Origin: a virus
DNA: 40,440 bases
Strand: one strand, 5' to 3'
IMG/VR virus record: IMGVR_UViG_3300009431_000051
Location: 1 to 40,440 of that record
The notes below the pieces were generated by a model. The model did not search any database. It had not been told where the DNA came from and saw nothing but the letters and a program-made list of their open reading frames with translations. Shown here one piece after another: positions 1 to 40,440 of this stretch (position 1 is the first letter of the stretch; each line of letters starts with the position of its first letter). The translations under genes were made by a program, and so were the position numbers.

Positions 1-119
1 AATATAATTAATTTATTTACTAAATACACTTTACTTTTATACCAGCTATGCTAAAGTTCACTCATCTAAACAGAAGCTGGAGATTGAAATGAAGTTAGAT
101 GATGAGCGAATTAGAGAGA
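1..119. repeat. Terminal direct repeat, first copy (circular closure)
   Basis: Bases 1-119 are identical to 40322-40440. The repeat includes the start of the HTH gene at 89, so that gene begins again at the right edge and is cut off there. An overlap this exact that stops at both contig ends is typical of a circular or circularly permuted genome assembled by k-mers; 119 is one of the default k values of a common metagenome assembler. It fits headful packaging as in P22. True short terminal repeats are the alternative. Confidence 0.9.
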
Positions 120-295
120 ATTTGCGTAAGTTTATTGTCATTAATTATGGTAGCAACGCCGCGTTTGCTGATAGCGTTGGATATACAGCTCAATCAGTGA
201 CAAACGTATTAAAGGGTAGGCAGGCAGTGCCCTTGAGCTGGCTAAGCCTTATGGGTTATGAGTCAGTAACAATTTACAGAAAAGTTAAGAAGTAG
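89..295 (+). CDS. Small HTH (Cro/XRE-like) DNA-binding protein
   Basis: This 68-residue protein has a pattern expected of a lambda-repressor-like helix-turn-helix: AAFADSVGYTAQSVTNVLKG (about 24-43) places a first helix, a turn at the Gly and a recognition helix with Ser/Thr/Gln. A GGAG Shine-Dalgarno lies 7 bases before the ATG. It is the first gene of the rightward recombination operon and sits directly after the divergent early promoters and a palindrome (40287-40299), so a Cro-like or repressor role at that site is likely. Family and role are inferred from the pattern and position. The start of the gene is duplicated at the right end of the window. Confidence 0.65.
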   Translation: MKLDDERIRENLRKFIVINYGSNAAFADSVGYTAQSVTNVLKGRQAVPLSWLSLMGYESVTIYRKVKK

Positions 296-307
296 TAGGA
301 GTAGAAG

Positions 308-1030
308 ATGAGTAATAGCAATTTAGATATTTGGTCACAGGTAGAGAAAACATCAAGCAAGCACGTTAAGCCTGTTACTAATGGTGGGCGAACCTATAGC
401 AGCATTAACCCTACAAGCCAAAAGAAGAAAGCAACTGAGATTTTTGGTCCTTATGGTAGCGGCTGGGGTGTTGAGCCAGAAACAGAGATTTTTGATTACA
501 AGGAGTTCAGCAACGGAACAATCTTAATTATCTATCGTGCAACTATGTTTTATATGCACAACGATGCTAAATGCCGATTGCCAATAAGCGCAAATGAAAA
601 AATGGCTTATATCACAAAAGGCGGTAAAGGCTACTTGATGATTGATGATGAGGCTGAGAAGAAAGTTAGAACCAATGCTGTAACTAAAGGGCTTTCAGAG
701 CTTGGCTTTAATGCTGACATCTTCCTTGGTCAGTGGGATGATCAAGAATACAAAATGATGCGTGATATGGAAGAGAATTTGGCTATGGCTGAAAACTTTG
801 AAGTTGAGCAAAAGAAAGGTATCGACGAGCTTCGCATTTGGCTTAATAGAGAGATTGAGTCTATCAAAATGATACCTAACGTCAATTCTATTACTTTGCT
901 TACAAATCGCACAGAAGAAAAGCTAAGAGCAAAGCTAGCTTTATTAAAAGCATCGCAAGAGCTTTGCGAGAGCATGGTTAAAAAGCTTCATAATGAGGCG
1001 CGAGTTACAATTAACAAACTAAACAAGTAG
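308..1030 (+). CDS. Rad52/ERF-like single-strand annealing protein
   Basis: This 240-residue protein probably anneals complementary single strands during phage recombination. Residues about 48-150 carry the pattern of the ERF/Rad52 superfamily: FGPYGSGWG, a strand-rich segment, then KKVRTNAVTKGLSELGF-ADIFLGQWDD, comparable to the KA-TDA-TKALS-LGF-AD-F-G-FDD signature of that group. The C-terminal third is charged and helical. The next genes encode a coiled-coil protein and an SSB, a usual grouping for phage annealing systems. A GGAG site precedes the ATG closely. Assignment to the fold is by pattern; the exact subfamily (ERF, Sak3 or DdrA-like) is not settled. Confidence 0.72.
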   Translation: MSNSNLDIWSQVEKTSSKHVKPVTNGGRTYSSINPTSQKKKATEIFGPYGSGWGVEPETEIFDYKEFSNGTILIIYRATMFYMHNDAKCRLPISANEKMAYITKGGKGYLMIDDEAEKKVRTNAVTKGLSELGFNADIFLGQWDDQEYKMMRDMEENLAMAENFEVEQKKGIDELRIWLNREIESIKMIPNVNSITLLTNRTEEKLRAKLALLKASQELCESMVKKLHNEARVTINKLNK

Positions 1031-1040
1031 GAATAGCAAA

Positions 1041-2054
1041 ATGAATAATAAATTTGATTTAACTAAATTTGACGCAGTAATGGCAGATGTTGAGCAGGCA
1101 AAAGATAAAGGTAACTTTATTCCTGATATGTCATCAAAAGATGGCTATGAGGCATCCAAGCGATTTGTTCTTGATGTAACAACGCCAATGCGCAAGGCAT
1201 TAGAGAAGGCGCACAAAGAAACTAAAGCGCCATTCTGGGAGCAGTGCAAATTCCTAGACTCTAAGAAGAAAGAGCTTATGTCTGTACTTGAGGAAATTGA
1301 AGCGCCTCACAAGCTAGCATATAAAGAGCGCGACGCAGAAATTAAGCGCAAAAAAGAAGAGGCTGAGCAAGCTGTTCAAAATAAAATTAATTGGTTTGAT
1401 AATGCGCTAAACCAAGCATTCACAGCAAACAGCGATCAAATACAAACCCTTTTAGAAGAGTGTCAAGATTTTGATATGGATTTTGATTTCTTTGGCAAGC
1501 GCATTGAAGAGGCTCAATCAAAGCAAGCTGATACAATAAACAAGCTTGCAGATCGTCTTTCGCAGCAATTGCAGTTTGAAGCAGCAGAAAAACAGCGTTT
1601 AGAAATGGAAGCTAAAGAGCGCGAGCTTGCAGAGCGTGAAGCTAAACTTAAGGCTGAAGAAGAAGCCAAGAATGCAGCAATAAGAGCGGAGCAGGAAGCA
1701 AAAGAGCGTGCTGAACGTGAGGTTAGATTAAAAGCTGAGCGTGAAGAGGCTGAGCGTAAACACGCAGAAGAAATGGAAGCTTTGCGAGTCAAGCAAGAGC
1801 AAGAGCGCCTAGAAGCTGAAAGAGTTGCAAAAGAAAATGCTGAGAAAGCTAGAATTGCAGCAGAAGAGCAGGCTAAAAAAGAAGAGCAGGAGCGAATTGC
1901 AAGAGAAGAAGTTGCTAGAGCTTCGCGCACTAAAAACCGCAATCATTCAGCTAAGCAGTTAATGGAAACTTGTGGAGTTACTAAAGAGCAAGCTGTTGCA
2001 ATTTGTAATGAAATTGCATCTAACAAAATCGACTTCTTGAGCGCTAATTTTTAA
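1041..2054 (+). CDS. Coiled-coil protein next to the annealing protein
   Basis: This is a 337-residue protein of unknown biochemical role. Residues about 85-300 are almost entirely Glu/Lys/Arg/Ala helix (EAKERAEREVRLKAEREEAE and similar), a long coiled coil. The last 35 residues form a separate small helical piece (QLMETCGVTKEQAVAICNEI...IDFLSANF). Other phage coiled-coil proteins beside Rad52-like or RecT genes and SSB have a comparable C-terminal motif, A-I-x-IA-x(3)-I-x-x(2)-S-x-x-[YF]. It starts 11 bases after the annealing-protein stop, in the same operon. It may tether or load the annealing protein, but that is inferred from position only. Confidence 0.6.
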   Translation: MNNKFDLTKFDAVMADVEQAKDKGNFIPDMSSKDGYEASKRFVLDVTTPMRKALEKAHKETKAPFWEQCKFLDSKKKELMSVLEEIEAPHKLAYKERDAEIKRKKEEAEQAVQNKINWFDNALNQAFTANSDQIQTLLEECQDFDMDFDFFGKRIEEAQSKQADTINKLADRLSQQLQFEAAEKQRLEMEAKERELAEREAKLKAEEEAKNAAIRAEQEAKERAEREVRLKAEREEAERKHAEEMEALRVKQEQERLEAERVAKENAEKARIAAEEQAKKEEQERIAREEVARASRTKNRNHSAKQLMETCGVTKEQAVAICNEIASNKIDFLSANF

Positions 2055-2091
2055 GCGCTCATTATCAGCTAATTATTAATAGGAAAATAAA

Positions 2092-2650
2092 ATGAGCAGA
2101 GGCGTAAACAAAGTAATTCTAGTTGGCCGATTAGGTCAAGATCCAGAAGTTAGATTCATGCCAAATGGTAATGCAGTTGCAAATATCAGCCTTGCAACAA
2201 GTGATAGCTGGAAAGATAAAAATACAGGTCAGCAGCAAGAGAAAACAGAATGGCATCGAGTTGTTTTATTTGGCAAGCTCGGCGAAATTGCAGGCGAGTA
2301 TTTAAGTAAAGGCTCTCAGATTTATATTGAGGGGCGCTTGCAGACTAGAAAATGGACTGACCAGCAAGGGCAGGAAAAATACACTACAGAGATTGTTGTT
2401 GATATGGGCGGTCAAATGCAGATGCTTGATAGCAAGCAGGATAACAACCAGCAACAACCACAACAACAAGCGCCGCAGCAGCAATATAACCAACATCCTC
2501 AACAGCAACAAGGCGGATTTGCACCGCAGCAACAGCAAGGCTTTGCACCTCAGCAACAGGGTCAAGGTGGCTTTGCCCCACAGCAATAAGGCGGCATCAA
2601 ATGGCCCGATGCCGCCGCCGATTGACTTCGATGATGATATACCATTCTAA
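2092..2650 (+). CDS. ssb: Single-stranded DNA-binding protein, C-terminal tip out of frame
   Basis: The OB-fold is clear: N-terminal [36 protein letters not shown] and [15 protein letters not shown] are classic bacterial SSB motifs (residues 1-110), followed by a long Gln/Pro/Gly linker. In the frame of the OB-fold, translation stops at 2587-2589 after residue 165 and lacks the acidic tip. The next frame (+1) reads on without a stop to 2650 and ends in [12 protein letters not shown], the typical SSB tip that binds partner proteins. One extra base near 2587 would explain it (CAA-T-AAG); a true frameshift, a recoding event and a sequence error remain possible. The coordinates span both parts; the uninterrupted ORF is 2092-2589. 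Confidence 0.9.
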
Positions 2651-2655
2651 ATAAT

Positions 2656-2714
2656 AAAGGTGAACTCAACGGATGAGTTCACCTTTGTAGCCGCCAATAA
2701 GCGGCTTTAATTTT
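2656..2714. terminator. Back-to-back terminators between early and late operons
   Basis: Two hairpins lie between the convergent SSB (+) and late (-) genes. The first has a 13-bp stem (2656-2668 with 2674-2686) around a 5-base loop; on the - strand it is followed by TTTATTATTT, so it can end the late transcript. The second (AGCCGC 2689-2694 with 2701-2706) is followed on the + strand by TTAATTTT and can end the early transcript. Confidence 0.75.
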
Positions 2715-2904
2715 AAGTTCTTTCCAATGCCTTTTTACATTCTTCGCATAACTCGCAATTTTCCTCATTAAAATTATCGTATTTACTCTTTGGAACGCTA
2801 AATTCTGACACGCTGACTAATTCTCCACAGTAAGCATTGTGACTAGCTATTGTATTATGACCGCCAAACTCATCTTTTATAATATGTACAGTTTTTATAC
2901 TCAT
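2713..2904 (-). CDS. Small Cys-rich protein after the tailspike
   Basis: This 63-residue protein has an isolated Cys (AYCGELVS) and a later cluster CELCEEC (two CxxC units) that could bind one zinc ion. It starts 3 bases beyond the tailspike stop and is the last gene of the leftward late operon, running into the terminator hairpins. I do not recognise the family. Possible roles, such as a small regulator or virion accessory, are guesses. Confidence 0.6.
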   Translation of the reverse strand: MSIKTVHIIKDEFGGHNTIASHNAYCGELVSVSEFSVPKSKYDNFNEENCELCEECKKALERT

Positions 2905-2907
2905 ATA

Positions 2908-5199
2908 TCACCCGATTAAAGTTATGTTGCATACACCGCCGAAGTTAGCTTGCACATCTAGTGTTATGCTATCCGTAGTAGATCCTGTAACTGATATACT
3001 TGCAGTCCCAGAATCTTCGCTTACAGGTGTTGATAAAACTATATTAGCACCAGTAGAATCCCGCAATAAAACTAACTCTTTATAAGCGTAGTGATTTGAT
3101 GAAGACCCAACACTAACAACCAGCTTGAAAACCCTATGCCCTACTGGGGTTTTAATAGTAACACTTTCCGTAGCCGCCCCAACAATAGACACTTCTTTAG
3201 TGTAAATACTTTCATTTTGACCTGAAAGGCCTAAAGTGCTTTCGCGCTTCGCTGGTATTGTTTGACCATCTAATGTTGCCGTATCGAATAATGTTAAGCT
3301 TTGCGGGATGCTGCCATCAAATATGTTACCCGTTGTTGTTGAAGGTGTGCCGAAAAAGCTTAAATTGCTGAATTTTGGCGCTGAAAATTTATTATTACTA
3401 CCAGTCAAAAACACAGAGACATTTGATTGAGAACCAAAGCGAACTACAGCGTTATTGATTATTTCATTTTCACACCTGAAATCTACTGGTATATTTCCAT
3501 CTGTAATTAAACCGTCAATGTTTAATGCGTCAACTTCTCCCTCAATCTCTACGCCAGCAAGATTAGATCCTGTTAGTCCTTTTACGGTTGCAGCACCAAA
3601 ATTAACACCTGACACGTTGAATATATAAGCGCCAGCACCTCTAGTTCCTTGTGTGGACATTCTAGTGGTTTCGTCGATAGTAACATCTGCGTTCTTAGTT
3701 TTAGTTCCTGAGCGTATGTAGAGCGGTCGGAATGAACCCACATTTACTGCATTTACTCCAAGCTCGCAGTTTGTAAGAGTTGCGGCTATTTTAAAGTCCT
3801 CATCTTCGCTACTGTAGAAATCAACTAAGTATAGCTCTCTAGCTTTAACATTTACAAAGTTATGGTTACTCTTGATTCTAAACCCGCCAAGTTCTGACTC
3901 ACAATCTATAGCTATGCCTGGATCTGCGTTTGGCAAAGGTTGACCATAAACCTCAATATCATAGTAGTTGAACACTCCATCTGTAGGGCTTATTCCGTTC
4001 CTGCCGAAGTTCCCTATTTTTATATTGTTCACACTTGCCTCAACATCACGAAGCAGTATGCCATCCCCTTCTGTGTCCATCGTAACAAGATTATCAAACG
4101 ATACATTGTATGCTTTCCAGAAGGTTACAGCAGATCCTTGGTCACTAGCTCCGTTTTCGTCGTAGTTGCCAACTAAATAACCGTTCACAATGCCCATGTC
4201 GGTATCATAGTCTGCCGGAGATGTTGCGGGAGCGCCAAAATTTTCATTCCTGAACATTGGAGTGCCACCACCTCCAACGCCAGGGTTTCCGTTTTCAGTG
4301 CCAAACCTAACTATGTATCCTCCCTCAAGGTCGAGTGTGACAGTACTAGGTATGTATACTGGTACGTTGTCGCTTATATCAACAGCAACATCTAGATCAT
4401 TTAAAAATACTGTTTGAAACTTGCCTTTCGCGTAGTTTAGCATTTTTTGGAGCTTTTCTTTTTCATTTACAAAGCTTGTGCTTCTTATGTTTCTTAAAGA
4501 TAAATCTTGTTTTTGCGCTTGTGCTGTAAGCCTGCTGACAAGACAGCCACCAATAAGACCCCACCTTTTCGCGTCAACACGCTTAACATTAACTTCTAAG
4601 TATAAGTCACCAGATATTGTTATTATTGAACCACCGTCCTCTGTGTGGCTTCCGCTTCTTATCCATCCTTCTAAATCACTTTCATTTACTCCTGCTGTGT
4701 ATTCTAAAATATTAACGTAAGAGCCGATCATTTTATTAAGATTTACAGTGTTGCCACCAGCATCCTTCTGGATCTTTAAATCAGCAACAGTTTTAAAAGG
4801 CGTTGGATTTAAGTTGATGTAATCTTGTACGCTATTACCTTGCTCTGTAGATATAGCATCAGCAGGAATGACAGGGCTTAATGTTGACGCTTTTGGTATG
4901 TACCACTCTTGCGAACCGCCTTTATTCAAAACTTTAACGCTGTAGTCACTTTCAGTTTTAACTTGAATTACAGTTGAGTTAGTTTCAGATATTACAGGAA
5001 AGCCACTTGAGTTTGTGCGTATTGGCTGAGTTAAATTTACCTCTTGTTCGTTCTCATCTATGTAATAAACGCGAATCTGATTAGCTTTAATCTCTGGGTC
5101 TGTATCAACTTGACCTACAAAAATGAAGCCATTGTAAATAAACTTGGCTGAGTTTTCAGCTTGCCAACTGCTATATTGATTTTGTACTATTTCAGACAT
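2908..5199 (-). CDS. Tailspike with P22-type head-binding domain
   Basis: This 763-residue protein is the probable receptor-binding and surface-polysaccharide-degrading spike. Residues about 12-105 match the P22 gp9 head-binding domain: FIYNGFIFVGQVDTDPEIK, NQIRVYYIDENEQEV, LTQPIRTNSSGFPV and SDYSVKV parallel the P22 sequence around its IGQIDTDP motif. After a linker, residues about 225-560 look like a right-handed beta-helix (short Gly/Asn/Asp-rich strands, VTLDLEGGYIVRFG, IKIGNFGRNGI), followed by a beta-rich C-terminal trimerisation part. AGAGG lies 7 bases before the ATG. The gene follows the ejection genes as in other P22-like phages. Substrate and active site cannot be read from the sequence. 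Confidence 0.88.
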   Translation of the reverse strand: MSEIVQNQYSSWQAENSAKFIYNGFIFVGQVDTDPEIKANQIRVYYIDENEQEVNLTQPIRTNSSGFPVISETNSTVIQVKTESDYSVKVLNKGGSQEWYIPKASTLSPVIPADAISTEQGNSVQDYINLNPTPFKTVADLKIQKDAGGNTVNLNKMIGSYVNILEYTAGVNESDLEGWIRSGSHTEDGGSIITISGDLYLEVNVKRVDAKRWGLIGGCLVSRLTAQAQKQDLSLRNIRSTSFVNEKEKLQKMLNYAKGKFQTVFLNDLDVAVDISDNVPVYIPSTVTLDLEGGYIVRFGTENGNPGVGGGGTPMFRNENFGAPATSPADYDTDMGIVNGYLVGNYDENGASDQGSAVTFWKAYNVSFDNLVTMDTEGDGILLRDVEASVNNIKIGNFGRNGISPTDGVFNYYDIEVYGQPLPNADPGIAIDCESELGGFRIKSNHNFVNVKARELYLVDFYSSEDEDFKIAATLTNCELGVNAVNVGSFRPLYIRSGTKTKNADVTIDETTRMSTQGTRGAGAYIFNVSGVNFGAATVKGLTGSNLAGVEIEGEVDALNIDGLITDGNIPVDFRCENEIINNAVVRFGSQSNVSVFLTGSNNKFSAPKFSNLSFFGTPSTTTGNIFDGSIPQSLTLFDTATLDGQTIPAKRESTLGLSGQNESIYTKEVSIVGAATESVTIKTPVGHRVFKLVVSVGSSSNHYAYKELVLLRDSTGANIVLSTPVSEDSGTASISVTGSTTDSITLDVQANFGGVCNITLIG

Positions 5200-5319
5200 T
5201 GTTTAACCTCTTGCTTTTGCTTTTGGTGTTATATGTTTCTTTTAACCTTAATGATCGCCGTCCCTAGCGTTTGGTATTTATCTAGAAAATCATTCCCTAG
5301 GGTGTCTAACTTGTTTGGG

Positions 5320-7440
5320 TTATTCACCGTTGCTGGTGGTATCTTCCTCGCTATCAACTGGTGATAGTAAATATGGAATTAATCCACCAGCTAAAGCGCT
5401 TTTTTGGTCTTTAGATAAAGTGTTAACCCATCTTTGATAAGCCTTAGACCTTTCTAGGGCTTTTTCAGCCTTTCTTAATCTTTCGCTAGCTTGGCCACCC
5501 TCAACAACACCTTCTTTTACAGATTGTCTGATTAGGTTTTGAAATTGAGGTGAAGACATTAGATTACTTGCTGCTCTTGCGCCGTCTGATGATTGAGATA
5601 AAAACTGACTTGTCGCATCCTGCGCAATTTGGCTTGCCAAGCTTCCACCAGGCCCGCCAAGCATTCCTCCAGCAATATTCAAAGCTGCATTGCCTGCGTT
5701 ACCTACCATTCTTCGTAAAAATCCTGTATCAGGATTGAACATGGCATTTATAGCGCCTGTTTTAACTGTTTGTGCTTGAGACTTGCTTATACCCTCGCTC
5801 ACTTTGTAAAGTGCCTCAATTGCTTTGCGTGAGTCTTTAGGTAGGTTTTTATAAAGCTCTGATTTAGCTCTAGGGCTTCGATTTATGTTCTCATACCACT
5901 TTCTAAACTGCGTTGCGTTTAATCCCTGCTGTCCCGATCCTGAGCCTTTAAATACATCATTCATATAAGATATTGCGGCCTCACCGCGCTTTTCTGGCGG
6001 TATTGATTGCATTACCTCTGAAAATCTTTCAACCCTGCCTTTTTCTAAACCCTTAATTGCTGCGCCTACAGTATCTCCAAGGGCTTTGTTTAGATTTTCA
6101 CCGTAAAGTGATTTTAAATTATCTTCAATCTGCTTTCTCTGCACTGTTTGGTATTTTGCTGCGTCACTTATCGCCACAGCATCATCAACGCCGCTTAACT
6201 CTGCAAAATTATCAATGTCACTAGATAACCTTGAATACATCGCCTTAGCAAGCCCAGACTCTACGTTTTTAAATGGGCCGCTCGCCTTTCTTTGCGCCTG
6301 ACCTGATGAGCGCCTGTAATAATCAAGCAGACCAAGGGTCGATCCTTTTTCGCTTGTTATTGCCTTGTAAATAGATTTTAGTTCTTTTGGAAGCCTATCA
6401 ACACCGCCAAGCTCATTTATTTTCGATTCGATAAACTCAAGTGTTTTTGGTGCATCTACTTTTGAAGATGGCGGTAAAACCTCTCTTAATGTTTTATATA
6501 AATCATCTTCAACGTCTGCTAAGTCATCAATAGCCCTAAGTGAGTCTGTTTTAATTCTTTCGCTTAACTCTGCTTTATCTAGTGTTCCTCCGTATTTCTG
6601 GATTAAGTTGTCAGCCGCCTGTGCTGTATCTTCCATAAATGCGCGAGCCTGTGGATCTAAAACGCTGCCAGGTACAGACCTCAAAGCGCCTTGAATGTCT
6701 CTAAACTGCGGGTTTTGACTTGCAAACGCCGCTAAAGGCTCAGAGCTTATGCCTAACTCGTCTAGTGCTTCAAAAAATTTAGGGTCAGCCTGTGCGAACT
6801 CTGCAACTTGCTCTGGTGTGCCTTGCTGGATAATATCAACGCCACTACTTACGGTCTCCTCCGTTGGCACTCCCGCTTTAAAGTCCTGAGCTTGTGATAA
6901 TGCATCTTGAGCGGCTTCTACGCCTTGCTCTGCACTTTTTACGGCTCTACGCCCTACACCAGCACCTAGAAGCTCTAAAAATGCTGTAGGTGCCGTGGTT
7001 GCTGCCGCTGCAAATGCTGGGCTCCCTGTTAAGTTGTATGCATAATCACCTAAACCTGATTCAATATCTTGAAAAAAATCACCAACAGGTTTAAGGGCTT
7101 CACCCGTTGCCTGCAATGACTCTTGTCCCGCTTCTGTTCTAGGTTGGTAAGTTAAAGCTTCTTGTGTTGCTTTTACCGCTTCCGCACCTGCACCCTCATC
7201 AGCAAATGGGTTTAGTGATTGAGCTATACCAGCAACGCCAGCTATAGGCTCAGCTATCGCCCCGCTTGCAATGGTTGCGGCGGTTTCTAGTCCACCAACA
7301 ACCTGCTCACCTAGAGAGCGGTCGGGCTGCGCTAACTGCAATCGCTTAATTCTATCTGCAAACAATTGCGCCGCTTCTGTATCACCAGACCTATCAGCTT
7401 CAATTAATGCCCTTTTGAGTTTTTCAATATCAGCCATCAT
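5320..7440 (-). CDS. Large ejection protein (gp16 position)
   Basis: This 706-residue protein occupies the place of P22 gp16, the last and largest of the three ejection proteins carried in the capsid and injected ahead of the DNA. The N-terminal third is Ala/Gly-rich with short hydrophobic stretches (ETAATIASGAIAEPIAGVAG, AAAATTAPTAFLELLGAGVG) that could enter membranes. The middle is charged and helical, and the C-terminus again has a Gly/Ala segment. It overlaps the upstream gene's stop (ATGATGG), so the two are translationally coupled. Assignment rests on order, size and composition rather than motifs. Confidence 0.7.
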   Translation of the reverse strand: MMADIEKLKRALIEADRSGDTEAAQLFADRIKRLQLAQPDRSLGEQVVGGLETAATIASGAIAEPIAGVAGIAQSLNPFADEGAGAEAVKATQEALTYQPRTEAGQESLQATGEALKPVGDFFQDIESGLGDYAYNLTGSPAFAAAATTAPTAFLELLGAGVGRRAVKSAEQGVEAAQDALSQAQDFKAGVPTEETVSSGVDIIQQGTPEQVAEFAQADPKFFEALDELGISSEPLAAFASQNPQFRDIQGALRSVPGSVLDPQARAFMEDTAQAADNLIQKYGGTLDKAELSERIKTDSLRAIDDLADVEDDLYKTLREVLPPSSKVDAPKTLEFIESKINELGGVDRLPKELKSIYKAITSEKGSTLGLLDYYRRSSGQAQRKASGPFKNVESGLAKAMYSRLSSDIDNFAELSGVDDAVAISDAAKYQTVQRKQIEDNLKSLYGENLNKALGDTVGAAIKGLEKGRVERFSEVMQSIPPEKRGEAAISYMNDVFKGSGSGQQGLNATQFRKWYENINRSPRAKSELYKNLPKDSRKAIEALYKVSEGISKSQAQTVKTGAINAMFNPDTGFLRRMVGNAGNAALNIAGGMLGGPGGSLASQIAQDATSQFLSQSSDGARAASNLMSSPQFQNLIRQSVKEGVVEGGQASERLRKAEKALERSKAYQRWVNTLSKDQKSALAGGLIPYLLSPVDSEEDTTSNGE

Positions 7441-8576
7441 TCAATCCCGTATTGCTTAAAAATGTCTGCTTCGCTTCTGGCATTTGGGCCTTTTCCAGCT
7501 AGTGAGTTTTCTTGCTCTTCAAGCTGGTAGCCTTTGCGGTTTGCTTCCTTGTTAAAGTTTTTAATCACTCGGTCATAGGCGCTTTTGATTTTGTTAAGTT
7601 CTTGCCTTAAAACCTTTTCAGACATGCCAGCTTTTAATCTACTTGAAGCGCTAGCAATAATCTGAATGTCTTTATCAGTAAGCGGGCCAGACATAACGCC
7701 TAAATTCTCAATTGTCATTGAGTTTTTAATATTATCTAAAAACGCCTCAGCCTCTAAGCCTGAGTCCGTTGTTGCTGGCAATCTTCCCGTGTAACCAGTT
7801 AGTGAATCGATGTAATCAGGGTTAGCTAAAAGATCATCAATAGTTTGCTGTCTCATCTTGGCATCTTGTACTGCGTCAGTTATGCGAGTTTGATCAGCTT
7901 GCTTTGATTGTTCTTTTTGGCTTCTGGTTTCATCAAGCTTTAATTGTAGCTCTTGCTTTTTAAGTTCGTTTTGCTCACGCTTAACTTGCCTATCAAGTGC
8001 TTTTTCTTGGTTTTCAAGTCTACGCAAGTCGGTTTGAACCTTTTGATATTCGGTCATAGGTTTTTCTTGCTGCCCTAGCAATTGACTACCGATTTTCGGA
8101 TCAATCATAATCATACCAGTTGCAAGCTCGCGTCTAATTTCCTCGGGTGACTTGCCTTGTAAACTCATCGCATCTTCTGCGGTCATCATAGGATTGCCAC
8201 CAGCGGCACTTATTTGGTTTACTGTTTCGTTTAGTATTTGCGTTGCTTGCTCTGGGTTTCTATATGCATTTAAGTAACCTTGTCGCGCAATTTTCTCTGT
8301 TTGCTCATTGGTAAACCCGTAAACCTTTCTTGCTTCTTCTGCATACTCTGGGAACCTGGCCATCAAGCCAGTTAAGTCTTTTATGTAAGAGTCGCTGCCA
8401 ATTGCGCTTTGTAGTCCAGCGGAAAACTCATTGCGTCTATCTTGCGCCGCTTGTTGTTGCTGTTTCATTTCCTGCTGTTGCATAAATCCGCCGACAGCAT
8501 TACTTAGATTACCAAGACCTTGATTTATGCCTTGCTGTCCGCTCAAAATATCTATTGCAAAAGGGTTGTTAGCCAT
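7437..8576 (-). CDS. Ejection protein (gp20 position)
   Basis: This 379-residue protein is Gln-rich near its N-terminus (QQEMKQQQQAAQDRR) and has a long charged coiled coil at about 190-235 (LDRQVKREQNELKKQELQLK). P22 gp20, an ejection protein in the same position, has a similar helical, Gln-rich character. It overlaps its neighbours by a few bases on both sides (upstream 8569-8576, downstream 7437-7440). The role, delivery into the cell with the DNA, is known for the P22 set and inferred here. Confidence 0.68.
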   Translation of the reverse strand: MANNPFAIDILSGQQGINQGLGNLSNAVGGFMQQQEMKQQQQAAQDRRNEFSAGLQSAIGSDSYIKDLTGLMARFPEYAEEARKVYGFTNEQTEKIARQGYLNAYRNPEQATQILNETVNQISAAGGNPMMTAEDAMSLQGKSPEEIRRELATGMIMIDPKIGSQLLGQQEKPMTEYQKVQTDLRRLENQEKALDRQVKREQNELKKQELQLKLDETRSQKEQSKQADQTRITDAVQDAKMRQQTIDDLLANPDYIDSLTGYTGRLPATTDSGLEAEAFLDNIKNSMTIENLGVMSGPLTDKDIQIIASASSRLKAGMSEKVLRQELNKIKSAYDRVIKNFNKEANRKGYQLEEQENSLAGKGPNARSEADIFKQYGIE

Positions 8577-9456
8577 GTTTTACTCCAATTAATTCATAAT
8601 CTACTGTATCAAAACCTTGGTGGCGTTTAACCGCTTCCGGCTTAACCTGCTTAACCTCGTCAGCAATTACACCTTTACCGCTACCTTTAAGGCCCAGCGA
8701 TTTAGCTTTATTATTCCAATCCCAAGTATAAATGTTGTAACCGTTTTCAGTGCCGACTTTTTGAATGTTATCCTTTAATCTTCGGTCTGAGAAAAAACCT
8801 AAAAGGCTAGTGCCAATATTAAGCGCGTTTTGTCCTGCCGCTTGCTGGCCTTGTATTCTGCTTTGCGCTGCTGCCAATTGACCTTGCGCGAGCGTTTGAC
8901 CAATGCCAGATGTTAAGCCTGCAATGTTTCCAACTTGGCTTGGTAAACCCATGATAGTGGATTCTAGACCAAGCTGATTTTGAAAGGCCTGCTGATTCAA
9001 TCCAGCTTGTTGCATATCTCTTTGCTGTCTATTTCCAAATGCGGCCATTAGCGCTTGATTTCGCGTATCCCTACCAAGTCTAGCTAGGTTTTGCTGAGTC
9101 CCGCCACTCCTAAAACCACCTGTCGCTGCTTGGTTTCTTAGGATTGATTCTTCACCAGTTTGCAAGCCACTCATAATTGACTGGTATAAAGGACTTGATT
9201 TTATATTTTTTAAAAGCTGCTGCTCTGTTTGCAACTGGTAAGGGTTTGAACCTTGCTGAGCCAAAGCTCCAAGTCTGCCAAGTGCTCCGGTTTGAGCCTC
9301 AGTAATTGGTGTTTGAATCTGCTTCAAAAAGTCCAGAGCTTCGCGCTGATAGCCAGCCTGAGTTTGAGCCGCCCTTTCGGATGCCTGCGCTGCTCTGTCT
9401 GACGATGTTGTTCCTATGCCTAGCGTGTCTTTAACCACGCCTACAATTCCGCTCAT
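8569..9456 (-). CDS. gp7-position ejection protein with S74-type C-terminal domain
   Basis: This 295-residue protein has two parts. Residues 1-215 are Gln/Ala/Gly-rich helices (AAQASERAAQTQAGYQREAL, FRSGGTQQNLARLGRDTRNQ), as in small virion ejection proteins. Residues about 223-295 look like the intramolecular chaperone domain of endosialidases (peptidase S74): FSDRRLKDNI with the Ser-x4-Lys dyad, YTWDWN, GVIADEVKQVKPEAV and a final VDYELIG. In that family the domain cuts itself off just before the Ser after helping a trimer fold. It lies between the GNAT-like and gp20-like genes with overlapping ends. Whether cleavage occurs here is untested. Confidence 0.75.
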   Translation of the reverse strand: MSGIVGVVKDTLGIGTTSSDRAAQASERAAQTQAGYQREALDFLKQIQTPITEAQTGALGRLGALAQQGSNPYQLQTEQQLLKNIKSSPLYQSIMSGLQTGEESILRNQAATGGFRSGGTQQNLARLGRDTRNQALMAAFGNRQQRDMQQAGLNQQAFQNQLGLESTIMGLPSQVGNIAGLTSGIGQTLAQGQLAAAQSRIQGQQAAGQNALNIGTSLLGFFSDRRLKDNIQKVGTENGYNIYTWDWNNKAKSLGLKGSGKGVIADEVKQVKPEAVKRHQGFDTVDYELIGVKHG

Positions 9457-9782
9457 TATATATACCTCGCGTAAATAGAATGACCATCCAGCTCGGTCAC
9501 ATAATTAAAATCTAGTTTAGTAACTGTTTTCACAACGCTACGCCTGCTTATTGCCGCTATAATCATTTTACACCATGTTATATTTTTTCTCACCCACGCT
9601 ATAAAATCAGATATTGCTTCTCTAATATGTCTTAGGGCTTTTTTGTCTGCTGCAAAATGGCAGTCTAAAGCTTCACCCCTGCGCGCAAAAGTAAACACAA
9701 CCTTGCCTTTTTTGTTCCAGCCTATCGCAGTGTGATTGTGGTCAAAAGCCGCGCCCATTAAATCACTTGGTACGTACCACAT
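9456..9782 (-). CDS. GNAT-like virion-cluster protein
   Basis: This 108-residue protein starts at an ATG that overlaps the needle stop (TGATG); the longer reading would need TTG. The pattern HFAADKKALRHIREAISDFIAW, then WCKMIIAAISRRSVVKTVTK and LDFNYV, resembles the C-terminal half of GNAT acetyltransferase folds. Such small GNAT-like proteins are common in podovirus virion operons (T7 gp13 has this kind of fold). It sits in the P22 gp14 position. No acetyl-CoA loop is certain, so catalysis should not be assumed. Confidence 0.6.
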   Translation of the reverse strand: MWYVPSDLMGAAFDHNHTAIGWNKKGKVVFTFARRGEALDCHFAADKKALRHIREAISDFIAWVRKNITWCKMIIAAISRRSVVKTVTKLDFNYVTELDGHSIYARYI

Positions 9783-10459
9783 CACCAAGGACTCGCATAA
9801 ATAGGTAAGTAACCAATAACCGCACCGCTCGAATCTAAAACCTCAACTTGTAAGGTTGTTGGTCCGCTCGGGGTGTTGGTGTTTGCTGTAGAAGTGCCGA
9901 ACCTAACCTTTTCAAGGCTTGTTACTCTTGTTTCCAAGTTGCCTATATTCGTTGTGTTTGTAGATACATCAGATTGCAGTTGAGTTACATCTTGCTGAAT
10001 GTCTATAACGTCATTTTCCAAGTCAGATATAGACTGTTCGTTTGTCGAAACTCTGCCTGCTAGGTTAACTAGGTCTGTTTGCAGGTTGCCTACATCCGTT
10101 TGCAAGTTTTGAACATCAGTTTGAAGTTGATCTATATCAGCCTCAACCTGAGTCATTCTTGTTTGCAAATCTAAAACATTAGCCTGCAATGTCGTTACGT
10201 CATTTTGCAGTTGCGTAACATCGCCCTGTAACTGTCCGACTTGACCTTGCAGTGTTTGTATCTGTCCATTAATCGCCGTTACTTGTTGATCAAGTTGCTC
10301 AACTTCATCTTTTAGCTTTTTGATGTCAGTTGTGTTTTCGTCAGTCTTTTCTTTGTTTTCCTTGCTTTCGTTTATTGTTTCATCTATACCCTTTGCAACA
10401 AATTGATCATCAGGAAAAACCCGTATCAGGTCGTTTAGAGTTAAATCGTATTTAGCCAT
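9782..10459 (-). CDS. Tail needle (P22 gp26-like)
   Basis: This 225-residue protein is almost wholly a trimeric coiled coil from about 30 to 180, built of repeats such as LQTDVQNLQTDVGNLQTDL with hydrophobic residues at heptad positions. It ends in a small Ser/Thr/Pro-rich beta tip (about 185-225, ending IGYLPIYASPW). P22 gp26 has the same length and plan: it plugs the portal channel and pierces the cell envelope. It overlaps the gp10-like gene by 8 bases and lies between gp10 and the ejection genes, exactly as in P22. Confidence 0.82.
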   Translation of the reverse strand: MAKYDLTLNDLIRVFPDDQFVAKGIDETINESKENKEKTDENTTDIKKLKDEVEQLDQQVTAINGQIQTLQGQVGQLQGDVTQLQNDVTTLQANVLDLQTRMTQVEADIDQLQTDVQNLQTDVGNLQTDLVNLAGRVSTNEQSISDLENDVIDIQQDVTQLQSDVSTNTTNIGNLETRVTSLEKVRFGTSTANTNTPSGPTTLQVEVLDSSGAVIGYLPIYASPW

Positions 10460-11885
10460 ACTTTAGAACTCCATAACTAAATGCCATTCTAGAGCGCGAC
10501 ACGCCGCGCATTCGAACGCTTACAAAGTCTCTAACATAGCCCAGCCTATGAATAAAAAAGCGCTTGTTATACTGAGTCATGCTTGCGTATTCTGTCCATG
10601 CCTCGCTAGATTGGTTAACACCATCATTGCTCAAGCTAATGGCAACAGTCGCATCATTATCCGTTGTAAAGCCTGGTACTGTCTTAATCTCTATTTCATC
10701 AATAGAAAAGGCGTCAATAGGATAAAATGGAGTGTTTAGGTACCACTCAGCAAACGATTCATAATGAAGTGATGCAGCTTTATCAAGATAACCAATTCTG
10801 GCCTGCGTCTTGTCGCCATAAATCCACTTACCAGCATAAGCGTCAAATACACCGTGAATGGCTGTGTATGTTGTTTGTCCGTCCTTACCAGTCTTAATGA
10901 TTGAGTAAGCATTATCCAGCCCAGCTTTACTTGCAATAGTTAAGTTTAGCTTTAGCGTTTCTTCTGGAAGGTGTATAAGTAAAAATTGATAACCGTCAAA
11001 TTCTTGGCCTTCCAATACAGTTCCACTTAAATCGGTCTCCGTATACTTAGCTAATATCTTTTCAACTTCCCTTGTTGCTACCTTTTTGGCGCTTCCTGCT
11101 GTCAAAACGTAGATACTTAGAGCCTCGCCTTTGCGATTCCCTAAAGTGTAAAATGCATCGTCAATTTCACATTTGGTGTTAGGGGTTAGTGTGCCAACGT
11201 TAACAGCGCGACCACTTGAGCGTGCAAAAGCAAATGTGCCAGGTTCGCCGCCAACGCTTCTAAAAAACTCTGTAGTGTATCTATTAAAAGCAACAAAGAA
11301 ATTATCAACGGTTTTTCCTAGTCCAGTTGTACCATCTGGAGAAAATTCAGACGTTGCAAACTCGCTAGGGTCAATCGTTGTCTCATCAACTATCGATGTG
11401 TGGTAAAGGTTTTTACCATCAGTTAAAACAAAATACTGGTCAATCCAAGTTATATCTATTGGCTCGCCAACGTCCTCATCTGTAATCTGCCTCAAGCCAT
11501 CATTAGGGTTATACATATAAAGCTTTTTATCAGCGACTATAGCAAGGTTGTTAAATGAGTAAGCCATCTTGGCGTTGTCTGTGCCTGTTATCTCACCTAG
11601 CCGCGTTACAACGCCGTCACTAGCTAGCTCTATTAAGTTTTGACCAGACACCCTGTAATGCTTTTCGAATCGGCTATTCCAAATCCCGCCACGGTCAACA
11701 CCTAGAAAAAGCTTGCTATCTGAATCGGTAACAAACTCAGTTATCCCCGGCTCTTGACACATATAACCCTGAGACCTAAAAACAGGTCTCTCAACTGCGT
11801 ACATATTTACTGGCAGCGCATCACGGTACTCTGTTTCTGAGCCGTGTTTATCACCCTTAATAAAATTTAAAGTTAATTCTGGCAC
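10452..11885 (-). CDS. Tail accessory / DNA-stabilisation protein (P22 gp10-like)
   Basis: This 477-residue protein is the size of P22 gp10 (472) and shares its plan: an N-terminus PELTLNFIKGDKHGSETEYRD-type segment, ALPVNMYAVER, repeated beta-propeller-like strands and a C-terminal SMTQYNKRFFIHRLGYVRD-type segment. gp10 closes the portal after packaging and carries the needle. It appears to start with GTG (11885) with only a weak ribosome site. An extended -10 promoter (11924-11932) lies just upstream. It begins a seven-gene tail and ejection operon. Confidence 0.82.
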   Translation of the reverse strand: MPELTLNFIKGDKHGSETEYRDALPVNMYAVERPVFRSQGYMCQEPGITEFVTDSDSKLFLGVDRGGIWNSRFEKHYRVSGQNLIELASDGVVTRLGEITGTDNAKMAYSFNNLAIVADKKLYMYNPNDGLRQITDEDVGEPIDITWIDQYFVLTDGKNLYHTSIVDETTIDPSEFATSEFSPDGTTGLGKTVDNFFVAFNRYTTEFFRSVGGEPGTFAFARSSGRAVNVGTLTPNTKCEIDDAFYTLGNRKGEALSIYVLTAGSAKKVATREVEKILAKYTETDLSGTVLEGQEFDGYQFLLIHLPEETLKLNLTIASKAGLDNAYSIIKTGKDGQTTYTAIHGVFDAYAGKWIYGDKTQARIGYLDKAASLHYESFAEWYLNTPFYPIDAFSIDEIEIKTVPGFTTDNDATVAISLSNDGVNQSSEAWTEYASMTQYNKRFFIHRLGYVRDFVSVRMRGVSRSRMAFSYGVLKYG

Positions 11886-11923
11886 TGGTTAGACCACTTA
11901 ATAGGTTAATTTAATATATAGTC

Positions 11924-11932
11924 ATTATAACA
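11924..11932 (-). promoter_or_regulatory. Extended -10 promoter for the tail operon
   Basis: On the - strand TGTTATAAT (11932-11924) is a TG-n-TATAAT extended -10 box, about 38 bp upstream of the gp10-like start. No good -35 is visible, as expected for an extended -10 promoter. TTAGCT lies directly upstream. Confidence 0.6.
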
Positions 11933-11964
11933 GCTAAGGCGAAACAATAAACAAAGGTGATTTT

Positions 11965-12204
11965 ATGAGCGATAAGGAATATGCAGAAAGATGCGCTAAA
12001 TACAGCGGCGAGGTGGACGGGTTTGGGTTACTGCTAGCTGTTTGGGTTTTTGGTTTGGTTGTTGCAACCGCTGCGTGTGCTGCATATTTAGGTATGACTG
12101 ATTGGTGGTTGACTGAAATTTTAGGCGGATTATTTTTGGTTTGTAGCTGCTACATGGCCAAAGAAAGCATTCTTGATAATTTATTAATGTTTTGGAGAAG
12201 TTAA
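11965..12204 (+). CDS. Small membrane protein, two helices
   Basis: This 79-residue protein has two predicted membrane spans, about 21-44 (GLLLAVWVFGLVVATAACAA) and 51-70 (ILGGLFLVCSCYMA), with a short charged N-terminus. It is the first gene of the rightward accessory and lysis block, and an AAAGGTG site precedes its ATG. The family is not recognised. Its place ahead of an endolysin cluster allows a role in lysis or superinfection exclusion, but nothing proves it. Confidence 0.6.
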   Translation: MSDKEYAERCAKYSGEVDGFGLLLAVWVFGLVVATAACAAYLGMTDWWLTEILGGLFLVCSCYMAKESILDNLLMFWRS

Positions 12205-12205
12205 G

Positions 12206-12436
12206 ATGAGTGATGTTAAGTTTTCAGATTTATCAGTGGATGAAATGACAGAGCTGCTAAAAAAAATCCCAAACGCTTACGAAACTGATTTGGAAGTTTT
12301 GAGGCTTGATTGGATTGAACGTGGTGAGATTTCTTACGCAAGAGGTGAGCAAGTTTGCGGTAGAAGGGCTGTAACCTTTTTGTTTAAGAAGCTGGAAACA
12401 GCGCATGAATTAAAATGGTTTTTAATTGGAGAGTAA
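12206..12436 (+). CDS. Small hypothetical protein
   Basis: This is a 76-residue acidic and basic mixed protein (SDVKFSDLSVDEMTELLKKI at the start), with no membrane span and no recognised motif. It starts 1 base after the previous stop, and GGAGAAG precedes its ATG, so it is clearly part of the operon. Confidence 0.6.
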   Translation: MSDVKFSDLSVDEMTELLKKIPNAYETDLEVLRLDWIERGEISYARGEQVCGRRAVTFLFKKLETAHELKWFLIGE

Positions 12437-12439
12437 AAG

Positions 12440-12580
12440 ATGAGTGAGCAAGAATTTCAACAAGAAGATGAGCGTTATTACATGATCGCATATATAGCAA
12501 CTAGACAAGCTGCCGAGTATGGTTATGAAACAGGCTTTGAGGATAGAATGGGTCATTTTGAAGGGTTGGAGCGTGGCTGA
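12440..12580 (+). CDS. Very small acidic protein
   Basis: This 46-residue protein is Glu/Tyr-rich (EFQQEDERYYMIAYIATRQA), a form common in small phage accessory proteins. It starts 3 bases after the previous stop and ends inside the next gene's start (GTGGCTGA), giving tight coupling on both sides. Function unknown. Confidence 0.5.
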   Translation: MSEQEFQQEDERYYMIAYIATRQAAEYGYETGFEDRMGHFEGLERG

Positions 12581-12821
12581 TTTTGATAGGTGCGTTTGGT
12601 TTAACAAGAAGAGAAACCGAACATTAAGCAGGTTAGAGATTATATATAATTGCATTTCATCTGCTAAATCAATAAAATCAGCAATGACAATGTTGTCAAA
12701 AACTAACATAGGAAGCCAAGATATGCCAAGCAGACCACCAAGAGATAAAGACAAGCCTAAAAAGCCAACTGTTAAAACAAACAAAAAACCAAGCGCAACA
12801 AAGCCGGGTTACAAAAAGTAA
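12573..12821 (+). CDS. Small basic protein
   Basis: The best start is GTG at 12573, preceded by AAGGG at 7 bases and overlapping the previous stop; this gives 82 residues. The last 32 residues are Lys/Pro-rich (PRDKDKPKKPTVKTNKKP) and could also be made separately from an ATG at 12723 that has AGGAAG before it. The stop overlaps the next start (TAATG). A nucleic-acid-binding tail is possible; the family is unknown. Confidence 0.45.
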   Translation: MADFDRCVWFNKKRNRTLSRLEIIYNCISSAKSIKSAMTMLSKTNIGSQDMPSRPPRDKDKPKKPTVKTNKKPSATKPGYKK

Positions 12822-13306
12822 TGGATAGTTACTATCATTATTTTACGGGGGCGATGATATTTTTCATCGCTCTTTCGTATCTGCGCTACAAATGCGTCAA
12901 CGCTGTTTGCTGGCTTGTTTTATTTAGTTTTTTAACATTCCACATTATTGACTTTATAGACTTTGACAACCTTACATGGGTTGCCGCAGACTCGTTAAGA
13001 ATAGCCGCTCTAATGGTTGCTTGCTTAGTGTTCGGCATGAAGACAATTAAACCTATTCCGTATTTATGTTATTCTCTAGTCTTGTTCGGGTTCATTTTCA
13101 CTAATGGATTGTTTTTAATCGACCCAGCGCTAGCGCCTCAAGAGCTGTATGTGGCACTAACAATCATGGAAGTTGCTTTGTTTATTCAAGGAATGAGCGC
13201 TGTTTATAATGCCAAGACAAAAAATGACAGTATACTTAATAGCAATAGTAACAGCTTTCGCTATAGCGTCGGGCGTTGGCTTAACCGTAGTAATAACTCT
13301 ACTTAA
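12821..13306 (+). CDS. Multi-span membrane protein
   Basis: This 161-residue protein has about five hydrophobic segments (residues roughly 8-20, 29-47, 57-72, 80-97 and 112-128). Its start overlaps the previous stop. The last 30 residues (NDSILNSNSNSFRYS) are low in complexity and overlap another reading frame that encodes a hydrophobic peptide (13209-13352), so the real C-terminus may serve mostly as coding room for that second product. A holin-like or exclusion role is possible from its place before the endolysin, but not shown. Confidence 0.55.
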   Translation: MDSYYHYFTGAMIFFIALSYLRYKCVNAVCWLVLFSFLTFHIIDFIDFDNLTWVAADSLRIAALMVACLVFGMKTIKPIPYLCYSLVLFGFIFTNGLFLIDPALAPQELYVALTIMEVALFIQGMSAVYNAKTKNDSILNSNSNSFRYSVGRWLNRSNNST

Positions 13307-13352
13307 AAGGGTGCTTTATGAGCGAAATAGCAAAACTGACAGACAAGATTGA
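13209..13352 (+). CDS. Overlapping single-span membrane peptide (candidate)
   Basis: In another frame, an ORF of 47 residues (or 42 from the second ATG at 13224) encodes one strong membrane helix, MTVYLIAIVTAFAIASGVG followed by LTVVITLL and a KR stop-transfer. It overlaps the end of the multi-span gene and the start of the coiled-coil membrane gene at 13318. Dense overlapping genes of this kind are typical of phage holin and spanin sets. No strong ribosome site is near, which keeps confidence low. Confidence 0.35.
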   Translation: MPRQKMTVYLIAIVTAFAIASGVGLTVVITLLKRVLYERNSKTDRQD

Positions 13353-13641
13353 CAAGCTTTCTGAACTGGTTGAGAAGGTGGCTGTCGTTATAGTTAGGCA
13401 GGACGCTCACGACGAAGCTATGGACGAAGTAAAGCAAGAAGTAAAAGCCTTGCAGTCTGACATATCACAAATGAAAATTGATGTCGCAGTAGCTAAAGAG
13501 TCAGCGCGAAATCATGAAGAAATGTCCAAGCGAACAAATGATTCAATATCCGCCGCAATTAAGTGGGGCGCAGGAATTGCAGCCACTCTAATTGTTGCTG
13601 GTGTAATTGGTACAATATCCGCACTTTCTGGAATTTCTTAA
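13318..13641 (+). CDS. Coiled-coil protein with C-terminal membrane anchor
   Basis: This 107-residue protein has two amphipathic helices (about 3-30 and 32-77, heptads such as VKQEVKALQSDISQMKIDVA) followed by one membrane span (about 83-104, WGAGIAATLIVAGVIGTISA). This plan resembles XhlA-type holin partners and other phage tail-anchored coiled coils. A terminator follows it, so it closes the first rightward sub-operon. A lysis function is inferred from plan and location only. Confidence 0.6.
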   Translation: MSEIAKLTDKIDKLSELVEKVAVVIVRQDAHDEAMDEVKQEVKALQSDISQMKIDVAVAKESARNHEEMSKRTNDSISAAIKWGAGIAATLIVAGVIGTISALSGIS

Positions 13642-13671
13642 CTTTTCCCCAAAACTAAAATGAAATGTTTT

Positions 13672-13696
13672 AGGCCGCTTTGAGCGGTTTCTTTTT
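13672..13696 (+). terminator. Intrinsic terminator after the membrane-protein genes
   Basis: CCGCT (13675-13679) pairs with AGCGG (13683-13687) around a 3-base loop, extended by G-U pairs, and TTTCTTTTT follows. It lies 30 bp after the stop at 13641. Confidence 0.7.
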
Positions 13697-13772
13697 GTCT
13701 GCAATCAACTGGTCGTACCACATAAAAAAATAAACCTGTTATAGTTTACTCATCAAATCGGGGGTAATAGTT

Positions 13773-13979
13773 ATGAAATTCATCGGATTTATAGTGGTTG
13801 CTTTAGTGGTTTTATTGAATGTTTCAACTGATGAGGCAATGCAGGCTCAAGTCGAGTATTGCAATTTGGTTGAGTTGTACGAGTCACAAGATGGCATTGA
13901 TCCGCATTTGCGGGATGGTCATCCGAATTATAACAAGGTGGATTGTGAAAGAGTTAAAAACAAGTCAAGGTCTGAGTGA
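13773..13979 (+). CDS. Small exported or membrane-anchored protein
   Basis: This 68-residue protein starts with a signal-anchor-like segment (KFIGFIVVALVVLLNVS, residues 2-18), then a short soluble part with YCNLVELYES, DGHPNYNKVDC and a charged end. The YC...HPxY...C arrangement recurs in small phage proteins of unknown role. A GGGGGT site precedes the ATG. It starts a second rightward sub-operon after the terminator. Confidence 0.55.
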   Translation: MKFIGFIVVALVVLLNVSTDEAMQAQVEYCNLVELYESQDGIDPHLRDGHPNYNKVDCERVKNKSRSE

Positions 13980-14085
13980 TTGGTTAAAGAGATTGGGGTT
14001 GCCTGCTACTGGCAATAGAAAAGAAGACATTCTGACAAAGAGAAAATACGATGCAGAAAAGAGGCTGGACAAGACACGAGGATGA
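13945..14085 (+). CDS. SAP/HeH-like small DNA-binding protein
   Basis: From a GTG start preceded by AAGGTGG, this 46-residue protein reads LSDWLKRLGLPATGNRKEDI and LTKR, the helix-extended loop-helix pattern of SAP or HeH/LEM domains (L-x2-WL-x2-LGLP-x-TG-x-[KR]-x-[DE]-[IL]). Such domains bind DNA. It overlaps the gene before and the gene after. The start codon is inferred; the pattern itself is distinct. It may deliver or tether another protein on DNA. Confidence 0.5.
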   Translation: MKELKTSQGLSDWLKRLGLPATGNRKEDILTKRKYDAEKRLDKTRG

Positions 14086-14230
14086 AGCTTTAGAGTTTGG
14101 ATACTGCAACCTTTACAGTTTAATTGATATTGCCGCAGTGTTTAACAGAAGCGTTACGGCAATAAGAGATAGAGCGCAGATTTTAGGCTTAAAAAGAAGC
14201 AGAAGAAGATACGCAACTTATAATAGATAG
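14051..14230 (+). CDS. Myb/SANT- or GcrA-like helix-turn-helix protein
   Basis: This 59-residue protein has the spacing of SANT/GcrA-type domains: GWTRHEDEALEFGY, then LIDIAAVFNRSVTAIRDRAQ and LGLKRSRRR. These have a first-helix Trp, Glu/Asp, an IA-x2-[FL]-x-RS turn, a recognition helix with R-x-RA and a basic tail. Proteins of this kind bind DNA and can act with sigma70 polymerase. It sits between a SAP-like protein and dUTPase with overlapping genes, so a role in later gene control is reasonable. Target sites are unknown; the TATARCTAAA elements are candidates only. Confidence 0.6.
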   Translation: MQKRGWTRHEDEALEFGYCNLYSLIDIAAVFNRSVTAIRDRAQILGLKRSRRRYATYNR

Positions 14231-14238
14231 GAGTGAAA

Positions 14239-14646
14239 ATGACACCTAAACATAAAACAAAATACAGTGCAGGTGCCGACTTATCGGCAAATGAAACTGT
14301 AACTATAAAGCCAAACCAAGTTGAACTTGTTGGGACTGGCTTTTTTTTAAGTGACTTACCAGCAAAAACAAACGAGTTTTTAAGTGCATTTAATGTTGTT
14401 TACGTTTTGTGCAATAGGTCTAGCACTGCATTTAAAAGTAAATTAATTGTCGCTAACGGGGTTGGTGTAATAGATTCCGATTATAAAGATGAGGTCAAGG
14501 TTATGTTTATGAATCTTAACTCTGAGCCTGTCACAATCAATAAAGGCGATCGGATAGCGCAATTAATCCCGATGAATTATATTTACGGTGTTTTTGATGT
14601 TATAGAAAGCGACAGGGTTGGAGGTTTTGGGAGTACAGACAAATGA
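14239..14646 (+). CDS. dut: dUTP diphosphatase
   Basis: This 135-residue enzyme hydrolyses dUTP to dUMP and PPi, which keeps uracil out of phage DNA and supplies dTMP synthesis. All five trimeric dUTPase motifs can be seen: AGADL (11-15), NRSS (59-62), NGVGVIDSDYKDE (73-85, with the catalytic Asp in the IDSDY part), GDRIAQ (103-108) and GGFGSTD (128-134, the P-loop-like C-terminal arm). An AGGAG site lies 5 bases before the ATG at 14239; an upstream GTG in frame (14233) overlaps that site and is less likely. The stop overlaps the next start (ATGATG). Confidence 0.93.
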   Translation: MTPKHKTKYSAGADLSANETVTIKPNQVELVGTGFFLSDLPAKTNEFLSAFNVVYVLCNRSSTAFKSKLIVANGVGVIDSDYKDEVKVMFMNLNSEPVTINKGDRIAQLIPMNYIYGVFDVIESDRVGGFGSTDK

Positions 14647-14780
14647 TGTGCAAACACTATTACGAAAAGCGAGCTGCGAGCGAATACAGGCTTTATATGG
14701 CCGCTAAAAACAACGGTGACACCGAAAGTCAAAACAAGCATTACAAAGAGTATTTAAATTATAAAGAGGCTGCGAAATGA
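14643..14780 (+). CDS. Small Tyr/Lys-rich protein
   Basis: This 45-residue protein (HYYEKRAASEYRLYMAAKN) overlaps the dUTPase stop at its start and the endolysin start at its end (ATGA), so it is translationally coupled on both sides. It is probably one amphipathic helix pair. Function unknown. Confidence 0.5.
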   Translation: MMCKHYYEKRAASEYRLYMAAKNNGDTESQNKHYKEYLNYKEAAK

Positions 14781-15334
14781 ACCCACAACAATTACACGGT
14801 TACATTATAAAGCCAACGCTTGAATACATGGGTGGCAATTACAATTCAATTGAAGCTAGATTTTTATTGCTTTGTACCGCTGCAATTGAATCTGATTGCG
14901 GTTATTACATCAAGCAAGTTAACGGGCCTGCTCTTGGTATTTGGCAAATGGAGCCAAAAACACATTTGGATATTTTTGAAAATTGTGACGCTATAAAATC
15001 ACCTTCTAGCAATGTAATTGAAAAGCTTTTAGAGTTTAAAGTTTGCGCTACACCTTTTTCAATAATGGGTGGAAGATTCAATGCAAACAGAGACTTAATA
15101 ATTTCACCTATGTACGCCTGCGCAATGGCAAGGCTTAAATACTCAATGACACCTGAGCCATTGCCAGAATATAAGGGAGATGCAAATATAGACCTTAGAG
15201 CTTTCTATGATTACTACGCTAAGTTTTACCATGGCGTTGATAAGGACGGGAAAGAGCTGGGAAAAAGCACGTATACAAAGTGGGCAACAGCGATTGCCAG
15301 ATTAGATATTTTAAATGTGGATTTAGGAGAATAA
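14777..15334 (+). CDS. Lysozyme-like endolysin / lytic transglycosylase
   Basis: This 185-residue protein probably cleaves peptidoglycan at the end of infection. Residues 33-58 read CTAAIESDCGYYIKQ and NGPALGIWQME, the active-site region of a lysozyme-like fold with Glu38 as the likely catalytic acid, followed by a GxWQ-type motif as in SLT-domain transglycosylases. No signal peptide is visible, so release would need a holin; small membrane proteins upstream could serve. It overlaps the gene before by 4 bases and is followed closely by another small gene. A virion-associated role is less likely because it lies outside the tail operon. Confidence 0.75.
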   Translation: MNPQQLHGYIIKPTLEYMGGNYNSIEARFLLLCTAAIESDCGYYIKQVNGPALGIWQMEPKTHLDIFENCDAIKSPSSNVIEKLLEFKVCATPFSIMGGRFNANRDLIISPMYACAMARLKYSMTPEPLPEYKGDANIDLRAFYDYYAKFYHGVDKDGKELGKSTYTKWATAIARLDILNVDLGE

Positions 15335-15336
15335 TT

Positions 15337-15534
15337 ATGATGAGCGTACTATTTAAGGCTGCGACAAAAGTTGCCATGAACATCATTATGTCAATGGCTA
15401 GTGAGAAGTTTATCGAATGGCTTATGTTTTACGTTGCCGAGCATATTGTTAAGACAACCAAAACAAAGCATGATGATAAGTTTTATGCAGAAGTTGTTGC
15501 AGCTTATCGAAAAGGCAAGGTAAAGAGGGGTTAA
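15337..15534 (+). CDS. Small protein after the endolysin
   Basis: The better start is ATG 15337 (AGGAGA at 8 bases), giving 65 residues. The N-terminal half is hydrophobic and helical (VAMNIIMSMASEKFIEWLMF), followed by a soluble tail (VKTTKTKHDDKFYAEVVAAY). Small proteins of this plan often follow phage endolysins. It could be membrane-associated and help lysis; the family is not assigned. Confidence 0.55.
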   Translation: MMSVLFKAATKVAMNIIMSMASEKFIEWLMFYVAEHIVKTTKTKHDDKFYAEVVAAYRKGKVKRG

Positions 15535-15541
15535 ACCCTCT
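15524..15541. terminator. Hairpin between convergent genes
   Basis: AGAGGG (15524-15529) pairs with CCCTCT (15536-15541) around a 6-base loop. The stem overlaps the stop codons of both the rightward endolysin operon and the leftward basic gene. The T tract is poor on both strands, so it may be a weak bidirectional terminator. Confidence 0.45.
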
Positions 15542-15848
15542 ACTTCATTGACTTCTTGCCCTTACACTTCCAGCGCTTTCGGCTTAGGTCGTTTGCGCAT
15601 GGTGGATTTTTACACTTCTTAATTCCTGCACTTCTAGCGCAATAAGCATCACCTTTTGCTGTTCCTGGCTGCACTCTTGCTTTACCGTCTTTAGCTTTAC
15701 CTGCTTGACCATACGAGCGCTTTACTTTCTTTCCTGTTTTCGGGTCTGTAACCATTTTTGCTTTCGCCTTACCCTTTGCTGGTTTACCCGTTTTCTTTTG
15801 CTTCTTCTTTGTGGTCTTGGTTCTTTGACCTCTTGAGTTTACTGGCAT
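15540..15848 (-). CDS. Small very basic protein with conserved Cys C-terminus
   Basis: This 102-residue protein is rich in Lys/Arg/Gly in the first half (TKTTKKKQKKTGKPAKGKAK), then PGTAKGDAYCARSAGI, CKNPPCANDLSRKRWKCKG and KKSM. The second half, with GDAYCARS, NDLSR+[RK]WKC+GKKSM and four or five Cys, matches a recurring phage protein type of unknown role. The basic arm suggests binding to nucleic acid. It is the only leftward gene between 11.9 and 16.9 kb and has its own TATAAT (15905-15910) and an AGAGG ribosome site. Confidence 0.65.
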   Translation of the reverse strand: MPVNSRGQRTKTTKKKQKKTGKPAKGKAKAKMVTDPKTGKKVKRSYGQAGKAKDGKARVQPGTAKGDAYCARSAGIKKCKNPPCANDLSRKRWKCKGKKSMK

Positions 15849-15904
15849 GTTGACCTCTTAAATTTAGTGTATAGGTATCATTAGACCTTTAGTTGATATA
15901 TTAC

Positions 15905-15910
15905 ATTATA
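15905..15910 (-). promoter_or_regulatory. -10 box upstream of the basic-protein gene
   Basis: TATAAT on the - strand (15910-15905) lies about 57 bp before the ATG at 15848. No clear -35 is visible at 17 bp. It is the only obvious promoter for this isolated leftward gene. Confidence 0.45.
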
Positions 15911-16098
15911 AAGGACTTTTACTGTTATGCTAGCTACTCAATATGCGAAACAGTTTTTAGAGTTGTCGCTCCGATATATCACGCCTATATGAATTTGTTA
16001 AATTCGGCTTGTGTGATCACATCAACATTAACTCGCTTTATCCCCGGTACTCAAGGTCGACGCACTAACCAGTATTAAATTAAATTGTTGGTGTTTTG

Positions 16099-16354
16099 CG
16101 GTAAGTACCGAATGCTTAATCAAGTGAGATACGTTAGAAGGGTGTGTCTAGGTAGGGTTTCCACCTACGCCGCATTAAGCACATTTCAGGGTAAGAATTT
16201 CACTTACGCTAGACACAAAAAAAGGCTTATTAGTACAAGCCCAGTAACTCGGGGGCTGATATAGCATAAGTGAGAAGTTTCCCACGAACACTAGACCTGT
16301 ACTAATAAACCCTGAATTACTATATCAATTTTAACGCGGCTTCTCACTTCCGCA
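16099..16354 (-). ncRNA. Structured non-coding RNA with interleaved helices
   Basis: The 617-bp gap 15849-16465 has no convincing gene, but it holds many perfect complementary segments. Pairs are: 16340-16349 with 16268-16277 (10 bp), 16320-16327 with 16257-16264 (8), 16298-16308 with 16227-16237 (11), 16309-16316 with 16185-16192 (8), 16209-16217 with 16143-16151 (9) and 16113-16120 with 16174-16181 (8), plus short hairpins at 16336-16353, 16238-16257, 16191-16207 and 16152-16168. The first three pairs mutually cross. A TTTGCTATAAT promoter places the RNA start near 16354, exactly at the 5' hairpin GCGG...CCGC. A U7 tract after GGCUU...AAGCC (16217-16241) could end a shorter form of about 137 nt. 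The 3' end and function are unknown. Confidence 0.6.
16217..16241 (-). terminator. Possible internal terminator of the 16.2-kb RNA
   Basis: On the - strand GGCUU (16241-16237), an 8-base loop, AAGCC (16228-16224) and U7 (16223-16217) form a plausible intrinsic terminator. The 11-bp long-range pairing of 16227-16237 with 16298-16308 would compete with it, so read-through could be conditional. Confidence 0.5.
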
Positions 16355-16360
16355 AGACAA

Positions 16361-16369
16361 ATTATAGCA
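16361..16369 (-). promoter_or_regulatory. Extended -10 promoter of the 16.2-kb RNA
   Basis: On the - strand the core TTTGCTATAAT (TATAAT at 16366-16361 with TG just upstream) is identical in 11 bases to the promoter core of the second non-coding RNA at 34620-34630. An imperfect TATARCTAAA palindrome lies 16-39 bp upstream. Confidence 0.7.
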
Positions 16370-16381
16370 AAGCTTAGAACA

Positions 16382-16405
16382 TTTTGAAATATACATATAG
16401 CTAAA
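16382..16405. promoter_or_regulatory. TATARCTAAA regulatory element (imperfect palindrome)
   Basis: The right half TATAGCTAAA (16396-16405) is perfect; the left half matches about 8 of 12 positions. It lies between the divergent 16.2-kb RNA promoter and the rightward gene at 16466, whose ATG is 60 bp from the half-site, the same distance as at 25.4 kb. Confidence 0.5.
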
Positions 16406-16465
16406 TCGAATTGATGAATTTTAAGTAGCATATAGAATCAAGCTATGAATTGAATGGAGTGAAAA

Positions 16466-16915
16466 ATGGCTAAAGTAAGAAAGAAATACAACCCGCTAAA
16501 AGGTAAGCTTGTAATGGTTAATCATGCACTAAAAAGCATAGGCGTATTTAGGTCTACACAAACGCAAGAAGATGGCGAATGTGAGGTTATTGATTACAAA
16601 AAAGGTAAGCGTGTTCACATGGGTAAATCAATGGCTAAGGCTATTGTAGGTTTGCGTCATAAGTGGACTATTCACATTGCTGCTATAGGTAACAATGGCT
16701 TTGATGACTATATTAAATCAGAAGTTATAGAGTGTAAGCATGAAATGTATCAAGCCGATTTAGCTGAATACTTAGATAAAGAGCATAAAAAGTTTATCGA
16801 AAAAGAAATGAACCCAGACCACTTACGCAATGTTGCATGGCTGGCAATTCCGTGCGGTGGTGAAATAAGTGAATCTGATTTTGGCGAGCTAATGTCAAAA
16901 ATGGGTGCATGGTAA
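16466..16915 (+). CDS. Hypothetical protein (149 aa)
   Basis: This soluble protein has a basic N-terminus (AKVRKKYNPLKGKLVMVNHA), no membrane span and a mostly helical second half (EMYQADLAEYLDKEHKKFIE). I do not recognise the family. GGAGTGAAAAATG gives a good start, very like the leaders of the genes at 14239 and 25460. It stands alone between a TATARCTAAA element and a terminator, so it is a single-gene transcript that may be under the phage regulator. Confidence 0.6.
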   Translation: MAKVRKKYNPLKGKLVMVNHALKSIGVFRSTQTQEDGECEVIDYKKGKRVHMGKSMAKAIVGLRHKWTIHIAAIGNNGFDDYIKSEVIECKHEMYQADLAEYLDKEHKKFIEKEMNPDHLRNVAWLAIPCGGEISESDFGELMSKMGAW

Positions 16916-16933
16916 AGGGGCGCAATGCCCCTT
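16915..16933. terminator. Bidirectional terminator
   Basis: AAGGGGC (16915-16921) and GCCCCTT (16927-16933) form a 7-bp stem with loop GCAAT between two convergent genes. The + strand is followed by ATTTTAT. It serves the rightward gene ending at 16915 and the leftward fibre gene ending at 16937. Confidence 0.7.
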
Positions 16934-16936
16934 ATT

Positions 16937-19498
16937 TTATGAAACTAGAGTTTCACCGCATACAGTCTCAATAACCAACAGAACTAAATCTGTTAAGTTG
17001 CCACCTGTAGCAGTTAGTGTAATTTCATTTGTTGATGTGTCTAGATTTACTGACACGCCAACAGCTTGACCGTTATCAATTACCTGATACAGACACTTAG
17101 ATAAATCAAGTCCAGAAGCAAACTGTTTACTTACTCCGCTTGTTGTGTCCATCTTGAACCGCTTTTGTTTTGCCTTTAGCTCGCCCATGTTTACAGCTTC
17201 GGAATCTGAGCCAGATGCAGGAACAACAACGCTACCACCTTCGAAAACGCTGTCACCATAAGCATATAGCGCCTTGCTTCCTGCTGGTGCATACTTCGCG
17301 TCAGCAACAACTGCAATATCATTGTATGGGTATGGGTCAGCCTGTCGAGTGCCTGAGTAAGTTGCAACATCAAGATTTGAAATTGCACCAACTACGCCAC
17401 GGTCAGCCCCTGCGCCATCAGTACCAGCAAATGCAAACGCTGAGATATTACTGATAGATGCATTTTCAGCAATCATAGTAGCGCCAACATTAATACCTAA
17501 CTGAGCGTCATTAGATACGCTGTATGAGCCGTTAGCGATAATTGCGCTTGTTGCTGTTGTCACATTAGCTTCATTGTAAGAGCCGCTAAGAACTATTGAG
17601 AGGTTATTACATGAGCCGTCATAATGTGAGGCAATTGTATTGTGTGCATAGTTAGGTGCTGCCGCATTACCTGAACCTTGAGAGTTAACTAAGTTCTCAA
17701 CAAGTAAGGCGCGACAAGTGCCGGTTAATGACTCGCTACCGGTTTGATCTTTCTTAATGTAAAGACCGTAACTTGATGCCAAGTTATTATCTGTTTGGTC
17801 AATCTGCAAGGCTTTACCGGTAATAACCTGTGAGTTATCAGTTAGTGATACTGTGTCGTCTAGCTCAGCCTTAACAACTGGCCCTAGCTCTTGGCGCTCA
17901 ATTGAACCATGCGTAACTATAAGTTTTTCGCTACCGTCTAGAGTAATAGTAACATTATCTAGATTTGCTCGCGTTAGGTCTGTACCGTCACCTTTTTGGT
18001 AAATAAAATCAGTTAGCGCCATTGCACCAGCAGTGATTGATGAGACTTTCACAGTTAGCATATCGCCGACTTTAAAGTCATTACCTAGCAGAGTTACATC
18101 ACCGTCAAAAATAACAACTTCACCAGATGACATTGCAATGCTTGTGAATGCTTGACCGTTGCGTGCGTCAGCCTCTACAGCATCAAAGATACCATCAGTG
18201 CCAACTGAACCAACTAGTTCAATATTAGAGCTTGCTAGTACATCAATTTGCGATTGCAGGTTACTTACTGCTGCTGCTCTGGCTGTACTTTCTGCTGTAT
18301 CCGCTGCTGCTCGGTCTGTAGCTTCCTGGTTAACTGCTGCAATGCGCGCCGCTTCTTCTGCATCAATATTTGATTGAAGTGTCGTATCTGCGCTTGAGCG
18401 TGCAGAAGCTTCGCTATTGATGTTTGATTGCAGTGTCGAGTCAGCCGAAATCCTAGATGTTTCTTCTGCTGTGATATTAGCCTGCAAAGTGGAGTCAGCG
18501 CTTGCTCTAGAGCTTGCTTCACTGGCAATTGCTGCGTCAACTGCGCTCGATCTTGTTGCTGCCTCGCTTCGTATTGCTGCTCGGTCTGCTGTAGCTGATT
18601 CGTGTGCCGTTTCGCTTGCCTGGAATAATTGCTTGATGTTTTGGCCGTCAACAAATAGAGAGCCAGTAAAGCTACCCATATTTGAACCAGTAACACCTGA
18701 TAAGTTATTTAATCGAGTTGTTACCGCTGCCGTACCATCTGCGCCGCTAGACTCAACAGCATTAATAAGGGCTTCTAACTTCTCTAAAGCATCCGCTGTG
18801 TCTGCATTTGCAGAAATGGTCGTGAACGTTGCGCCGTGTGGTAATGTTTGGCCGCCCAAGTCGCTTGCGCCAGTACCGAACACAAGAGATGTAACACCAG
18901 TGTTTGAGTCGTAGTTAATACCTACGCCAGATACACTTAACAGTGCTCTAACTTCTGACGCGTCATATTTATCAGAGTCATTGATAAAGTCGTCAGCCGT
19001 GCCAGCATTGCCGCCCGTGTAAATATAAACCGTTTCAGTTGGTACAGTAGAGGCAGTTAAGAAAATCTGAGTGCCGCTGTCGTATACCGTACCGCCAACT
19101 GTAATTGTTCCGTCACCATTAAAAGTAGCAGTTGCTAGGAACGCAGCAAAGTTTGCACTTGTGGTGTCTTTAAGTACAGGACCGCGACCTAGGTTAGTAA
19201 AGCCAAGCACTGAACCAACAAGTGTTAGATAAAGCGTTGAGTCTGGGGCAATGCTTAAATTGTTTTGCTTTGTGTTTAGCTGCGCTTGCAGCTGCTCAGT
19301 GTCTAGCGTTGTCGTAGCATTCGGGCTAGATAGTGAGTTTACAATAGCTGCCTGCGTGGTTGTGTCTGCAATGGTTTCAACTTGTGACTTGCGAACAAGC
19401 TCGTTAGCTGTTGCTGCATCGTTTTGCACTGTTACTTTTCCGGCATCTAGAATACTGTTGCCGTTTAGGTTTTTATCTTGGTAAATTTGACCAGCCAT
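16937..19498 (-). CDS. Large fibre protein with tandem coiled-coil repeats
   Basis: This 853-residue protein has an N-terminal DKNLNGNSILDAGKVTVQND segment like those found in phage fibre proteins, a beta-rich middle (about 90-270) and then a coiled-coil run at about 300-420 made of repeats of the type SADSTLQSNINSE and ASSRASADSTLQ. A beta-rich C-terminal half follows (LSIVLSGSYNEANV, TSAIIANGSYS). It is the downstream gene of a two-gene fibre operon and starts 62 bp from the larger one with an AAGGA site. Fibres that extend beyond the short P22-like spike are a reasonable role. Its exact position on the virion is unknown. Confidence 0.7.
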   Translation of the reverse strand: MAGQIYQDKNLNGNSILDAGKVTVQNDAATANELVRKSQVETIADTTTQAAIVNSLSSPNATTTLDTEQLQAQLNTKQNNLSIAPDSTLYLTLVGSVLGFTNLGRGPVLKDTTSANFAAFLATATFNGDGTITVGGTVYDSGTQIFLTASTVPTETVYIYTGGNAGTADDFINDSDKYDASEVRALLSVSGVGINYDSNTGVTSLVFGTGASDLGGQTLPHGATFTTISANADTADALEKLEALINAVESSGADGTAAVTTRLNNLSGVTGSNMGSFTGSLFVDGQNIKQLFQASETAHESATADRAAIRSEAATRSSAVDAAIASEASSRASADSTLQANITAEETSRISADSTLQSNINSEASARSSADTTLQSNIDAEEAARIAAVNQEATDRAAADTAESTARAAAVSNLQSQIDVLASSNIELVGSVGTDGIFDAVEADARNGQAFTSIAMSSGEVVIFDGDVTLLGNDFKVGDMLTVKVSSITAGAMALTDFIYQKGDGTDLTRANLDNVTITLDGSEKLIVTHGSIERQELGPVVKAELDDTVSLTDNSQVITGKALQIDQTDNNLASSYGLYIKKDQTGSESLTGTCRALLVENLVNSQGSGNAAAPNYAHNTIASHYDGSCNNLSIVLSGSYNEANVTTATSAIIANGSYSVSNDAQLGINVGATMIAENASISNISAFAFAGTDGAGADRGVVGAISNLDVATYSGTRQADPYPYNDIAVVADAKYAPAGSKALYAYGDSVFEGGSVVVPASGSDSEAVNMGELKAKQKRFKMDTTSGVSKQFASGLDLSKCLYQVIDNGQAVGVSVNLDTSTNEITLTATGGNLTDLVLLVIETVCGETLVS

Positions 19499-19526
19499 AA
19501 TAGCTTCCTTAATTTAATTTAATTTA

Positions 19527-19550
19527 GGGGGCGGTCAAGCCCCGTTTTTT
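19527..19550 (+). terminator. Terminator facing against the fibre genes
   Basis: GGGGC (19528-19532) pairs with GCCCC (19539-19543), followed on the + strand by GTTTTTT. It lies in the 62-bp gap between two - strand fibre genes, where its T tract works only for rightward transcription. It may stop antisense RNA or act only as an mRNA hairpin. Confidence 0.5.
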
Positions 19551-19560
19551 CAACCATGTA

Positions 19561-22500
19561 TTATTTATAAAAAACAATACCCGCTGGTTTCGCGTTTCCA
19601 AACTTAACAACAAAATAACTGTTGCTGTCTGAATTTGTGTGATAGTCAATATCAACATCAGCCTGGGTGAAATACTCAGATTCTATTGAATCTAAGTTAT
19701 TCTCAATAGAGTAATCTCCATGACTGTCTGGTAACTGACCATCGTTATACAGGTTTACAGGAACACCGCCAGTGCTGCTTCCTGTGTGATTGTGATCAAC
19801 ATCTGTAACAATCAAAACCCAAGCATTCAGTGAGTCACTAAATACACAGTAGGTATTTGTTCCATCGTCCAATCTATAAGCGTTGCGCCTTGATTCTGTA
19901 GACCATTGGCCGCTAGCGTCAATTGATATTGAGCCAACAGAGTTGTAATGTCCTGTGTAATTGTCAGAGCTTGTTACATTAATGTTTAGCTCGCTAATTA
20001 GGTTGTCAGTATCAAGCACCGTTACAACTACGTTTTGTGGTCTGTATTGATTGCCATCTGCATTTGTTGGGTAATCCACATTAACAGTCGATTCATTTAT
20101 AAACTTCTTAAATTGCGGTTCCTGAGCCTGTGATATTGTCGAGCTGATAACCTTTGATTGGCTAAAGTTTAGAACATACTCATCTTTTGCATAATCCGCG
20201 AACACTTCTACAACAGTATCTTTAGGGCAAACACTAGGCACATTGTTAGTTATCTGCGTGCCGTTTCTGTCGTACCACTCAAAAGCAACATCAGCATTGT
20301 GCGAGTTAATGTACTTAAAGTAACCGTGAGGTTTATCATCTGAGTTCATACCCTGCAACAATTCAACTTTTACTGTCGCGTTGCTTATCTTGAGTATTTT
20401 ACCGTTGTCACCATAAGTTACGGTTTTGGTTGAGCCACCGCCAGATATTAATGCATCATAGCCGGACTTGGCATTGAATTGATCCTCTAGAATGTAACCA
20501 GACGTCCCATTATCTAAACGAGTCCAAAAGAAGTTTGATTTTGTCCCATCATCCCAATCAACATAAACCCTGCATTCCCACAACTCACCAATCCTTATTC
20601 GCTTCTCAGATAGCGCATTGCCAGGGCCTAAGCTAATTCTGTAATCTCTTGTCTCTCTTGTGGATTGGTCAATTATTACTCTAAACTCTGTATTACCTTC
20701 GTCATTGTTTAAATTTATCCTGCCAACACTTGACGCCTGATTAAGCGTATTAAGGTAATTACCGACAAGCCCTGACTGAGTGACTTCATCACTACCCAGA
20801 AATGTGATTTTTGGAACACCTAAGCCTTGCCCTTTGTAATCATCACTTGGGTCTGATGATATTGCGTTGTCGACGTATTCTTTCGTAACCAGCTCTTTGT
20901 CTTTAAATGCGGTGTAGTTCGGAATCTCTACCGCGCCAGTGGACCATATTTTTAACTCATCTCTGTTTACTGTCATTACAGTGCTAGAGTTTTTACTTAA
21001 CTCTAAAGGTCCGCTAATCTCTGTTGGTAAGTTAAGTGAAAGTGAACTTTCGCCCTGATTAAGCAATAAAGATAAATTCCCGTCTGCATCCTCGACCGAA
21101 ACATCACCAACAACTTTAAGTGATTTTAAAGCCTCAAGCTTTTTATGTGCTGCTAAGGATGATTGTTTAAGCTCAAAAACCTTATCACCTAAAACACCGG
21201 TGTCCTTGTTTTTAAGCTTAAATACCATATTCCCGGTGTATTCGACTTGTGACCAGCCGTTTACGTCTTGATAAAGAGCTAGCGGATAGAAATTTCTATC
21301 ATTACCGTATTTGCCGTCGTATGCAGACTGCACTTTATCCAGGTCGGCATTGGTGAACTTCTCTACGTAACCATTATCAGGAATTGCAGGGACGTCTTTC
21401 ACCAAGGCAACTTTACTTGACCCCACATAAATGGGAGCTAAGGCAGTGATCTGGGTGTCCATGACAGACATTATCGTCTTAGTTTCACCAGTAATGATGT
21501 CTTTTTGATTTAACCTAAGCTCTCTAGTTGCATCAATTTCAGTTATAAGCGAGTCATTCTGCTTAATAACTGCTGAGTAATTAGGTAGACCAGTACCGCT
21601 TGAGTCAATGTTGATAGTTTTAAATGTTGGATCTTCTGGGATAACCTTGTCTAGCTCAACTTTTACTATTCGAGTGTTTGTATCGTCATCAACTTCAAAA
21701 CCAACCGCTGGCGATTCAGCAAATACAAAAGCATTTACAGGTGTGTTGTATTGCTCATCAGGTGCATAAGGTATGTTAAACGCTGCCTTAGGTCTGATTG
21801 ATACGTTGGTGAATCTACCGTCAAGTTGCACATCCCAAGCGGTATCAGTGCGAACCATGGTTATATTGTTTGCTGGGTACTTGGCTATTTGGCGACCTTT
21901 TGAGTCGTTGAAGTAAACAGCAAAGTAATAATTATTGTATGCGTCATCGCCGTCCCTATCCGCAGCAATCTTAATTGTGTCACCCGTTTTAAATTGGGAG
22001 TGATCAACTAAAGTTATTTGCATTGGGATACTAATACTTGGTGGTGTCTGAATAATATTTATTATTTTGCCAACATAGGTATTATCAACGGATCGCGTTG
22101 AATCAACTGTTACATCAAAAGTCAGTACTGGAGTATTACCATCAAGTGAAATCTTGCTGTTTCCGCCATCATCCTCCGACTTTAGACCGTCACCCATAAT
22201 CAAACCTAGTGACTTGTTAGCGTCTACAATAACCTGACCAGCAACGCCACCCATGCCAATCCAGTTACCGCCCTGTGATTCATATCTATCATCAGGAAGG
22301 TTGTTATTACCTTGCAGCACTCTTGCGTATAGTCCATCTTCCGGTGTTGGGTATGCAGCTAGTAAATCAGATGTTGACTCGAAAACGCCTACTTCATTTG
22401 TACCCCTAGCTGTGGTAGATAGCTCAATATTTACCGTTCCGCCCGTATCTTTAGCTTTTACTACATCAAACGCGCCGCTAAAGTTTAACGTATCTGCCGC

Positions 22501-24078
22501 TGATAGGACTTGAACACCATCTTTGTTGATATTAACGCCTGGCAAAAGGTCGCCTGATGGGTTCCAGCTTACTATTGGATTTTTAGGATCTGAATCATCA
22601 ACAAGTATTTTATTGCCAGCAACAATAGACTCAACACCATTAACAGTAACGGTCTTTTCTTCAAGCTCTGTAATATCAAGCTTGTAATAAATTTCTTGTT
22701 GAGCATCGCCAAGTAAACTAATTTGATCTTGTGAGCCAGTACCGACCGCGCCAGTGAATCGAAAGTAAACAGATTGATTAGCTTCGACGGTTAGCGGTTT
22801 TGTAAATGTGACTGTGTTGTCACCATCAACCAAATCAACAACCTGCGTACGGTCATCATTTAATGAGACTTGAACAGGCGACCAAGTGCCAATGTGTTTA
22901 ACTGTAATGGCGTTTATTTGAATAGGCTTATCACCATTAACATAGGTTGTTTCTGGTCTATCGGATGTGATTGCAGTGTCAAAAACACCCTGTGGCATAG
23001 CTTCCGCCTGAGACCCTAAATCACGCGCCACAATATCGGACGTTTCTATCCTGAATTGCTCGCCAAACTTACCAAACCTATTTTGACTTGTTTCTATGCT
23101 ATCCAGTAAGTCAAGGTCTTTCTCATCCTGCGTATACGTGACCATGCGAGGGTAAAAGCCAACACCAAAACCAAGGTCTAACTCTTGACCTTGAAGCTCT
23201 AGATTTTCACCAGGCTGCGCCTGTACATTGAAACGGAATCGAATGTTAGCTGTTGAGATTTTAACTAAGCCAGATTCTACTAATGTGAATTGGTCATTAT
23301 CACCCTGCGCTACAAAGTCTTGGCCCTTACCTTCGTTAAAGTCGTCCTCTGTCACATTCTCCCACACCATCGCGTCACCGCTAGGTAATAAGTTTTCAAG
23401 CCAGATGCGAACACCTGATTGCGCTTTCTTCGAAAACATTCTGAACTTGCGAATGAGTGTGTTATCACCGTCTTGGAATTCAAAGCTTAGTTTGTTGGCG
23501 TTTGAGTATTCAGCCTCAAAGGGGAATTGATAAACCCACTTAGCCGGAACAAAATAACGGTACTTAGGCACGCTCACGCCATCAGCAAAAATAGCGTCAC
23601 GCTCTGCTTCTGTTTCATATACAAAACTTACAACTGGCGTTGACTCTCTATCATCTGCTAGGTTATCAACACCTAGATAGCCGCCTTTATCTGAAATCTT
23701 AACAGCGGGGCCGACAAATACAGATTCCTGAGGTGCAATAATATCTTTAGTAAATACCACTGCATTGTCAGTTTCTTTTACCGCAGAAGCAACTAGCTTA
23801 CCGTTTTCAACTTTCGGGATACTGCCCTCTGCTAGAAGCTCAACGCCTGTAATGCTACCAATGTTAACAACCTCGTCATTGGCGCGAACCATGTATAGAA
23901 TGCCGTCTTGAATATAGCCATTAACGAATGATTGAGCGTTTGCGCCGTTAGCGTCAGCAAATTTATTCAGTGTCTCTGCGGTAATTGAGCGTGTTCTTTG
24001 ATTGTCTTTATCCCAAATGACGAATAGGTCATCTGCTAATAACTCTGGATTTTGAGTGAGTTTATTTATGCGTGTCAT
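19561..24078 (-). CDS. Very large tail-fibre or baseplate-like protein
   Basis: This 1,505-residue protein starts at ATG 24078 (AAGG 7 bases upstream; a TTG further up is less likely). It begins with a helical TRINKLTQNPELLADDLFVI segment, typical of proteins that dock fibres, then a long series of beta-rich modules with many Asp/Asn/Gly and Thr and few Cys. KLSFEFQDGDNTLIRKF, TVNGVESIVAGNKILVDD and a C-terminal FTQADVDIDYHTNSDSN-type repeat (also TVNVDYPTNADGNQY earlier) are examples. It is probably a host-recognition or adsorption structure and shares an operon with the 853-residue fibre. A folded RNA leader precedes it. Confidence 0.68.
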   Translation of the reverse strand: MTRINKLTQNPELLADDLFVIWDKDNQRTRSITAETLNKFADANGANAQSFVNGYIQDGILYMVRANDEVVNIGSITGVELLAEGSIPKVENGKLVASAVKETDNAVVFTKDIIAPQESVFVGPAVKISDKGGYLGVDNLADDRESTPVVSFVYETEAERDAIFADGVSVPKYRYFVPAKWVYQFPFEAEYSNANKLSFEFQDGDNTLIRKFRMFSKKAQSGVRIWLENLLPSGDAMVWENVTEDDFNEGKGQDFVAQGDNDQFTLVESGLVKISTANIRFRFNVQAQPGENLELQGQELDLGFGVGFYPRMVTYTQDEKDLDLLDSIETSQNRFGKFGEQFRIETSDIVARDLGSQAEAMPQGVFDTAITSDRPETTYVNGDKPIQINAITVKHIGTWSPVQVSLNDDRTQVVDLVDGDNTVTFTKPLTVEANQSVYFRFTGAVGTGSQDQISLLGDAQQEIYYKLDITELEEKTVTVNGVESIVAGNKILVDDSDPKNPIVSWNPSGDLLPGVNINKDGVQVLSAADTLNFSGAFDVVKAKDTGGTVNIELSTTARGTNEVGVFESTSDLLAAYPTPEDGLYARVLQGNNNLPDDRYESQGGNWIGMGGVAGQVIVDANKSLGLIMGDGLKSEDDGGNSKISLDGNTPVLTFDVTVDSTRSVDNTYVGKIINIIQTPPSISIPMQITLVDHSQFKTGDTIKIAADRDGDDAYNNYYFAVYFNDSKGRQIAKYPANNITMVRTDTAWDVQLDGRFTNVSIRPKAAFNIPYAPDEQYNTPVNAFVFAESPAVGFEVDDDTNTRIVKVELDKVIPEDPTFKTINIDSSGTGLPNYSAVIKQNDSLITEIDATRELRLNQKDIITGETKTIMSVMDTQITALAPIYVGSSKVALVKDVPAIPDNGYVEKFTNADLDKVQSAYDGKYGNDRNFYPLALYQDVNGWSQVEYTGNMVFKLKNKDTGVLGDKVFELKQSSLAAHKKLEALKSLKVVGDVSVEDADGNLSLLLNQGESSLSLNLPTEISGPLELSKNSSTVMTVNRDELKIWSTGAVEIPNYTAFKDKELVTKEYVDNAISSDPSDDYKGQGLGVPKITFLGSDEVTQSGLVGNYLNTLNQASSVGRINLNNDEGNTEFRVIIDQSTRETRDYRISLGPGNALSEKRIRIGELWECRVYVDWDDGTKSNFFWTRLDNGTSGYILEDQFNAKSGYDALISGGGSTKTVTYGDNGKILKISNATVKVELLQGMNSDDKPHGYFKYINSHNADVAFEWYDRNGTQITNNVPSVCPKDTVVEVFADYAKDEYVLNFSQSKVISSTISQAQEPQFKKFINESTVNVDYPTNADGNQYRPQNVVVTVLDTDNLISELNINVTSSDNYTGHYNSVGSISIDASGQWSTESRRNAYRLDDGTNTYCVFSDSLNAWVLIVTDVDHNHTGSSTGGVPVNLYNDGQLPDSHGDYSIENNLDSIESEYFTQADVDIDYHTNSDSNSYFVVKFGNAKPAGIVFYK

Positions 24079-24085
24079 AGCCAAG

Positions 24086-24214
24086 CCTTTTTCATAGATA
24101 CCGTGGGCGAACCCAGCATGATATAAGCGTCCATGCTCTGTTTATTGTCTTGGCGTTGTCTCGGCGGGTAGCCGCCCCAAGCACCATGCAAGGGACAGCT
24201 TTGTCCGCCAAGAC
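24086..24214 (-). promoter_or_regulatory. Structured mRNA leader of the large fibre gene
   Basis: The expected RNA start (24214) falls at the beginning of a 9-bp stem, GUCUUGGCG (24214-24206) with CGCCAAGAC (24155-24147). This encloses two hairpins, GGACA-AAGC-UGUCC and GGCGG-CUAC-CCGCC. Then come AGCAUG...CAUGCU and UGGG-UUCG-CCCA. CUUGGC recurs at 24085-24080, between the AAGG site and the AUG, so the stem strand GCCAAG can pair there instead and block the ribosome. This is a possible translational switch; the ligand or trigger is unknown. Confidence 0.5.
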
Positions 24215-24220
24215 GTATAC

Positions 24221-24226
24221 ATTATA
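24221..24226 (-). promoter_or_regulatory. -10 box of the fibre operon
   Basis: TATAAT (24226-24221 on the - strand) lies 7 bp before the first base of the leader stem and directly after a terminator (24240-24267), as expected for a new transcription unit. The -35 region is poor. Confidence 0.55.
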
Positions 24227-24239
24227 GGTTATTAGAAAT

Positions 24240-24267
24240 AAAAAAGCCCGTGAATTAACACAGGCTT
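24240..24267 (-). terminator. Terminator of the 24.4-25.3 kb operon
   Basis: On the - strand AAAGCCTGTG and CACGGGCTTT form a 10-bp stem (one G-U pair) with loop TTAATT, followed by TTTTTTATTT. It separates the small-gene operon upstream from the fibre promoter. Confidence 0.75.
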
Positions 24268-24355
24268 TTAATAAGAGAATTGGAGTAGTAAAGATGAATA
24301 ATTTAACTAATAGGCAAGTTATTAACGATCATCTGTACTCATTATTGTTTTTTAT

Positions 24356-24541
24356 TTACTTGTTGTCAACTTCAACCCCATTAACAAAGCATTTTCCGCC
24401 ACCATATACACCACCCATTGATTCGCATTTTGCCTCAGCCCTTTCGGTTGCTGGTATTGACTGCCCGTAAGAAAAAAGAGCATAAATCAATCCAATAACA
24501 CAGATATAAATACCAGTTAGATTCCAGTCTATTTTACGCAT
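24356..24541 (-). CDS. Small membrane-anchored protein with Cys pair
   Basis: This 61-residue protein has one N-terminal membrane segment (GIYICVIGLIYALFS) followed by a short outer part with two Cys (AKCESMGGVYGGGKCFVNGV) that could form a disulfide. Its ATG overlaps the previous stop (TGATG). This plan, a membrane helix plus a CxxMGG-type loop, occurs in many small phage proteins of unknown function. Confidence 0.55.
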   Translation of the reverse strand: MRKIDWNLTGIYICVIGLIYALFSYGQSIPATERAEAKCESMGGVYGGGKCFVNGVEVDNK

Positions 24542-24738
24542 CACCTAACCCACTTCATTGCGCTTTGCTTTCTACCCTCTTGAGTAGGTTTATAAACGCT
24601 TCTATCTAATACAATATAACCCGCATCAATTAACGCTTGGTTATCCTCTTTGTAGTGCTTACATGAGATTGTGCAACCAGTTAACTCAAGGTCGCACAAG
24701 TCTTTTAGAAATTTCCACTGCTTCGTTGTTATCTTCAT
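24541..24738 (-). CDS. Small HTH-like hypothetical protein
   Basis: From the ATG at 24738, which overlaps the previous stop (ATGA), this 65-residue protein reads TTKQWKFLKDLCDLE, KHYKEDNQALIDAGYIVLD and TQEGRKQSAMKWVR. The helix-helix-strand order and the IDAGYIV/TQEG segment resemble a winged-helix, though the match is not decisive. A longer upstream reading overlaps its neighbour and is unlikely. Confidence 0.5.
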   Translation of the reverse strand: MKITTKQWKFLKDLCDLELTGCTISCKHYKEDNQALIDAGYIVLDRSVYKPTQEGRKQSAMKWVR

Positions 24739-25058
24739 GCAATGCCTATCTCGTTTTGATTGCAGAATGCTTCGACAATAGGCTTTAGTTTTTCTCTTGC
24801 AACTATGGACACTCTGCATATTGCTTCTGATGAGGTTATAGAATTTGTGCTCGATGAAGCGTATGCAATTTGCTTACAAACACCTTCATCACCCAGGGCT
24901 TCATTAACAAAGTCCTGTAAATTCCAACTACCCTGACCTACACAGGTATATTCATACTGACCACTCATAACTTTATTAACTATCCCATTAAAAACATCTT
25001 TGCGCTTGTCGTTTTTCACCGACTCAAAAAAGAGTTCATCTAATTCTATTGTTTGCAT
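24735..25058 (-). CDS. Hypothetical protein (107 aa)
   Basis: The start at 25058 is preceded by GGAGAAG; the longer reading would overlap the upstream gene. The protein is soluble, acidic at first (TIELDELFFESVKNDKRKDV) and helical later (SEAICRVSIVAREKLKPIVE). No motif is recognised. It is the second gene of a four-gene leftward operon. Confidence 0.55.
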   Translation of the reverse strand: MQTIELDELFFESVKNDKRKDVFNGIVNKVMSGQYEYTCVGQGSWNLQDFVNEALGDEGVCKQIAYASSSTNSITSSEAICRVSIVAREKLKPIVEAFCNQNEIGIA

Positions 25059-25059
25059 C

Positions 25060-25314
25060 TTACTTCTCCAATTCTGCCAGTAGTGCATCGGCTGCATCAA
25101 TTGCTTGCCTTGCATATTCCGAGTTATCCTGACACAGATACCCAAGAGACTCCCAATGAGGTAACGATGACAAGATTGAAGCTAGATTTCTAGAGGCCAA
25201 TTCCTCGCGCTTTGTTAGGCCTTTATATTGAACATTCTCGGCACTACCAAATGCCTTTTGCTGTTCATTTGGCTTTACTGTTACTGGGGTTGCTGGCATA
25301 TCTGCGTTATTCAT
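25060..25314 (-). CDS. Hypothetical protein (84 aa), operon start
   Basis: This protein is Ala/Glu-rich and helical (REELASRNLASILSSLPHWE, ARQAIDAADALLAELEK) after a loose N-terminus with PATPVTVKPNEQ. AGGAG precedes its ATG. It is the first gene downstream (leftward) of the 25.4-kb palindrome, with the half-site 63 bp from the ATG. Function unknown. Confidence 0.55.
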   Translation of the reverse strand: MNNADMPATPVTVKPNEQQKAFGSAENVQYKGLTKREELASRNLASILSSLPHWESLGYLCQDNSEYARQAIDAADALLAELEK

Positions 25315-25376
25315 CTTTCTTCTCCTAATTAAGTTTCACTCACTCTAACCCCTCACACGCACGTAGTGAAATAACT

Positions 25377-25400
25377 TTTAGCTATATGCATATAACTAAA
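25377..25400. promoter_or_regulatory. TATARCTAAA palindrome between divergent genes
   Basis: This is the best example of the element: TTTAGCTATA (25377-25386), TGCA, TATAACTAAA (25391-25400), a 24-bp inverted repeat with one mismatch. It lies about 60 bp from both divergent start codons (25314 and 25460), so one bound protein could control both. Confidence 0.65.
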
Positions 25401-25459
25401 TAATCTTGATGTGTTTGGGTGGGGTGGTATTGTTTGCGTAACTTAATAGGAGAGTGAAA

Positions 25460-26503
25460 ATGAAATACCCGTATATTGGAAAAGGCACAGAAAGCGGCTC
25501 AATTGTTTTATTTTACGAGCAAAATAAAGGTGTAACTTTAGAATCAAAAACATGGGCAAGTGAAAACCTAGAGCACAGCAATTGCGTCAATGAGGATTTA
25601 TTCACAAACATAACACGCGAATACCTGGCAAATACCTATGGCAAGGTTGAGAGTAAAGAACATGCTGAGTTTATTGTTAAGCTGGCTGAGAATGCTGGTG
25701 TTTGTTTGTATAATAACTATGGCTATGATGAAGGGGATGATTGTTTTGTTTTTAACAGTTCTGGTTTGTACTTTTGGCCTAAGAACAATTCAAAAGATAA
25801 AAAACTAATAACCATCCCTATACCACCTAAAGAGTCAAAATTGCCAGTAGCAAGCTCTGGTGCGAAAATGCCGAAAGTTAAAGAGCCTAAAAAGGTAAGC
25901 GTGCATGACATTCAAGTCAACGTAACCAACAACACTGACAGCTTAATTCAAATAAAAAAATCAGAAGATGAAAGCAGTATATTTATTTACGTCAATGATC
26001 CACCTAAAGAGCCTAATTTAATTGATTCTTTACCAGAAGCTGAACCAACAAATGCATTTGCTAAAGAGGCTGTTGAAGTTGTTGAAGGTGGAATTTGCGA
26101 GGCTATAAAATCAAGCTCGGCAATTCATAAGCTTGAAAGTCAAGGCTATAAGTTTACAAACTTGGAGTGGGTATCTCCAAACGCAAAAAAAGAGCCTGAG
26201 CCTAAAGAGTGGCCGCAGGTGGGTGATAAATTTATCCATAAAGGTGAGCTTGTAAAATGCATTTCAAAAGGAAAAATGAGCAATGGCGATGAGGTTATTA
26301 CTTTTGAGTTTCCGGATGGATTATCTCACGGCTCATGCTGGAATAATGACAGTTGGGTTCAAAAACCACCAACACCAGAAGAAGAGTTGACTAGCGCCTT
26401 CGATGAATACGAGAGCTCCGATAGTTATGGCTACTCATGGGAAAATCTTGCAAGAGCAATCATCAACGGTGAAATTAAAGGCCTGAGCTATAAGCCCGAA
26501 TAG
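25460..26503 (+). CDS. Hypothetical protein (347 aa)
   Basis: ATG 25460 follows AGGAGAG; an in-frame GTG at 25454 overlaps that site. The protein has an N-terminal part (KYPYIGKGTESGSIVLFYEQ), a Lys/Pro/Glu-rich middle, and a late segment WPQVGDKFIHKGELVKCISK and VITFEFPDG that looks like a small beta domain. The end is acidic (DEYESSDSYGYSW). I do not recognise the whole protein; such modular proteins occur in marine phages. It stands alone on the + strand inside the split virion cluster and is preceded by the 25.4-kb palindrome. Confidence 0.6.
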   Translation: MKYPYIGKGTESGSIVLFYEQNKGVTLESKTWASENLEHSNCVNEDLFTNITREYLANTYGKVESKEHAEFIVKLAENAGVCLYNNYGYDEGDDCFVFNSSGLYFWPKNNSKDKKLITIPIPPKESKLPVASSGAKMPKVKEPKKVSVHDIQVNVTNNTDSLIQIKKSEDESSIFIYVNDPPKEPNLIDSLPEAEPTNAFAKEAVEVVEGGICEAIKSSSAIHKLESQGYKFTNLEWVSPNAKKEPEPKEWPQVGDKFIHKGELVKCISKGKMSNGDEVITFEFPDGLSHGSCWNNDSWVQKPPTPEEELTSAFDEYESSDSYGYSWENLARAIINGEIKGLSYKPE

Positions 26504-26507
26504 GGCT
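26493..26507. terminator. Short hairpin between convergent genes
   Basis: AGCCC (26493-26497), loop GAATA, GGGCT (26503-26507). It overlaps the stops of the rightward gene at 26503 and the leftward gp4-like gene at 26506. It has no strong T tract, so at best it is a weak terminator. Confidence 0.35.
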
Positions 26508-26967
26508 ATAAAGTTATATTGCCGTCATTCTCGACGTCGATAGGTTCGTTACCTTCCTGATATACAGGCGTGTAAGCTCCTCGCCTGTTACCACTTCCCA
26601 ATGGCATGTAAGTATTATTTTGCTGCGTAGGTAATGCAGTGCTGAATAATCCCGCGTAAAGCTCTCTAGCAAACGAATCAAGCTGTGTTGGTGGCTTACC
26701 AAATGCAGGCGCAAGCTTAACCGCTAGATTCACATAGATTGCTTCATAGTCAGCGTCAGATATTCCACTTTCTTCCTGTGGGTCTGGGTCAACAAAGTTA
26801 TCTGATTTATTCCAGCTTAGGTTTAGACCTTTGTTAGTCCAAGCAAGAAGCATTGACTCCAATGTTTGCAATGCTAACCGGGTATCCCTTGGCGTTGCTT
26901 CATTTGTCAGACCGCTAATGCGTAAATGCTCAAAAGCCTGCCTAACTATATCGCCTTTAGTTATCAT
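26506..26967 (-). CDS. Tail accessory factor (P22 gp4-like)
   Basis: This 153-residue protein fits P22 gp4, which forms the first ring below the portal. It has ITKGDIVRQAFEHLRISGLT, DTRLALQTLESMLLAWTNKG and a following ISDADYEAIYVNLAVKLAPA helix, then a loose Gly/Asn/Thr C-terminal tail. P22 gp4 is 166 residues with the same helical head. It overlaps the preceding 56-residue gene and follows the coat gene, as in P22. The gp10-like partner, normally next, lies 14.6 kb away here. Confidence 0.8.
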   Translation of the reverse strand: MITKGDIVRQAFEHLRISGLTNEATPRDTRLALQTLESMLLAWTNKGLNLSWNKSDNFVDPDPQEESGISDADYEAIYVNLAVKLAPAFGKPPTQLDSFARELYAGLFSTALPTQQNNTYMPLGSGNRRGAYTPVYQEGNEPIDVENDGNITL

Positions 26968-27127
26968 CGGCTTTTACCTTTTTAACTGGCTTTAGCGCTT
27001 CTTCAAGTGTCTTTTTCCAACCTTTATCAAGCAATGATAAATCATCAGTGCATTTGCAATCGTACTTTTTACCACACTTTGAGGCGTATTCGCCTTTTGT
27101 GCTTTTCTTAAATAAATGATGCTTCAT
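26957..27127 (-). CDS. Small Cys-rich basic protein
   Basis: This 56-residue ORF starts at 27127 (AGGGTG 5 bases before). It has a KHHLFKKSTKGEYASKCGKK segment, then YDCKCTDDLSLL and a Lys-rich end. The three Cys (CGKKYDCKC) with the His pair could bind metal. It overlaps the gp4-like start by 11 bases, giving coupling. It lies between the coat terminator and gp4. Function unknown. Confidence 0.55.
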   Translation of the reverse strand: MKHHLFKKSTKGEYASKCGKKYDCKCTDDLSLLDKGWKKTLEEALKPVKKVKADDN

Positions 27128-27142
27128 AAATCACCCTAAGAG

Positions 27143-27163
27143 TAAAAAGGGGCTTGCGCCCCT
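27143..27163 (-). terminator. Terminator after the coat gene
   Basis: On the - strand AGGGGC, loop GCAA, GCCCCT, then TTTTT. It lies 5 bp after the coat stop and before the 56-residue gene. Partial termination would give much more coat mRNA than gp4 mRNA, which matches the needed ratio. Confidence 0.7.
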
Positions 27164-27167
27164 AATT

Positions 27168-28403
27168 TTAAGCTTGGTTGGTAATAATCATACCAATTTG
27201 CTCAGGCTTCCACGGCTCAACGTCGAAGTAACAAACCGCTTTCATAAATAATTCTTCTTCGTCGAAGTCATACTTATAAGTGAAGCGCATTGGTAGGCCT
27301 TGGTCTGTAACTGCATTTACAGCTTGCACGCCTGCACCTTCCGGTTCAACTGGTAGATTACCTGGGATAATCTTAACAGCGTCATCAGTATGGAATAGTG
27401 AAGGTTGTGAAGCTTTCTTGTTTAAGAAAGTGATCGCAGAAGCATCCGCAGGAGCGGCGCTACCATTTTTGTATGGCGCTGCTGTAATCAATGCGTTAAC
27501 TCGCAAGATTGTAGAGCTTACAACCTCCGCAACTGTAAATGATTTTAGCGCGCCAATGCTTTGGTTTACATCTGGATTAAAGCCGTTTACGTCAACCATT
27601 GTGAATTTATCACCAACAGCAACATTTGTGGTTGAGCTTACAGTGATTTGATAGTAACGGTTATCAACGTAATTGTCGTTTGCGTCTTTAGTTTTTACCG
27701 TGTGTACTTGGTCAGCACCGTTGATTGTAATACCTGCACCTTTAGCGTCATTCCATGCAAACGGGTAGTCTAAACGCATTGCGCTGTCAAAGCCCGAAAT
27801 CTGGTTAGGAATAATAGAGCGCTCATAAGCTGTTTGAGGTAAACCGCCGTGATACTGATTTAATGCTAGTGCATCAGATAGTGTTTCATAGTGGTCTACT
27901 GATAGGCATAGCTTTTTAGCTTCACCGCTAAAGCCCTGCTTAACCATTAGGTTAAATGCTTTTGAGCAGGTAGCCTGAGTAATATCACCGTCAGCAACCA
28001 CAATCATTTGTGCAGCGTTCATCGCTTTTGTTAGTGCGTATACGTCAATCTCGTTTTTAAGGCGAGTAGACATACCCTTCACAGCCATTCGACGCAAACG
28101 AGGGTCGCGAAGCTCTTTAGTTCCAATTTTAGCTTTAATGTAAAAAGCTTTGTTTCGGCGAATTGGGATCATACGATCAACTAAGTCTTGAACATCAGTA
28201 TTGTCAGCTTTCGACTTGTAGCCGTCGTTAGCTAAAAAGCGGAACTCTTGATTAAGGTACTCAACATCATCATAACGCTGACCTTCTACGTCGCCCAGTT
28301 CGCCAAATACAGGCAGTGACTTGCTATAACCTGCTTCTGTGTTGTATAACTCCACAACCTCATCAACAAGGGTGTGAACGTCTTTCATTAATTGGTTAGC
28401 CAT
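27168..28403 (-). CDS. Major capsid protein (P22 coat-like)
   Basis: This 411-residue protein builds the icosahedral shell. Alignment by eye to P22 gp5 (430 residues) is good in the middle and end: NYVDNRYYQITVSSTTNVAV with GDKFTM against P22's NVDNRFATVTL...GDKISF, FHTDDAVKIIPGNLP against FWADDAIRIVSQPIP, and KPEQIGM near the C-terminus. The N-terminal arm and the insertion-domain region are shorter than in P22. It lies between the scaffold and gp4-like genes, as in P22. Confidence 0.92.
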   Translation of the reverse strand: MANQLMKDVHTLVDEVVELYNTEAGYSKSLPVFGELGDVEGQRYDDVEYLNQEFRFLANDGYKSKADNTDVQDLVDRMIPIRRNKAFYIKAKIGTKELRDPRLRRMAVKGMSTRLKNEIDVYALTKAMNAAQMIVVADGDITQATCSKAFNLMVKQGFSGEAKKLCLSVDHYETLSDALALNQYHGGLPQTAYERSIIPNQISGFDSAMRLDYPFAWNDAKGAGITINGADQVHTVKTKDANDNYVDNRYYQITVSSTTNVAVGDKFTMVDVNGFNPDVNQSIGALKSFTVAEVVSSTILRVNALITAAPYKNGSAAPADASAITFLNKKASQPSLFHTDDAVKIIPGNLPVEPEGAGVQAVNAVTDQGLPMRFTYKYDFDEEELFMKAVCYFDVEPWKPEQIGMIITNQA

Positions 28404-28416
28404 TTTCGTTTACCTT

Positions 28417-29394
28417 TTATTTTGCTTTAGCAGCTTTCTTTGCTGCTTGATAAGCTTGAAAATCTTTAGCAGAGCCACTATTCATCCACTTTTCTTTAGC
28501 GTTACTTACTAAAGCGTTGTGGTCGTTGATTGGCCCTGAGTTCTGTATATCGGGTGTTGGTAAAGTGTCAACTTTTTTAACTATTTTCAAATCCAAGTTG
28601 TTAGCCGCATTTTGCAAAACACCTTTAATGTTAAAAACATTTCCAGTTGCGTATGCATTCAAAAGGTCTTGATAAAGCTTGTCAGAGTTATTTAAAGCAA
28701 CCATGGCTCTAGCAATATCAACACCTGATTGGTGTGCAATTTGCTTCATGGCGTTTATGTCTGCTTCATTACCGCCGCTAGCTCTAACTTTCTGAGTGAA
28801 ACCCTCTTTTTCACTTGAGAAACCAGGGTAAAGTTTTGCAACTTCCTTTTCTTTCTCTTGCGTGTAGTAGTTCACCTCGAAAGCTTGCTCATCAAATTGA
28901 GGTTGTTGTTTTTGCTCTGACTTAGAATCACTATTACTTGCAGCTCCGCCAGTATGGTATGCAATCATATCTTTCTCATACTTATCTAAAGCTTTCTCGT
29001 GCTCATCAGAATCAAAACCGCAACCTTCAAGCGTTGGCCTTGTAGGTTTAGGGTTTACAATTGGGTTTACGCTACTTTCAAGCTGTTTAATTCTTTCTAG
29101 CAACTCGTTTTCACGTTGTTCCGATGCAATCCTAGCCTCATGCTCTAACTTCGCTTTCTCTTTTGCCTTTTTAGCCTTAGCCTCCGCGGCTTTAGCTCTT
29201 TTGTATATCGCACTGTCATCGTCGACACTTTGAGCGCTTGTTTCTTGGCCGCCCTCTTGCTCATCAACTTCAATTACAATTTTATCATCGGCGCTTTGTG
29301 GTGTTGCGCTTTCCTCTGTTCCAGTCACCACACTGTCTGCAGGTTGTAAAGTTTGCTCTTGAACTTCTGTGCTAGTTTCCAAATTAACCGACAT
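28417..29394 (-). CDS. Scaffolding protein
   Basis: This 325-residue protein is highly charged and helical. It has an acidic N-terminus (VTGTEESATPQSADDKIVIE), a coiled coil at about 65-115 (AKAAEAKAKKAKEKAKLEHE) and a basic C-terminal helix (FQAYQAAKKAAKAK). In P22 the basic C-terminal helices of gp8 bind the coat and guide procapsid assembly, after which the scaffold leaves and is reused. Position between portal and coat supports the call. A TATAACTAAA-type promoter lies directly upstream, so this is the first gene of a capsid transcript. Confidence 0.82.
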   Translation of the reverse strand: MSVNLETSTEVQEQTLQPADSVVTGTEESATPQSADDKIVIEVDEQEGGQETSAQSVDDDSAIYKRAKAAEAKAKKAKEKAKLEHEARIASEQRENELLERIKQLESSVNPIVNPKPTRPTLEGCGFDSDEHEKALDKYEKDMIAYHTGGAASNSDSKSEQKQQPQFDEQAFEVNYYTQEKEKEVAKLYPGFSSEKEGFTQKVRASGGNEADINAMKQIAHQSGVDIARAMVALNNSDKLYQDLLNAYATGNVFNIKGVLQNAANNLDLKIVKKVDTLPTPDIQNSGPINDHNALVSNAKEKWMNSGSAKDFQAYQAAKKAAKAK

Positions 29395-29465
29395 ATCTTA
29401 GCCTCGTCTATCGGTGAACGAAAATCATACTTAATGTATGAAACCTACCTATATTTTATAGAATT

Positions 29466-29496
29466 TTTAGTTATATGCAAATTACCTTTAGTTATA
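29466..29496 (-). promoter_or_regulatory. Twin TATAACTAAA half-sites at the scaffold promoter
   Basis: Two direct copies of TATAACTAAA on the - strand (29475-29466 and 29496-29487) are spaced 21 bp, two helical turns. The first is centred on TGCA like the palindromes elsewhere. Downstream, TATAAAAT (29460-29453) could be the -10. The site lies between the portal terminator and the scaffold gene (ATG 29394). Confidence 0.6.
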
Positions 29497-29499
29497 ACG

Positions 29500-29525
29500 A
29501 AAAAAAACCGCCCATAAAGAGCGGT
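29500..29525 (-). terminator. Terminator after the portal gene
   Basis: On the - strand ACCGCTC (29525-29519), loop TTTAT, GGGCGGT (29513-29507), followed by eight T. This is a strong intrinsic terminator 23 bp after the portal stop. Confidence 0.85.
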
Positions 29526-29547
29526 CTAATATCGTTTTGTTATAAGC

Positions 29548-31647
29548 TTATAACCTATTGTTTGTTGCGCCTTGTATTGCTTTAAGCTGCATTTCAATTT
29601 GCTTTTGATTTAGCTGTACGTTTTTAGCTTCTAGCTCTCCCAATACTTTAACTCGCTGAGTCTCAGCATTGAATTGGTCTATCTGCTTGTCCATAACATC
29701 AGCCTGGGCTTTGATTGTTTCAGCTTCTGCTAGTTGTGCTTGAGCTTGTGCCTGCATCATTAGCGGGTCATTCATCATTGCTTGCTGTTGCTGCATCTGC
29801 GCTTGCATTAGTTTGTTTTCAATGTATTGCAATTCCTCCTCACTAAAGTCTTGAGGGTTCATTGGTGTACCCATTTGAATTTGCATATCAATTAGCTTGT
29901 ATTTTGCAATCTCCCTAATTTGGTCGCCACCCTCACCGTCAGTAAGCATCATCGCATTCATAGCAATCATTTGCCCGAAGTCCGTATCACTGCCAACATA
30001 ATTAAGCATTTCAACCATTGTTTCACGCTGCGCATTGCGCGAGTCTTTGTATGCTTCGCCAGTCTTAACAGATACAGAGTATTTACCAATAGGATTATTA
30101 CCATAAGGGCCAATTCTTCCATCAGGTAAAGCGACCATTTCAAGTGTGGTTACTTGTGAGTAGTTTCCGTCAACTTCTTGAACTCTCAATCTACGAGGCT
30201 TGTTAAATAAAAGCTTTTGTGCTGCTGGTATCCATGTTGTGCAAGTTGACTTAATTGCATGGGTTATATTTTTAATAGCAGGTAACACCGTATCATCTTG
30301 ACGCTCGTTTACTTGCTGTATAGCTTCGCCACTTGTGTTTGCTGGTGTAGTGTTAGCGCCAATAGCTGAGCCTTGTTGTAATTGACCTTCAAGGAATTGA
30401 CCAGCAGCAGCTAATCCGGTTCCTATTTGTGGCGGTTGAGTTTGACCAATAGGACCTATAACAGCTTGACCATCTTTAGTGTAAGCAACATCAGAAAGAA
30501 CAAAAGGAACATTGTCTAGGTCAGCTCTAGCTCTTTGATTGGCGTGTGCTGCAATCTGCTCCGCTAAGTACTCGGGTTTAGGTACTTGAGGCTTAGACAT
30601 AATCTCCATCATGGTCGAGCCAAACATATTGTGAAACATTTCCGCGTCTGTACGCTTTCTTACTTCACCACAATAGTATTCTTTACCATTTATCTCAGTG
30701 TAATAACCATAGAAAGGAATTAAAGGAATACGCTTAAATGGCTGCTTCTGCTTCTTCATCAGGTATCTGTTACCATCTGCTAAAGCGTACTCGACAAACT
30801 TAACCTTTCTGCGTTTTGTTGGCACTTCCTCACCAGTCATTTCAATATACATTTCTTTGAACTCTTTAAGCTCATCGCGTGTATATTTTTCACCAAACTG
30901 GTCAGTGATACCGTCACCGCTTGTAATGATAGGGGCGCCCATTAAGCTAAAATCATGATCAACTAAGGTCTTTTCAATCAACTCATAATAATGGGCAAGA
31001 AATATATCCCTGCTTGAGTCATAATCTAGCTCTGTCTGGAACTCATCAAATGCCGGACTTTGGAAGCTAACTAAATCCTTCTCCCCAGATTCCTCCTCGA
31101 ACATTCGACGGTTAACGCGAATTAAATGCCATCCGCGTATAGCGTCAGATTTGTCTTTTTTAATTGCACCAGCATCATAGTAGACTGATGAGCAGGCAGA
31201 ACCGATAGCTTCTAGGGATAAGTATTGGTAATTCGGATCTGGATCTTCTTCATCTTCATACTTAGCAACAACTTTAAGCGCACCAAAGCCACCAATAAGT
31301 GCCTCTCTTGTTGCGGTCTCGTTAGCTTCTACACCTTCTGACGTCATAAAGTCATTACGCCATCTGCGCTGTAAAAGCTCTGCACCTTCGTCCGTTGCAT
31401 CTTCTGAGTTTGAAGATATAACCGCATTAAACTCCATATCATTAACAGAGCCAACTATACGGTTAATGTCACGCCATACGCGATTGAACTCTGGTTTAGG
31501 CTTGTTCTCGTATTGCTTACCCCAAGAGCCAGACCACCAGCCACCGTCAAGGTAAAATCTCTCAAAGTCTTCTCTGCATCGTTGGCGCATTTCATAATAA
31601 GCGCTTGCATATTTAAACTCGATGCACATTTGTTGATGGTCTATCAT
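29548..31647 (-). CDS. Portal protein (P22-like)
   Basis: This 699-residue protein forms the DNA entry ring at one capsid vertex. Its size is close to the 725 of P22 gp1, far longer than most portals, because of a C-terminal helical barrel. Residues about 51-70 (PKPEFNRVWRDINRIVGSVN) match the P22-like portal N-terminus. The C-terminal 120 residues are a Gln/Ala-rich helix (MQQQQAMMNDPLMMQAQAQA) that fits the barrel. It follows the terminase with a 3-bp gap and ends in a strong terminator. Confidence 0.9.
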   Translation of the reverse strand: MIDHQQMCIEFKYASAYYEMRQRCREDFERFYLDGGWWSGSWGKQYENKPKPEFNRVWRDINRIVGSVNDMEFNAVISSNSEDATDEGAELLQRRWRNDFMTSEGVEANETATREALIGGFGALKVVAKYEDEEDPDPNYQYLSLEAIGSACSSVYYDAGAIKKDKSDAIRGWHLIRVNRRMFEEESGEKDLVSFQSPAFDEFQTELDYDSSRDIFLAHYYELIEKTLVDHDFSLMGAPIITSGDGITDQFGEKYTRDELKEFKEMYIEMTGEEVPTKRRKVKFVEYALADGNRYLMKKQKQPFKRIPLIPFYGYYTEINGKEYYCGEVRKRTDAEMFHNMFGSTMMEIMSKPQVPKPEYLAEQIAAHANQRARADLDNVPFVLSDVAYTKDGQAVIGPIGQTQPPQIGTGLAAAGQFLEGQLQQGSAIGANTTPANTSGEAIQQVNERQDDTVLPAIKNITHAIKSTCTTWIPAAQKLLFNKPRRLRVQEVDGNYSQVTTLEMVALPDGRIGPYGNNPIGKYSVSVKTGEAYKDSRNAQRETMVEMLNYVGSDTDFGQMIAMNAMMLTDGEGGDQIREIAKYKLIDMQIQMGTPMNPQDFSEEELQYIENKLMQAQMQQQQAMMNDPLMMQAQAQAQLAEAETIKAQADVMDKQIDQFNAETQRVKVLGELEAKNVQLNQKQIEMQLKAIQGATNNRL

Positions 31648-31650
31648 AAA

Positions 31651-33312
31651 TCACCAATGGTTAACTGTTGGGACGTAACAAGATGCAACGTCAATATTTT
31701 GTTTAATAATAACACGGTTTCGCTCTGACATCATAACGCTGTCAGCCAAGTTAGGGGAGCGCACTTTAAACTTCTGCCTCATTTCCTGCTTGGTGTATAA
31801 CTCAAACAATCCGCTCGTGTTAGGTTTTATTGGCATTCTACAAAGCTCTGAACGCAAGCCTTTTAATTCTTCGCATTCGCTGCTAAAGCTTATTAGCTTC
31901 TCAGGGTCGCACATAACATTTTCAGTAACAGCTTTGTATGTCCGGTATACTCTATCTCTTAATGACAGATAGCATTGCGCCCTTAGATTCTTGCAGACCT
32001 CTTTGTTTTTCTTCTCGCCAAACGTACCACTTGCACCGCTTGGTTCATAGATGGTTTCTGGCATATCAACTGAGCTAGCACCGTTAAACTGATGCGCTTC
32101 CATCTTCTTACCCTGTATAGCATTATTAACATCACGCTTTAACGCCACACCCATTCCGCCTACGTCCCACTCGTAAACGTCAGCGCCTTCATTGATTGCC
32201 ACACCTAAAGCCCAGTCGCTACCCTCGTTAACGTCTAGGTCTTTACGGCTGGTTACTTGGGTAATTATGTTACCCTTTCTTATCGATATTGCTTTAGGGT
32301 CATTACCCAAGTCTGACGGGTCATGTGTAACCTTGGTCATACCAAAAGGTTTTAACCCTAGCTTTTCGTGAGCATCAACACAAGCGTCAAACCACTCAGG
32401 CTTAATCAATCCGTTTTCAATATCATCATTGAAGCCACCCTCCCAAATCCAGTCATAAGTTGAGCGAGGTAGGTTTTTTAAATCAAATTGCCTTTCCGCT
32501 TCAAGTCCAGACTCATCAAACCATGGATTATCCGACCAATTCATAACAATTATTAGGTGCAGGTCATCTTCATATATTCCATTTTTGTCTAACTCATCTT
32601 TGTACGGGACTATGAATCTTTGGCTAAATGGATCTTCACTTGATGCAGGGTTCCCGCAAAATGTCATGTTAACTTTTGTTATGTCAACTTCGTCAGACTC
32701 AACTTCACTCTGCTTGCCTGGTAAACCCTTCCTAGGCTTTTTACGCGCCGTAGGTGTAAGTGTTCTTAATGACTTATCAGATAGGAATTGAGCTTCTTCT
32801 ATCCACCAGTCCAAGAAGCCAAAGGCCGACTTTACTGACTCAGGGTTTCGACTCAAACCCATGAAGCGAGCCATTGAATTATTATGTGTAGCTCTTATAG
32901 TCTTGTCTGTTACATCAAAACCAGTTAGTTCAAGGCGCTCTATCTCCTCGCTAATCAATGCGTGCACTGAGTCAGCTATTGAACTTTGAAACTCACGGAT
33001 ACACATTAGATTTCTGCCTAAGTCATGCATCTGAATAGCACCATGCCCACCCTTACCCAATGATTTACCGCTACCACGACCACCAATAAGAATGTTAAAT
33101 CTTTTAGGTTGTAGGAATAGCGGCTTTAGTTTTTCAGCAAAGAAAGCTGTAGGGCTTTTGCAAGTTGGAGTCCATACGGAATCAGATAATTGATATGTGC
33201 TAGTTAACCCTTTAGTCTTTGGGCAGACAAAACCTATTACAGTATTTGCAAAGTCACCGTTGTCAGACTTTCTTTGAACCTCTAAAGCTTCTAATCTTTT
33301 AGCTCTAGTCAT
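31651..33312 (-). CDS. terL: Terminase large subunit
   Basis: This 553-residue motor packages DNA into the procapsid and cuts it. Walker A is GGRGSGKS (77-84), and the Walker B-like region is FLDWWIEEA (166-174) with the catalytic Glu. An RNase H-like nuclease half follows, with acidic residues such as SDWALGVAINEGADVYEWD (about 365-385) and NLADSVMMSE near the end. It overlaps the small subunit by 8 bases. Circular closure of the genome fits headful packaging. It is longer than P22 gp2 (499), so it belongs to a related but distinct group. Confidence 0.9.
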   Translation of the reverse strand: MTRAKRLEALEVQRKSDNGDFANTVIGFVCPKTKGLTSTYQLSDSVWTPTCKSPTAFFAEKLKPLFLQPKRFNILIGGRGSGKSLGKGGHGAIQMHDLGRNLMCIREFQSSIADSVHALISEEIERLELTGFDVTDKTIRATHNNSMARFMGLSRNPESVKSAFGFLDWWIEEAQFLSDKSLRTLTPTARKKPRKGLPGKQSEVESDEVDITKVNMTFCGNPASSEDPFSQRFIVPYKDELDKNGIYEDDLHLIIVMNWSDNPWFDESGLEAERQFDLKNLPRSTYDWIWEGGFNDDIENGLIKPEWFDACVDAHEKLGLKPFGMTKVTHDPSDLGNDPKAISIRKGNIITQVTSRKDLDVNEGSDWALGVAINEGADVYEWDVGGMGVALKRDVNNAIQGKKMEAHQFNGASSVDMPETIYEPSGASGTFGEKKNKEVCKNLRAQCYLSLRDRVYRTYKAVTENVMCDPEKLISFSSECEELKGLRSELCRMPIKPNTSGLFELYTKQEMRQKFKVRSPNLADSVMMSERNRVIIKQNIDVASCYVPTVNHW

Positions 33313-33715
33313 CCTTAGCCCTTTCTAAATCGGAAAGCCTTTCCTCAAAGTCTGTGACCTCTTGTATTTTAAGCATAGAAGTAATGCTAGTTATAACTAT
33401 TGCACCTATATCCGCCGGAATATCACCGTTAGCAATAGCCTTTATCACATAGTCAGCTTTTTCATGTGGCTTTGCATCTTCCGGCAACTCAAAGTTTATT
33501 AGTGGTGCAACTGACTTTTTGATAGGGGCGAGCCTTTTTAACAGCTCGCCAAACGCAAAAGAGTCTTCTGGGTTGTGCGCCTTTTCAACAAGCAAGTCAT
33601 AAAAACCTTCCTCACTCTTACCTGTGCGTTTCATGGCTTCAAGTATTTTAGTCCTTTCACTCTTACCCCTCCCTGGCCTATCTTTTGGTTGATTGTCTGA
33701 TGTAAACCTACTCAT
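33305..33715 (-). CDS. terS: Terminase small subunit
   Basis: This 136-residue protein precedes and overlaps TerL, the usual place for the packaging-site recognition subunit. It has a basic N-terminus (KDRPGRGKSERTKILEAMKR) that could bind DNA, a helical core and an acidic end (FEERLSDLERAKDD). The call rests on position and plan. It has its own promoter: TGATATACT (33761-33753) stands between a terminator and the start. The ribosome site is weak (GGAG about 15 bases upstream). Confidence 0.75.
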   Translation of the reverse strand: MSRFTSDNQPKDRPGRGKSERTKILEAMKRTGKSEEGFYDLLVEKAHNPEDSFAFGELLKRLAPIKKSVAPLINFELPEDAKPHEKADYVIKAIANGDIPADIGAIVITSITSMLKIQEVTDFEERLSDLERAKDD

Positions 33716-33752
33716 AAGACCGTTATTTCTCCGTTATTATCTTGGCTTATAA

Positions 33753-33761
33753 AGTATATCA
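33753..33761 (-). promoter_or_regulatory. Extended -10 promoter of the terminase genes
   Basis: TGATATACT on the - strand (33761-33753) is an extended -10 box about 38 bp before the TerS ATG and directly after the terminator at 33778-33798. Confidence 0.55.
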
Positions 33762-33777
33762 CTAAATTACAGTTAAT

Positions 33778-33798
33778 AAAAAACCCGCTATTGCGGGT
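33778..33798 (-). terminator. Terminator before the terminase genes
   Basis: On the - strand ACCCGC, loop AATA, GCGGGT and six T. The stop codon of the 34-residue membrane peptide lies inside the hairpin. Confidence 0.8.
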
Positions 33799-33892
33799 CT
33801 GTGATTAGAAGCTTGTAGGCATAGTAAATCATAATGACACCTAAAGCCCAAAAACCAAAAACAAAAAAATCTATAAGGTTCATATCACTCAT
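33788..33892 (-). CDS. Tiny membrane peptide
   Basis: This 34-residue ORF (MSDMNLIDFFVFGFWALGVI then MIYYAYKLLITDPQ) is one membrane helix. Its ATG overlaps the stop of the NinX-like gene (GTATGAG), and its stop lies inside a terminator hairpin, so it is the last gene of that transcript. Too short for family assignment. Confidence 0.5.
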   Translation of the reverse strand: MSDMNLIDFFVFGFWALGVIMIYYAYKLLITDPQ

Positions 33893-34251
33893 ACCTTAAC
33901 CCCTTTACTGATTAGATAAACAATAGCCGCAGCTCTTTTTGGGTTTTCATCAGTATGAAAGTAACTACATTCTTCTGCTGTTTGATGTGCGCCAACATTT
34001 GCCATATAAGTTATTTCAGCTTCCCATTTGTCGCCATCATTAAGCAATGAAATCTTATGATAATCAATCAGAGAGCCAATGTCTGACCAATTTTTGCAAT
34101 AGCTAACCTCATGCCCTCTATGCAAAACCGCACCATCAATGCAGTGCCTAGTAATCATATCCTTGCCAATATGGCAATCAGATAAAAACCCTAGCTTATC
34201 AACTACCATGCAATCTATTTCATGATCGCTTAATTCACTCCACTTACTCAC
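33889..34251 (-). CDS. NinX-like protein (DUF2591 type)
   Basis: The likely start is GTG 34251 (AGGAG 8 bases upstream), giving 120 residues; the GTG at 34260 overlaps that site. The pattern KWSELSDHEIDCMVVDKLG, then YCKNWSDIGSLIDYHKISLL and C-terminal ENPKRAAAIVYLISKG resembles the NinX family of lambdoid-type phages, whose members start with a W-x-L-[ST]-D-x-[ED]-I segment and end with NP-RA--IVFL. The function of that family is unknown. It follows the 34.3-kb RNA terminator. Confidence 0.65.
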   Translation of the reverse strand: MSKWSELSDHEIDCMVVDKLGFLSDCHIGKDMITRHCIDGAVLHRGHEVSYCKNWSDIGSLIDYHKISLLNDGDKWEAEITYMANVGAHQTAEECSYFHTDENPKRAAAIVYLISKGVKV

Positions 34252-34265
34252 CTCTTGCACTCCTA

Positions 34266-34290
34266 ATAAAAACCCACCGTTAAGTGGGTT
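34266..34290 (-). terminator. Terminator of the 34.3-kb RNA
   Basis: On the - strand AACCCAC (34290-34284), loop TTAACG, GTGGGTT (34277-34271), then TTTATT. The ribosome site of the NinX-like gene follows at once, so read-through would feed that gene. Confidence 0.75.
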
Positions 34291-34613
34291 TACTTACTCT
34301 CGTTCAATGCAATACACCATGGAAAAGCGCATTTGCTGTGCAACTACGGCGCGATACCCGCAGGACCTTATAAAGCTGTCACCCTTCACCGCACTTTACC
34401 AAGCTGCACACAAATAAGCTCTAAAATTGCCGAGCTGGAATCGAACCAGCAACTCCGCGACCTTGGTCGGGGCGAGTCTCCGCAAAAGATATTCATCTAT
34501 CGGCAACATTAAATACTAACTGCTATCTCACGACCGTAGTTAGTTTACTGCAACCCACTTTAACGCAAGTGAGCAACGAACAAAGATTATCGAGCATTCT
34601 GCCTTAACTCGAT
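34268..34613 (-). ncRNA. Non-coding RNA of about 345 nt with a tRNA-like domain
   Basis: This 412-bp gene-free stretch has its own promoter (34620-34630) and a terminator (34266-34290), so it is a discrete transcript. Helices include 34589-34594 with 34608-34613 (6 bp), 34554-34560 with 34567-34573 (7 bp; its one non-Watson-Crick pair is U-G on the - strand but A-C on the + strand), 34515-34521 with 34538-34544 (7) and a long-range 34534-34541 with 34342-34349 (8). In the middle lies a tRNA-like element (34427-34506). No open frame is credible. Function unknown; related phage loci carry large ornate RNAs near tRNAs, but no known class is recognised. Confidence 0.65.
34427..34506 (-). tRNA. 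tRNA-like domain without normal anticodon arm
   Basis: On the - strand a perfect 7-bp acceptor stem (TTGCCGA 34506-34500 with TCGGCAA 34433-34427) and a canonical T arm (GCTGG TTCGATT CCAGC) are unmistakable. The middle 49 bases do not give a normal D loop with GG or a 7-base anticodon loop. Instead there is a small GATA...TATC hairpin and a long hairpin ACTCGC...GCGGAGT around CGAC-CAAG-GTCG. No CCA is encoded. It could be a degenerate tRNA, a tRNA mimic cut by RNase P or Z, or a fold used by the surrounding RNA. No amino acid can be assigned. Confidence 0.5.
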
Positions 34614-34619
34614 GTAAAC

Positions 34620-34630
34620 ATTATAGCAAA
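34620..34630 (-). promoter_or_regulatory. Extended -10 promoter of the 34.3-kb RNA
   Basis: TTTGCTATAAT on the - strand (34630-34620), the same 11-base core as at 16361-16371. The expected RNA start is near 34613, where the first hairpin begins. Confidence 0.7.
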
Positions 34631-34653
34631 ATCAGTGTTCTTTTATAATACCG

Positions 34654-34677
34654 TTTAGCTATATGCTTATAACTAAC
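34654..34677. promoter_or_regulatory. TATARCTAAA palindrome upstream of the 34.3-kb RNA
   Basis: TTTAGCTATA (34654-34663), TGCT, TATAACTAAC (34668-34677): a near-complete copy of the 25.4-kb palindrome. On the - strand TATAAAA follows 6 bases after the half-site, as at 29.46 kb. It overlaps the last codons of the NinB-like gene. Confidence 0.6.
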
Positions 34678-35113
34678 TTGCATAATCAAGCATCACGCCG
34701 TTTTTAGCGTAGTAAGCTTGCATGTTATCCCTGTATTCGTTGTGCTGCTTTGTGTTGAATAGGCTACTAACAGGTAGCAACTCCATGTAATTAATCTGCT
34801 GCTCATGATTCCAGTTGTAAAAACCTATCTTGTTAAGCGTCCAGCTTATCTTTTCTTTGTAATTCTCATCCTGTAGCAGTATTGGCAGGCCAAACATCAA
34901 CTTACAAAAGTTACGTACAGAATCGGCACTTTCTCCTTCTAGCTTCGCTATGTGAGCGTACCATACATAAACCTGTGCGTTAGCTGGTAGGCTTCTTTTA
35001 CCACTCCAAGGCTTAGCGGTAACTTGTACCGCCTCGTTTTGACTTAGCATAGCTTCTAGCATTTCAATCAGAGCTGATTTATTACTTGTGACTAGCTTGT
35101 ATTTTTCAATCAT
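34673..35113 (-). CDS. NinB-like recombination protein
   Basis: This 146-residue protein, starting at ATG 35113 inside the end of rusA (TTTATGATTGA), resembles NinB/Orf-type phage recombination mediators. The key segment is KRSLPANAQVYVWYAHIAKL with SADSVRNFCKLMFGLPIL, comparable to the RS-x-x-QN-x-x-x-W and LK-x-x-FG-x-[PV] positions of that family. Such proteins bind single strands and help annealing proteins. Together with the Rad52-like protein, SSB and RusA it forms a recombination set. The call is by pattern and neighbourhood. Confidence 0.6.
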   Translation of the reverse strand: MIEKYKLVTSNKSALIEMLEAMLSQNEAVQVTAKPWSGKRSLPANAQVYVWYAHIAKLEGESADSVRNFCKLMFGLPILLQDENYKEKISWTLNKIGFYNWNHEQQINYMELLPVSSLFNTKQHNEYRDNMQAYYAKNGVMLDYAS

Positions 35114-35465
35114 AAACGCCCACCTTGACCACTGCATTACCTGGCGGGGCTTTAACACCCTTTTCAATGGTTAACTTAACAACTTGCTCATCATCAACTC
35201 AAAAACCAGACTTTGACAGCGCATCAAAAAGGCACTTGTTAAAATTATCAACGTCATACTTTCTAAGCGTTGGCGGGTTTAGCGTTATGTGTACGTATAA
35301 CCTATTAGAAATCATTTCACCTTTTAGATTTAAATCATCAAGTATTTGATCAACTTCCTTAGCGTATAATCTGCCTTTTTTACTTATTAGCCTTCGACCT
35401 CTAAATGTAGCCCAGTAAGAATTGATACTTGGAGGCCATGGCAATGTAAATTCATAATCACTCAT
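35106..35465 (-). pseudogene. rusA: RusA Holliday-junction resolvase interrupted by TGA
   Basis: RusA cuts four-way DNA junctions. Residues 1-88 match: FTLPWPPSINSYWATFRGR, ISKKGRLYAKEV, YDVDNFNKCLFDALSKSGF. Then comes TGA (35201-35199) exactly where E. coli RusA has Trp in AGFWLDD. The same frame continues VDDEQVVKL and on for 30 codons to a stop at 35106-35108, giving 119 residues in all, against 120 in E. coli. The truncated product would lack the Asp pair (D90/D91 in E. coli, D91 catalytic). The next gene still starts inside the full-length end. A point mutation (TGG to TGA), read-through or a base-call error would explain it; TGA is a normal stop elsewhere in this genome. Confidence 0.85.
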
Positions 35466-35472
35466 AACAACC

Positions 35473-35856
35473 TCAATACTTAGTTAGCATAATTGCGCCT
35501 GAAATATTACTTTCTGGCTCTGCTATGCCATTTTCAGCCATTTTCTCTACCATCTTGCGCCATAGGTATCTCTGACCCCCGAAAGCCTCTGAGAATCGCT
35601 TTCGGTAATGCGTAACGTTTAGCGGGTGCGAGCTATGAACATCATGAAGCTGTTGAGGTACTGGCAAAATAAACCAGTGACCTATTTTAACTTTGTTGTG
35701 CTTGTAGCTTCTTCCGCATACGTGATGAACCTGAAAAGGCGCATCATTCCACATATCGCCGAATAGATAACCCACACCATGCTCATTATGAAAATCAGCT
35801 ACAGCTTTGAGCCATGCTTTTTCCTCTGCGTTTGGCTTTGTGTTTTTACTTAGCAT
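35473..35856 (-). CDS. HNH-type nuclease candidate
   Basis: This 127-residue protein contains FQVHHVCGRSYKHNKVKIGH, then FILPVPQQLHDVHSSHPLNV and THYRKRFSEAFG. The His pair at the first turn, the HDVHS segment and the N-x-x-x-[HR] position fit a beta-beta-alpha-metal (HNH) fold as found in phage recombination regions. It overlaps the Mom-like gene at its start and is followed by rusA 8 bases later. It may process recombination or replication junctions. Metal-binding residues cannot be fully assigned by eye. Confidence 0.6.
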   Translation of the reverse strand: MLSKNTKPNAEEKAWLKAVADFHNEHGVGYLFGDMWNDAPFQVHHVCGRSYKHNKVKIGHWFILPVPQQLHDVHSSHPLNVTHYRKRFSEAFGGQRYLWRKMVEKMAENGIAEPESNISGAIMLTKY

Positions 35857-36482
35857 CTTCTACCCCCCTTGAACTCTTCTTGCTTGTACTTTATTTGGGA
35901 GCGCAAAGAATTAACCATCTTTCGCTTACCGGTTACATAAATATATCTGTGCTTTCTAGGTCTAGGTTTTAAATAAAAATCATCACCATACTTATCACGC
36001 ATCAGCTTAGCTCTGTTTGGCTGGCCTCTAAATTCATCTGCCACAGTTTGACCGTGTAAGTTCGGTTTGCTTTTTAATGCCCAGTCGGTACGCTTTGCAC
36101 TTAGTCCGTGATATGTAAAATTAGAAGCCCTATAAACGCACCCATTATGATCTTGTGATTTATCAGCGAAAGAAATCACAATTTTACCATGCGGCAGCAT
36201 CTTTAAACTTTTAGATATTAAGTAGCTTGCTTGGTTTTTCTCGTTGTACTTTAAGCAAAGTCTGTTTAGCTCAAGAACGTTATTTATATTTTCATCACCC
36301 GCAACACCGCGCCTTAATGTTGAGCTTGGCGGTGTTCCGTATGTTACAACACCTATTAGCTCACCACTTCTAAACAACCCAAAAGCATAAGTTATTGATG
36401 GCCACCTTTTCGCATAATGAATGTTTAATATAAAATCAGCACATTCATCCCTTTGTATTTTTCTTACTTCACACCCTTTCAT
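35850..36482 (-). CDS. Mom-like adenine hypermodification enzyme
   Basis: This 210-residue protein matches the Mom family of phage Mu by pattern. It has a GNAT-like core with FILNIHYAKRWPSITYAFGL, GELIGVVTYGTPPSSTLRRG, VLELNRLCL, ISFADKSQDHNGCVYRASNF and YHGLSAKRTDW. Mu Mom adds a methylcarbamoyl group to adenine N6 and protects phage DNA from host restriction enzymes. Here it lies between DnaB and HNH genes, not in a late single-gene unit as in Mu, and no Com-like partner is next to it. The substrate is inferred from the family. Confidence 0.75.
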   Translation of the reverse strand: MKGCEVRKIQRDECADFILNIHYAKRWPSITYAFGLFRSGELIGVVTYGTPPSSTLRRGVAGDENINNVLELNRLCLKYNEKNQASYLISKSLKMLPHGKIVISFADKSQDHNGCVYRASNFTYHGLSAKRTDWALKSKPNLHGQTVADEFRGQPNRAKLMRDKYGDDFYLKPRPRKHRYIYVTGKRKMVNSLRSQIKYKQEEFKGGRRC

Positions 36483-36506
36483 CTTTCACTCCTAACCGTT
36501 AATGAT

Positions 36507-37814
36507 CTAAAACTTTTTACGTTCTTTCTTTTCTTCAATTGGCTGCTCTTTCCATTGCGCATTGACCTCATAAAAAGCGCCAGCCTCAAATTTAAGTATT
36601 GAATTTCCCACCTCACCGTCACGCACTTTTGCCTTGATAATCTTTGCAAGCCCCTTGTTTACAGAATCAGGGTTGTGCACTTCCTCACGGTAAGGAAATA
36701 AAATAATATCCGCGTCCTGCTCAATCGCACCAGAATCACGCAAATCTGACGGCCTCGGCTCTCTTAGCGCCTTGTCTGCTTCACGGTTTAGCTGTGAGAG
36801 CAACAGAATAGGTGTTTTAAGCTCTTTTGCTAGCAACTTTATAACTCGGGTAGCCTCACCAACTGAAAGCGCCCTAGATTGAGCGTCAGGCATTTGCATT
36901 AACGTTAAATAATCAATAGTGATTAAACGCAAGTCTGGGTGTTTATCTTTAAAGTCTCTGCACTTCTGCTGCAAAATAGGAACACTTAATTGTGGATCAT
37001 CATCAATAAAAACATTTAGCTTATCTAAGTTATCTAGTGAGTTTGACAAAAAGCCCCATTGGTCATTGCTCAAACCTTGCTTACCTACGTTTTTTAATTG
37101 CTGTGTTGGTATCTTTGAAAATGCTGAAACTTCACGCTCAAATAATTGCGAGCCTTCCATTTCAAGAGAGAACATCAAAGTTTTATGTCCTTGCTCTGCT
37201 GCGAATCGGTTAACAAACAAAGCCAATGCAGTTTTACCCATACCAGGTTGACCACCAAGAACAACCAATGCTGTTTTATCAACTAGCACATCTAGACCGA
37301 TATCAAGATAAGTACCTTCTGGGCTTGCCTGTCTTTGCTCAATAACGTTTATGTATCCGGTCACATAATCAGTGAATGATTTAGGCTCGCTTTTAACCGC
37401 AGGCGCTAAAGACTGACTAAGGTTAGAAAGCGTCATGCTCACTTCGTTTCTATCAAACGGTCTACCTGACTGAATTTTACCTAAGATATTTTTAAGCTCG
37501 TTAGTTGCCAGCTTGTCGTTGTGCATTGCTCTAACTTGCATAGCCGAATAAATTGGGTCAGAAGTTGGGGTGTTAGCCATAACAGCCCTAGATAAATCAG
37601 CTAGGTCAATCTTACCATCGCTTACACCTTCGATTGACTGCATACTTACAACTGAACCGAATTGATCTAATCGCTTTATTGCTCGGTAAACTTCAAGAGT
37701 AAACTTGTCGTCAATCATGTCATCTTTAATTATCTCTAGTGACTCTCTTGTTTTTGGGTTTACGCCGTTTAAGCAAGCCGTAGACAATACAGCCCATAAG
37801 TTGTCAATAATCAT
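36507..37814 (-). CDS. Replicative DNA helicase (DnaB family)
   Basis: This 435-residue protein is a hexameric 5'-3' helicase that opens the fork for host polymerase. Walker A is GGQPGMGKT (187-195). A SLEME motif follows, then LITIDYLTLMQMP (Walker B region), LSQLNREADK (sensor-like Gln) and RPSDLRDSGAIEQDADIILF (the Arg-finger region and DnaB signature). The N-terminal domain is DnaB-like but diverged. It overlaps the initiator gene by 11 bases. With no phage polymerase or primase seen, host factors must be recruited. Confidence 0.92.
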   Translation of the reverse strand: MIIDNLWAVLSTACLNGVNPKTRESLEIIKDDMIDDKFTLEVYRAIKRLDQFGSVVSMQSIEGVSDGKIDLADLSRAVMANTPTSDPIYSAMQVRAMHNDKLATNELKNILGKIQSGRPFDRNEVSMTLSNLSQSLAPAVKSEPKSFTDYVTGYINVIEQRQASPEGTYLDIGLDVLVDKTALVVLGGQPGMGKTALALFVNRFAAEQGHKTLMFSLEMEGSQLFEREVSAFSKIPTQQLKNVGKQGLSNDQWGFLSNSLDNLDKLNVFIDDDPQLSVPILQQKCRDFKDKHPDLRLITIDYLTLMQMPDAQSRALSVGEATRVIKLLAKELKTPILLLSQLNREADKALREPRPSDLRDSGAIEQDADIILFPYREEVHNPDSVNKGLAKIIKAKVRDGEVGNSILKFEAGAFYEVNAQWKEQPIEEKKERKKF

Positions 37815-38469
37815 CGTTGTATCTCTCTTGGTTCAAGTACGTAGTCGGGTGAAGTCTATCAAAGCCCAAAAATGTATCACTGCCTTTTTCTAAATCTTCT
37901 AGTCGGTGTTTAACATCTGCGACAATGTGATTAGTTAAATCTCTAACTGTTTGCTCATCCATTTTCTTAATGACTTTTTTCCACGCTTTAAGCGCTGCTT
38001 GCTTTGCTTGTTTTTTAGGGTAATGCTTCCACCAAAATTCAAAGCTATCCTCTTCGAGTTGTGCGCGAGCAATCTTTGATTGATCTAAATGTTTTATATC
38101 TTTATCACTATCACTATCACTATCACTATCACTCTTACTAACACTATCGGCTTTTTGTGGGTTTTCTGGGTTCGTAATTAACCCACTGGGTTTTTTGGGT
38201 TCTTCTGGGTTATCTTCGGTTTTAGGTCTGCCGCCCTTTAACCCATTGTTTTTATTGCGTTCTACAATTCTTTCATACTTTTCATTGTCTCTAGCAAACT
38301 GAGCTTTGAAAGGTGAAAGCGCTATCTTTGTTAGTGCATCAAGTTCAAATTCTTCACCTAATTGAATTGCCTTGATTGCTTTAAATAGCTTTCCAGCTTG
38401 TTCGTCACTCAAGTCATCTAAGACTTGTAAGCTGTCTTTATGCAGAACAAATGACTTTCTGGTACTCAT
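37804..38469 (-). CDS. Replication initiator (DUF6291 N-terminus, O-like)
   Basis: This 221-residue protein begins MSTRKSFVLHKDSLQVLDDL and SDEQAGKLFKAIKAIQLGEE, with LSPFKAQFARDNEKYERIVE, the pattern of DUF6291 domains that start many phage replication proteins. A Pro/Glu/Asn and (SD)5 linker (about 75-125) follows. The C-terminal part (FEFWWKHYPKKQAKQAALKA, FLGFDRLHPTTYLNQ) resembles the helicase-loading half of O-type initiators. It overlaps dnaB, so the two are expressed together. The linker DNA carries repeats that could be the origin. Confidence 0.75.
   Translation of the reverse strand: MSTRKSFVLHKDSLQVLDDLSDEQAGKLFKAIKAIQLGEEFELDALTKIALSPFKAQFARDNEKYERIVERNKNNGLKGGRPKTEDNPEEPKKPSGLITNPENPQKADSVSKSDSDSDSDSDKDIKHLDQSKIARAQLEEDSFEFWWKHYPKKQAKQAALKAWKKVIKKMDEQTVRDLTNHIVADVKHRLEDLEKGSDTFLGFDRLHPTTYLNQERYNDDY
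38104..38133. repeat. Tandem hexamer (ATCACT)5
   Basis: Five exact copies of ATCACT (+ strand) encode (Ser-Asp)5 in the initiator linker. Length may vary between strains by slippage without frame change. It lies next to the TGGGTT repeats and may be part of the origin region. Confidence 0.85.
38158..38245. repeat. TGGGTT iteron-like cluster, candidate origin
   Basis: Five direct TGGGTT copies start at 38158, 38167, 38187, 38196 and 38206; inverted copies AACCCA start at 38180 and 38240. AACCCA-C-TGGGTT (38180-38192) is a perfect palindrome. They lie inside the initiator gene, in the linker codons, as do the lambda iterons in gene O. Binding by the initiator is inferred. Confidence 0.5.
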
Positions 38470-38508
38470 GGTTTATAATTAACCTCGCTGAAATTGAACG
38501 ATTAAATT

Positions 38509-38533
38509 GCCAGTCTGACCCACTGGCTTTTTT
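38509..38533 (+). terminator. Hairpin with T tract on the + strand
   Basis: GCCAGT (38509-38514) pairs with ACTGGC (38522-38527), followed by TTTTTT on the + strand. It lies just after the stop of a - strand gene; on that strand the following bases are AATTTAATC, a poor terminator. Second case of a rightward-facing terminator inside leftward operons. Confidence 0.55.
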
Positions 38534-38729
38534 ATTTGTGCTTTGCATTCTCTGACATAATTAAGCTCTTTGCTTCATCTGGGCTCATGCAAGCTAAACC
38601 TTGAAGCTTTTGCAGACCTAGCGTCATCGCTGCTCTAGCCACTGCTGAATCAAACAAATCAACAGCATCGCCAATATCATTAATTTTTAGCTTTACAGTG
38701 TCAGGGAATCTAACGTTTAACTTTTCCAT
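38532..38729 (-). CDS. Ribbon-helix-helix-like small regulator
   Basis: This 65-residue protein starts with a short strand EKLNVRFPDTVKLK followed by two helices (NDIGDAVDLFDSAVARAAMT, LGLQKL). This order, with a polar-hydrophobic alternation in the first strand and [FL]P-x-x-[VL]-K, fits Arc/MetJ-type RHH DNA-binding proteins. It stands alone between a promoter and the initiator gene, a good place to control replication. The Ala-rich helices are not decisive. Confidence 0.5.
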   Translation of the reverse strand: MEKLNVRFPDTVKLKINDIGDAVDLFDSAVARAAMTLGLQKLQGLACMSPDEAKSLIMSENAKHK

Positions 38730-38759
38730 TTGGTAATCCTCTTTTTAAGTTGTGGCTAC

Positions 38760-38788
38760 ATTATGATTTATATTTGTGTCCACGTCAA
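38760..38788 (-). promoter_or_regulatory. Strong sigma70-like promoter for the replication operon
   Basis: TTGACG (38788-38783), 17 bp, CATAAT (38765-38760) on the - strand, about 31 bp before the RHH-like gene and directly downstream of a terminator. Confidence 0.75.
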
Positions 38789-38800
38789 CCATCAGGCAAT

Positions 38801-38821
38801 AAAAAACCGCCATAAGGCGGT
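38801..38821 (-). terminator. Terminator of the early membrane-protein operon
   Basis: On the - strand ACCGCC, loop TTAT, GGCGGT and six T. It ends the operon running from 40261 to 38844. Confidence 0.85.
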
Positions 38822-38843
38822 CTGGTTATTTTGAATTTATTAG

Positions 38844-39107
38844 CTAATTGTCAGTTAGTATCTCATAAACTACTTTAGGCCAAAAAACCAAAGTAGCAAC
38901 AACACCAACAAAAGCCCCTAAAGCACCTTTTTCATTAATGGCATTCATAACTGGCTGTTTTATTGATTCGTTTACTAATTCCAATATTTTAAAGTTCGGC
39001 TCCGCCCCTTTTTTGATAAAGTCTATAATAGACATAATCAATAAGGATAAAACTATTGCCACAGCCCCAGCTTGAAGCCAATACGTAATAATGTTAATTA
39101 CACTCAT
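38844..39107 (-). CDS. Membrane protein, two helices (87 aa)
   Basis: It has two membrane spans, about 6-30 (ITYWLQAGAVAIVLSLLIMS) and 62-80 (LGAFVGVVATLVFWPKVVYE), joined by a charged loop. A GAGGCTAGTATGAGTG start region is nearly the same as in the two genes upstream. It is the last gene of the early leftward operon. It may alter the host membrane, but no family is recognised. Confidence 0.6.
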   Translation of the reverse strand: MSVINIITYWLQAGAVAIVLSLLIMSIIDFIKKGAEPNFKILELVNESIKQPVMNAINEKGALGAFVGVVATLVFWPKVVYEILTDN

Positions 39108-39108
39108 A

Positions 39109-39324
39109 CTAGCCTCTCTCTAAATCTTCTGCTGTTAATTTAAAATGCTTTGCTATGGCTACGGCGTGCTCCTTCTGCAAAATATCATCAATCTGCGCAT
39201 AGGCATCGCGAATAACTATTTGCAAGTCATCGCCAACCCAGTCAGGAGTGTGAAAACTTATTGCGCTTTCTTTTGCTGTATCGCTCCACTCATGCTGTGT
39301 AATATCAAACTCTTTTTCACTCAT
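39109..39324 (-). CDS. Hypothetical acidic protein (71 aa)
   Basis: This soluble protein (EFDITQHEWSDTAKESAISF, IVIRDAYAQIDDILQKEHAV) has a helical C-terminus. It starts with GAGGTTAGTATGAGTG. It sits between two other small early genes with 1-base gaps. Function unknown. Confidence 0.55.
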   Translation of the reverse strand: MSEKEFDITQHEWSDTAKESAISFHTPDWVGDDLQIVIRDAYAQIDDILQKEHAVAIAKHFKLTAEDLERG

Positions 39325-39325
39325 A

Positions 39326-39667
39326 CTAACCTCGCTTAAACATTCTATATAGACTTAATGCACCAAACCCAACCCACTGAAACAGGTTGTAATCCCTTAT
39401 TATTTTAACTTCTACATTGCAAACCGGGTTTATCATCGCTGTAAAATCTCGTGTTATTATTTGAACTTCCGCAGTTTCTTTTTTTGAGCAGTTTGTGTAC
39501 ATGTTGCTTTTTGATATGTAAGTGTTATCACAATTAACAAAGCAATCAAAACCTAAGTCTTGCAGCTTTTTGCTACACCATCCATTACTTGTAGATATTG
39601 TTGTTGGGGCGGAAAAGTAAAGATTGCTTTTTGTTATCACCCCACTAAGTTTAATCATTGCTTTCAT
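39326..39667 (-). CDS. Hypothetical Cys-containing protein (113 aa)
   Basis: It is beta-rich and has five Cys residues (CSKKLQDLGFDCFVNCDNTY and later NCSKK and PVCNVEV) and a C-terminal hydrophobic patch (LFQWVGFGALSLYRMF) that may touch the membrane. The start GAGGTTAGTATGA matches its downstream neighbours. No family is recognised. Confidence 0.5.
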   Translation of the reverse strand: MKAMIKLSGVITKSNLYFSAPTTISTSNGWCSKKLQDLGFDCFVNCDNTYISKSNMYTNCSKKETAEVQIITRDFTAMINPVCNVEVKIIRDYNLFQWVGFGALSLYRMFKRG

Positions 39668-39668
39668 A

Positions 39669-39953
39669 CTAACCTCTAACCTTAATTAAAATAAAATCCA
39701 GCACACCGCAAGCAAGTAGAATTACATACTTAACAATTGCAGCGGCTACAAATAAAAAACCGATACCAATAAGATAGCCAACTATAAACATTGGGTCTTG
39801 AAAGTTATGCTCACTAATTAGCTTGCCTGTCTCACCGCCGAACCAGTCAAGGCCAGGCGGATAAATCCAGTTTAGTATTAGTGGTAATGATGCAAATATC
39901 ATTGCTATACCGGTTATAAAATCTAGTGCTATTTTTGCGCTGTTGTATATCAT
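39669..39953 (-). CDS. Membrane protein (94 aa)
   Basis: The ATG at 39953 overlaps the previous stop (TGATG). There are two or three membrane segments (ALDFITGIAMIFASLPLILN, FIVGYLIGIGFLFVAAAIV and VILLACGVLDFILI). It is the second gene of the early leftward operon, possibly acting on the host envelope. Family unknown. Confidence 0.55.
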   Translation of the reverse strand: MIYNSAKIALDFITGIAMIFASLPLILNWIYPPGLDWFGGETGKLISEHNFQDPMFIVGYLIGIGFLFVAAAIVKYVILLACGVLDFILIKVRG

Positions 39954-40261
39954 CACTCATCCCTTGCGCGTTTAAGTAGTGGGTCAATGTTTTCTTCAAC
40001 CCAACCATAAAGATGGGGGTCGCAAATCGGCATGTTTAAAATGTGCCTTTTTATTGTCTCTAGAGCGTCATACATATCAGCATGAGTTTGAAATAAGCTT
40101 GAGGAAAAATCCTCTATGAATTCGCGCCACGCCATATCTCTTTCTACTACATCTTCCGCACTTCTGGCTAATTCTGCTGGGCAATCTTTACCAGGCGCAA
40201 GCATTCCGGTCTTCTTGTAAAACCGATCTGCCATGTATTCAAATCTTTCGTTTGCGTTCAT
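39953..40261 (-). CDS. Early protein (102 aa), first gene of leftward operon
   Basis: This soluble helical protein begins NERFEYMADRFYKKTGMLAP with GKDCP, a pattern (ERF--MA--F---TG-[ML]APGKD) shared by small phage proteins of unknown role. AGGAGGT gives one of the strongest ribosome sites in the window, and the leftward early promoter lies just upstream, so it should be made early and in quantity. It could be a host-takeover protein. Confidence 0.6.
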   Translation of the reverse strand: MNANERFEYMADRFYKKTGMLAPGKDCPAELARSAEDVVERDMAWREFIEDFSSSLFQTHADMYDALETIKRHILNMPICDPHLYGWVEENIDPLLKRARDE

Positions 40262-40286
40262 CTTTACCTCCTAATTAAGTTGCGTT

Positions 40287-40299
40287 AACTGTATCAGTT
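40287..40299. promoter_or_regulatory. Palindromic operator candidate in the early control region
   Basis: AACTG-TAT-CAGTT is a perfect inverted repeat with a 3-bp centre. It covers the -10 box of the leftward early promoter (ACTGTA at 40288-40293, TACAGT on the - strand). Next to it lies a tandem GTTGATT GTTGATT (40297-40310). This fits an operator for a small repressor, for example the HTH protein encoded at 89. The binding partner is inferred. Confidence 0.45.
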
Positions 40300-40316
40300 G
40301 ATTGTTGATTGTGCAA
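40288..40316 (-). promoter_or_regulatory. Leftward early promoter
   Basis: On the - strand TTGCAC (40316-40311) is followed after 17 bp by TACAGT (40293-40288), with an upstream TG that makes an extended -10. The first gene of the leftward operon starts at 40261. This is a sigma70-like promoter seen directly in the sequence; activity is inferred. Confidence 0.6.
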
Positions 40317-40329
40317 TATAAAATATAAT
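40302..40329 (+). promoter_or_regulatory. Rightward early promoter
   Basis: TTGTTG (40302-40307), a 16-bp spacer and TATAAT (40324-40329) precede the HTH gene, which starts about 80 bp further on after circular closure. It overlaps the -35 box of the leftward promoter, so the two polymerases would compete, as in phage switch regions. Confidence 0.5.
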
Positions 40330-40440
40330 TAATTTATTTACTAAATACACTTTACTTTTATACCAGCTATGCTAAAGTTCACTCATCTAAACAGAAGCTG
40401 GAGATTGAAATGAAGTTAGATGATGAGCGAATTAGAGAGA
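40322..40440. repeat. Terminal direct repeat, second copy
   Basis: This is the second copy of bases 1-119. It carries a duplicate start of the HTH gene (ATG at 40410) that runs off the end, so it should not be counted as a second gene. Confidence 0.9.

Follow-up and report, generated by a model that had tools for sequence, protein, structure and literature searches.

What occupies a gap in a phage genome that holds no credible gene and is crowded with complementary segments? The window analyzed here is a virus record of 40,440 bases that encodes a portal protein, a large terminase, a major head protein and a DnaB-like helicase. Its gap at 15849-16465 had been proposed, in a sequence-only reading, to specify a non-coding RNA whose long helices cross one another and which belongs to no known family. 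The comparative evidence presented here, obtained without experiments, supports that central claim and shows that the gap encodes a conserved, modular, structured non-coding RNA of about 500 nt in minus-strand sense, running from 16353 to about 15850. We regard the structure as real because matched mutations across dozens of phages preserved pairing. The reality of the RNA is as firm as comparative evidence allows without experiments, and its function is a matter of inference. The element begins with a sigma-70-like promoter and an interlocked 5' domain that extends to a U-tract. A linker closed by a covarying stem comes next, followed by a 3' domain that covaries independently and ends about 29 nt short of the start codon of the cargo gene, which varies (Table 1).

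Excess complementarity in a gap without genes

The proposed absence of a credible gene held, with no minus-strand ORF of at least 60 aa in the gap and a longest open frame of 38 aa in the sense strand of the element. A conserved protein frame across the region would have refuted the RNA reading; we looked for one and none crosses the element, and a protein-coding explanation was rejected. The small hypothetical proteins annotated across the element or antisense to it in HS5, Pq0 and BS5 (L001 3073-3162 and 3338-3478, L095 1661-1774, L096 1595-1708) look spurious and are probably not genes.

Between 16099 and 16371 the minus strand contains one perfect complement of 11 bp, one of 10 bp, one of 9 bp and four of 8 bp. 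Dinucleotide-preserving shuffles had a mean of 0.5 helices of at least 8 bp, and 0 of 400 reached seven. The folding z-score of the same segment was -5.0 for the minus strand and -1.8 for the plus strand. One 8-bp pair (16174-16181/16113-16120) is probably a chance match, being absent by eye from the facing linkers of relatives; no alignment test was applied to it.

In the window, the RNA shares its orientation with a single small gene, which faces convergent genes; in relatives it runs in the same sense as late or accessory genes. The minus strand of the window also encodes two very long late proteins, one of 1507 aa at 19561-24084 and one of 853 aa at 16937-19498, neither with a PHROG match.

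Table 1. Positions of the RNA element, its flanking signals and the perfect complements of its 5' portion
Feature	Position	Strand	Detail
Sigma-70-like promoter	16361-16388	minus	TTCAAA 16388-16383, 16 nt, extended -10 TGcTATAAT 16366-16361; 10/12 matches, TG present
P1 hairpin	16336-16353	minus	GCGG/CCGC, 10-nt loop b AAGUGAGAAG (16340-16349); from sequence
c	16320-16327	minus	UGAUAUAG; linker between P1 and d
d	16290-16311	minus	5' arm of long hairpin, 22 nt, contains 11-bp core 16298-16308
Apical region	16249-16287	minus	UCG/CGA and GGG/CCC pairs (e), encloses b' and c'; alignments A1, A3
b'	16268-16277	minus	CUUCUCACUU; partner of P1 loop, first crossing helix
c'	16257-16264	minus	CUAUAUCA; second crossing helix
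d'	16224-16245	minus	3' arm of long hairpin; inverted repeat
U7 tract	16217-16223	minus	directly after d', terminator-like; terminator scan matches d + U-tract
Linker	16143-16217	minus	closed by f/f' (UGUGUCUAG 16217-16209 / CUAGACACA 16151-16143); holds T-arm-like hairpin
b''	16122-16129	minus	UCUCACUU; possible second P1-loop partner, tentative
3' domain, type T1	15883-16073	minus	16073-16064/15934-15921, 16036-16032/15949-15945, 15917-15912/15888-15883
RBS and cargo gene	15540-15859	minus	AAGAGG (15859-15854), gene 15540-15848; start 29 nt after conserved UAAUGA
11-bp complement	16298-16308/16227-16237	minus	core of d/d'
10-bp complement	16340-16349/16268-16277	minus	b/b'
9-bp complement	16209-16217/16143-16151	minus	stem f/f'
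8-bp complement	16320-16327/16257-16264	minus	c/c'
8-bp complement	16309-16316/16185-16192	minus	rival pairing
8-bp complement	16342-16349/16122-16129	minus	b/b''
8-bp complement	16174-16181/16113-16120	minus	

Distribution among phages

Low-stringency blastn matched two blocks of the gap in Vibrio and Pseudoalteromonas phages, and further relatives were gathered by chained searches from relative to relative together with DNA-pattern scans of IMG/VR. Homologous or equivalent elements are carried by about 41 isolate phages (about 35 of Vibrio and 6 of Pseudoalteromonas) and some 25 contigs, the carriers including the culturable phages Seahorse, NF, phiV208, H105/1, HS2, BS5 and Pq0 and the Nahant collection. 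We sorted members into class I, with 14 distinct members (the window, H105/1, NF, 1.122.A and contigs), and class II (Pq0, BS5, 1.054, 1.085 and contigs); the HS2 sequence is the same as that of contig L100. The class I model R1 found no match in 395 Enterobacterales genomes, a search that lacked a positive control, and all 38 matches from a contig scan for the 3' domain failed the profile.

The 5' domain is interlocked

In most relatives a TATAAT box is followed about 10 nt further on by P1, then by a linker, the long hairpin d and at least five U. P1 and its loop are present in all aligned relatives. In all 27 members tested across the classes, b' paired better with its own P1 loop than with swapped ones (0 of 2000 permutations), at a pairing energy of -10.1 kcal/mol versus -6.6 kcal/mol. 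In the class I alignment A3, 100% of b/b' cells were paired and three of six pairs were doubly changed. The helix was also kept in seven relatives picked as still more divergent; examples of b/b' with other loop sequences in very divergent relatives are GUCGAAG/CUUCGAC, AGUCGUGU/ACACGAC and GUGAAAG/CUUUCAC. The second crossing helix, c/c', is Watson-Crick at 8 of 8 positions in all 14 class I members despite about ten different sequences, with 100% of A3 cells paired and three doubly changed pairs. The 22 pairs of d/d' showed 95.8% of A3 cells paired, and seven of the pairs were doubly changed.

For these A3 helices, the paired cells, the doubly changed pairs and cells, and the covariation score were never reached in 500 shuffles, and sliding the alignment by 1-3 columns abolished the pairing signal. 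A structure-free scan of A3 recovered only c/c', d/d' and b/b'. Collectively, these data show that the 5' domain is an interlocked fold in which b/b' and c/c' cross d and, in class I, each other. Pairing evidence for helix e is weak. The unpaired core of the apical region is conserved in class I, with invariant nucleotides GUUCGUGGG...UUAUG...GAGUU.

An obvious objection is that the locus is a DNA-level element, or merely a set of plain terminators or repeats with chance complementarity. Its one support is that d with the U-tract matches a terminator scan. Against it stand the double-sided covariation of the crossing helices and the G-U pairs, which exist only on the minus strand: A3 positions 41/131, 55/117 and 59/115 are G-U in almost all members. 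This explanation is all but excluded, and from the conserved G-U pairs of d we assign the RNA to the minus strand.

Much of what the sequence-only reading had claimed for this domain held. Every helix it listed was confirmed in place, in numbers far beyond chance, as were the order b c d b' c' d' and the statement that one partner (b) makes up exactly the loop of the GCGG/CCGC hairpin. The covariation check that it had proposed for homologous phages shows that all three crossing helices covary. The extended -10 promoter with which it placed the 5' end at the first hairpin is present in the sequence; the transcript start is inferred. Its second partner for the 5' loop, b'', is only weakly supported, with pairing to the P1 loop in 18 of 27 members (4 of 2000 permutations). 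With merely these members, b'' was dropped as a universal second partner and is kept as tentative.

The U-tract and possible antitermination

At least five U follow d' in nearly all relatives, and d with the U-tract meets the criterion for an intrinsic terminator, namely a G+C-containing hairpin followed by a U-tract; termination activity itself is inferred. A terminator-like hairpin inside the element and near its promoter, beyond which covarying RNA continues, could suggest an antiterminator like put of phage HK022. In such a reading the 5' domain would bind the elongating RNA polymerase and so pass its own U-tract and later terminators of the late operon, which would suit the sense orientation among late genes in relatives. 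However, the pairing here involves the terminator-like hairpin itself. Elements of the put type are short and precede the terminators that they suppress, which argues against this reading, and HK022 put is much shorter and made of simple hairpins. We found no similarity to it, and the resemblance, that of a phage RNA element acting on terminators, is by analogy only. We consider a put-like role unlikely, and the polymerase binding it presupposes is inferred.

Two classes with a different helix order

Class II preserves the plan with a different core. An inner GGGG/CCCC helix holds c' in its loop and is followed by b', giving the order b c d e c' e' b' d', versus b c d e b' c' e' d' in class I. 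Class II c/c' pairing is member-specific (-12.2 for own versus -7.6 for swapped partners; 0 of 5000 permutations). Both classes are found with the same 3' domain, and because the same domain follows both, they resemble interchangeable modules. Class II sequences scored 25-33 bits against model R1, and antisense self-matches reached 31 bits. As some antisense self-matches score about as high as class II, this test leaves common descent of the classes unproven.

For hammerhead ribozymes, non-circular rearrangement of a single RNA has been reported as a novelty (PMC10085705). The likeness here is that the order of b' and c' is swapped around helix e between two classes; the differences are that the phage RNA shows no sign of self-cleavage and that the classes may not share descent. 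A bolder reading is conceivable, in which the element is a categorically new phage RNA machine whose interlocked core exists in topologically permuted versions: in class I, b' precedes c' within the apical loop, and in class II it comes after e'. Set in front of tRNAs, of 3' RNA domains of several unrelated kinds and of exchangeable cargo, the core would be a module and might act during infection as a structural or catalytic RNA instead of a mere leader. We advance this only as a possibility, and the function it implies is inferred.

A covarying linker that can carry tRNAs

In most members the stem f/f' follows the U-tract directly and closes a linker of 30-107 nt. Sequences vary from member to member, yet the two arms match in all 22 (0 of 5000 permutations). 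Because f/f' lies beyond the U-tract and covaries, we infer that some transcripts cross the U-tract. The linker is absent from H105/1, Pq0, vB_VnaS-L3, 1.003.O and most of the V. breoganii group. Genuine tRNA genes replace it in Seahorse, vB_VaM_H2 and 1.085.O (records L004, L021 and L027), and a tRNA lies just behind it in records L098 and L101. ARAGORN detected no tRNA or tmRNA in the window, and the window and NF linkers are tRNA-like only, with an acceptor-like stem f and, in the window, a T-arm-like hairpin. The linker of NF and phiV208 (L023 2721-2828 and the same region of L024) has T-arm-like GGUUCGAGUU and GGUUCGAUUCC inside an acceptor-like stem; it is not recognized as a tRNA.

The 9-bp helix already noted by the sequence-only reading is this stem f/f'. 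The extent then given to the RNA, to about 16099, was too short, as the linker stem and the covarying 3' domain carry it to about 15850. Also unsuccessful was the proposed switch of a terminator against a long-range helix, in which 16309-16316 would pair with 16185-16192 at the expense of hairpin d: this pairing is found only in the window, is not conserved and is attributed to chance. No conserved, mutually exclusive pairing for d, the mark of a riboswitch or attenuator, was found among the relatives, which leaves no evidence of a regulated switch.

These observations bear on a further rival, an attenuator that senses a ligand or protein. The unpaired core (GUUCGUGGG, UUAUG, GAGUU) would bind a factor that stabilizes or opens d. 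Invariant unpaired nucleotides in class I, a double pseudoknot, a terminator-like end and a downstream gene speak for it. Against it, no conserved helix competes with d and the rival pairing is window-specific, the cargo genes have no common pathway, and the class II core differs. A sensing role is thus improbable, and binding of any factor is inferred.

The 3' domain and its cargo

The 3' domain of the window belongs to type T1, a structure of about 250 nt common to the window, HS5 and most Vibrio members. It covaries in its own right: of its 24 pairs 13 are doubly changed, 96.4% of cells are paired, and none of 500 shuffles did as well. A structure-free scan recovers its main helices. By eye, a second type follows the same 5' domain in H105/1, Pq0 and 1.054, and a third occurs in HS2, BS5 and contigs L088 and L091.

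The cargo gene of the window encodes a Lys-rich basic protein of 102 aa without a PHROG match. Among the T1 records examined, an ORF starts 27-32 nt after UAAUGA in 11 of 23, with other distances in the rest, and a purine-rich site usually precedes the ORF start. Cargo genes vary (a methylase, a phosphatase, a T5orf172-like protein, small proteins) and share no common pathway. We infer that RNA and cargo share a transcript because the spacing from UAAUGA to the start codon is nearly fixed in many members despite the differing genes.

Relation to known RNAs

In Rfam 15, no family matched the window at gathering thresholds or at the permissive E <= 10, nor 11 relatives at E <= 1. The covariance models of GOLLD and ROOL had no match in the window or the 11 relatives, and neither did ribozyme models (HDV/theta, twister, pistol, hammerhead) in the same scans. 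We found no description of this RNA in the open-access literature searched. The family, undescribed in that literature and unnamed, groups with large, modular, tRNA-associated phage RNAs. Theta (HDV-like) ribozymes are likewise pseudoknotted phage RNAs adjoining tRNAs (PMC10879173); the present RNA differs in having no Rfam match, in lying 5' of the tRNAs with an intervening U-tract and in having no identified cleavage site.

In organization GOLLD and ROOL come closest; both occur near tRNA islands, and the GOLLD linker sometimes holds tRNAs (PMC12286853). GOLLD, an ornate RNA found in phages and prophages, resembles the present RNA in being phage-borne, large and pseudoknotted, often near tRNAs and sometimes with tRNAs in its linker, and in having one conserved and one variable half; association with tRNAs is met in relatives (in the linker of L004, L021 and L027, behind it in L098 and L101) and not in the window. 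ROOL, too, is a phage or prophage RNA near tRNA islands, with multiple pseudoknots and no known protein partner (PMC12286853); it shows no sequence or structure match, and its helix plan and size differ.

The main rival to our preferred model is a trans-acting particle RNA like GOLLD or ROOL, independent, abundant and late, whose linker tolerates or carries tRNAs and whose cargo is incidental. In favor are the promoter of its own, the free combination of several 3' types and 5' classes with no fixed cargo, and the tRNAs in or just behind the linker, as reported for GOLLD and ROOL (PMC12286853). On the other side, no sequence or model match links it to either family; its length is about 500 nt versus more than 800 nt for many GOLLD; and here the 3' part is exchanged and the 5' part recurs, the reverse of GOLLD. 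Moreover, a U-tract separates the domains, the RNA ends at a ribosome-binding site, spacing to the start codon is nearly fixed in many members, and assembly into a homo-oligomeric cage, as expected of a GOLLD-like RNA, has no data behind it. Such a particle remains possible.

A proposed leader and small RNA

The model we prefer, which we would as readily see fail as hold, is that of a self-contained leader combined with a small RNA, the knotted 5' domain setting partial termination and RNA stability. Transcription would begin at the RNA's own promoter, and the 5' domain would fold during synthesis, b pairing with b' and c with c'. These two helices would tether both strands of d, so that d zips up just when the polymerase arrives at the U-tract. 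Transcription would end at that point in some complexes, yielding a compact RNA of about 135 nt that resists nucleases, and in the others would run on through the linker or tRNAs and the 3' domain into the cargo gene. The whole element would then be a stable, partly attenuated leader of its cargo.

Support for the leader, enough to keep it level with doubt, comes from the covariation of the crossing helices and the 3' domain and from conservation of TATAAT, the U-tract, f/f' and the cargo spacing. Start, partial termination and stability are all inferred in the absence of transcript data, and the U-tract may be structural. In the Vibrio breoganii phages L006, L020, L021 and L028, no credible start codon comes before 120 nt, a distance that fits a leader less well.

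Very few large structured phage RNAs have been described, and it is open what the best known of them, GOLLD and ROOL, do. This RNA occurs in culturable phages, is small, has helices that can be broken and restored singly and offers natural module swaps, which make function, termination and stability directly testable. The order of the interlocking helices further makes it a good case for co-transcriptional RNA folding and structure prediction.

Variation within T1

Records L025 and L026, from Vibrio breoganii phages, keep the start and end of T1 with a different middle and are likely recombinant. T1 also contains two copies of GUGRYAUAYC, at 15982-15973 and 15905-15896 on the minus strand of the window and at the same place in relatives. 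Pairing of the copies to a common partner is inconsistent by eye. The two copies change together between phages, appearing as GUGUCGUAC twice, GUGUCACAC twice or GUGGCAUAUC twice.
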